A stretch of 40,675 nt of DNA from an uncultured Mollicutes bacterium (lineage in GTDB: Bacteria; Bacillota_I; Bacilli_A; Acholeplasmatales; Anaeroplasmataceae): positions 1 through 40,675 of the forward strand of contig CAMELE010000017.1 of NCBI GenBank assembly GCA_945923475.1, written 5' to 3'. The notes under the pieces are model-generated. The model had not been told where the DNA came from and did not search any database. It worked only from the letters and a program-made list of their open reading frames with translations. Made by a program: the position numbers and the translations under genes. Shown one piece after another: positions 1 through 40,675 of the stretch; the first letter of the stretch is position 1, and each line of letters begins with the position of its first letter.

Positions 1-60
1 CCCCTGTTTTGGTGCAGGGTTCAACCCCTTAACCCCCTATTTTGGTAAAGACCCAGAATT
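1..60. repeat. Probable end of an insertion sequence running in from the left
   Basis: This stretch is GC-richer than its surroundings and made of two imperfect units, each opening CCCC and followed by TATTTTGG or TGTTTTGG. The part around 25-45 (CTTAACCCCCTATTTTGG) closely matches the right end of the IS remnant at 24160-24178 (CTTAACACCCTATTTTAGG) in the same orientation. By analogy the body of the element, with its transposase on the plus strand, would lie to the left of the window and its outer end near 55-60. No coding region is seen. The IS-end reading is inference from one similarity. Confidence 0.45.
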
Positions 61-92
61 TTCTTCTTACCATTTCTATATGTTTAAATTTA

Positions 93-566
93 TTATTTTA
101 CATCAACAATTTTAACTTTGAATTCTTTACCCTTTTCAGTTACAACAGTTAAGGTTGTACCCTTATCATGGCCAATAATAGCTTTTCCTAAAGGTGACTC
201 ATTAGAAATTTTATGCTCAAATGGATCAGCCTCAATAGTACCTACTATATCATATGTTTCAGTCTTCTTCATTCCGATAAATTCAATTGTAACCTGTTTA
301 CCAGTTGTAACACGATTTGAAGAATCCTTAGTGATTATTTTAACATTCTTTAAAATCTCTGTAATTTCAGCAATACGAGACTCAATACGGCTTTGTTCCT
401 CACGTGCTGCATCATAATCAGCATTTTCAGATAAGTCACCTTGGCTTCTTGCATCCTGTAAAGCCTTTATATTGTTAGGACGATCAACATCAATTAAATG
501 TTGTCTTTCTTTCTCTAAATTTGCACGTCCTTCTTCAGTTAATTCATAATATTTCTTGTTATCCAT
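93..566 (-). CDS. greA: Transcription elongation factor GreA
   Basis: GreA binds in the secondary channel of RNA polymerase and stimulates cleavage of backtracked RNA so that stalled complexes can resume. From ATG 566 the product is 157 aa, the usual family length. The N-terminal coiled coil (about 1-75) contains the GDLSENADYDAAREEQ signature, with the acidic tip residues that enter the active centre. The C-terminal FKBP-like domain follows (about 80-157). An in-frame codon 24 bases further upstream has no ribosome binding site, whereas ATG 566 is preceded by GGAGG at 6-base spacing. It sits downstream of two U32 family genes, as in Bacillus subtilis (yrrN-yrrO-udk-greA). A TATAAT lies upstream at about 598-603 without a good -35. 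No clear terminator is seen after the gene. Confidence 0.97.
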   Translation of the reverse strand: MDNKKYYELTEEGRANLEKERQHLIDVDRPNNIKALQDARSQGDLSENADYDAAREEQSRIESRIAEITEILKNVKIITKDSSNRVTTGKQVTIEFIGMKKTETYDIVGTIEADPFEHKISNESPLGKAIIGHDKGTTLTVVTEKGKEFKVKIVDVK

Positions 567-632
567 AATAAACCTCCGGTTTTTTTGCAATTCTTATTAT
601 ACATTAATATTTCAAATTAGAAAAGCCTTTTT

Positions 633-1310
633 TTAAAAATAATCATTATATTTGGTCATTCTTAAAATATGCTGAAGCTTTTTAGCCCCAGGCATTTTAG
701 ATTCTAGTAAATCATAAAATTCCTTTTGATGATTCATATATTTATAGTGTGATAGTTCATGAGCTATAACCTGTTCTATTAAAATTGGATTATATTTTGC
801 TAAATGACTAGATAATGTAATTGAATTTTCCTTTTTATTATATTTGCCGTAGCAGCCCTTCAATGATTTATATTTAATAGTCGGTCTGACTAATACAACA
901 TCACTAAATTTAATGTAAATATCATTGTAGTGATTACTTATAAAATCCTCTAAATAGCTATTATAAAAACTATCAATTATTCTTTTTATATAGGATATTT
1001 CGTTAACCTTCGTTTTTATATATATAATATCATTTTCTAGATATGCTAAGTTAATTGAAGAATCAATTATTTTAAAATCATAGGCTTTGCCAAATAAATG
1101 CAAGCTATGTGATTCATTTACTTTTTTTGCTAAAGCTTTTTTAATTTTAGGATAATAATCCGAAAAAATTTTATCAACATCATCCCTGTTAAAGCGCTTA
1201 AATGAATTAATAATAACCTTACCATTTGTAATTTTTATATATGCGTGTCGATTTTCAGGCTTATAATTATACTCAAGCTCTACCTCAATATCTTCATATT
1301 TATATTTCAT
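633..1310 (-). CDS. YgjP/SprT-like (DUF45) zinc metallopeptidase
   Basis: The product is a predicted cytoplasmic zinc-dependent metallopeptidase of the YgjP/DUF45 family, whose physiological substrate is unknown. The C-terminal half carries HELSHYKYMNH, an HExxH zinc site with a further His six residues on. It is preceded by the family-typical region around KSLKGCYGKYNKKENSITLS, here with CYGKY where relatives have WGSC. Start: the ATG at 1310 overlaps the stop of the upstream U32 gene as TAATG, suggesting translational coupling. An in-frame ATG at 1322 is an alternative. From 1310 it is 225 aa, normal for the family. It closes the trhP1-trhP2 cluster just before greA. Function beyond the peptidase fold is not known. 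Confidence 0.85.
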   Translation of the reverse strand: MKYKYEDIEVELEYNYKPENRHAYIKITNGKVIINSFKRFNRDDVDKIFSDYYPKIKKALAKKVNESHSLHLFGKAYDFKIIDSSINLAYLENDIIYIKTKVNEISYIKRIIDSFYNSYLEDFISNHYNDIYIKFSDVVLVRPTIKYKSLKGCYGKYNKKENSITLSSHLAKYNPILIEQVIAHELSHYKYMNHQKEFYDLLESKMPGAKKLQHILRMTKYNDYF

Positions 1311-2500
1311 TATTTTACCCATCTAATCATATCATATTGACTCAATTTAACACTAGTTTTAAAAAATACTATATCCTTAGGATGTCTACAAGCATCAATA
1401 ACTTCTAAATCCTCATTGTAGCATTCTTCTATATTAATAATTGTATCTGCTAAATTAGGGCCAAAAACTTCAAGCTTTGAATGAGGTAAAAAGAAATTTC
1501 TAACCTCAACCTTAGCCATTTGCGTATTATCATCATAATCTAACACAATACCCACAAAATCTTGTGTAGGGTTTTCACTGCGAGAATTATATAATTGCTC
1601 AGTAGTAGTTGTCATTCCTCTTAAAAAGCCATGACTTGTTAAACGATTCTCTGCTTTGGATAGAAAATTTTCATAGTAATCATAGTCCTTAATATCACCA
1701 GTTTCATCAAATTCATCAATCATCATTCGGTAGCATTTTACAACTGTTGCAATATAATGAATCGATTTCATTCTTCCTTCTATTTTTAGCGAATCAACCT
1801 TACTATTAAGAATAGCCTTAAAATCTCTAATCGAGCATAAATCCTTAGATGACATTTGGAAATACTGTCCATCTGGATTAATTTTATCATCATTGACAAT
1901 TAAATCATAATTCCATCTGCAGCTATGTGCACATCCACCACGATTTGCATCCCTATTAGTCATATTATTTGATAGCATGCATCTACCACTATAGGAAACA
2001 CACATTCCCCCATGAATGAACATTTCAATCTCAACTTTAGAATTTTCTTTAATTTTTTTAGCCTGGGCAATCGATAATTCTCTTCCAAGAACCACTCTAT
2101 CTACTCCAAGATCAGTAAAGAAATCGACCATTTTTTGATTTAAGGTTGATTCTTGAGTAGATACATGACATTCCATTTTAGTATATTTTAATACATAATC
2201 TATTACCACCATCGAAGCACATATTATCGCATCTACACCACATTGTTCAAGCTCAAGTAAATATTCCTTCAATCCTTCCAAATCATCCTCATGGGGTAAA
2301 ATATTACATGTAACATGAATTTTTGCATTATGCTTATGAGCAAAGTCACAGCCTTCCTTTATATCTTCAAGTGTAAAGTTTGAGGCTCTTGATCTTAAAG
2401 AAAATTTTTGACCACCTATAAATACTGCGTTTGCACCATATAAAATCGCAATCTTAAGCTTTGATAGGTCTCCAGCCGGAGCTAATAATTCTACTGACAT
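1310..2500 (-). CDS. trhP2: Peptidase U32 family, tRNA uridine 5-hydroxylation protein TrhP2 (YrrO-like)
   Basis: This U32-family protein is likely the larger subunit for prephenate-dependent hydroxylation of tRNA U34 (ho5U), as shown for B. subtilis YrrN/YrrO; the assignment rests on the family and on the paired gene order. The N-terminus MSVELLAPAGDLSKL is the hallmark U32 opening. The middle contains HVSTQESTLNQ and an iron-sulfur type cysteine cluster (GGMCVSYSGRC, then RGGCAHSCRW; four Cys around residues 167-195). EGRMKS and the C-terminal beta domain follow. Length 396 aa is slightly short of YrrO (about 420). The start ATG 2500 overlaps the end of the upstream paralogue by 10 bases, and its ribosome binding site AAAGGAG lies inside that gene. 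The protein is a modification enzyme despite its peptidase name. Confidence 0.9.
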   Translation of the reverse strand: MSVELLAPAGDLSKLKIAILYGANAVFIGGQKFSLRSRASNFTLEDIKEGCDFAHKHNAKIHVTCNILPHEDDLEGLKEYLLELEQCGVDAIICASMVVIDYVLKYTKMECHVSTQESTLNQKMVDFFTDLGVDRVVLGRELSIAQAKKIKENSKVEIEMFIHGGMCVSYSGRCMLSNNMTNRDANRGGCAHSCRWNYDLIVNDDKINPDGQYFQMSSKDLCSIRDFKAILNSKVDSLKIEGRMKSIHYIATVVKCYRMMIDEFDETGDIKDYDYYENFLSKAENRLTSHGFLRGMTTTTEQLYNSRSENPTQDFVGIVLDYDDNTQMAKVEVRNFFLPHSKLEVFGPNLADTIINIEECYNEDLEVIDACRHPKDIVFFKTSVKLSQYDMIRWVK

Positions 2501-3366
2501 GAAATCAACTCCTTTTGGTAAATTGTATCTTCATATTTAAATCCATCCTCAATTAAATAGCCAAGTGATATAATAAGCTCCTTGACCTTTTCTAGTTCAA
2601 TCATATTCTGATTTGCCAAATTATAGCTTTTTAAAATTTGAATGTAATCATTATATTTAACAAAATGATCATCTATAAAGCCAAATTGTAAATTTTTAAG
2701 TATTGGTAATTCTAGACTATTATCAAGGACATAAGGACGATATAGTGAAGTACCAAGCTTCGTTTCTACTATATGATATTTATCCTGTCTTGTCTGCTCT
2801 ATTAAATATGAGTTTTCATTATCGATATTAAATTTCTTACCAAGAAATTCTTGATATAAAGAAATTAAATGCCTTTTTGAATGAAACATTAGATGATATC
2901 CAAATAATTGCTTACAAACCCTATTTGGATATGAATTAATCATTTTAATTTGATCCTTAAGCATTATTTCCTCAGATATTTGAATACTCATTTCTTGGTT
3001 TAAATAAAAACCTAAATCATAAGTATTTGTAACTAAGGTATTAGGATTATAAATTGTATTTTGTGCTAGTCCATTTTCTTTTAAAATTTGAAATGATCCT
3101 AAATCGGAAACAATAAAATATGGATTATATTGCTTAAAGAAATTGATATAGCTTGTAAACTCATCTATTCGATCATCCTCTAGCATAAATTCTAGATTGA
3201 TAAATACAGGTTTATTAACTTTATTAATAATACCTACTATTTCGTTTTTATTAAATCCATTATCTTTAAAAGAAGAAAAGTCGCTTGTATAAACGACTAT
3301 TCCATCCGAAAGAGATAAAACCTCTTCAAGATTATCAATTGAACTTAAAGTGGCTATTAATTTCAT
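2491..3366 (-). CDS. trhP1: Short U32-family protein TrhP1-like (YrrN-like)
   Basis: This 291-aa divergent U32 member lacks the cysteine cluster of its partner. It carries the short TIM-barrel-type N-terminal region (MKLIATLSSIDNLEEVLSLSDGIVVYT) and no membrane segment. Its position directly before and overlapping the full-length U32 gene matches yrrN-yrrO in B. subtilis, where both genes act in tRNA U34 hydroxylation. Sequence alone would give only a weak call; the pairing makes it convincing. The ATG at 3366 has AAGGATGTGAG upstream. The gene follows ffh at a 21-base gap, so it is probably the distal part of the ftsY-ylxM-ffh transcript. Confidence 0.75.
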   Translation of the reverse strand: MKLIATLSSIDNLEEVLSLSDGIVVYTSDFSSFKDNGFNKNEIVGIINKVNKPVFINLEFMLEDDRIDEFTSYINFFKQYNPYFIVSDLGSFQILKENGLAQNTIYNPNTLVTNTYDLGFYLNQEMSIQISEEIMLKDQIKMINSYPNRVCKQLFGYHLMFHSKRHLISLYQEFLGKKFNIDNENSYLIEQTRQDKYHIVETKLGTSLYRPYVLDNSLELPILKNLQFGFIDDHFVKYNDYIQILKSYNLANQNMIELEKVKELIISLGYLIEDGFKYEDTIYQKELISCQ

Positions 3367-3387
3367 TATCTCACATCCTTAATTCTA

Positions 3388-4803
3388 TTAAAATCTAAAG
3401 TTTCCTTTTCCTTTACCCTTACCTTGTTTAGGTCGACCCATTTGCGGCATTTGACCATTTTGAAGCTGAGATGACATTCTTTCCATATCAGTTTGACTCA
3501 TTGTGGACATCTTTTTCATTGTTTTCTTTTGAGCCTCTAGCATTTCTCTTAAGCGATTTACTTCTGCAACACTTCTTCCAGACCCCTTAGCAATTCTTAC
3601 TCTACGAGATGCACTTGAATCAATTAGCTTTGGATTTTTTCTTTCCTCAGGAGTCATTGAACCAATAATTACTTCAATACGTTCAAATTCTTTACCATCA
3701 AGCTGATTCATTGCCTGCTTAATATTACCAAGGCCAGGAAGAAAACCTAAAATTTTAGAAATTGATCCCATTCTCTTAAACATTTTCAATTGCTTTAACA
3801 AATCATTATAGTTAAATTTATTACTCATTAGCTTTTCAGCCATGTCCATTACTTCATCTTCATCTACATTTTCCGTAACAGTATCAATTAATGATAAGAC
3901 ATCACCCATACCTAAGATACGATCAGCTAAACGATCAGGATAGAAAATTTCCATTTGATCAAGCTTTTCACCTGTAGACATGATTTTAATTGGAACACCA
4001 GTCATAGCTTTAATTGATAAAGCTGCTCCACCACGAGTATCTCCATCCATCTTAGTTAAAATAATACCTGAAACAGCTAGTTTCGAATTAAATGTAGTCG
4101 CAACATTAACAGCATCCTGACCTGTCATTGCATCTACTGTAAGTAAGATTTCATCTGGATTAGCTATGGCTTTTACCTCTACAAGCTCATTCATTAAATC
4201 ATCATCAATATGTAATCGTCCAGCAGTATCGATTATAACAAAATCAGCTCCAGCTTCTTGAGCTTGCTTCAAGCCTTCCTTTACAATTTTTTCAGCTTTA
4301 ACGTTTGTTCCCATATCAAATACAGGAACATCAATTTGCTTACCAATTGTTTTTAACTGATCAATTGCTGCTGGTCGATAGATATCAGCCGCAATTAAAA
4401 ATGGCTTCTTATTATACTTTTTACGATAGAATACAGCAAGCTTACCACAGGCAGTAGTTTTACCTGCACCCTGTAAACCTGCAAGCATTATTACAGTCAT
4501 TTGACCTTGAGGCTTAATCTTTATTTCAGTAGCTTCTGAGCCGAGCGTATTTTTTAATTCCTCACGGACTACCTTAACTACCTGTTGACCAGGATTTAAG
4601 CCCTTCATTATTTTTTCACCATAGGCTTGTTCTTTAATTCTGTTTAAAAAATCTTTAACAACCTTATAGTTAACATCGGCTTCAAGTAAAGAAAGACGAA
4701 CCTCCTTTAACATATCATCGATATCAGATTCATTCAATCTACCACGTCCAGTAACTCGACGTAGCGCCATTTGTAATCTTCCTGACAATGAATCAAATGC
4801 CAT
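3388..4803 (-). CDS. ffh: Signal recognition particle GTPase Ffh
   Basis: Ffh is the protein core of SRP: it binds signal sequences emerging from ribosomes, together with 4.5S/6S RNA, and hands them to FtsY. Domain order is an N-terminal four-helix bundle (1-95), then the G domain with P-loop GLQGAGKTT (109-117), DTAGR, TKMDGDTRGG and the GxG motif. A Met-rich M domain follows from about residue 295, with GSGRS near the RNA-binding helix and a GKGKGKG tail. Length 471 aa. The first possible in-frame ATG (4818) is itself part of the ribosome binding site (GAGGAGTG), so ATG 4803 is chosen. It lies 5 bases after ylxM, the usual SRP operon order. The 4.5S RNA gene itself is not in this window. 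Confidence 0.98.
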   Translation of the reverse strand: MAFDSLSGRLQMALRRVTGRGRLNESDIDDMLKEVRLSLLEADVNYKVVKDFLNRIKEQAYGEKIMKGLNPGQQVVKVVREELKNTLGSEATEIKIKPQGQMTVIMLAGLQGAGKTTACGKLAVFYRKKYNKKPFLIAADIYRPAAIDQLKTIGKQIDVPVFDMGTNVKAEKIVKEGLKQAQEAGADFVIIDTAGRLHIDDDLMNELVEVKAIANPDEILLTVDAMTGQDAVNVATTFNSKLAVSGIILTKMDGDTRGGAALSIKAMTGVPIKIMSTGEKLDQMEIFYPDRLADRILGMGDVLSLIDTVTENVDEDEVMDMAEKLMSNKFNYNDLLKQLKMFKRMGSISKILGFLPGLGNIKQAMNQLDGKEFERIEVIIGSMTPEERKNPKLIDSSASRRVRIAKGSGRSVAEVNRLREMLEAQKKTMKKMSTMSQTDMERMSSQLQNGQMPQMGRPKQGKGKGKGNFRF

Positions 4804-4807
4804 AAAA

Positions 4808-5116
4808 TCACTCCTCAATAATTTTAATTAATCTTTTTTTTATTTCATCAATATTATTTGATTTAATGCATTCTTTAATCTCTTTTTTTGTTTTTACTAA
4901 ATTAAGATTTTCCTCATATTTAGCACAAAGACCTATTGTCTTTTTTATTTGATCAAACACTGCATTACGACTTACCTCATGATTACTTGCAATTTCCTGA
5001 AGTGTCATATCATCAAAATAGTATTCTTCAAAATACATTCTTTGCTTATCTGTTAAAAGCCCTGTATATGTATCATATAGGGTAATAACCTCTTCTCTTT
5101 TTTCTAAATCAATCAT
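4808..5116 (-). CDS. ylxM: SRP-operon helix-turn-helix protein YlxM
   Basis: This 102-aa YlxM/UPF0122 protein is a small sigma-region-4-like helix-turn-helix protein encoded with ffh and ftsY in low-GC Gram-positives. In streptococci it binds SRP and modulates its GTPase. Key sequence is LTDKQRMYFEEYYFDDMTLQEIASNHEVSRNAVFDQIKK, a typical HTH. ATG 5116 overlaps the last 8 bases of ftsY (ATGATTGA), so the longer in-frame extension upstream is rejected. Its stop region supplies the ribosome binding site of ffh. It may be translationally coupled to both neighbours. Confidence 0.92.
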   Translation of the reverse strand: MIDLEKREEVITLYDTYTGLLTDKQRMYFEEYYFDDMTLQEIASNHEVSRNAVFDQIKKTIGLCAKYEENLNLVKTKKEIKECIKSNNIDEIKKRLIKIIEE

Positions 5117-6080
5117 TGTCAAAGAAATCGGCAAATAATCCATATAGATATGATTCAATATCAAATACCTCTAGATCATCAAGCCCTTCTCCTAATCCAA
5201 TAAATTTAATTGGAATACCTAACTCATTCCTAATTGCAAGTACAATTCCACCCTTAGCAGTACCATCTAATTTAGTTAATATAACTCCTGAAACATTTGT
5301 TGCTTCCTTGAATGCCTTTGCTTGAATCATACCATTTTGTCCAGTTGTAGCGTCTATAACTAATAACGTTTCTGTTGGTTGACCAGGAGCCTCTCTTTCA
5401 ATCACACGATTAATTTTTTCAAGCTCGTTCATTAAATTAACTTTGTTTTGTAAGCGACCTGCAGTATCACATAATAATACATCATAGTTTTCACTTTGAG
5501 CCTTTTTTACAGCATCAAACATTACACTTGAAGGATCAGACCCAGCAGGCTTAGTAACAATTTCAACGCCAATACGCTTAGCCCATTCCGAAAGCTGCTC
5601 TATAGCTCCTGCTCTAAATGTATCTCCTGCAGCTAATAAAACCTTTTTGCCTTCTTTTTTAAGCTTATATGCTATTTTTGCAATTGATGTAGTTTTACCT
5701 ACGCCATTAACTCCAACAAATAATACTACATTTAATCCATCATGCAAATTAAGGTTAGCATTAACGATTTCACCCTTTAGATAGATTTCAAACATTTTAT
5801 CGATAATTATTTCTGATAACAATGACGCATCTGTAATCTTTTTATGGTAAACCTCATCCTTAAGCTCATCAATAAACTTAACTACAGTATCTACACCAAT
5901 ATCAGCCATAATAAATATTTCTTCAAGCTCATCAAATAAATCATCATCCACTTTAGTGTTTTCATTTAACAATTGATGAAGAGTTTTAAATGCACCTTCT
6001 CTAGTTTTATGAAGGCCTAATTTATATTTCTTGCTTTTTTCTTTTTCTTTTTTTGACTTAAACAGTCCGAAAAATGCCAT
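5109..6080 (-). CDS. ftsY: SRP receptor GTPase FtsY
   Basis: FtsY is the membrane-associated receptor that docks Ffh-ribosome complexes at the Sec translocon. The product is 323 aa. It lacks the long acidic A domain of E. coli and begins with a short basic patch (MAFFGLFKSKKEKEKSKKYK) that probably contacts membrane lipids. The N domain covers about 20-110. The G domain has P-loop GVNGVGKTT (123-131), DTFRAGA, DTAGR (205-209), TKLDGTAKGG (269-278) and the C-terminal GLGEGLDDLEVFD. The start ATG is preceded by GGTGGGA. It heads the SRP operon behind a well-formed promoter at 6107-6135. Confidence 0.98.
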   Translation of the reverse strand: MAFFGLFKSKKEKEKSKKYKLGLHKTREGAFKTLHQLLNENTKVDDDLFDELEEIFIMADIGVDTVVKFIDELKDEVYHKKITDASLLSEIIIDKMFEIYLKGEIVNANLNLHDGLNVVLFVGVNGVGKTTSIAKIAYKLKKEGKKVLLAAGDTFRAGAIEQLSEWAKRIGVEIVTKPAGSDPSSVMFDAVKKAQSENYDVLLCDTAGRLQNKVNLMNELEKINRVIEREAPGQPTETLLVIDATTGQNGMIQAKAFKEATNVSGVILTKLDGTAKGGIVLAIRNELGIPIKFIGLGEGLDDLEVFDIESYLYGLFADFFDND

Positions 6081-6106
6081 AATTATCCCACCATTCGTAC
6101 TTTAAA

Positions 6107-6135
6107 ATTATATCATGTATAAGGTTTTATTTCAA
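6107..6135 (-). promoter_or_regulatory. Promoter of the ftsY-ylxM-ffh operon
   Basis: Reading the minus strand, TTGAAA (6130-6135) is followed after exactly 17 bases by TATAAT (6107-6112), with ftsY starting 27 bases downstream of the -10. This is a near-consensus sigma-A type promoter. Confidence 0.85.
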
Positions 6136-6154
6136 GTTAAAGAACCATTTAAAT

Positions 6155-6179
6155 GATAAAAGCGCGGACTACTCCACGC
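6155..6179 (-). terminator. topA terminator overlapping the stop codon
   Basis: On the minus strand GCGTGGA pairs with TCCGCGC (one G-U) around a GTAG loop, followed by TTTTATC. The 5' arm and loop contain the last codons and the TAG stop of topA, so the coding end and the terminator share sequence. Confidence 0.7.
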
Positions 6180-8436
6180 CTTTACATGATTGATTAGAAC
6201 AATATTCCTTTCCACTCTTATCCTTTAATATTATACTTCCACAAATTGGACATATTTTATCTGTAGGTAAGTCGGCAAATGTTGCTTTACAACGAGGGAA
6301 TCTATCGCAAGCATAAAATACATTTCCAGCATTTTTACCCTTCTTTGCTACTCTTGAGACAATATGACCAGTTTTACAAATAGGACATAAAATGTCAAGT
6401 GTATTTTCACAGTGAGCACTACAATATTCCTTACCATCCTTATCTATAAGCATTATTTGCCCACAATTTGGACATAACTTGTTTGTTGGCTTATCAGAAT
6501 AAATATTCTTACATTTCGGATAATTACCACAAGCGTAAAAAATATTACCTTTATTTTTTCCAGTTTTTGCAACCTTTTGCATAATATGTGCCGAATTGCA
6601 TTTTGGACAAACTATTCCAGTATCAACATTATCATTAGGATCTTCGTCTTGCTTAATATATTTACATTTTGGATAATTTGAGCAAGCTAAAAACTCACCA
6701 TAACGTGATTTTCTTATTGCAAGCTGACTACCACAAATTGGACAGGTTTCATCACTTAATACAGGTTGTGCCTTTTCCATATTTTGCCATGCATTTTCAT
6801 AAACAGGTAAAAATTCATCATAAAATTGATGAAGCTCTTGCTTATAGTCACATTCACCTTTGGCTATCTTATCTAGGTCACTTTCCATATTCGCAGTATA
6901 TTTTACATTAAATATTTGGGAAAAATATTCATCTAACACCTTTGATGTAAATCTTCCCTGCTCAGTTGGAACAAGAAACCTCTTCTCAACGTTTACATAA
7001 TCACGTTCCTTTAAAACTGCTATAGTAGTTGCATAGGTTGATGGTCTACCAATTCCAAGCTCTTCCATTTCTTTAATTAATGTAGCTTCAGTATATCGAT
7101 TTTTTGGTTTTGTCATTAATTCATTGATAATAACCTTTGCATCTTTGTATATATCATTTTCTTTAAAATCTGGTAATAATTTATTTTTGTCCTCATCTTC
7201 TAATCCATATACATGTAGGAATCCATCAAATGTAATAGTTTGACCACTTGTCTTCCATAATGTATCATTATTTTTAAAAATAACAGTCTCTTTTAAGATT
7301 TTGGCAGGAGCCATTAGTGAAGTAATTGTACGATTATAAATTAAGCGATATAAATGATACTCCTCTTGACTTAAATACGTTTTAACGCTCTCTGGTGTAC
7401 GTAAAATAGATGTAGGACGAATAGCTTCGTGAGCATCCTGAGCAAGCTTTTGTGCCTTCATATGTGTATGACCTAAATAGTCATTTCCATATTTATTTAT
7501 TATATAATTATTAGCTTCCTTTATGAATACATCTGATAATCTAGTTGAATCTGTACGCATATATGTAATTAATCCGACATGTTCATTACCAATTTTTTTA
7601 CCTTCATATAAAGCTTGAGCAATCTTCATTGTACGAGATGATCCATAGTTTAATTTATTAGATGCATCTTGTTGTAATGTTGAAGTTGTATATGCGGGCT
7701 TGCTTTCCCTAATTGTATCCTTGAATTCAACTGATGAAACCACAAACTCATTAGAAAGAGAATTTTTAATTTCTTCTGCTAATTCCTTTGATTCTATTCT
7801 TTCCTTATTATTTTTATAGCTGACAAAATCAAGCTTAAAATTGGCAAAAGCAGCTTCTAATTCATAATATTGAGTACTAATAAAAGCTAGAATTTCATCT
7901 TCTAAATCACAAATAAGCTTTAAAACAACCGATTGAACACGTCCTGCTGATTTACTTTTAATCTTTGTTTGTAATAATTTAGAAACCTTAAATCCAATTA
8001 TTCGATCAAGCATTCTTCTCGTTTCTTGAGATTTTACTAAATCATCATCAATTTTTCTTGGATGTAAAAAAGCTTCCTTTACCGCAGACTTTGTGATTTC
8101 ATGGAATTCAATTCTTTCATAATTATCATCATTAAGCCCTAATACTTCCTTTAGGTGATATGATATAGCCTCTCCTTCACGATCGGGGTCGGTTGCTAAA
8201 TAAACATGAGCATTTTTCGCAGCCTTTTGTAATTCCTTTACTAATGTTTCTTTATTCTTTATTATTACATAATTTGGTGTGAAATCATTTAAAATATCTA
8301 TCCCAAGTCCATCCTTTCCTCTTGTAGATAAATCTCTAATATGGCCAAGGCTTGACATAACCTTATAATCACTACCCATATATGATTCTATTGTTTTAGA
8401 TTTTGAAGGGGACTCAACAATAATTAAATTCTTCAT
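6169..8436 (-). CDS. topA: DNA topoisomerase I (type IA)
   Basis: TopA relaxes negative supercoils by single-strand passage through a 5'-phosphotyrosine intermediate. The N-terminal TOPRIM domain shows ESPSKSKT (8-15) and ATDPDREGEA (81-90, metal-binding acidic residues). The catalytic Tyr is Y292 in GLITYMRTDSTR. The GRPSTYATT motif is present. The C-terminus (about 575-755) has five zinc-ribbon units: full Cys4 ribbons near 578-605, 620-650 and 697-727, and two shorter CPxCG...C..C units. Length 755 aa is somewhat longer than B. subtilis TopA (691 aa) because of the ribbons. ATG 8436 has TGGAGATGG upstream. It is a single-gene transcript with its own promoter and terminator. Confidence 0.98.
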   Translation of the reverse strand: MKNLIIVESPSKSKTIESYMGSDYKVMSSLGHIRDLSTRGKDGLGIDILNDFTPNYVIIKNKETLVKELQKAAKNAHVYLATDPDREGEAISYHLKEVLGLNDDNYERIEFHEITKSAVKEAFLHPRKIDDDLVKSQETRRMLDRIIGFKVSKLLQTKIKSKSAGRVQSVVLKLICDLEDEILAFISTQYYELEAAFANFKLDFVSYKNNKERIESKELAEEIKNSLSNEFVVSSVEFKDTIRESKPAYTTSTLQQDASNKLNYGSSRTMKIAQALYEGKKIGNEHVGLITYMRTDSTRLSDVFIKEANNYIINKYGNDYLGHTHMKAQKLAQDAHEAIRPTSILRTPESVKTYLSQEEYHLYRLIYNRTITSLMAPAKILKETVIFKNNDTLWKTSGQTITFDGFLHVYGLEDEDKNKLLPDFKENDIYKDAKVIINELMTKPKNRYTEATLIKEMEELGIGRPSTYATTIAVLKERDYVNVEKRFLVPTEQGRFTSKVLDEYFSQIFNVKYTANMESDLDKIAKGECDYKQELHQFYDEFLPVYENAWQNMEKAQPVLSDETCPICGSQLAIRKSRYGEFLACSNYPKCKYIKQDEDPNDNVDTGIVCPKCNSAHIMQKVAKTGKNKGNIFYACGNYPKCKNIYSDKPTNKLCPNCGQIMLIDKDGKEYCSAHCENTLDILCPICKTGHIVSRVAKKGKNAGNVFYACDRFPRCKATFADLPTDKICPICGSIILKDKSGKEYCSNQSCKGVE

Positions 8437-8459
8437 TAAATACCATCTCCATATGACAT

Positions 8460-8488
8460 ATAATACATTACGATTAATGTCTTGTCAA
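8460..8488 (-). promoter_or_regulatory. topA promoter
   Basis: The minus strand has TTGACA (8483-8488), a 17-base spacer and TATTAT (8460-8465), 23 bases before the topA start codon. It has a perfect -35 and five of six -10 positions. Confidence 0.85.
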
Positions 8489-8499
8489 AGCATTTTTAA

Positions 8500-8537
8500 C
8501 AAAAAAATTTACTATTATTATTTATTATAATAATAGA
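8500..8537 (-). terminator. Putative terminator after rnhB
   Basis: An AT-only inverted repeat (CTATTATT ... AATAATAG) lies between rnhB and the topA promoter, followed on the minus strand by TAAATTTTTTTG. The hairpin would be weak, but its position at the end of the lepB-rbgA-rnhB block fits a terminator. Confidence 0.45.
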
Positions 8538-8556
8538 AAAAATGAAAAAGAAAATT

Positions 8557-9231
8557 CTATTCAGAATCTTCTTCTTCGAATAAATCCATTTGAATTTGTT
8601 TAGTATAATGCTTCGATACAGGGGCAAAACTTTTACGGTGAATTTCACATGGACCATATTTTTCAAGCATTTCTAAATGCTCCTTTGTGCAGTATCCCTT
8701 ATGCTTTGCAAAGCCATATACAGGATACTTCTTATCCATTTCATTCATAAACTCATCACGAGTAACCTTAGCAATTATTGATGCAGCACCAATAGAGGCA
8801 GACATAGCGTCACCATGAATGATTGATGTATGTGGTAATTCAAGCTCATGTAAAGGCATCGCATCGATTAAAACATGCTCAGGTTTAATGCTTAAGCCAC
8901 TAATAGCTTCAAGCATACCCTTTTTAGTAGCTTCATAAATATTTATTTCATCAACAGTTTTCTCATCAATGAAACAAACATTAACACTAAGCGCTTCTTT
9001 CATAATAATTTTATAAAGCTCATTACGTTTTTTTTCTGATAGCTGTTTAGAATCATTTATACCTTTTATCCTTAAATTAATGGGTAAAATAACAGCCGCT
9101 ACAACTACTGGACCTGCAAGAGGACCACGACCAACCTCATCAACACCAGCAATATATTTAACTCCAGAATCTTCAAGGGCTTCTTCGTATTGATATAAAT
9201 TAACTTGCTCATTATTTTTCAGCTTTTTCAA
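8557..9231 (-). CDS. rnhB: Ribonuclease HII
   Basis: RNase HII cleaves RNA in RNA-DNA hybrids and single ribonucleotides in duplex DNA. The catalytic DEDD set is visible: D31 and E32 in GVDEVGRGPLAG, D123 in VLIDAMPL and D141 in IHGDAMSASIGAASIIAKVTRDE. The C-terminal YGFAKHKGYCTKEH and HRKSF motifs complete the family signature. The only start fitting the N-terminus is TTG 9231, lying inside the end of rbgA with a GGGGCGA sequence upstream; the exact start is therefore less certain than the gene. Length 224 aa. The rbgA-rnhB order is the common Firmicutes one (ylqF-rnhB). Confidence 0.96.
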   Translation of the reverse strand: MKKLKNNEQVNLYQYEEALEDSGVKYIAGVDEVGRGPLAGPVVVAAVILPINLRIKGINDSKQLSEKKRNELYKIIMKEALSVNVCFIDEKTVDEINIYEATKKGMLEAISGLSIKPEHVLIDAMPLHELELPHTSIIHGDAMSASIGAASIIAKVTRDEFMNEMDKKYPVYGFAKHKGYCTKEHLEMLEKYGPCEIHRKSFAPVSKHYTKQIQMDLFEEEDSE

Positions 9232-10093
9232 ATGTCATCGCCCCAATCCTATTACTTCTTACATCATTTAAAAATATTGTATAAACTCTCTCATAATCAA
9301 ATTCATTACCTTTTAATAAACAGCCTCTTTTTTTAGCAATTTCTTGAATAATTTGAGTACTATCTAAGTTAGTAATATCTAAATCGTTAAGATTATACCT
9401 ATTTTTTAAATACATAGAGTAATTATCTTTAATATAAGAAATACCAAAATTTGTAACCTCTTCAATATCTAAAATCTCATCTTTAATTGACCCACACAAT
9501 GCAAGCTTTAAGCCTACCTCCTGAGATTCAAACTTTGGCCATAAAATTCCTGGTGTATCCAAGAATTGAAGGGAATCAGAAATTTTAAGCCAGGTTTGAT
9601 TTTTTGTAACACCAGGCTTATCTCCTGTTTTTGCGACCTTTTTCCTAGCCATTGTATTAATAAATGTTGATTTACCAACATTAGGGATTCCCAAAACTAA
9701 AGCTCTAAGTGATTTATTAACTAAACCCTTTTTAGCATATGCTTCTAACTTGTCCTTCAATATTTCCTTAATAAAAGGCTGAATTTTTTTCATATTAAAT
9801 CCTGAAATAGAATCAATATCAAGAGCATAAACATTTTGAGTTGTAAGAGATGAAATCCACTCTTTTGTTCTATTACTATCAGCTAATGTTGACTTATTAA
9901 GTAAAATTAATCTAGGCTTATTCTTAAGCATTTCATCTATCATTGGATTTTTACTAGCTAATGGGATTCTTGCATCCCTTAGCTCTAAAACAATATCAAC
10001 CAAAGGAAGAACCTCAAGAATTTCCCTTTTTGCCTTAGCCATATGACCAGGGTACCAATTAAACTGTGCTGGTTTTATACTGTTTTCTTCCAT
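9212..10093 (-). CDS. rbgA: Ribosome biogenesis GTPase RbgA (YlqF)
   Basis: RbgA is a circularly permuted GTPase needed for late assembly of the 50S subunit. The permuted motif order is seen: the N-terminal family motif NWYPGHMAKAKR (12-23), then G4 as LLNKSTLAD (64-72; most relatives have NKxD, here NKS followed by LAD), then P-loop GIPNVGKST (135-143), then G3 as DTPGILWP (179-186). The C-terminal helical domain, which contacts 23S rRNA in relatives, is present. Length 293 aa. It follows lepB at a 19-base gap and overlaps rnhB by 20 bases. Confidence 0.96.
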   Translation of the reverse strand: MEENSIKPAQFNWYPGHMAKAKREILEVLPLVDIVLELRDARIPLASKNPMIDEMLKNKPRLILLNKSTLADSNRTKEWISSLTTQNVYALDIDSISGFNMKKIQPFIKEILKDKLEAYAKKGLVNKSLRALVLGIPNVGKSTFINTMARKKVAKTGDKPGVTKNQTWLKISDSLQFLDTPGILWPKFESQEVGLKLALCGSIKDEILDIEEVTNFGISYIKDNYSMYLKNRYNLNDLDITNLDSTQIIQEIAKKRGCLLKGNEFDYERVYTIFLNDVRSNRIGAMTFEKAEK

Positions 10094-10112
10094 ATAATAC
10101 TCCTATATACAA

Positions 10113-10952
10113 TTAAATATTTTGTTTTTTAGGGAAACCGATTGATCCATTTTTAGAATAAAATCTAAAAAATACCTTCCCTTCAATATCAGAATTATTA
10201 ATAGCACCAATAATTCGTGAATCAATCGAATTAGATCTATTATCTCCTAATACAATAGAATATCCATCTTTCACCCTATTATTTTCATCGATAATTGATT
10301 CATTTTTATATGATGTCATCTTTTGAAATTGACTTAAAGAAATAGAACTATCTATCAAATTATCATTAACATAAAATGAATTATCTTGATAATAAATCGT
10401 ATCACCACTTGTAGCTACAATTCGCTTAATAAAAAATCTTTCAGTTTGTGTATAATTATATATGTAATTATTAGTAACATTAATTATGACAATATCATCC
10501 TTTTGAGGCTCGTAAAACATATGCCATACCAAAATCCGATCACCATCATAAAATGTATTCATCATCGAACCACCTTCTACAATTGTAGGACAAAAGATAA
10601 AAAGCACAATGAAGCTAAGAGAAGAAACCAAAACGCCTGCAAATGATATCATATCATATACTTGAAAAATTCTAATCACAGTATTAGTTCGTCTTGTCTT
10701 TGAAAACAAGTAATATGCGACTGTAGATAATATATATATTAGAATACAAAACGTCATCAAAAAGAATAAATTCGGTGATATTATTGATAAATTTGAAACA
10801 TTATTTAAAAATAAAATTGCAATAATTATCAAAATAATAAGTATAAAGCCTTTTATCAAGCCATTAACGATAACATTATGGGCCAATTTTGAATAAGCTG
10901 CTTCAAAATCCTCTTCAAAATACTCATATAATGACTTCTTTTGTTTTTTCAA
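10113..10952 (-). CDS. lepB: Signal peptidase I with an extended multi-helix N-terminus
   Basis: LepB removes signal peptides from Sec-exported proteins. Catalytic features are Ser129 in EGGSMMNT, Lys176 in FFIKRIVATSGD, and GDNRSNSIDSR (236-246). The N-terminal 120 residues hold three to four hydrophobic segments (about 30-50, 61-83, 99-121), whereas typical Bacillus Sip proteins have one. The start is TTG 10952, just after the ftsK stop. AAAGGA lies about 11 bases upstream, and no ATG is available before the first membrane helix. It lies between ftsK and rbgA; lepB next to rbgA is a common arrangement. The extra helices resemble those of some archaeal or clostridial SPases only in topology. 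Confidence 0.92.
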   Translation of the reverse strand: MKKQKKSLYEYFEEDFEAAYSKLAHNVIVNGLIKGFILIILIIIAILFLNNVSNLSIISPNLFFLMTFCILIYILSTVAYYLFSKTRRTNTVIRIFQVYDMISFAGVLVSSLSFIVLFIFCPTIVEGGSMMNTFYDGDRILVWHMFYEPQKDDIVIINVTNNYIYNYTQTERFFIKRIVATSGDTIYYQDNSFYVNDNLIDSSISLSQFQKMTSYKNESIIDENNRVKDGYSIVLGDNRSNSIDSRIIGAINNSDIEGKVFFRFYSKNGSIGFPKKQNI

Positions 10953-10954
10953 AA

Positions 10955-13282
10955 TTATTCAGTCCTTTCAAACATTTCATTAAGCTGCTCAAGTGTGACT
11001 AATATTTCTCTTCCCTTTGTACCCTGCTTTCCGGACACAATTCCCATTTCCTCCAATGCACCAACAATTCGAGAAGCACGATTAAATCCTACATTAAATT
11101 GCTGTTGAAGTAAATTCACCGAACAGGTTTCAGATTCAATAAAGAAGCGAGATGCTTGATATAGCATTTCTTCTGATTCTCCATTATTTTGGGCACTACC
11201 TAATTGATCCTTTTCAAATTTAGCCTTTAAGTCCTCATGCGTAAATACATATTCAGGAGTAGATTCAGCTCGAATATAATCAGTTACATAATCAATCTCA
11301 TCATCCGTAATAAAGGCTCCCTGCAAACGACGTGGACGATCTATCTCCTTAAGAAGCATATCGCCTTTTCCTAGCAATGACTCAGCACCACCCTCATCAA
11401 TAATGGTAAATGAATCTACCTGAGATGTAACCTTAAATGCTACACGGGTAGGAATATTATTCTTAATTGTACCCTTAACTACATCCGTAGTAGGACGTTG
11501 AGTAGCACATATTAGGTGAATACCTGCAGCACGAGCCTTTTGCGTTAATCTTTGAATTGATTCCTCTACATCTGAAGAACATACCTGCATTAAATCAGCA
11601 AGTTCATCAATAATTATAACAATATAAGCTAATTTTTGTAATGTTGGATCATTCAAGGCCTTTTCATTATAGTCTTTGATATTCTTAGCACGATTATGCG
11701 CAAATGCAGAATATCTTCTTTCCATTTCATCAACAGACCATTTTAAAGCCTGTGAAGCCATCTTAGGATCACTAATTACTGGTGTAATTAAATGAGGAAG
11801 ATCATTATATGTAATTAGCTCTACCTGCTTAGGGTCAACTAAAATCAATTTAAGATCATCAGGCTTATTTTTAAGAAGTAAGCTTACTAATAATGTATTA
11901 ATACAAACTGATTTTCCACTACCTGTAGAACCAGCAACTAAACCATGAGGCCATTTTGAAATATCTGATGTTATTACATTTCCATCAATATCCTTACCAA
12001 GGGCAACATTTAAAGGCTTACCATCTCTAACAAATTCATCCGTAATAATATCACCAAACCAAACAGTTAACGAATGATCATTTGGCACCTCAATACCTAC
12101 TGTACGTTTACCTGGAATAGGTGCTTGAATACGAATTGATGTAACACCTAAATTGGCTTGGAAGGTATCTGTAAGATTAGCTATTTTACGAACATTAACA
12201 CCATTTTGAAGTAAAACCTCATAACGAGTAAAAGTAGGTCCTTTTGTAAAATTAGTAACCTCTCCTGAAATATCAAAGGATGTTAATGTTTCATTGATAA
12301 TTTCCTTCTTATCAATAACCCATTGAGGTATCTCCAAATCTGCTTGAGTAGTTCTTTTAAAACGATCAATAGGCGGAAATATATAATTTTTATATGGATT
12401 TACACTTGTAGGTATATTTACCCTTGCAGTATTATCTACATTAGGCTTAGATGCAGGAATTTCAACTTGAGGCTCTAGAATAACTGACTCTTGTTTATTT
12501 TCAATCTTTTCCTCAGTAGGCTTTGGCTCATCATTTGCAACAAACTGCGGATTATATGGTGTACCAGTTTTTCTAATCTCTTCCATTTCTTCCTTAGTTC
12601 TTCTAACGATGTTTGTATAATTAACCTCCTTCGGAACATTAAAGAAATCATCCTCATCTTCATCATCACTAGAGATTTGAATTGTTGGCTTAAAAGATTC
12701 AATTTTTTGTTCATTAAAAGATTCATCTTCTATAGAATCAGATTCTTCAATTGAAAAATCAAATCCTGATGAAATAGGCTCTAAGTTAGGTTCATTATTC
12801 TCTTCTTCTGGTGAATTTGTCTGAGAATTATTATCTTTCATATCTGAAGCATCAACTTCATTTTTATCCATAATAAAAGAAAACTGCTTTGGAACTTCTT
12901 TTAGAATTGGAGTAGTTTTTTTATTTACAGTAATCTTTTCTCCATATACCTCTTGAGCTGTGTTTATATTCATTTGTTGGAATTCAGGATATTTAGTTCC
13001 ATATTGCTCTAATAGCTCTTGCTCAGATATTTTTTTATCCTCCTTGCTTCGGAAGTTATCATAAGTACGTCTTACATCCATACCCTCTGAAGCATTATCG
13101 TGATATGTAGATACATCTTTTATTCCACTACCGAATAGTGAAGATGCAAAATCACTTTTTTGAAAATATCCTTTACGAGTTTTTAATCCATCTAAGGATT
13201 CAGTAATTTGTGGAATCACAAATTTTTTATTAATACTATTTAAGTTTTGATTATTAGTTTGTTTTTTCTTTTTTCCAAACAT
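10955..13282 (-). CDS. ftsK: FtsK/SpoIIIE-type DNA translocase without membrane helices
   Basis: This is the motor of chromosome segregation at the septum. The C-terminal half is canonical: the alpha/beta domain (about 315-440), Walker A GSTGSGKS (451-458), Walker B IIIDELADLM, and CATQRPTTDVVKGTIKNN. A winged-helix gamma domain that reads KOPS/SRS-like DNA follows (about 700-770; FNVGFNRASRIVGALEEMGIV). Unlike the family, the first 310 residues contain no hydrophobic segment. They are a charged, low-complexity linker starting MFGKKKKQTNN and rich in Glu, Asp, Asn and Ser. ATG 13282 has AGGTG upstream, and the membrane protein gene 8 bases upstream ends immediately before it, so no hidden 5' membrane exons exist in frame. 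How the hexamer is tethered at the septum is unknown. Confidence 0.93.
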   Translation of the reverse strand: MFGKKKKQTNNQNLNSINKKFVIPQITESLDGLKTRKGYFQKSDFASSLFGSGIKDVSTYHDNASEGMDVRRTYDNFRSKEDKKISEQELLEQYGTKYPEFQQMNINTAQEVYGEKITVNKKTTPILKEVPKQFSFIMDKNEVDASDMKDNNSQTNSPEEENNEPNLEPISSGFDFSIEESDSIEDESFNEQKIESFKPTIQISSDDEDEDDFFNVPKEVNYTNIVRRTKEEMEEIRKTGTPYNPQFVANDEPKPTEEKIENKQESVILEPQVEIPASKPNVDNTARVNIPTSVNPYKNYIFPPIDRFKRTTQADLEIPQWVIDKKEIINETLTSFDISGEVTNFTKGPTFTRYEVLLQNGVNVRKIANLTDTFQANLGVTSIRIQAPIPGKRTVGIEVPNDHSLTVWFGDIITDEFVRDGKPLNVALGKDIDGNVITSDISKWPHGLVAGSTGSGKSVCINTLLVSLLLKNKPDDLKLILVDPKQVELITYNDLPHLITPVISDPKMASQALKWSVDEMERRYSAFAHNRAKNIKDYNEKALNDPTLQKLAYIVIIIDELADLMQVCSSDVEESIQRLTQKARAAGIHLICATQRPTTDVVKGTIKNNIPTRVAFKVTSQVDSFTIIDEGGAESLLGKGDMLLKEIDRPRRLQGAFITDDEIDYVTDYIRAESTPEYVFTHEDLKAKFEKDQLGSAQNNGESEEMLYQASRFFIESETCSVNLLQQQFNVGFNRASRIVGALEEMGIVSGKQGTKGREILVTLEQLNEMFERTE

Positions 13283-13290
13283 TTTAACAC

Positions 13291-14160
13291 CTACTTTTTC
13301 CTATTCCCAAAAAAGCCCTTTTTGCTTTTTTTATTATCTTCTTTTGGTTCTGTTAATAGAGGCTTATCCTCTTGCTCAAGCATAAAAGCATCATCAGTCT
13401 CTAAAGCATCCTTCAAATCGAGATTAACCTCGTTTACCATTTCATCAACACCAGTATCTATCTCAACAACCTTATCAAACACGGCTTTAGAATATATTTT
13501 ATATGTTTCTTCACCAACTATACCTATTGTGATTAGGCATAACTTTTTTATTCCTAAATTAATTGATGTATTTATAATAGCCTTTTGTGCCCACTTCACA
13601 GGATTAACAATGTTAATAACCTTTTTTGTAGCAGAAAGAGCTTCCTTAATCTTGTATTTTTTAGTCGCCTTTACAATTGAATTAGCCTCAATCTTCTCTT
13701 TAATCTCGGCCATACCAATTATTTGTGACACCTTTATCTTTTTAAATATTCGAATAAAATTAGCATCAAATATTGAATCAAGTCTATTAGATATATACAT
13801 AGTAAGCATTAAAACCTCATCAATTGAAAGTTCAAACAATGGATGTTTGCTTAAAGGATAGAATTTTTTTGCAATATTTGTAACTAATTCGTAACATAAA
13901 TCTTTACAAAATACAATATTTGACCTGTATGATTTTAGCTTTTTATCCCTAAAAATCATCTTAGTTTCTTCAATTATTTGCTTAACCTCTTCATCGGAAA
14001 CCTCATTAGAATTTACTGAACTAACATATTTTTTTTTATTAATTGATGACAAAAATAATATCAAATAAACCAATGCAAAAATTGAAATTCCTACACCAAT
14101 ACCTAATAAAAAACTGAATAATAAAGAGAAATTAAACTGAATTAGTATTACACAAAACAT
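13291..14160 (-). CDS. Membrane-anchored protein of unknown function, partner gene of ftsK
   Basis: The product is 289 aa. One strong N-terminal transmembrane segment lies at about 10-37. A largely helical basic region follows, and a charged tail ends KKSKKGFFGNRKK. I do not recognise a characterised family. The middle (FYPLSKHPLFELSIDEVLML ... NPVKWAQKAIINTS ... GEETYKIYS) recalls, from memory and weakly, the membrane-proximal module found in some HSR1/YcjF-like GTPases, but no GTPase motif is present. ATG 14160 has a perfect AAGGAGGA site. The gene ends 8 bases before ftsK, so the two are almost certainly cotranscribed. A role as anchor or regulator of the membrane-helix-less FtsK is an inference from this context only. 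Confidence 0.75.
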   Translation of the reverse strand: MFCVILIQFNFSLLFSFLLGIGVGISIFALVYLILFLSSINKKKYVSSVNSNEVSDEEVKQIIEETKMIFRDKKLKSYRSNIVFCKDLCYELVTNIAKKFYPLSKHPLFELSIDEVLMLTMYISNRLDSIFDANFIRIFKKIKVSQIIGMAEIKEKIEANSIVKATKKYKIKEALSATKKVINIVNPVKWAQKAIINTSINLGIKKLCLITIGIVGEETYKIYSKAVFDKVVEIDTGVDEMVNEVNLDLKDALETDDAFMLEQEDKPLLTEPKEDNKKSKKGFFGNRKK

Positions 14161-14222
14161 GAATAAAATCCTCCTTATATCATTTATTATACAATAAATG
14201 AGAATTGAATTAAAGGTTTAAT

Positions 14223-14251
14223 TTGCAATTATACTAAAAGTATGGCATAAT
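14223..14251 (+). promoter_or_regulatory. Promoter of the HAD phosphatase gene
   Basis: TTGCAA (14223-14228), a 17-base spacer and CATAAT (14246-14251) lie 20 bases before the ATG at 14272. On the opposite strand a TATAAT just upstream of 14160 probably serves the divergent membrane protein-ftsK block, with a poor -35. Confidence 0.75.
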
Positions 14252-14271
14252 TTCTTTAAGGATGTGATGAA

Positions 14272-15078
14272 ATGGAAAATAAGGTAATAATTTTAGATGT
14301 TGATGGTACACTTCTTCCTTCAAACAACGAATTAGACATAGAAACAATTTCCTATTTAAAAGAGCTTGAAAAAAAGAATTTAATCGTTTTATGTAGTGCA
14401 AGAGGTTATCATGATTTATCGATATTACATGATAAAATTGGCCTTACTAGTCCAATCATTTCATCAAATGGTGCATCCCTTGATTTTTTTGATGGTACCC
14501 CAAATGTAACAATGGCAATTGATCAAAAAATAATTAAGGAATTGTTCTTAAAATATAAAGAAATTATAATATCTGCATTCTATTCATATAAAAATGACTT
14601 ATTTATTTATAATAAGCTCGAGCAATTATCATTTTTATATAAAATTACCGATAATTCCATAATCCATAATGGTTCTTTTGATGAATTAGACCTTATCAAT
14701 CCAAACTCAATTTATTTGATTTTGAATAATTCTTTAAAGCAGGAAATTTATGAAGAAGTAAAGAATAAATATAGTGAGATTATTCAAATTAATGAATATG
14801 GTCATGATGCTAAGGTTTCAATTTCAATATTAACTTTAAAAAACACAAACAAAGCCTATGCAGTTTTAGAGTTATTACTTCTTTTAAACAAAAAGGAATC
14901 TGATACAATCATTATCGGAGATAACGATGCAGATGTTGGTATGCTAAAGCTTGACGGAATTACTGTGGCTATGAAAAATGGCACAGCTGAAGCAAAAGCC
15001 GCAGCTAAGTATATTACTGAGTACGATAATAACAATCAAGGTGTAATGAAATTTTTAAAAAGTCTTCGCGATAAATAA
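14272..15078 (+). CDS. Cof-type HAD-IIB family sugar phosphatase
   Basis: This is a HAD-superfamily hydrolase of the Cof/YidA group, predicted to dephosphorylate small sugar or cofactor phosphates; the substrate cannot be read from sequence. Motif I is ILDVDGTLLPS (about 7-17, nucleophile Asp and acid/base Asp). Motif II is the SSNGA region. A conserved Lys lies in the NTNKA region, and motif IV is IIGDNDADVGML (acidic pair). The variable C2B cap lies between motifs II and III. Length 268 aa is normal. AAGGATGTG precedes the ATG. It is the only confident intact plus-strand gene of the window, divergent from the ftsK block and convergent with the recX/MutS-like block. Confidence 0.92.
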   Translation: MENKVIILDVDGTLLPSNNELDIETISYLKELEKKNLIVLCSARGYHDLSILHDKIGLTSPIISSNGASLDFFDGTPNVTMAIDQKIIKELFLKYKEIIISAFYSYKNDLFIYNKLEQLSFLYKITDNSIIHNGSFDELDLINPNSIYLILNNSLKQEIYEEVKNKYSEIIQINEYGHDAKVSISILTLKNTNKAYAVLELLLLLNKKESDTIIIGDNDADVGMLKLDGITVAMKNGTAEAKAAAKYITEYDNNNQGVMKFLKSLRDK

Positions 15079-15174
15079 AAAAGACTCCAATGAATAGAGC
15101 CCCTTAGTCTTCCTAGATTTTACTCTAGAAAAACTTTAGGGGTACTCTTCAAAAAAGGGTCTTTTTTTATTTAT
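15071..15174. terminator. Long composite bidirectional hairpin between convergent genes
   Basis: Three nested helices can be drawn. The outer helix pairs ATAAATAAAAAAGAC with GTCTTTTTTTATTTAT and overlaps both stop codons. The middle one is GAATAGAGCCCCTTAG with the strand around CTTTAGGGGTACTCTTC, carrying mismatches. The inner one is CTAGA/TCTAG-like. A-runs and T-runs flank it on both strands, so it can terminate the HAD gene (plus) and the MutS-like gene (minus). It is longer than needed for a terminator. Confidence 0.75.
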
Positions 15175-16924
15175 CAATAACTCCAGCCATTTTTAACAAA
15201 TAAATAGCATTTCTTGTAGTAGAAATTCCCTCTCTAATCTTGTAATCAAACGCTATTTTATCATTTTCGTAATGCTCAAGGAAATAAAAATTATTTACTC
15301 CGCTTATACTACAAAGCTCAGAGTCATGAGTTGTTATAATTGCTTTTACATTAGCTAATATTAATTTTTCAACAAATGCCTTTGCACCAGTAATACGATC
15401 TTTAGTATTAGTTCCCTTAAATATCTCATCTACTAGGACAATCATTGGTTTATTTTCCTTGATATAGCTACATATATCTTTAACTCTTAGAATTTCACCA
15501 TAGAATGTCGAAATATTATTATTAACATCATCTACAACCTTCATTGATGTAAATAATCTAGCAATAGGAGCCTTAAAGCTTGTTGCACAGACACTACTTC
15601 CAGCTAAAAATAATAAATAATTAACACCAATCGAACGCATAAATGTAGTTTTACCACTCATATTTGAGCCAGTAATAATATTTGTGTTATTAAATTCAAA
15701 GCTGTTTGGTATACATTTTTCTTCTGTTATTAATGGGTGTTTGATATCCTCAAATTCAAAAGCTGAAGATATTTGAGGAATAGTACTATTTTCCTTTACA
15801 ATCTCAATGGTAGCTAAGCTTAAAAGCTCTTCAATATGACCTACGGCTATTATTGCATTCTTAAAATCATTTTCGTATTTTGCTTGCCATATTGTATATA
15901 GATAAACTAAAATTCCATCAAGCATTAGTGTACCATTAAAGATAACTTGAAATATTATATTATTACGAGAGCTTAATAGTCCAGAAATTAATTTAAAGGA
16001 TTTAATTGATTTAGAGTTTAGCTTCATAACCTCTTTTTTATATTCATTTAATAGTTCAGATTCAAAATTTGTACTTTGAATCGAATCTAATAAATAATTA
16101 TATCCATAAAAGATATTATTAATCTGCTTAATTGAACCACCTAATGAATCTGCATCCTTATAAATTACCTTACTAATGAAAAAGGCGCAAAAAATCACAA
16201 TTAATGGAAAATATGGATTTAATATGTTTAATACTGCAAGTATTATAGTTGTGATTAAACCCAAAATTACGATTACATTCACAATAAGCTTTAAAGGATT
16301 AAAGATAACCTCATTGCTAAGTAGATTAAAGGCATTTTCTAATGAAGATATTTTTTTATGATCATTAATTGAATTAAACTTTAATGCTTCTGCTTCGATT
16401 GAAATGGATTTATCTAAATCATTACCTAACTCAAAAATCGCTTTTTGTCTTTTAAGTAAATCCGAATCACTAATCAAATTTCCTCTTAATGCTTCCGATA
16501 AAAAGCTACGACCATAAGGTGTTTTAGCAAATGATAAATAAGCAAACAAGCTTTGATTGCCAAACAGATCCAAATCTGCTTCAGTAAAGCTATCCTTCTT
16601 TAAATCAATACCCTTATCTGAGTTTCTTTTATATGAATCATCAAATCTAGATAAATATCCATTAACTATTGTTAACTTATAATTTGTATCGTCTACAATT
16701 TTATAATACTTACGATGAATTATAGATACCGCAATAAATGCAACTATTGCTAAAACTAATAATGCAATTACAAATCCTTGCTTAAATCCAACCCATATTC
16801 CTAAAGCAATTATTATAAAGAATAATGCTAATCGTATATAAGAAAGATTATTTTTTATTTTCGAATTTTGCTCAATTACATTATTATATTCTTCTTTAAT
16901 TCTAATTAATCTATCTTTTTTCAT
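15167..16924 (-). CDS. Membrane-embedded MutS-family ATPase
   Basis: This protein has the MutS core/lever and ATPase domains without the mismatch-recognition domain. Two hydrophobic hairpins are predicted, about 32-70 and 213-254. The ATPase has Walker A GSNMSGKTT (419-427), a MutS-specific stretch STFYGEILRVKDI, Walker B MIVLVDEIFKGTNT and a THD(S) motif (IITTHDSEL). Length 585 aa. Proteins of this architecture are annotated as MutS-like in many Firmicutes and Bacteroidota, but their role is not established and they are unlikely to do classical mismatch repair. ATG 16924 overlaps the recX stop (ATGA) with AAAGGAGAT upstream; a longer start at 16942 would lack a site. It ends at the shared hairpin with the HAD gene. 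Confidence 0.9.
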   Translation of the reverse strand: MKKDRLIRIKEEYNNVIEQNSKIKNNLSYIRLALFFIIIALGIWVGFKQGFVIALLVLAIVAFIAVSIIHRKYYKIVDDTNYKLTIVNGYLSRFDDSYKRNSDKGIDLKKDSFTEADLDLFGNQSLFAYLSFAKTPYGRSFLSEALRGNLISDSDLLKRQKAIFELGNDLDKSISIEAEALKFNSINDHKKISSLENAFNLLSNEVIFNPLKLIVNVIVILGLITTIILAVLNILNPYFPLIVIFCAFFISKVIYKDADSLGGSIKQINNIFYGYNYLLDSIQSTNFESELLNEYKKEVMKLNSKSIKSFKLISGLLSSRNNIIFQVIFNGTLMLDGILVYLYTIWQAKYENDFKNAIIAVGHIEELLSLATIEIVKENSTIPQISSAFEFEDIKHPLITEEKCIPNSFEFNNTNIITGSNMSGKTTFMRSIGVNYLLFLAGSSVCATSFKAPIARLFTSMKVVDDVNNNISTFYGEILRVKDICSYIKENKPMIVLVDEIFKGTNTKDRITGAKAFVEKLILANVKAIITTHDSELCSISGVNNFYFLEHYENDKIAFDYKIREGISTTRNAIYLLKMAGVIDK

Positions 16925-17538
16925 AGAATCTCCTTTAAGCATTGGTTGATAACATCGTATTCAAAACCCCTATTTTGTAAATAAATAATCAACTTATTTT
17001 TCTTATTATATTCATCATATTTATTCAAAGTTTTAACCTTCTTTTTACCTACACAAATACATGAATTTATAAATTCCTCTTCATCAATTTCGGCTAAGGC
17101 ATTATTTGCAATACTTTTTTCAATTTTATATTTGTACGCAATATTTAAGATATATAATTTACCATATCCTGCTCGAATATAGTGACTACAAAGGGCCTGC
17201 ATATATTTCCTATCATCTAGAAGCTTTCTGTTTTCAAGCTCATTAACAATTTTATTTGCTAAATCTAAAGATGCTCCTTTATTAATTAAATAGTCTACCA
17301 TTTTACCTTTACTCGTAGAATTTTTTGAAAGATAGTTAAGTGACTTATCATATAGCTTAAAATACAAAGAATCATCCTTTATTTTATTTAAATCATCTTC
17401 ATCTAATATATGTTTCTCAACTAAACGATATTTTAAAATTAAATCCTCATTAGCTTCTATTTCTGTTCCATCACTTAGCAATACAACATAATTATTCTTA
17501 TTTTTTTTTAATGAAACCACCTTTAATTCGTTAGTCAT
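16921..17538 (-). CDS. recX: Regulatory protein RecX
   Basis: RecX inhibits RecA filament growth and recombinase activity. The 205-aa product shows the three-helix repeats typical of RecX: KSLNYLSKNSTSKGKMVDYLINKG, then NRKLLDDRKYMQALCSHYIRAGYGK, with the LxxRGF-like ending YLQNRGFEYDVINQCL. An N-terminal extension of about 55 residues is common in Firmicutes RecX. The start ATG overlaps the yitT-family stop by 8 bases, and its own stop overlaps the MutS-like start, implying one polycistronic, coupled unit. recA is not in the window. Confidence 0.9.
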   Translation of the reverse strand: MTNELKVVSLKKNKNNYVVLLSDGTEIEANEDLILKYRLVEKHILDEDDLNKIKDDSLYFKLYDKSLNYLSKNSTSKGKMVDYLINKGASLDLANKIVNELENRKLLDDRKYMQALCSHYIRAGYGKLYILNIAYKYKIEKSIANNALAEIDEEEFINSCICVGKKKVKTLNKYDEYNKKNKLIIYLQNRGFEYDVINQCLKEIL

Positions 17539-18400
17539 ATTCCCCTATAACCTCTTTTGTTTGACTCATAAATGTAAATGCATCCTTATCAATTTCATGA
17601 ATATAATCCTTTAGCTTATAGGCCTCTTGATTATCAAGCGTACATATAAGCATAACTAAATCATTATTTGTATATCCGCCTCGTACATCACATTCAGTTA
17701 CACCTCTTTTAGTTCTTGTAAAGATCATATCCTTCATTTCTTTTGGCTTTGATGTAATAATATATGCGGTTCTTCTAGATTTAGCATCTAATGCAATATA
17801 ATCAACAATAAAGCCAATTCCATACACAACTAATATTCCAAATACAACGCCTTCGATTCCATAAATAGAATTTGTGCTTTTAATAAAGAATCCTGATACA
17901 AATATAATAACCATATCCGTTAAATACATTGTTTTTGAATATGGGATATGTAGATATTTGGTCATCATTTTTTGAACAACATCCATTCCACCCGTCGTTG
18001 CATTTAATCTAAAGCAAATTCCTAAGCCAACAGCCATTAAAACACAAGAAACAATTGCTGAAATAAAATACCAATTTGCCTCATTTACACCTTTTAGAAT
18101 AAGGTCTGAACTTAATGTTTTTTCAAAAATTAATATTATTGTTGGAGATAATACCGAAGCATAACAGGTTTTCAAGAAAAAATCCTTACCTAAAGTAAAA
18201 AGTCCAATAATCAATAATGATATATTTAAAATATACATTAAAACAGAAGGCTCAAATGGTAATATTGGTTTAAACAGTATCATAAGTCCTGTAACCCCAC
18301 CAGTTACAAGATTAACAGGCTCTAAGAAAAAATAATATGCGATGGATATTAATAAGACACCTATAGTAATACCAATAAATGTTTTAATTTTTCTTTTCAT
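17531..18400 (-). CDS. YitT/DUF161-DUF2179 family membrane protein
   Basis: The product is about 289 aa with five to six transmembrane segments in the first 200 residues, then a soluble C-terminal DUF2179 domain (about 205-285; YIITSKPKEMKDMIF ... RGVTECDVRGGY). YitT-family motifs are present: FLEPVNLVTGGVTGL near the start and GLGICFRLNATTGGMDVV in the middle. Function is unknown; transport of a small solute has been suggested for the family. The start is ATG 18400, two bases after the prfB stop. The upstream ATG at 18415 is out, because GCGAGGAAA between them is the ribosome binding site. It is part of the secA-prfB-recX transcript. Confidence 0.88.
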   Translation of the reverse strand: MKRKIKTFIGITIGVLLISIAYYFFLEPVNLVTGGVTGLMILFKPILPFEPSVLMYILNISLLIIGLFTLGKDFFLKTCYASVLSPTIILIFEKTLSSDLILKGVNEANWYFISAIVSCVLMAVGLGICFRLNATTGGMDVVQKMMTKYLHIPYSKTMYLTDMVIIFVSGFFIKSTNSIYGIEGVVFGILVVYGIGFIVDYIALDAKSRRTAYIITSKPKEMKDMIFTRTKRGVTECDVRGGYTNNDLVMLICTLDNQEAYKLKDYIHEIDKDAFTFMSQTKEVIGEYD

Positions 18401-18401
18401 A

Positions 18402-19496
18402 TTATTTCCTCGCATTCATTTTTAAATATGCTCTAATAAAATCATCAATCTCTCCATCCATTACTGCTTGAATGTTTCCTACCTCAAAATTTGTACGGTG
18501 ATCTTTAACTAAAGTATATGGGCAAAATACATAGGATCTAATTTGACTACCAAAGCCAATATCCATTTGCTCTCCTTTTAGCTTTTTAAGATTTTCTTCC
18601 TCTTCTTTAAGTTTCCTTTCAAATAATTTTGATTTTAATACCTTAAGCGCTATTTCTTTGTTTTTAATTTGGCTTCTTTCGTTTTGGCATGTTACAACAA
18701 TGTTAGTTGGAATATGGGTTACACGAACAGCTGAATACGTAGTATTAACTCCTTGTCCTCCGGCTCCTGATGAGCAATAGGTATCAATACGAATGTCCTC
18801 ATCCTTAATTTCAATATCATTATTATTTTCTATCACAGGAGCTATATCTATACTTGCAAATGAGGTATGTCTACGCTTATTTGAATCAAAAGGTGAAATT
18901 CGAACTAAACGATGTACCCCTCTTTCTCCCTTAAGCATTCCGTATGCATATTTTCCCGTAATCTCAACGGTTGCAGATTTTATACCTGCTTCACCTGGTT
19001 GATAATCTAAAATATTAAATTTGTAACCTTTTTTAGCACAATATCTTTGATACATACGAAATAGCATTGAAGCCCAATCCATAGATTCAGTTCCACCTGC
19101 ACCAGGATGGAATTCCATAATAACTCCGCTATCATCATAAGGTTCAGATAAGGTTATTCTTATCTCTAATTCATTCATTTTTTTATCAAAGGATAGTATT
19201 TCCTCCTCTAAAAGAAGAGCCATTTGAGGATCATCATCAATTAGTTCTACAGTGTTAATCATATCATCAAGCTGTGATTTAGATTCATCGTATATATTAA
19301 TATTTTCTTTAATACTATTTGCTTTATTTATGATTTCTTGGGCTTTTGTTGGATTATCCCATAAATTTGGGTTATTTATTTCCTTATCCAAGATTTTTAA
19401 TTCTTCTCTTAATTTATCAATATTAAGACTTTGATAAAAATCGTTAACCTTTTCTTTAAAAGAAATCAAGTATTTATTAATTTCATATTTTTCCAT
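18402..19496 (-). CDS. prfB: Peptide chain release factor 2 (no programmed frameshift)
   Basis: RF2 recognises UAA and UGA stop codons and triggers peptide release. It has GGQ in SSGAGGQGVNTT and the SPF codon-recognition tripeptide in LVRISPFDSNKRRHTSF. Length 364 aa is full. The whole gene is one open frame: at the position where most prfB genes carry the CUU-UGA +1 frameshift (after about residue 24, SLNIDKL here) there is no stop and no slippery site. Autoregulation through UGA is therefore absent. Its presence is evidence that UGA is a stop codon in this organism. ATG 19496 has AGGAGATA upstream. It follows secA at a 40-base gap containing a hairpin. Confidence 0.97.
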   Translation of the reverse strand: MEKYEINKYLISFKEKVNDFYQSLNIDKLREELKILDKEINNPNLWDNPTKAQEIINKANSIKENINIYDESKSQLDDMINTVELIDDDPQMALLLEEEILSFDKKMNELEIRITLSEPYDDSGVIMEFHPGAGGTESMDWASMLFRMYQRYCAKKGYKFNILDYQPGEAGIKSATVEITGKYAYGMLKGERGVHRLVRISPFDSNKRRHTSFASIDIAPVIENNNDIEIKDEDIRIDTYCSSGAGGQGVNTTYSAVRVTHIPTNIVVTCQNERSQIKNKEIALKVLKSKLFERKLKEEEENLKKLKGEQMDIGFGSQIRSYVFCPYTLVKDHRTNFEVGNIQAVMDGEIDDFIRAYLKMNARK

Positions 19497-19513
19497 AATA
19501 TATCTCCTATATT

Positions 19514-19540
19514 AGAAAAAAGCTCCAAAGAGCTTTTTAA
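19514..19540 (-). terminator. Hairpin with U-run between secA and prfB
   Basis: On the minus strand AAAAAGCTC pairs with GAGCTTTTTT around TTTG, beginning within the secA stop codon and followed by a T-run. prfB starts only about 20 bases further and no promoter fits in between, so this is more likely partial attenuation than a full stop. Confidence 0.7.
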
Positions 19541-22053
19541 CGACCATGACAATATTTATATTTTTTTCCTGATCCACATGGACATAAATCATTTCTACCA
19601 ACATTTACTAATTTTTTTGCAGGTGCATGCTTTACCTCTCCACCCTTAATATCATTAGTAGTTGTATTCTTTAAAGTATCCTCGCGTTCAAGATTTGTTC
19701 TAATTTGAGCACGCATCAAGAACTTTAAGCAATCACTCTCTATGCTTCGCATCATATTATTGAACATCTCAATTCCTTCTTTTTGATAAATTTGGAATGG
19801 ATTTTGCTGAGCATAGGATTGTAATGAAACTCCTTGGCGAAGCTCACTCATCTTATCAATATGCTCTGTCCAATGAGTATCAAAAACACGTAAAACAACA
19901 ACCTTTAAGAATTCTTGGTAAATCTCATCTGGGAATGCATTTTTCTTTTCTTCTAGTTTCTTAAATGCAATATCTGATAAATAATCACAAATTTGAACCT
20001 CATCTAAGGTTTGAATGACACCAATGTCAACCGCACCTTGACCAAAGTATTCATTATTAAATACCTTTGTAATACTTTCATCATCAATATTATACTTATT
20101 ATGTCCTACAAGCTGCATATGAGAATATGCAATATTCTCTACTCCTGATCTAATCATTTTGTCAACTAATGGTTCAATTGATTTATCCTTAATAACATGC
20201 ATTCTTTGATCATAGAATAACTCACGTTGCTTACGAATAACATCATCATATTTAAGGACATTTTTACGAGAATCATAATTAGCACCCTCAATACGTGTTT
20301 GAGCATTTGTAACAAGCTTTGTAAACATTTTTGATTCAAGAGGAAGAGATTCATCTCCACCACTAGACATTCTAATTGCCATGTTTATACGATTTTTAAA
20401 GGTTTCACCACCAAATCGCTTTAACAAATCATCATCAGAAGATGTATAGAATCTAGAATATCCAGGATCACCTTGACGACCAGAACGACCTCTTAGCTGA
20501 TTATCAATACGTCTTGATTCATGACGCTCAGTACCAAGAACACATAAACCACCAAGCTCACGAACGCCTTCTCCAAGCTTAATATCGGTTCCACGTCCAG
20601 CCATATTTGTAGCAATTGTAACTGCGCCTTTTAATCCCGCAAGTGCAACGATTTCAGCTTCACGAGCATGGTTCTTAGCATTTAATACTTCGTGTTTAAT
20701 ACCTTTTTTAGTTAAAAGATTTGAGATAATTTCTGATGATTCAACAGATACTGTACCGACAAGGATTGGCTGACCAGTCGCATGTCTTCTGTCAATTTCA
20801 GCTACTAAGGCATTAAGCTTAGCTTCCATTGAACAGAATAGTAAATCTGGCATATCTTTACGGATTACAGGTTTATTTGTTGGAACCTCAACAACATACA
20901 TATTATAGATATTTCTAAATTCTTCTTCCTCTGTTTTAGCAGTACCAGTCATTCCTGATAATTTTTTATACATACGGAAGAAATTTTGATATGTAATCGT
21001 CGCAACAGTAACAGTTTCCTGCTTAATCTCAACGCCTTCCTTAGCTTCAAGTGCTTGATGTAATCCCTCACTATATTGACGTCCCTTAAGAACACGTCCA
21101 GTAAATGAGTCAATAATTACAACCTCACCATCTTGCACCATATATTCTACACCATTAGTAAACAAATAGTTAGCCTTTAAAGCATTATTAATACGGTGAA
21201 CTAAACCAACATTTTCAAGCTCGTATAAATTTTTTACATTAAAAGACTGTTCGGCCTTAGTAACTCCGCTTTCAAGTAACTGAATTGTTTTTGATTCAAT
21301 ATCAATCTCATAATCCTCATCTGATAAGCTCTTAACAAATCTATCTGCAAGCTCATATGATACAGCCGAATTTTTAGCTCCACCAGAAATAATTAATGGT
21401 GTACGGGCTTCATCAATAAGAATGGAATCGACCTCATCGATTACAGCATAATTCAATCCACGAACCTGAACAAGATCCTCTTCTCTTACAGCCATATTAT
21501 CACGTAAGTAATCAAATCCAAGTTCACTATTAGTTGAATATAAAATATCACAGTTATATTGCTCACGCTTTTCTTGACGTGATAAATCACGCACATTTAA
21601 ACCAACAGTTAGGCCTAAGAAACGATATATCTTACCAATCTCACCATCAACCTCACGTTGAGCAAGGTATTCGTTAACTGTAACAATGTGGACACCATCA
21701 CCTAACAAAGCATTAAGATATGAAGGCATAACTGCAGTAAGAGTTTTTCCTTCACCTGTTTTCATTTCAGCAATATTACCACCATGAATTGCAATCGCAC
21801 CACAAACCTGAACAAAGAAAGGTTTCATTCCTGTAACACGCCATGCCGCTTCTCTAACTACGGCATAGGCTTCAGGAAGAATATCATCTAAGGTTTTTCC
21901 ATTTTTTAGCAATTCTTTAAAATACGGAGTTTTAGCTTGAAGCTCTTCATCTGTAAGTTTGGAAATTTCATCATCATAAGCAAAGACTTGCTTTGCTATT
22001 TTTTCACATCTTTTAAGTTCTTTATATCCTGAATCAAGTAATTTTTTAAACAT
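19537..22053 (-). CDS. secA: Preprotein translocase ATPase SecA
   Basis: SecA drives Sec-dependent export of unfolded preproteins through SecYEG. The sequence shows the Q-motif-like MKPFFVQVCGAIAIHGG (76-92) and Walker A MKTGEGKT (97-104). It also shows the DEVD box VIDEVDSILIDEARTPL, the preprotein cross-linking domain (about 225-370), GTDIKLG, and RQGDPGYSRFY. The C-terminal SEC-C zinc motif is GRNDLCPCGSGKKYKYCHG. Length 838 aa matches Firmicutes SecA1. The hpf-secA-prfB order is conserved with Bacillus, but here a 2.06-kb island separates hpf from secA. TTAGAGG lies before the ATG. The likely promoter is at 22121-22149. Confidence 0.98.
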   Translation of the reverse strand: MFKKLLDSGYKELKRCEKIAKQVFAYDDEISKLTDEELQAKTPYFKELLKNGKTLDDILPEAYAVVREAAWRVTGMKPFFVQVCGAIAIHGGNIAEMKTGEGKTLTAVMPSYLNALLGDGVHIVTVNEYLAQREVDGEIGKIYRFLGLTVGLNVRDLSRQEKREQYNCDILYSTNSELGFDYLRDNMAVREEDLVQVRGLNYAVIDEVDSILIDEARTPLIISGGAKNSAVSYELADRFVKSLSDEDYEIDIESKTIQLLESGVTKAEQSFNVKNLYELENVGLVHRINNALKANYLFTNGVEYMVQDGEVVIIDSFTGRVLKGRQYSEGLHQALEAKEGVEIKQETVTVATITYQNFFRMYKKLSGMTGTAKTEEEEFRNIYNMYVVEVPTNKPVIRKDMPDLLFCSMEAKLNALVAEIDRRHATGQPILVGTVSVESSEIISNLLTKKGIKHEVLNAKNHAREAEIVALAGLKGAVTIATNMAGRGTDIKLGEGVRELGGLCVLGTERHESRRIDNQLRGRSGRQGDPGYSRFYTSSDDDLLKRFGGETFKNRINMAIRMSSGGDESLPLESKMFTKLVTNAQTRIEGANYDSRKNVLKYDDVIRKQRELFYDQRMHVIKDKSIEPLVDKMIRSGVENIAYSHMQLVGHNKYNIDDESITKVFNNEYFGQGAVDIGVIQTLDEVQICDYLSDIAFKKLEEKKNAFPDEIYQEFLKVVVLRVFDTHWTEHIDKMSELRQGVSLQSYAQQNPFQIYQKEGIEMFNNMMRSIESDCLKFLMRAQIRTNLEREDTLKNTTTNDIKGGEVKHAPAKKLVNVGRNDLCPCGSGKKYKYCHGR

Positions 22054-22120
22054 TTTTTAACCTCTAATCTGATAAATTCTATGAATAAATAATTATAAAT
22101 AATTATAAACGTCTATTTTC

Positions 22121-22149
22121 ATTTTACATTAAATAATAATCTATTTCAA
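22121..22149 (-). promoter_or_regulatory. Probable secA promoter with its -35 inside the left direct repeat
   Basis: Minus strand TTGAAA (22144-22149), 17 bases, TAAAAT (22121-22126). The -35 lies in the left copy of the 155-bp repeat. In the right copy the matching hexamer reads TTGAAG, the single base difference between the copies. The leader to the secA ATG would be about 60 bases. Confidence 0.65.
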
Positions 22150-22191
22150 GGTAATTAAGAAATTAATAGTAAATTTTTCTTATATTTTATT

Positions 22192-22230
22192 AAAAAAAAG
22201 AGATTAAAATCGAATTTTGACTTTAATCCC
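22192..22230 (-). terminator. Duplicated hpf terminator (left copy)
   Basis: The same 12-bp stem (GGGATTAAAGTC with GATTTTAATCTC) and T-run as the terminator after hpf. Here it separates the island's minus-strand genes from the secA promoter. Confidence 0.85.
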
Positions 22231-22241
22231 TTATTTTTAGT

Positions 22242-22295
22242 TTATTTTGTTTCGATTACTGCATAATCTCCATCTTCACGTGTATAAATAACACA
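22242..22295 (-). pseudogene. Duplicated 3' end of hpf
   Basis: A 17-codon fragment plus stop, reading CVIYTREDGDYAVIETK, identical in protein and DNA to the end of hpf. It has no start and is cut at 22295. It marks the duplication boundary of the island. Confidence 0.93.
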
Positions 22296-22349
22296 CGTAT
22301 ATAAGATTTAATTAATATTTTTGACTAATTAATATATCTATATTATTAA

Positions 22350-22710
22350 AATAGTGAACATTTCATGAAAATAACCTGGATTATTAAAAACTTATTTATA
22401 ATCAAGACCTGCATTTGTTAGTGACGAAGATACTATCAAAGGTCATTTCTTAATATACTATATTTCTCTTACACTTGTTAGATTATTAGAGCTTAAAATA
22501 TTTAAAGATGAAATTCTTGAACCTCAATTATTTGACTTCATTAGGCAATATAAGGTTACCGAAAACTATGATTTGTCTTATATTAATAATTCTACTAAAA
22601 GTAGTACCTACGAGAAAATAAAAGAAAAACTCGGTCTTGCCAAATTAGGAAATGTATATCTTTTTAAAAAAAATTTAGACATGATCTTTGAAGCCGAGTT
22701 AGATTATTAA
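22350..22710 (+). pseudogene. Decayed IS1634/IS1549-like transposase, C-terminal remnant
   Basis: From 22402 the plus strand encodes about 102 residues beginning SRPAFVSDEDTIKGHFLIYY and ending FEAELDY. The pattern RPxFV...IKGHFLIYYISLTLVRLLE is the characteristic C-terminal end of IS4-superfamily IS1634/IS1549-type DDE transposases (recognised from memory). Upstream in another frame, 22350-22398 reads HFMKITWIIKNLFIIKT, the expected preceding segment, so a frameshift lies near 22400. The N-terminal and DDE-bearing parts are missing. Homology to the second copy at 23982 stops at about 22719, so the terminal repeat is lost here. Confidence 0.8.
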
Positions 22711-22768
22711 TTTGTATTACAGCCGATGTTATTGTAAGAGTTAATAATCCTGTCAATGTTCTAAACAT
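22664..22768 (-). pseudogene. Truncated third gene of the PadR operon
   Basis: The ATG at 22768 is preceded by AAAGGAG and overlaps the end of the HAAS-type gene by 8 bases. It opens MFRTLTGLLTLTITSAV, a plausible membrane-protein or signal-like N-terminus. At about residue 17 (position 22719) the reading frame runs into the antisense of the IS remnant and stops after 34 codons. I infer a gene cut by the IS. It might alternatively be a genuine tiny peptide. Confidence 0.5.
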
Positions 22769-23450
22769 GCTTTTTTCTCCTTTCAATCATATTGAATACA
22801 ACACTAATAATTAAACTAAAAAAACTAACTAACAATGTCGGATCAAACAATATGACTGTACTTTCTATTTCATACCTAAATAATTCTAACGAAGTAAGAA
22901 CATGTCTATTAAATTTTAAAACTCCAGGAAAGACATAAAAAAGAGAATAATAAAAATCACCTGTTCTAGCACGATAAAAATAACTAAAACATTGAATAGT
23001 TATTGACAAAACGGCCAAAAAATTTATAGTAACAATCACAAAATCTAATTTGTTACGTTTTTTATAATTAATGATTGTATAAATAAATATGATTAAAATT
23101 GTCAAAAAGAACAATGGATATATAACTCGAGTTACACCTAAGAATCCCGGAGAAAGCCAGCCAAGCATTGAAACAAAATAGCATGCAGCAAACAAAATTA
23201 AGCTTAACATAAGTGAAAACTGATACTTATTAGGTTTACTTGTAGTCAAAGCATAAGAATCAAGTGTTTCATTTAGCGAAGTTATTGCGTAATTTAAAGA
23301 TTCTTCTTCACTTATTCCATTTTCTAACGATAATTTATAATCATCAAAACAAGATTGAGATAGTTCTTCAATAGTTTTCTTATTAATAAAGTTTCTAGAT
23401 TTAAGTTCATTCTTAACTCTTTTTTTTATCATTTCATAATCACTTTTCAT
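22761..23450 (-). CDS. HAAS/DUF1700-like multi-pass membrane protein
   Basis: About 230 aa. The N-terminal 70 residues form a soluble helical domain (NKKTIEELSQSCFDDYKLSLENGISEEESLNYAITSL) resembling the HAAS/DUF1700 'permease prefix' module that follows PadR regulators in Firmicutes. Four hydrophobic segments follow at about 83-102, 112-130, 140-160 and 200-222. Such pairs commonly control or respond to neighbouring membrane or envelope proteins; the actual function is unknown. The start is uncertain: GTG 23459, ATG 23453 or ATG 23450 are all in frame. GGTGAGG just upstream favours 23450. It overlaps the padR stop, so the two are coupled. Confidence 0.78.
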   Translation of the reverse strand: MKSDYEMIKKRVKNELKSRNFINKKTIEELSQSCFDDYKLSLENGISEEESLNYAITSLNETLDSYALTTSKPNKYQFSLMLSLILFAACYFVSMLGWLSPGFLGVTRVIYPLFFLTILIIFIYTIINYKKRNKLDFVIVTINFLAVLSITIQCFSYFYRARTGDFYYSLFYVFPGVLKFNRHVLTSLELFRYEIESTVILFDPTLLVSFFSLIISVVFNMIERRKKHV

Positions 23451-23778
23451 CATCCTCACCCATCATACCTTTCAATAGATATAAACTTTTTTTGTAGTCA
23501 TATACATTTTTCAAATAATAATCTTTCCCTTTATTTGTTAATTCATAATACTTTCTTGCTTGATTTTGATCAGATATCTCAATTGAAAAAGAAACTAAAC
23601 CATCATTTTCTAACTCCTTCATAACCATCAAAGCGGAAGGATTACTTATTTTTATATATCCCCGACCATCATTCAATATTTTTTTTACAATACTATATAA
23701 ATAATCTCGTTGTTTGTATAAATATGAGCATATTATTATTTTTGTATAACCTTTGATGAATTCACTTGAGCTTATCAT
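23440..23778 (-). CDS. PadR-family transcriptional regulator
   Basis: 112 aa, with the winged-helix PadR N-domain (about 8-95). It shows the YLYSIVKKILNDGRGYIKISNPSALMVMKELENDGLVSF core and the QNQARKYYELTNKGKDYY wing, then a short C-terminal helix ending in an acidic tail. It belongs to the small PadR subfamily 2 that pairs with HAAS-domain membrane proteins. ATG 23778 follows TGAGGGTGA. It likely represses its own operon, and a candidate operator lies at 23808-23824. It lies inside the IS-bracketed island, so it is accessory relative to the conserved hpf-secA neighbourhood. Confidence 0.88.
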   Translation of the reverse strand: MISSSEFIKGYTKIIICSYLYKQRDYLYSIVKKILNDGRGYIKISNPSALMVMKELENDGLVSFSIEISDQNQARKYYELTNKGKDYYLKNVYDYKKSLYLLKGMMGEDDEK

Positions 23779-23807
23779 TTAATCACCCTCAATAATAAAG
23801 TAATACT

Positions 23808-23824
23808 ATTTAGTTTAACTACAT
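23808..23824. promoter_or_regulatory. Candidate PadR operator
   Basis: An inverted repeat, TAGTT-T-AACTA with flanking AT/AT symmetry, about 35 bases upstream of padR. Its position near the expected transcription start fits autoregulation. A TATAAT lies just upstream with a poor -35. This is inference from symmetry only. Confidence 0.35.
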
Positions 23825-23948
23825 ACTAATTTTAATTTATTATATGTGACTAGTCAATATTAAATTTGCTTTTTATAATATTTTATGTAAATCATATTCA
23901 TTAAGCATTAAAAATTAGATTTACTAAATTTAAAGCAGGTAACCCGTA

Positions 23949-24198
23949 TTTAGGATTTAACACCCCAAAATTTAGGATTTATCTTATATTAATAATTCTA
24001 CTAAAAGTAGTACCTACGAGAAAATAAAAGAAAAACTCGGTCTTGCCAAATTAGGTAATTTATATCTTTTAAAAAAAAGATTTAGACCTTCTCTTTGAAA
24101 GCGAGTTAGATTATTAATTTGTATTAATGTACATCATATATGATGGATTTTTTTATTTCTTAACACCCTATTTTAGGGGTAAATCCTAAAATTAGGAT
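23949..24198 (+). mobile_element. Internally deleted IS copy (mini-element) with imperfect terminal repeats
   Basis: Left end TTTAGGATTTAACACCCC (23949-23966) matches the reverse complement of the right end (TTTTAGGATTTACCCC, reading back from about 24194). Between them, 23982-24126 repeats the last ~45 codons of the transposase at 22576-22719, now frameshifted. A palindrome plus T-run follows. Most of the transposase is missing. The right end abuts the right copy of the 155-bp repeat exactly. With the left remnant in the same orientation it brackets the PadR pair. Confidence 0.65.
24132..24155 (+). terminator. Terminator of the IS transposase
   Basis: The perfect palindrome CATCATATATGATG is followed by GGATTTTTTTA on the plus strand, directly after the decayed transposase end. 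Confidence 0.6.
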
Positions 24199-24353
24199 CT
24201 ACTTCAAGGTAATTAAGAAATTAATAGTAAATTTTTCTTATATTTTATTAAAAAAAAGAGATTAAAATCGAATTTTGACTTTAATCCCTTATTTTTAGTT
24301 TATTTTGTTTCGATTACTGCATAATCTCCATCTTCACGTGTATAAATAACACA
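24199..24353. repeat. 155-bp direct repeat, right copy
   Basis: The counterpart of 22141-22295, differing at one base. This copy is attached to the intact hpf gene, while the left copy is attached to secA, so together they mark both edges of the insertion. Confidence 0.95.
24250..24288 (-). terminator. hpf terminator
   Basis: On the minus strand GGGATTAAAGTC pairs with GATTTTAATCTC (12 bp, two G-U) around a 7-base loop, followed by a T-run of eight. It starts just after the hpf stop. Confidence 0.9.
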
Positions 24354-24851
24354 TACAGTATTATTCATATCTTTATTTTGGAAAATATAGAAATCATGTC
24401 CAGTTAATTCCATTTGTTCTATTGCTTCATCAACAGTAAGAGGTGTTAATTCAACCTTCTTAGAACGTACAAGTTGAGATGCTATAATTTCCTTTTCAAG
24501 AGCTTTTGCATCAAAGGCTTCATTATTAAATACTTCTTTAATTCCTTCTTTATTATCCTTTGTCTTAACTCTTGTTTTATATTTTTTAATTTGTGCTACT
24601 AGCTTATCTAAAGCCTTATCTAACGCACTATAAACATCCTGGTCAGTTGCTTCTGCTCTTAATATGATGTTCTTTGCTGGAATTGTTACCTCAACCTTAT
24701 GATATTCAGAATACACCTTGCATACAACACGTGCCTCTAATTCTTCTTGATCTTGGAAATACAACTCAATCTTTTTTAGCTTGTCAGCTGCAAATTCCTT
24801 ATTTGTTTGGCTTGGAACAAAACCATTTTTTCCAACTACTTCTACTTTCAT
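24300..24851 (-). CDS. hpf: Long-form ribosome hibernation promoting factor HPF
   Basis: Long HPF dimerises 70S ribosomes into inactive 100S particles in slow growth. The N-terminal RNA-binding domain (1-100) has MKVEVVGKNGFVPSQTNKEFAADKLKKIE and EATDQDVYSALDKALDKLVAQIKKYKTR. A linker follows, and then the C-terminal dimerisation domain (about 128-183; KVELTPLTVDEAIEQMELTGHDFYIFQN). Length 183 aa is the usual long form. Start ATG 24851 has GAAGGAGTG. It has its own promoter at 24898-24926 and a strong terminator. The last 54 bases and the terminator are duplicated 2 kb away near secA, its normal neighbour. Confidence 0.97.
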   Translation of the reverse strand: MKVEVVGKNGFVPSQTNKEFAADKLKKIELYFQDQEELEARVVCKVYSEYHKVEVTIPAKNIILRAEATDQDVYSALDKALDKLVAQIKKYKTRVKTKDNKEGIKEVFNNEAFDAKALEKEIIASQLVRSKKVELTPLTVDEAIEQMELTGHDFYIFQNKDMNNTVCVIYTREDGDYAVIETK

Positions 24852-24897
24852 ATTAAAATCACTCCTTCACTAATAAGTACTTTCCTTTTACACTTGT

Positions 24898-24926
24898 ATT
24901 ATAGCATAGAATGAAAGCATTTTCAA
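24898..24926 (-). promoter_or_regulatory. hpf promoter
   Basis: Minus strand TTGAAA (24921-24926), 17 bases, TATAAT (24898-24903), 46 bases before the start codon. Confidence 0.85.
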
Positions 24927-24936
24927 TTAAATGATA

Positions 24937-25146
24937 TTAGTTTTTTGTAATTTTATATACGTTCTGTGCTTGAAGGCCTTTATCACCATTTACAAGTTCA
25001 AATTCGACAACCTGACCTTCCTCTAAGGTTTTAAAACCTTCATCTTGAATTTGGGAATAATGAACAAATATATCATCATAATTTTCTTTGATTATAAATC
25101 CATATCCTTTCTCATTATTAAACCATTTTACTTTTCCAACTAACAT
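24937..25146 (-). CDS. cspA: Cold-shock domain protein
   Basis: A 69-aa single cold-shock domain (OB fold) that binds single-stranded RNA/DNA and acts as an RNA chaperone. RNP1 is KGYGFI and RNP2 is [21 protein letters not shown] at the start is the family hallmark. GAAAGGGG lies upstream of the ATG. A TATAAT is present upstream at about 25166-25171, without a clear -35. It is probably transcribed alone; which paralogue (cspA, B or D) it corresponds to cannot be told. Confidence 0.95.
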
Positions 25147-25228
25147 ATTTTTTTACCCCTTTCTAATACAATTTGATTATAAATCATTTTACAGATTATT
25201 TTCTGTTAATCGTACCAAAAATTAATAC

Positions 25229-25603
25229 TCAATCTAGCAGATAATTACAAATAATACAAATATTTTTTGCATAAAATGTCGATAAATCATCTAAAATAAA
25301 TAATAATGTTTCATTTAGCCGTAGCTTATCAAAACTTAAAACTATTGATTTCTCATCCTTACAATATACATAATTAAATAATCTTGAATATTCATACGAA
25401 AAAGCTAATGAATTAATTCTATAATTTTTATCAAATAATGAATAAATTCTTAATTCATAATTATTAAGCGGAACATTTATGACATTAATATTGATATGAT
25501 ACTTTAAATAACAGCTATCACAAATAATATATTTACTCTTTTGTAGTAAATTACTAAGCTTTAATTTTTGATTAAAATATCGTTTACAAGCAAGGCACTT
25601 CAT
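25229..25603 (-). CDS. Small zinc-ribbon protein, possibly a reduced ComFC relative
   Basis: 124 aa with an N-terminal CLAC...CDSC pair (residues 3-6 and about 29-32) spaced as in the N-terminal zinc ribbon of ComFC. A second CxxC (CIIC) lies close to the C-terminus. The phosphoribosyltransferase domain of ComFC (about 240 aa in total) is absent. ComF genes stand near hpf-secA in Bacillus, which supports but does not prove the relation. The in-frame ATG at 25621 lies inside the -10 box and cannot be used. ATG 25603 with GGTGAT is chosen, leaving a very short 5' leader. Function unknown. Confidence 0.65.
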   Translation of the reverse strand: MKCLACKRYFNQKLKLSNLLQKSKYIICDSCYLKYHININVINVPLNNYELRIYSLFDKNYRINSLAFSYEYSRLFNYVYCKDEKSIVLSFDKLRLNETLLFILDDLSTFYAKNICIICNYLLD

Positions 25604-25619
25604 TTTATCACCATTTTTC

Positions 25620-25648
25620 ATTATATAAAATCACACTATTAATGTCAA
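25620..25648 (-). promoter_or_regulatory. Consensus promoter of the zinc-ribbon gene
   Basis: Minus strand TTGACA (25643-25648), 17 bases, TATAAT (25620-25625): both hexamers perfect. Transcription would start about 10 bases before the ribosome binding site and start codon, giving a near-leaderless message. Confidence 0.88.
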
Positions 25649-25725
25649 TAAACGGCTTACCTAAGGCTTTTATAAAACTATATAATGGTGAGATTATTAA
25701 TACAGCATATAAATAACTTTTTTAT

Positions 25726-25769
25726 AAAAAAAAGACCATTATTGCTAAAATGAACTCAATAACAGTCTT
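25726..25769 (-). terminator. Terminator of the priA-to-metK operon
   Basis: On the minus strand AAGAC and TTATTG pair with CAATAA and GTCTT (a two-base internal mismatch between them), followed by eight T. It starts about 19 bases after the metK stop. Confidence 0.85.
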
Positions 25770-25787
25770 ATTATGTCTAAATAATTT

Positions 25788-26939
25788 TTATATTAATTTT
25801 TTAAATACATCTACCTTATCTAAATGCTCCCATGGTAAATCAATATCATTTCTACCGAAATGACCATAAGCCGCTGTCTTAGAATATATTGGTCGTTTTA
25901 AATCTAATGATTCAATAATACCCTTTGGAGTAAGCTTAAAGTTTTCTTTAATTGCTTGTTCAATTAGTCTTTCAGAAACCTTTGCAGTACCAAATGTATC
26001 TACTAAAATACTTGTAGGCTCCGCTACACCAATAGCATAGGATAATTGAATTTGACATTTTGAAGCAACTCCGGATGCAACTACATTTTTGGCAATATAT
26101 CTTGCCATATATGAAGCACTTCTATCTACCTTAGATGGGTCTTTTCCTGAAAAAGCACCACCGCCATGACAAGCAGCTCCACCATATGTATCAACGATAA
26201 TTTTTCTACCAGTTAAGCCAGAATCACCTTGAGGTCCACCAACAACAAAGCGTCCTGTAGGATTAAATAAATACTTTGTATTAGCATCAACCAAATTAGC
26301 TGGAATTATTTTATCTACAACCTCGCGCTTAATGTCATCCGCAAGAGTCTTCATATCAACCTCAGGAGAATGCTGAGTAGAAATTAAAACTGTATCTACA
26401 CGCATAATTTTACCATCATCATCATATTCGACAGTTACCTGTGTCTTTCCATCAGGCCTTAAATATGCTAATGTTCCATCTTTTCTAACATCAGTTAATT
26501 TTTTAGCAAGACGTTGAGCTAATGTAATTGCAAGTGGCATATATACATCAGTTTCATCACACGCATATCCAAACATCATACCCTGGTCACCAGCACCCTG
26601 CTCGTGGTTTTGTGATTCATCAACACCCATTGCAATATCTGGAGATTGAGGATCAATTGCAGTTAAAACTGCTAAATTTTCAGCATCAAAGCCAAATTTT
26701 CCTCTTGTATATCCAATCTCAGCAACCTTATCTCTTACAATTTTTTGTACGTCAACGTAATGATTAGTCGTAATTTCCCCAAATACAACACATAAACCTG
26801 TTGTAACAATTGTTTCACATGCAACACGTCCATTTGGATCATTTGCTAAAATATCATCTAATATTGCATCACTGATTTGGTCACAAATTTTATCAGGATG
26901 TCCTTCAGTTACAGATTCAGAAGTAAAAAATCTAGGCAT
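25788..26939 (-). CDS. metK: S-adenosylmethionine synthetase
   Basis: MetK makes SAM from methionine and ATP. Signatures are [24 protein letters not shown] near the start, [12 protein letters not shown], the P-loop-like [22 protein letters not shown], and the C-terminal YGHFGR. Length 383 aa. The true start is ATG 26939, preceded by AAGGAGG and overlapping the TSCPD gene by 8 bases; an upstream in-frame ATG at 26963 is rejected. It is the last gene of the transcript that begins with the SAM riboswitch at 31829-31918, five genes upstream. The gene for the SAM-making enzyme would therefore be repressed by its own product. A terminator follows. Confidence 0.98.
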
Positions 26940-27189
26940 TGTCAATAACCTCCTTAATTGCACATGCTAATTGATCAGCACAGCTTGTATTACGAGGGCC
27001 ACAGGTATTACCTTTTAGTATTTCCATAATTTCCTTCATTGGTTTTCCCTCGCAAAGCTTACCAATAGCTTTTAAATTTCCATTACAGCCAGAAATAAAT
27101 TTTAGATTATGAATAAGACCATTTTCATCATAATCAAAATCAATTTGCTTCGAACACGTTCCTTGTGTTAAATAAGTTTTATGCTCCAT
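26932..27189 (-). CDS. TSCPD-domain protein (TIGR03905-like)
   Basis: 85 aa. This is the small four-cysteine TSCPD family protein: [10 protein letters not shown] at the start, ISGCNGNL in the middle, and [16 protein letters not shown] at the end. The domain also occurs at the C-terminus of class II ribonucleotide reductases, but stand-alone members are uncharacterised; metal or nucleotide binding is only suggested. ATG 27189 has a perfect AGGAGG. The longer frame upstream overlaps the HD-like gene and is rejected. It is coupled to metK by an 8-base overlap. Confidence 0.85.
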
Positions 27190-27199
27190 AAATAACCTC

Positions 27200-28486
27200 C
27201 TAAAAATTATCATAAATTTTTTCAAATTGATCCTGAAAGCGGATAAATCTTTCAAATACATTTACACTAAAGTATTTACTAAACTCATTCTTTAATGTAT
27301 CTATAGTTAAACTATGATTATATGGACGCTTATAGCTTTTTAAGCTACGTAAGCTTACATACATATCAGATATTAAAATGATTTGCTCCTCTTCAGTTTT
27401 TTTATTTTCAACTAAATATTTACTTCTCTCTTCATCTACAATTCCGTATGAATGAGCTCTTAATATTTCGTCACATAGTCTATCAAGCTCTAATCGCTTA
27501 ATAATCTCATTACCTAAGGATGCCTGATTCCTTAGATATTCAAATTTAGCATCATTATCCTCAATCGAATCTGTCACCAAATCAACAGTTTTAGTAATAT
27601 GGACTAAAGAATATTCATAAATTTTCATACATTTATCTGGATTATATCCCATTATTTCACTAAAGCGCTTAGCAACCTGACTGACAACCTCAACATGCTC
27701 TTTTTCAGATTTAGACACCATATTATTATTAATTGTAACTGTAAACATTTCATTTACAATACTAGTAAATTCATCTTGGACCTCTTTTCTTTTAATAAGC
27801 TCAATACGTCTTTGGTCTTGCATATACTGAGTGATAGACACAATAACATAAAGAACTAATATAAATGAGGCTAAGATAATTGTTCTTAAGCATATATCTG
27901 CAAAGGCTTCGGAGGAAAGAAACTCACCAATTTGTTGGAGGAGGTTTCCTTCAAACTCAGTGCTTACCATATTATAAGTAATTGATAAATGAAGAATTGT
28001 AATTATTACTATAAACCAATATGATATTGTTTTAAGTAATTTTTTATTTTGATACAAGCTAACTACAACTAGTGAATAATATATAAGCATATATCCTGCT
28101 TCACCAAAGCTTGTATTACCCGTTTTCATTTTCATATAAATTATTATTGATGATAAAAACATGTAAAAACAAGCTATATACATTGCAATTGTTTGATGCA
28201 TCATATCATCCTTATGCTTAAAAATCATATTCTTTAGTGTTTTATTTATCAAAATAGTTAACGGGAATAATATCGCAGTTAATACCCAATTCGAGTTTGT
28301 ATTAGTAATAGCTGAAATGATAGTCATCAAGATGGAATATACTAAGTTTGATACGAAAATAATGTTTTTTATAACAATATTACGTCTAAATAATACTTGG
28401 GTTTCATCAGAAATATCAATACCTTTTTCAAATCCAAATAAATCATTAAAAATTTGACCAAACGATATTTTTTTTAATTTTTTCAA
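27200..28486 (-). CDS. Multi-pass membrane protein with degenerate HD-GYP domain
   Basis: 428 aa. Six or so transmembrane helices (about 38-225) are followed by a helical cytoplasmic domain (about 245-425) that aligns by eye with HD-GYP phosphodiesterases: EHVEVVSQVAKRFSEIMGY, then NQASLGNEIIKRL, then ISDMYVSLRSLKSYKRPYN and the terminal RFIRFQDQFEKIY. The catalytic residues are largely lost: the HD pair is HI (YSLVHITKTVDL), and the later His and GYP region is replaced by AHSYGIVDEERS. It is probably a sensor or binding protein rather than an enzyme. The start is TTG 28486 with GTGAGGTGG. An extended -10 (TGCTATAAT) upstream may give extra transcription. It lies between fmt and the TSCPD gene in the SAM-riboswitch operon. 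Confidence 0.7.
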   Translation of the reverse strand: MKKLKKISFGQIFNDLFGFEKGIDISDETQVLFRRNIVIKNIIFVSNLVYSILMTIISAITNTNSNWVLTAILFPLTILINKTLKNMIFKHKDDMMHQTIAMYIACFYMFLSSIIIYMKMKTGNTSFGEAGYMLIYYSLVVVSLYQNKKLLKTISYWFIVIITILHLSITYNMVSTEFEGNLLQQIGEFLSSEAFADICLRTIILASFILVLYVIVSITQYMQDQRRIELIKRKEVQDEFTSIVNEMFTVTINNNMVSKSEKEHVEVVSQVAKRFSEIMGYNPDKCMKIYEYSLVHITKTVDLVTDSIEDNDAKFEYLRNQASLGNEIIKRLELDRLCDEILRAHSYGIVDEERSKYLVENKKTEEEQIILISDMYVSLRSLKSYKRPYNHSLTIDTLKNEFSKYFSVNVFERFIRFQDQFEKIYDNF

Positions 28487-28535
28487 GATGCCACCTCACT
28501 TTACAACATATTATAGCATTTTTCTTTGTTAAATA

Positions 28536-29453
28536 CTATTGAAAGTAATCATTAACCTTGAACATTTTTTGGCCATTTAGAAAATCTTTAATATTTACTT
28601 GCTTCTTACCAGGGACTTGGAGGATTTCAACCTTAATTGCATCATCCTTACATTTGATTATTAATGCCTTGTTAATCTCTAAAATTAGACCTGGTAATTT
28701 ATCACTAATATCCTTTACAATTGAAGCTTGATATATTTTTATTCTATTATTATTAAATAATGCATATGCCCCTGGATTTAATGATAGACCTCTAATTTGA
28801 TTAAAAACCTCAATTGCACTTCTATTAAAATCAATTTTTTCTTCTTCCTTACTAATATTGGGTGAAATTGTGGCTAATGATTCGTCTTGCTCATCACCTA
28901 AATTTTTTCCATTATATATATCTTCAATATTATCCATTAAAAGCTTAGCTCCTAAAATAGAAAGCTTTGAGAATAAAGATGTATTATTATCTTCATTTAA
29001 TATAGGAATGCTAGCTTTAGCGTACATTCTACCAGCATCCATTTTTTTAACCATTTCCATGATAGTTACTCCAGTTTCCTTATCTCCCTCCATTATTGCT
29101 CGTTGGATTGGTGCACCTCCACGATGAAGAGGTAATAGTGATCCATGAACATTAATAGCCTTTTTATAAAGCTTTAAAATCCTACTTGGTATAAATTGAC
29201 CATATGCTGCCGTAACAATCATATCCGCTTCAATATTTTTAAAATAGTCATACGAATCCTTAATAAACTGAGGCTGATAGGTTTTAAGCCCAAGCTCACG
29301 AGCCTTTTCGATTACAGGCGGTTCATGAAGAATAGCCTTCCTACCCTCTGGCTTAGCCGGTTGTGAAACAACAAGCACAACTTCATATTTTTCATTTAAC
29401 GCAACAAGCGAAGGAATCGCAAATTCAGGAGTTCCCATAAAAATAATTTTCAT
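28536..29453 (-). CDS. fmt: Methionyl-tRNA formyltransferase
   Basis: Fmt formylates initiator Met-tRNA using 10-formyl-THF. The N-terminal catalytic domain opens MKIIFMGTPEFAIPSL. It contains INVHGSLLPLHRGGAPIQRAI (the SLLP loop with its catalytic Asn and His) and GVTIMEMVKKMDAG. The C-terminal OB-like tRNA-binding domain runs from about 205. Length 305 aa is normal. The start is 4 bases after priA with AAGGATGTGA. A common Bacillus partner gene, def, is not seen here. Its place under SAM control beside metK ties it to methionine use. Confidence 0.97.
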   Translation of the reverse strand: MKIIFMGTPEFAIPSLVALNEKYEVVLVVSQPAKPEGRKAILHEPPVIEKARELGLKTYQPQFIKDSYDYFKNIEADMIVTAAYGQFIPSRILKLYKKAINVHGSLLPLHRGGAPIQRAIMEGDKETGVTIMEMVKKMDAGRMYAKASIPILNEDNNTSLFSKLSILGAKLLMDNIEDIYNGKNLGDEQDESLATISPNISKEEEKIDFNRSAIEVFNQIRGLSLNPGAYALFNNNRIKIYQASIVKDISDKLPGLILEINKALIIKCKDDAIKVEILQVPGKKQVNIKDFLNGQKMFKVNDYFQ

Positions 29454-29457
29454 TATA

Positions 29458-31782
29458 TCACATCCTTTTTATCTGTAAAAATACATCCTTTTTGACTGCA
29501 AAGCTTTCGTTAATTGAAGATAAAACTGATATATCTTCTTCATTCATCCTAATTATCATTTGAAATATAAATTTATCCTTTATTTTAAAAATGTAATTTG
29601 GAATTGGTCCCAAAATCATGATTTTCTCATTATGCTTAAGTAATGCATTTTTTATATTATTAATTTCCGAAAAAGCTTTATTCTTATCAATCGAGTAAAC
29701 CAAAATTTCGATCATATTGGTAAACGGTGGATTATTAGCACGCTTGCGATAGATAATTTCTTCATCATAAAACATATTATAATTATGAACTGATGCGGCT
29801 CTAATTGCAATATGTAAAGGATTATAGGTTTGAATGATAACCTTACCATCCGTATCCTTTCTTCCGGCTCTTCCAGAAGCCTGCTCTAGCAAATCATATG
29901 TTTTTTCAAACGAATCATAAAATGGCATTTTAAGTCCTAAATCCGCATTTACAATTCCAACTAGGCTAACAAGGGGGAAATCAAGTCCTTTAGCTACAAC
30001 CTGAGTACCTAACAAAATATCGGCCTCATGATTTAAAAATTTTGTAATTATTTCATCATGTGCATTTTTTTTACTTGTTGAATCAGAATCCATTCTAATT
30101 ACTCTTGCCTCTGGTAATAAATTTGTTATTTCCTCTTCTAGCTTTTGCGTTCCATCACCCAAAAACCGAATATATCTAGAGCCACATTTAGGACATATAC
30201 TTGGAACATACGTTTGATACCCACAATAATGGCAGACAAGACGTTCAGTCGATTTATGATACGTAAGAGATATATCACAATGAGGACATTTAACCTCTTC
30301 TCCACATGATCTACACATTACAAATGTAGAATATCCTCTTCTATTGATTAACAAAACAGCTTGTTCATTTTTATTAAACGTCTCAATTAATGCTTCCTTA
30401 AGTGGTCTTGAAATCACACTACGACAGCCTGCCTTGAGCTCATCTTTCATATCTACTATAAATGAAATAGGCAATGGTCGATTATTTGCTCTTTTTTTAA
30501 GCTCGATTAGTTTAAGCTTACCTTCGTTAGCGTTATAATATGTAGTAACAAGAGGAGTTGCACTTCCATATACTAAAGGGCAATTATGATATTGAGCTCT
30601 TAGTGCCGCAACATAATGGGCATCATATCTAGGATTCGTATCCTGAATATACGATTCTGAGTGCTCCTCATCAAGAATTATTATCCCAATATTATTCATC
30701 GGAACAAATAATGCACTTCTAGGACCAACCACAATTCTAGCTGTATTATTCTTAATCTTTCTCCATTCATCAAAGCGTTCTCCATCAGAAAGCCTTGAGT
30801 GCATAATCGCAACTAAATTTCCAAAACGAGCTTTAAACCGTGAAGCCATTTGAGGTGTTAAGGATATTTCTGGAACGAGCATTATAGCCTGCTTACCTAA
30901 ATTAAGAGTTTCCTCAATTAAATTTAAATAAATTTCTGTTTTACCAGAGCCACATATACCTTTTATTAAAAACTCATCAAATTTATTAAAGCTTCCCTTT
31001 ATTTGATTAAATGCTAACTTTTGCTCATCATTTAAGATAACTTTCTTATCTAGAACCTCAGTATATTTTACACTCCTAAAGTCTTCCTCTAAAGATAGTC
31101 TTAAAACATTGTTTTTTATCATTGTTTTAATAGTAGATGCAGAATATCCTAAATCATTGACCAAAATACTTATCTCTTGACGTCCGTTGTTTTCTAATAA
31201 ATACTTGATAATTTCTTTTTGTTTAGATGTAGATGCTAAAGACTCATCCTCAACGTAAACGATTTTCTTATATTTAATTGAACCCTTTTGCTCAAAATCA
31301 TTTGTAATAGTAATTAAAGAGCGCTCCTTTAGATGCTTTATATCCTTCAAATTTTCAACAAAATCATTCAAAGGCGCTCGTATTCTTCCATTAAGTATTA
31401 TATTGATTGATTCAATACTATTATCATAGTTTGTAAAATCAACTATTTTAACATATTTACCTTTTAATGAGTTAGGAATCATCATAAAATAATTTTCAAT
31501 TAAAAAAGAATAATAGTATGCACTTAGTTTCTTACCTAATAAAATCATTTCCTCTGATAAAACCGGTTCAATATCTAATAAGCTTATGATTTCCTTTAAT
31601 TTATATTCGGGATTAGCTTCTTCTTTTAATTCGATAACAATCCCCATTAAATTTCTTTTACCAAATGGGGCAAAGACTCTTATACCAGGACAAATAATAT
31701 CTTCATATTTTTTTGGTACTACATATTCAAATGCTTTATTTAGTTGACTGTTTTTGATATCTAATACAACTGAAGCTATCAT
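29458..31782 (-). CDS. priA: Primosomal replication restart helicase PriA
   Basis: PriA recognises stalled forks and D-loops and reloads the replicative helicase. The N-terminal DNA-binding domain (1-200) has APFGKRNLMGIVIEL. The helicase core has Walker A GICGSGKTE, DEEHSESY, and PRYDAHYVAALR. The zinc cluster is CRSCGEEVKCPHCD, then CHYCGYQ and CPKCGS. The C-terminal ASGRAGRKDTDGKVIIQTY motif is present. Length 774 aa from ATG 31782. An in-frame ATG five codons earlier lies in the riboswitch terminator's T-run, and the GGAGG between them supports 31782. It is the first gene after the SAM riboswitch and is cotranscribed with fmt. Confidence 0.97.
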   Translation of the reverse strand: MIASVVLDIKNSQLNKAFEYVVPKKYEDIICPGIRVFAPFGKRNLMGIVIELKEEANPEYKLKEIISLLDIEPVLSEEMILLGKKLSAYYYSFLIENYFMMIPNSLKGKYVKIVDFTNYDNSIESINIILNGRIRAPLNDFVENLKDIKHLKERSLITITNDFEQKGSIKYKKIVYVEDESLASTSKQKEIIKYLLENNGRQEISILVNDLGYSASTIKTMIKNNVLRLSLEEDFRSVKYTEVLDKKVILNDEQKLAFNQIKGSFNKFDEFLIKGICGSGKTEIYLNLIEETLNLGKQAIMLVPEISLTPQMASRFKARFGNLVAIMHSRLSDGERFDEWRKIKNNTARIVVGPRSALFVPMNNIGIIILDEEHSESYIQDTNPRYDAHYVAALRAQYHNCPLVYGSATPLVTTYYNANEGKLKLIELKKRANNRPLPISFIVDMKDELKAGCRSVISRPLKEALIETFNKNEQAVLLINRRGYSTFVMCRSCGEEVKCPHCDISLTYHKSTERLVCHYCGYQTYVPSICPKCGSRYIRFLGDGTQKLEEEITNLLPEARVIRMDSDSTSKKNAHDEIITKFLNHEADILLGTQVVAKGLDFPLVSLVGIVNADLGLKMPFYDSFEKTYDLLEQASGRAGRKDTDGKVIIQTYNPLHIAIRAASVHNYNMFYDEEIIYRKRANNPPFTNMIEILVYSIDKNKAFSEINNIKNALLKHNEKIMILGPIPNYIFKIKDKFIFQMIIRMNEEDISVLSSINESFAVKKDVFLQIKRM

Positions 31783-31799
31783 TTTTCCTCCAAACAAAT

Positions 31800-31823
31800 A
31801 AAAAAGTCCACAATGGACTTTTA
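31800..31823 (-). terminator. SAM riboswitch terminator
   Basis: AAAAGTCCA pairs with TGGACTTTT around a three-base loop, followed by a T-run, immediately before priA. Its 5' arm (GUCCAU) can alternatively pair with the aptamer's closing strand (AUGGAU), giving an antiterminator. Confidence 0.9.
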
Positions 31824-31828
31824 TTTTG

Positions 31829-31918
31829 ATCCATCATTCAAGCTTTAGCACCGAGCTAATATAATTAGGGGTTGCTGAAGGGTCATCGAGCTTGTCTCTC
31901 ACCTTCTCTTTATGGTAT
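31829..31918 (-). promoter_or_regulatory. SAM-I (S-box) riboswitch aptamer
   Basis: On the minus strand the conserved S-box elements appear in order: AUAAAGAG, GAAGGUGAG (P2 and the following stem), AGAC and GC in the loop, GAUGA, CCUUCAGCAACC (P2 3' strand and core), a P3 helix CCCUAA/UUAG, and GGUGCUAA. AGC in the loop can pair with GCU of GGUGCUAA, the pseudoknot of the family. P1 is CCAU/AUGG, extended by GAU/AUC. The usual P4 helix after GGUGCUAA appears absent or very short. SAM binding would stabilise P1, freeing the terminator at 31800. Downstream genes are priA, fmt, the HD-like gene, the TSCPD gene and metK. Confidence 0.92.
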
Positions 31919-31933
31919 TATCGAATTCAATTT

Positions 31934-31962
31934 ATTATACAATATTAAGTATTGATTTGCAA
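31934..31962 (-). promoter_or_regulatory. Promoter of the SAM-riboswitch operon
   Basis: Minus strand TTGCAA (31957-31962), 17 bases, TATAAT (31934-31939). The -10 lies about 15 bases upstream of the aptamer, so the transcript would begin right at the riboswitch. Confidence 0.88.
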
Positions 31963-31983
31963 TACAAGACACAAAATTTATGC

Positions 31984-33225
31984 TTAGATTATTCTTATAT
32001 TTAAAGCAATTTCTTCATCAATTAATTGTGCTCTTAGAAGTGGCTTTGATAAGCTTTTAATAACAAAATACATTAAAGCTGATTGAGGAAGTAAATAAAC
32101 TAAATTCTTAGGTAATTCCATTGTTAATAAATACCAAGAAAATGAAAAGCTGTAATCATTTATAATCCACCACCAAAGTGTTCCAAGAACTGTATTTACA
32201 AATAGATTTACAAATATTCTTGCAAACAAGCACTTCATAAATGAAACTCTCGTTCGATATAAGCACAAGGCATAAATCAAGCCCGATAGCATTGCAGATA
32301 ACGTATAGCCTAGGAAAAATACACCATCTGGTTTAACAATATAGCCAATTATATCCGAACAAAATCCAATCGTAATACCTGCAATCGGTCCATATAGCAT
32401 TGAAATTATACTAAAAACCAAATATCCTATTCCTAGACCTAAATTACCGAATCCAGATGGTAAAGGAATAAATTTAGCACATAATTGTAAAGCAAATAGA
32501 ATTGCTATTGTAACACAATTCCTTAAGGATTTTAGTTCCTTAACTGATGCTTTAAAGTAATTTAAATGAAATGGAGTTTTAAATATCCTTTCATTATCAT
32601 ATGGTAATGTATCTATAAGTGCTTCCTTATAAACAATATGTAAAATCAATAAAATAATTAATGATACTCCAAAACCAATAGCCATTCCATATAGAAAAAA
32701 CACATATTCCTTTTGACTTCCTATATTTACAACAATACTTTCTTCTAAAACCTTCGAATTATCTGATGTAACTTCTTCACCATTTCTTAAAATATATATC
32801 GGATTTTCTGATGAGTCGGTAATCATTCTTTTCATAAATCTTCTAGCCTGTTGCCACGAATTAAATTGCCTTTTTTCAATCCTCAATACAAACAAATCAT
32901 CTTTCTTTTCAATACTAGAGCCTTTTGCTACAGCCCTCGTATCGACATAATCAAAGGACGAATATGGATATTTTTGGGTTTCTTCATTATAACCTTGTAT
33001 TCTTTCTCCTTCAATTTTATCTTTAATTGAAATAATATAATCTTCCGTTACAATTTTGTCTGAATCAAGGCTTGAAGCCTTAAATGTAATCTGATATACA
33101 TCATGTGTCGGATTATAAAAGTAATATATAGAAATAGCCATTATTCCTCCGATAATGATGGACAATAATAAAACAAACATTAGATGTGACTGCACAAATT
33201 TTAAATAATTCTTGATTTTTACCAT
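31984..33225 (-). CDS. folT: FolT-type folate ECF transporter S-component fused to a Wzz-like N-terminal module
   Basis: 413 aa. Residues about 237-413 are an ECF S-component of the folate type: AILFA (241-245) is the AxxxA contact motif of helix 1. PSGFGNLGLGIGYLVFSI, MLYGPIAGITIGFCSDIIGYI and FFLGYTLSAMLSGLIYAL are typical FolT stretches. Such subunits bind folate and use shared EcfA/A'/T energising proteins, not in this window. The first 200 residues are extra: one helix (15-37), a soluble, predicted extracytoplasmic domain (38-170) and a second helix (174-199), a topology like Wzz/YveK chain-length proteins. The THF riboswitch directly upstream supports the substrate. ATG 33225; its GGAGG lies in the riboswitch P1 stem. 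Confidence 0.85.
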   Translation of the reverse strand: MVKIKNYLKFVQSHLMFVLLLSIIIGGIMAISIYYFYNPTHDVYQITFKASSLDSDKIVTEDYIISIKDKIEGERIQGYNEETQKYPYSSFDYVDTRAVAKGSSIEKKDDLFVLRIEKRQFNSWQQARRFMKRMITDSSENPIYILRNGEEVTSDNSKVLEESIVVNIGSQKEYVFFLYGMAIGFGVSLIILLILHIVYKEALIDTLPYDNERIFKTPFHLNYFKASVKELKSLRNCVTIAILFALQLCAKFIPLPSGFGNLGLGIGYLVFSIISMLYGPIAGITIGFCSDIIGYIVKPDGVFFLGYTLSAMLSGLIYALCLYRTRVSFMKCLFARIFVNLFVNTVLGTLWWWIINDYSFSFSWYLLTMELPKNLVYLLPQSALMYFVIKSLSKPLLRAQLIDEEIALNIRII

Positions 33226-33235
33226 AAAAAAAGAC

Positions 33236-33348
33236 CTCCATAGAGATCCACTTAATATTATGTGGATCGCAATGCCACCGCGAGTTTCTACTCTTCGTCC
33301 AACACATTATCCTAGGTGATGGCACTTTACGCGACATTGTCTATGGAG
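33236..33348 (-). promoter_or_regulatory. Tetrahydrofolate (THF-I) riboswitch
   Basis: On the minus strand P1 is a perfect 9-bp pair (CUCCAUAGA with UCUAUGGAG), and its 3' strand contains the folT ribosome binding site GGAGG. Inside are P2 (CAAUG.UC with GG.CAUUG and GCG with CGC), the conserved GCGUAAAGUG, P3 (CCA.CAC with GUG.UGG), and the ACGAAG-GAG/CUC hairpin. GCGGUGGCAUUGCGAUCC follows, matching the THF consensus end. GGAU in the P3 loop can pair with AUCC of the junction, the known pseudoknot. An extra hairpin GAUCCAC/GUGGAUC would compete with it. Folate binding should hide the ribosome binding site. Confidence 0.9.
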
Positions 33349-33350
33349 AC

Positions 33351-33359
33351 ATTATAGCA
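33351..33359 (-). promoter_or_regulatory. Extended -10 promoter of folT
   Basis: Minus strand TGCTATAAT (33351-33359), placing the start of transcription at about 33344, within the 5' strand of the riboswitch P1. No good -35 is present. Confidence 0.65.
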
Positions 33360-33415
33360 TTATTAGATTTTAAAATAAACAAAAAATTTTAAAATATCGT
33401 TATTTTATATACTTT

Positions 33416-34159
33416 TTAAGAAAAATTATGCTTAAGCCAGTCTATACACATTAAAAACCATCTCGAAACATAAGGATTATTCTTCCTAGAATCAAGAATT
33501 CCAGTAGTTTCATCACTAAGACTCATACCATGAACGCCTTCAGAAAAAATATGGCATTCAGTTTTAATGTTATATTTCTTTAAAGAATTAAGTAAGACAA
33601 GTGAATTAGTCACGGGAACAGATTCATCAGTAAAGCAATGCCATAAAAATACAGGTGGTAGGTCGTTTGATATATGCTTTTCTAACGATAACTTGTCCAA
33701 GCTAGCCTCATTCAAATCATCATCAAGTAGGAGTTTAAAAGATAAATCATGAGCTATACCTGGAGCAGTGGAAACAACTGGATAGCATAAAATTAATCCA
33801 TCAGGCTTAGAATCATATCCATATTCCTTGTAATAGCAAGCATTAGATAAAACTAAATGTCCTCCAGCTGAAAAACCAATAGTAAATATTCTAGATACTA
33901 ATTCATTCTTCTTCATCGTATCAATTGTATAGGCTAAAAGCTTTTGGGGGAATGGATACTTATCTAATGTTTCTCTATACTTTAGCACAACAGCATGATA
34001 TCCATATTCATTAAATTTAGCAGCAACATTACTAGCCTCTAAATCTGAACAATGATGATATCCTCCACCAGGTACGATAACAATAATATCACGCTTTTTA
34101 TCATCAGCTAAAAACAACTCATAATAATTTGCTGTATTAAATAAAAACACTTTTTCCAT
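33416..34159 (-). CDS. Alpha/beta hydrolase, acetylesterase type
   Basis: 247 aa, of the acetyl-xylan esterase/acetyl esterase (Aes-like) group. The oxyanion motif is VPGGGYHHCSDLE, the nucleophile elbow is GFSAGG (Ser in about 93-98), and the triad Asp is in CFTDESVPV and the His in EGVHGMSL. There is no signal peptide, so it is cytoplasmic; the substrate is unknown, possibly an acetylated sugar or oligosaccharide taken into the cell. Its ATG overlaps the trmK stop (TAATG), making it the last gene of the glyS-dnaG-sigma operon. That is an unusual partner for information-processing genes. Confidence 0.88.
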   Translation of the reverse strand: MEKVFLFNTANYYELFLADDKKRDIIVIVPGGGYHHCSDLEASNVAAKFNEYGYHAVVLKYRETLDKYPFPQKLLAYTIDTMKKNELVSRIFTIGFSAGGHLVLSNACYYKEYGYDSKPDGLILCYPVVSTAPGIAHDLSFKLLLDDDLNEASLDKLSLEKHISNDLPPVFLWHCFTDESVPVTNSLVLLNSLKKYNIKTECHIFSEGVHGMSLSDETTGILDSRKNNPYVSRWFLMCIDWLKHNFS

Positions 34160-34830
34160 TATTTTAATGCTCCTTCTAGCATTGCAATATATGCTAATTC
34201 TATTTTTAGTCTAGCTTTTGACTCATCATCCTTAGCCATATGTAAAAACTCTTGATACATTTTTTTCTTATTTGCAATTATTTCCTTAAACAAAGGAGAT
34301 TGCTCACGTCTTAATATTGGCCCAAATTTCATATCTAATAGGTCATATTTAACCTTTTTAGCCTCATCAAAATGACATACAATAATCTCATAATTATGCT
34401 TTCCATCCTTGATTAAATACTCATTATCAAAGACAAAATAGTTAGAAATCAAATAAGCTCTAAGCTTATCAACATCTGACTGAGCAGCTAAAATTATTTT
34501 TTTAAATTTTTTTGCCTTTTCATAATCATTAGATATGATTGATTTAATAAGTAAACCACCCATGCCTGCAATAAGCAAGGTGTCTGTTTTTCCTTCAAAT
34601 TTATTTAAACCATCGGAAAGAATAAATTCACATGAATCTAGTAATCCCTTAGAAGCACAATTATTTTTAGCGTTCGTTAATGGGCCCTCATTAATATCTA
34701 GTAAATAGCAATGCTTTACCTGATAGTCTTCAATAGCCTTAATTGCTACATAGCCATGGTCACATCCACAATCAACCAATGACTCAGACCCTTGAGTTAA
34801 AGATGCTAAAAAATCAATGCGATCTATCAT
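34159..34830 (-). CDS. trmK: tRNA (adenine-22-N1)-methyltransferase TrmK
   Basis: TrmK methylates A22 of certain tRNAs with SAM. The 223-aa product begins [31 protein letters not shown] (SAM-binding motif I). It has [13 protein letters not shown] and the family motif [10 protein letters not shown], followed by a helical C-terminal domain. In Firmicutes trmK regularly follows rpoD, as here, where its ATG overlaps the rpoD stop (ATGA). In Bacillus the next gene is the Nif3-like yqfO; here an esterase takes that place. Confidence 0.95.
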
Positions 34831-36005
34831 TTTTTAATTAAGAAATCCTTTAATTTCTTTGAACGAGATGGATGTTTTAATTTACGTAATGCTTTAGCTT
34901 CAATTTGACGAATACGCTCACGAGTAACTCCAAATTCCTTACCTACCTCTTCAAGCGTTCTTTCTCTACCATCTAATAAACCAAAACGAAGTCTTAATAC
35001 TCTTTCTTCACGATCAGTTAGTGTAGCTAAAACATTATCAAGCTCTTCTCTAAGCTTCTTTTGAGCAGTATACTCATATGGATCAAGAGTATTTTGATCA
35101 GCAACGAAATCTCCTAAAGAAGAATCCTCTTCCTCACCTACAGGTGATTCTAACGAAATTGGCTCTTGAGCAATTTTTTGAATTGCTTGGACCTTCTCAA
35201 CAGTAATATCCATGCGCTTAGCAACCTCTTCAGTAGAAGGCTCTCTACCTAATTCTTGAACTAATTGACGTTGAACACGAACAAGCTTATTAATCGTTTC
35301 TACCATGTGAACAGGAATACGAATTGTACGTGCTTGATCTGCAACAGCTCTAGTTATTGCTTGACGAATCCACCAAGTAGCATATGTTGAGAATTTAAAA
35401 TCCTTTTTCTCCTCAAACTTATCAACAGCACGTAAAAGACCCATATTTCCTTCTTGAATTAAATCTAAAAATTGTAAGCCTCTTCCTGTATATTTCTTCG
35501 CAATAGATACAACTAGCCTTAGGTTTGCCTCGGCAATTTTGTTTTTAGCATCCTCAGCACGCTCAACAATATCAAGCAATTTTTCATATTCTTCTTGTGA
35601 AACTGTATTATTATCGTCATCATCTATAATATCTAGTTTTCTTTGAGCAGCTTGACCCTCTTCAACCATCTTAGCATATTTTTTTTCATCATCTTGGCTT
35701 AATAAAGGGATTTTTCCAATTTCCTTAAGATACATTCTAACAGGATCATCAACCTTAATTGATGGAGGTAAAGTATCAAAATCATCGATTGAAACCTCTT
35801 CAACCTTTGAAGCGTCAAATTCCTCGGTTATAACATCAGCTGGCTCTTCTTCTAAAACACTTATTTTTTTAGAAACCAATTCCTTAACAATTTTAGCATA
35901 TTCCTCAGAATCCTCATCATAAAACTGAGTGATTTCTGCAACTAAAACATAATCTGTTTCTTTACTTTTTTCAATTAATTCTTGTAAAACTGTTTGAAAA
36001 TCCAT
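34827..36005 (-). CDS. rpoD: Primary sigma factor RpoD (SigA)
   Basis: 392 aa. It is the housekeeping sigma that directs RNA polymerase to TTGACA/TATAAT promoters. The N-terminal region resembles a short region 1.1, and region 1.2 includes [11 protein letters not shown]. Region 2 is canonical: [62 protein letters not shown] (W211, W212, Q215, T218). Region 3 follows. Region 4.2 is [33 protein letters not shown]. All residues known to contact the -10 and -35 elements are kept, so this copy is taken as the true SigA. AGGAATT precedes the ATG. It lies 34 bases after its paralogue. Confidence 0.97.
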
Positions 36006-36039
36006 AAATAATTCCTACTTTCATTTTTATATTTTATAA

Positions 36040-37221
36040 TTAGTATTTATTTTTATAAATAAATTCTCTTAGGTTTTTTGATTTTGAAGGATTTTTTAGC
36101 TTTTTTAAGGCTTTAGCTTCAATTTGACGAATTCTTTCTCTAGTTACCCCAAAGATAAGGCCTACCTCTTCTAAGGTCCTTACCCTTCCATCAACAAGGC
36201 CATTTCGTAGCCTTAAAACCTCTGCTTCACGTTCGCTTAGAGTTGATAATACGTAATTAATTTCTTCTCGTAGCTTTTTTTTAGTCGTATATTCATCAGG
36301 ATTTAAAGAATATTTGTCAGGAACGAAATCTTGAAGTGATGATTCATCTTCATCTCCAATTGAAACCTCTAATGATATTGGCTCCAATGAAACCTTTTTA
36401 ATTTCAATGACCTTCTCAGCATCAATGTTTAATCTGTTTGCTAGCTCCTCATTTGTTGGTGAGCGCCCTAGCTCCTGAGTAAGCTTACGCTCTGTTTTAA
36501 CTAATTTATTTATTGTTTCACCCATATGTACAGGTATTCTTATTGTTCGACCTTGATCTGCTATAGCACGATTAATGGCTTGACGAATCCAATAGGTTGC
36601 ATATGTAGAAAATTTACAATTTTTTTCTTCTTCAAATTTATCTACAGCTCTAATAAGACCCATATTACCTTCTTGAATCAAATCCAAAAATTGCAAGCCT
36701 CTTCCTGTATATTTCTTGGCTATAGATACAACAAGCCTTAGGTTTGCTTCTACAATCTTATTTTTAGCATCATCTGATTCTTCTACAATATCCATTAATT
36801 CATTAAATTCTTCTTGTGGTAAATCTTTACCTTCATCTAAATCTAATAAATCAATTTCCTTTTGGGCTTTTTTTCCTTTAGATACAATAGAAAACAGTTT
36901 TTTCTCCTCATCAATTGATAATAACGGAATTAGACCAATTTCTTTTAAATACATTCTTACTGAATCTTCAACATAGATTGAAGGTGAAATTTTATCATAA
37001 TCTTCAATTGAAACCTCTTCAACCTTGGAAACGTCAAACTCTTCATTTACTTGTTCAGGTTCTTCGTCTAAAACATCAATTTTTTTCGAAACAAGTTCCT
37101 CAACAATACTAATATATTCTTTAGAATCCTCGTCAAAAAATTCAGTTATATCTGATACAAGAACATATCCATATTCCTGACCTTTTTTTATTAATACCTG
37201 CTTTTTCTTAGTAAATTCCAT
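36040..37221 (-). CDS. Second RpoD-like sigma-70 factor, tandem paralogue
   Basis: 393 aa, collinear with RpoD over its whole length, including the N-terminal region 1.1-like part, so it arose by tandem duplication. It differs in the promoter-melting and -10-reading helix: [24 protein letters not shown] has Tyr for the first of the two Trp (Y210) and Asn for Thr (N217). In E. coli sigma-70 numbering these correspond to W433 and T440. Region 4.2 ([14 protein letters not shown]) is unchanged, so -35 recognition should be the same. It is 3 bases after dnaG. Codon use and composition do not stand out. It may be a group 2-type sigma for a promoter subset; no function is known. Confidence 0.93.
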
Positions 37222-37224
37222 CCA

Positions 37225-39054
37225 TTATTTCCTGCTTTCCTTTTTATTTTTGTTAAGCTCTTTTAATTTTTCAATTTTAGCATTCAACAACTCTTTCTTA
37301 TTTTCATAAGAAGCATTATAAAAGCTTTTATCAATTTCATCTATTTCCTTTTTAGGTGCATTAGAAACAAGTGATTTAATACATTCATTCATATCCTTTT
37401 CATTATATGGATTATATTTATCAAAATTTTTTTCCAACGACTCAATATTTGCAACATAGCAATTATATAAATCATGTTTTAAATAGGTTAAGAAAATATT
37501 TTCATCGAATTTATCATTAGTAATATAATATTCATCAACCAATTTAGACCATAATTTTTGGTTCAAGCGTTCAAGATATTCAATAAAAGGCTTTTTTAAT
37601 AAAGAACTATCCTCGATTTTCATTGCAATGTCTTTAGATATCTTCCCATAATTAATTAATCTAAGCTCACATCTAGCAGCACTACTTAAAAACTCATTCG
37701 ATGGAATATTATTATTAATAAGTGTTTCGTTAGTACTAATTTCGGCAAAGTTTGGCACTTGATTTGTATTACAATACTTACTGAAGTCAATTGATAGTGA
37801 TGCTTTAGAAATAACCATTATATCTGATAATTTTTCTAAAACACGTTCCGTAATTACCTGACTATTTTTAAGCTTTAGATAATCAAAAATTATTAACTTA
37901 GCAGCTTCAACCTCAGACATATCACTAAAATTCTTGTCCTGAGTCGCATATTTTAGCATAAAATCAGTACTATCTAGCTGATTCTTGTTGAAATAATCCA
38001 AAAACGCTTCTGGTCCATTTGCAGATACAAATTCATCAGGATCCATTTTTGAAGGTAAAGAAACTAGTCTTAGCTTTAAGTCAGATTCAGCTTCAATAAG
38101 CTTAATTGCCTTAACCATTGCCTTTTGACCAGCATTATCACCGTCATAAACCAAAACTACTTCTTTAGCATATTTTGAAATAATTTTAACCTGGTTTGCA
38201 GTTAAAGCCGTACCCATTGAGCAAATGGCTTCATCAATACCACTTTTTGTTGCAGAAATGACATCAATTTGACCCTCACACAAAACAACACGATGAGTTT
38301 TTCTAATATTAGATATAGCATCACTTAAATGAAATAATGTGTTACCTTTTTTAAAAATGATAGTTTCTGGAGAATTTACATATTTAGGCTGGCTATCATC
38401 CTTAACATAAATTCTTCCTGAAAAAGCAACGACGTGCCCTTGCTCATCCTTAATCGGAAACATAATACGATTTTTAAACAAATCATAAAAGCCATTATTA
38501 CCACTTTTTATAAGACCAAGCTCTGACATATCAATTTCATTAAAGCCTGATTCCTTTAAAACATTATATAAGGCCTGATTTAAGTTGGGTGCAAATCCAA
38601 TTTCAAAGGCTTCAATTTGTTTGTCATCGATGCCACGCTTATGTAAATACTCTAAGGCTTTTTCCCCAGATTTAGTATTCAATAAGGAATGTCTGAAAAA
38701 TTTTGCGGCTGTATCCATAATTGAATAATATTTTGAATAATCAGGGCCGTTCTTTTTCTTTTGAATACCATCAATTTTTATACCTGCCTTAGCCGCAAGC
38801 TCAGATACTGCCTCAATGAAGGATATATTTTTTATTTGCATCAAAAACGATATTGGGCTTCCTCCGCCACCACATCCCATGCATTTGGCAATTTTCTTGG
38901 AAGGAGACACCATAAATGATGGTGTTTTTTCATTATGGAATGGACAAAGGCCTCGATATGATGAGCCTGCCTTTTCAAGATTAACATACTCCGAAACTAA
39001 ATCAACTATATCAGTTTTCTCTATTATTTCATCGATTTGTTCATTTGATACCAT
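37225..39054 (-). CDS. dnaG: DNA primase DnaG
   Basis: DnaG makes RNA primers for lagging-strand synthesis. The N-terminal zinc-binding domain has CPFHNEKTPSF and CMGCGGGG (Cys-His...Cys-Cys; relatives usually read CFGCG). The RNA polymerase core has FSGRIY, EGQIDVI, and the TOPRIM VYDGDNAGQKA. The C-terminal helicase-binding region (about 430-609) is divergent and Lys/Asn-rich. Length 609 aa. ATG 39054 follows AAGGAGGTC. The glyS-dnaG-rpoD order is the classic macromolecular-synthesis operon of low-GC Gram-positives. Confidence 0.97.
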   Translation of the reverse strand: MVSNEQIDEIIEKTDIVDLVSEYVNLEKAGSSYRGLCPFHNEKTPSFMVSPSKKIAKCMGCGGGGSPISFLMQIKNISFIEAVSELAAKAGIKIDGIQKKKNGPDYSKYYSIMDTAAKFFRHSLLNTKSGEKALEYLHKRGIDDKQIEAFEIGFAPNLNQALYNVLKESGFNEIDMSELGLIKSGNNGFYDLFKNRIMFPIKDEQGHVVAFSGRIYVKDDSQPKYVNSPETIIFKKGNTLFHLSDAISNIRKTHRVVLCEGQIDVISATKSGIDEAICSMGTALTANQVKIISKYAKEVVLVYDGDNAGQKAMVKAIKLIEAESDLKLRLVSLPSKMDPDEFVSANGPEAFLDYFNKNQLDSTDFMLKYATQDKNFSDMSEVEAAKLIIFDYLKLKNSQVITERVLEKLSDIMVISKASLSIDFSKYCNTNQVPNFAEISTNETLINNNIPSNEFLSSAARCELRLINYGKISKDIAMKIEDSSLLKKPFIEYLERLNQKLWSKLVDEYYITNDKFDENIFLTYLKHDLYNCYVANIESLEKNFDKYNPYNEKDMNECIKSLVSNAPKKEIDEIDKSFYNASYENKKELLNAKIEKLKELNKNKKESRK

Positions 39055-39081
39055 AATGACCTCCTTCTATCTAATTGTTAA

Positions 39082-40461
39082 TTAAAATTCAATACCTTTA
39101 TTAATATAATCTACAACATCATCTAATTTTAAGGTTACCTGTTCCATTGTATCACGAAGTCTAACTGTAACAGTGTTATTATTAAGTGTTTCATCATCAA
39201 CACAAATAACAAATGGTGTACCTATTGCATCCTGACGACGATATCTCTTTCCGATTGCTTGAGCCTCATCATATACACATGAGAAACGTTTTGATAATAA
39301 ATCATAAACCTCATATGCTTTTTCTTGATGTATTTTTTTAATAAGTGGTAAAACTGCAACCTGATATGGTGCTAAATGTGGCTTTAATCTTAATACCTGT
39401 CTTGTATCTCCATTAGGTAATACTTCCTCATCATAAGCACTAAATAATATTGCTAGCATCATTCTTTCTACACCAACAGATGGTTCAACTACATATGGAA
39501 TATATCTTTCATTTGTTTCAGGATCTAAATATTCCATATTTGCCTTAGAATGCTCCATATGTCTAGTCAAGTCATAATTTGTACGAGATGCAATTCCCCA
39601 AAGCTCTCCAAATCCCCATGGGAAGTTATATTCAATATCAGTAGTAGCATTTGAGTAGAATGAAAGTTCAGACTTATCATGATCACGATAACGAAGTTCA
39701 TCCTTGTTTACACCCATAGATACTAAGAAATCCATACAATATTTACGCCAATATTGGAACCAATCAATTTCAGTTCCTGGCTTACAGAAGAATTCTAATT
39801 CCATTTGCTCAAATTCTCTTAAACGGAAAATAAAGTTTCCTGGAGTAATCTCATTACGGAATGCTTTACCGATTTGACCAACACCAAATGGTAATTTACG
39901 ACGTGTAGTTCTTTGGATATTTTTAAAATTTACAAAAATACCTTGTGCTGTTTCAGGTCTTAGATAAACTGTAGACAATCTATCTTCTACTACACCCATG
40001 TGAGTTTGAAACATTAAATTAAATTGTCTTATATTAGTAAAGTCATGACTACCACAGTCAGGACAAGCAATTTTATGCTCCTTAATATATTCAATAAGCT
40101 GTTCATTTGACATACCATCACCTGTGATTTCACCATGAGTATAGTCTTCAATTAGCTTATCAGCTCTAAAACGTGAATGACAGTTTTTACAATCAATAAG
40201 TGGATCTGAAAATCCTCCAACATGACCTGTTGCCACCCAAATTTCTGGATTCATTAAAATTGCACTATCAAGTCCAACATTATATCTTGATTCAGTTACA
40301 ATCTTCTTCCACCATGAATCCTTAATATTCTTTCTAAGCAATACTCCAAGAGGACCAAAATCCCAAGAGTTGGCTAGTCCACCATATATTTCGCTACCTT
40401 GATAAACGAATCCTTGATCCTTTAAAAAGCTTGCTAATTGGTCTAAATTAATTTTGCTCAT
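39082..40461 (-). CDS. glyS: Glycyl-tRNA synthetase, single-chain alpha2 type
   Basis: This class II synthetase charges tRNA-Gly. 459 aa, with N-terminal LASFLKDQGFVYQGSEIYGGLANSWDFGPLG. Motif 2 region is FRNEITPGNFIFRLREFEQMELEFF, and motif 3 region is PYVVEPSVGVERMMLAIL. A zinc-type CKNC...CPDC insertion lies around residues 97-160, and the C-terminal anticodon-binding domain covers about 360-455. It is the homodimeric (GlyQS) form, not the separate GlyQ/GlyS subunits of Bacillus. ATG 40461 has TGGAGATGG. It leads the operon with a near-consensus promoter and no T-box leader. Confidence 0.97.
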   Translation of the reverse strand: MSKINLDQLASFLKDQGFVYQGSEIYGGLANSWDFGPLGVLLRKNIKDSWWKKIVTESRYNVGLDSAILMNPEIWVATGHVGGFSDPLIDCKNCHSRFRADKLIEDYTHGEITGDGMSNEQLIEYIKEHKIACPDCGSHDFTNIRQFNLMFQTHMGVVEDRLSTVYLRPETAQGIFVNFKNIQRTTRRKLPFGVGQIGKAFRNEITPGNFIFRLREFEQMELEFFCKPGTEIDWFQYWRKYCMDFLVSMGVNKDELRYRDHDKSELSFYSNATTDIEYNFPWGFGELWGIASRTNYDLTRHMEHSKANMEYLDPETNERYIPYVVEPSVGVERMMLAILFSAYDEEVLPNGDTRQVLRLKPHLAPYQVAVLPLIKKIHQEKAYEVYDLLSKRFSCVYDEAQAIGKRYRRQDAIGTPFVICVDDETLNNNTVTVRLRDTMEQVTLKLDDVVDYINKGIEF

Positions 40462-40496
40462 ATTTCCATCTCCATTCGATAATTATACATTTTATT

Positions 40497-40524
40497 ATTA
40501 TACCACTTTTTATCAAATTTTCAA
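40497..40524 (-). promoter_or_regulatory. Promoter of the glyS-dnaG-sigma operon
   Basis: Minus strand TTGAAA (40519-40524), 16 bases, TATAAT (40497-40502), 36 bases before the glyS start. The remaining 150 bases to the window edge are very AT-rich, and I see no gene in them. Confidence 0.82.
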
Positions 40525-40675
40525 TGTATGAGTACTTATTTTTCAAATGAAATAATGATTTTTTTTGTTTTTTGTAATATATTATATTATTTGCCAAAAT
40601 CATCGTCTAAAATATAATATTTGGTTATTTTCAAGAATATGACTGATAATTAAGCAAATATACCATACTTGTATT

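Follow-up and report, generated by a model that had tools for sequence, protein, structure and literature searches.

The window (the whole stretch of 40,675 nucleotides that was analysed) carries a folT gene whose product, a folate S-component, is extended at its N-terminus by two membrane helices and an extracytoplasmic domain; the fusion is genuine and widespread in its class. Profile comparisons give good support to the descent of the added module from a polysaccharide co-polymerase via a stand-alone intermediate. The gene is tentatively read as encoding a folate S-component under control of a THF riboswitch, with a co-polymerase-derived module that would serve self-association or positioning. 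Its parts are collected in Table 1.

Table 1: Parts of the fusion gene and its leader (window positions; residue numbers of the 413-residue protein).
Feature	Position	Strand	Basis
folT fusion gene, 413 aa	31984..33225	-	ATG 33225-33223; TIGR04518 match, orthologues
First added transmembrane helix, residues about 7-36/38	33118..33207	-	hydropathy; aligns with TM1 of stand-alone Wzz-like proteins
Extracytoplasmic domain, residues 37-172, predicted beta-alpha-beta-beta-alpha-beta	32710..33117	-	AlphaFold2 model and homology
Second added transmembrane helix, residues about 173-198/208	32632..32709	-	hydropathy
Cytoplasmic linker, residues 199-232, motif DNxxIFxTPFHxxY	32530..32631	-	comparison with members without ectodomain
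FolT S-component, residues 233-413	31984..32529	-	TIGR04518 match; A241xxxA245, D291, Y307, T308, N344 and K373 kept
THF riboswitch aptamer	33270..33339	-	RF01831, 32.6 bits, E 1e-4; under Rfam cut-off 36
Outer stem of leader, pairing UCUCCAUAGA with UCUAUGGAGG	33235..33349	-	fold -40.5 kcal/mol, z -2.94

Frame, spread and origin of the fusion

The gene is a single uninterrupted frame of the length and position given in the earlier note. Hydropathy of the window protein indicated a polar segment, about 136 residues long, that separates the two added helices and is followed, after the second, by the helices of the S-component; the earlier description of residues 1-200 as helix, soluble outside region and helix is thus borne out (residues 1-198, ectodomain of 136 residues).

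The same pair of domains was sought, as had been proposed, in related genomes, and identical architecture was found in 50 species of five families of the class; this number is a lower bound, the class and phylum searches having sampled about 400 genomes each. One relative, 81% identical across the entire length, has the same frame and junction. In the window's family, open frames and N-terminal alignments assigned the fusion to 41 of the 50 genomes with a FolT match; of the other nine, seven belong to a single genus and have a shortened form, and the last two are chimeric or truncated at a contig end. Elsewhere the fusion was found in a second family of the order (three species), in families f21 (four), f11 (one) and f32 (one), and, beyond the 50 species, on one IMG/VR contig. 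The view that this is a real fusion and no misassembly of two genes was confirmed: an assembly or sequencing artefact that joins two genes does occur in relative L038, but recurrence of one junction in 50 species, one of them so similar over its full length, makes such an origin practically inconceivable here. The RING finger that replaces the N-module in L038 (coding stretch L038:746-918) was rejected as an assembly chimera of the metagenome, because L113 has the normal module and 99% identity from the junction onward.

A FolT-domain tree, quickly built and with long branches to the outgroup, sets the fused clade apart from the plain FolT of families f19 and f22 (SH-aLRT 99); plain S-components of sister family f2, without N117 and K145 of FolT, were excluded as doubtful FolT. 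The fusion trait needs two changes on this tree, apparently one gain and one loss, which suggests a single origin. The ectodomain is absent and FolT kept in seven of the eight species of one genus; a role of the ectodomain is therefore not essential everywhere. These members retain a two-helix hairpin and the linker motif; their folT, where examined, is preceded by rpoD, methyltransferase and hydrolase genes, no separate N-module gene was found directly upstream of folT in this genus, and the three of these loci that were scanned (L041, L044, L045) have no THF aptamer at or above the cut-off. Plain FolT of family f19 also has a version of the linker motif, which therefore seems older than the fusion.

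Descent and fold of the N-terminal module

A profile built from 29 N-modules detected, in the same bacteria, stand-alone proteins about 380-490 residues long, with a helix close to either terminus and an ectodomain longer than that of the module. Several score above the Pfam Wzz cut-off and others below it, and some of their genes adjoin EpsG, Wzy_C or glycosyltransferase genes. As a group (L084-L103, L107, L108, L111) they are unusual co-polymerases. The N-module was aligned with them by hhalign at 98.7% (E 4e-16, TM1 included), and the ectodomain alone at 97.2% (E 3e-11); reversed decoys gave at most 3.1%. Profile-profile comparison of the stand-alone set with canonical YveK/Wzz gave 97.3%, only across TM1 and its surroundings; direct comparison of the N-module with canonical Wzz gave 30%, TM1 only. 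One fused member matches TIGR01006, the chain-length determinant family, at 5e-4, and four of the 29 N-modules match PF02706 weakly (best 0.068); the window protein has no Pfam Wzz (PF02706) match. The module had been called Wzz-like in the earlier note; this stands by homology through the stand-alone paralogues and the TIGR01006 match, and not by a Pfam match of the window protein itself.

AlphaFold2 (three sequences, shallow) gave for residues 36-172 the order beta-alpha-beta-beta-alpha-beta with mean pLDDT 71 and pTM 0.67. This ferredoxin-like order is that of co-polymerase base domains. Foldseek searches with the whole model and with the ectodomain (models from the same three sequences, shallow) gave no significant match, Wzz included, and comparison of the N-profile with PDB sequences gave nothing convincing. 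The structure prediction and structural search proposed for the first 200 residues thus yielded a fold order and no structural match. Across 44 fused proteins, FolT is the best conserved part (median pairwise identity 50%), followed by the linker (38%) and the ectodomain (18%); F121 is the one ectodomain residue kept in at least 85% of them, and no polar residue there is conserved. Such low identity, with the lone F121, is more in keeping with a structural domain than with one that binds folate.

FolT domain, leader and gene neighbourhood

The FolT motifs noted earlier in the C-terminal part were verified by the profile match: TIGR04518 matches residues 233-393 of the window protein (E 4.2e-25, 88.4 bits, cut-off 60) and all 44 aligned fused members, and FolT chains of the PDB match the window protein at about 1e-18. 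The AXXXA motif, required for docking on EcfT (PMC11109136), is present in helix 1 as A241-I-L-F-A245, with small residues there in most relatives. Alignment with EfFolT showed D64, F80 (as Y), T81, N117 and K145 to be kept in the window FolT; R26 probably corresponds to K251. Almost all fused members have Gly in place of K36 (Lys persists in the one from family f11); T121 is replaced by Gly (Glu in f3) and R142 mostly by Ser, otherwise by Ala or Glu; K36 and R142 of EfFolT bind the glutamate moiety of folate (PMC4525288). Judged from the alignment, the pterin side of the pocket is kept and three glutamate-tail contacts are gone, so an effect on substrate range is conceivable.

EcfT (PF02361) is encoded elsewhere in the window genome (G000:C5, E 6.7e-38), together with three further S-component genes, as expected of a group II ECF transporter with its shared module. 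Profile search found no DHPS (PF00809) in the three genomes of the host genus; uptake is therefore probably its source of folate, the host is probably a folate auxotroph, and the fused FolT is probably the route by which folate enters this genus. Plain S-components of sister families (L055-L061) are without N117 and K145 of FolT and possibly have a different folate-related substrate; at least one of them, L056, has a strong THF riboswitch (73 bits).

The aptamer of the window leader is credible below the Rfam cut-off because 14 of 20 related loci scanned reach the cut-off (36-77 bits), 13 of these 14 before a fused gene; at loci whose coordinates were compared, the aptamers sit in the folT leader. 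In the predicted fold (z -2.94), UCUCC in the outer stem is base-paired to GGAGG, the ribosome-binding site at 33235-33239, and so covers it; the start codon is therefore well placed, in line with the earlier argument that a ribosome-binding site embedded in the riboswitch fixes the start. Two tandem THF aptamers (L006:2712-2805 and 2833-2926, -), both above the Rfam cut-off, were observed upstream of the fused folT in a related genus.

Neighbours of the fusion gene in the window, named from sequence, are priA, fmt, a trmK-like methyltransferase, a hydrolase and rpoD; there is no polysaccharide gene among them. A cell-wall link was considered and rejected: the window genome has transpeptidase genes, but none were found in several other fusion carriers. 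Between folT and priA lies a SAM riboswitch (57 bits, 31828-31918, -), and a SAM aptamer follows folT in eight related loci scanned. Downstream of this riboswitch priA, fmt, two further genes and metK run on the same strand, which suggests a SAM-controlled metK operon that includes priA. Two adjacent, similar RpoD-like sigma-factor genes (34827-36005 and 36040-37221, -; 392 and 393 aa) were also noted.

Proposed role and comparison with known systems

In the reading that we tentatively prefer, a polysaccharide co-polymerase paralogue of the Wzz/MPA1 type would have supplied a membrane hairpin and its extracytoplasmic, ferredoxin-like domain, which were joined once to the N-terminus of FolT. 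Co-polymerases oligomerise. The added domain would likewise self-associate outside the membrane and so cluster or position FolT, and the cytoplasmic linker would leave FolT free to topple and to dock with the shared ECF module; the domain itself would be no folate receptor. Unlike the fusion, its spread, the homology and the conservation of FolT, this clustering or positioning role is one that we infer. It is ranked as likeliest, before a cap over the pocket and a near-neutral addition, with capture of free folate last.

A cap in the manner of CbiN, the ectodomain lying above the outward-facing folate pocket and aiding substrate loading or gating, is possible but doubtful. CbiN consists of two helices and an extracytoplasmic loop over the pocket of CbiM, and truncation of the loop impairs transport (PMC7689651); replacement of the glutamate-moiety residues K36 (by G) and R142 (by S, A or E) in the fused clade is consistent with a cap, which could offset the contacts lost by the window FolT. 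Against a cap, no polar residue of the ectodomain is conserved, and neither K36 nor R142 has returned in the genus that lost the domain. S also occupies position 142 in the two plain FolT sampled from family f22, so the loss of R142 is not tied to the fusion. The fuller version, in which a recruited co-polymerase domain caps or gates the pocket and matching changes of the tail contacts admit different folates, e.g. reduced or polyglutamylated ones, is unlikely. We give similarly little credit to a hairpin of little or no dedicated function, which would merely aid insertion or be near neutral and would persist because it shares the regulated start site: low conservation and clean loss in seven species of one genus agree with it, but a 200-residue segment is long to be useless, and its frame is intact in 50 species of five families. 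Capture of folates outside the cell by the ectodomain, with transfer to FolT, was suggested in the earlier note and appears very improbable; the extracytoplasmic position and the altered tail-binding residues of FolT would suit it, but the domain is homologous to co-polymerases, the searches made gave no hint of a solute-binding protein or fold, the ectodomain evolves fastest with a Phe as its sole near-invariant residue, and most species of one genus have dropped it and kept FolT. The further proposal of a new class of ECF substrate-capture unit was not borne out.

S-components are thought to topple in the membrane, leaving the ECF module in each cycle; one with a folded domain held outside by two extra helices offers a natural probe of the freedom that toppling requires. 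The fusion is also a rare case of an envelope-polysaccharide domain shifted to vitamin uptake. S-components dock dynamically on a shared module (PMC7755397), and such an anchor could affect this docking. The literature search (little reach into subscription papers) found no paper that pairs FolT with Wzz or reports an ectodomain on an S-component, nor a published family with this exact architecture.

Among known systems, an S-component fold extended by an N-terminal helix and other domains occurs in the 5TMR sensor histidine kinases (PMC11109136), but the additions there are cytoplasmic signalling domains and these kinases lack the AXXXA motif. CbiN/NikN and fused CbiMN of the group I metal ECF transporters share two helices with an extracytoplasmic element that serves an S-component and is sometimes fused to it; CbiN differs in its short flexible loop and in metal transport, and the parallel is one of topology alone (from PMC7689651). 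The Wzz/MPA1/YveK co-polymerases (PF02706, TIGR01006) share the order, predicted for the window module, of transmembrane helix, extracytoplasmic alpha/beta domain and transmembrane helix, with homology detectable through the stand-alone paralogues of the same bacteria; the window module differs in being joined to a vitamin transporter with no polysaccharide gene alongside, and the fused ectodomain is shorter than in the paralogues. FolT (TIGR04518; EfFolT 4z7f, LbFolT 4huq, LdFolT2 5jsz) shares the six-helix S-component with the AXXXA motif, by alignment the Asp/aromatic/Thr contacts to the pterin and the Asn and Lys of the tail side, the THF riboswitch and an ECF module elsewhere in the genome (here judged from EcfT); the window protein is set apart by replacement of the residues equivalent to EfFolT K36, T121 and R142 and by its 200-residue N-terminal membrane and extracytoplasmic module.
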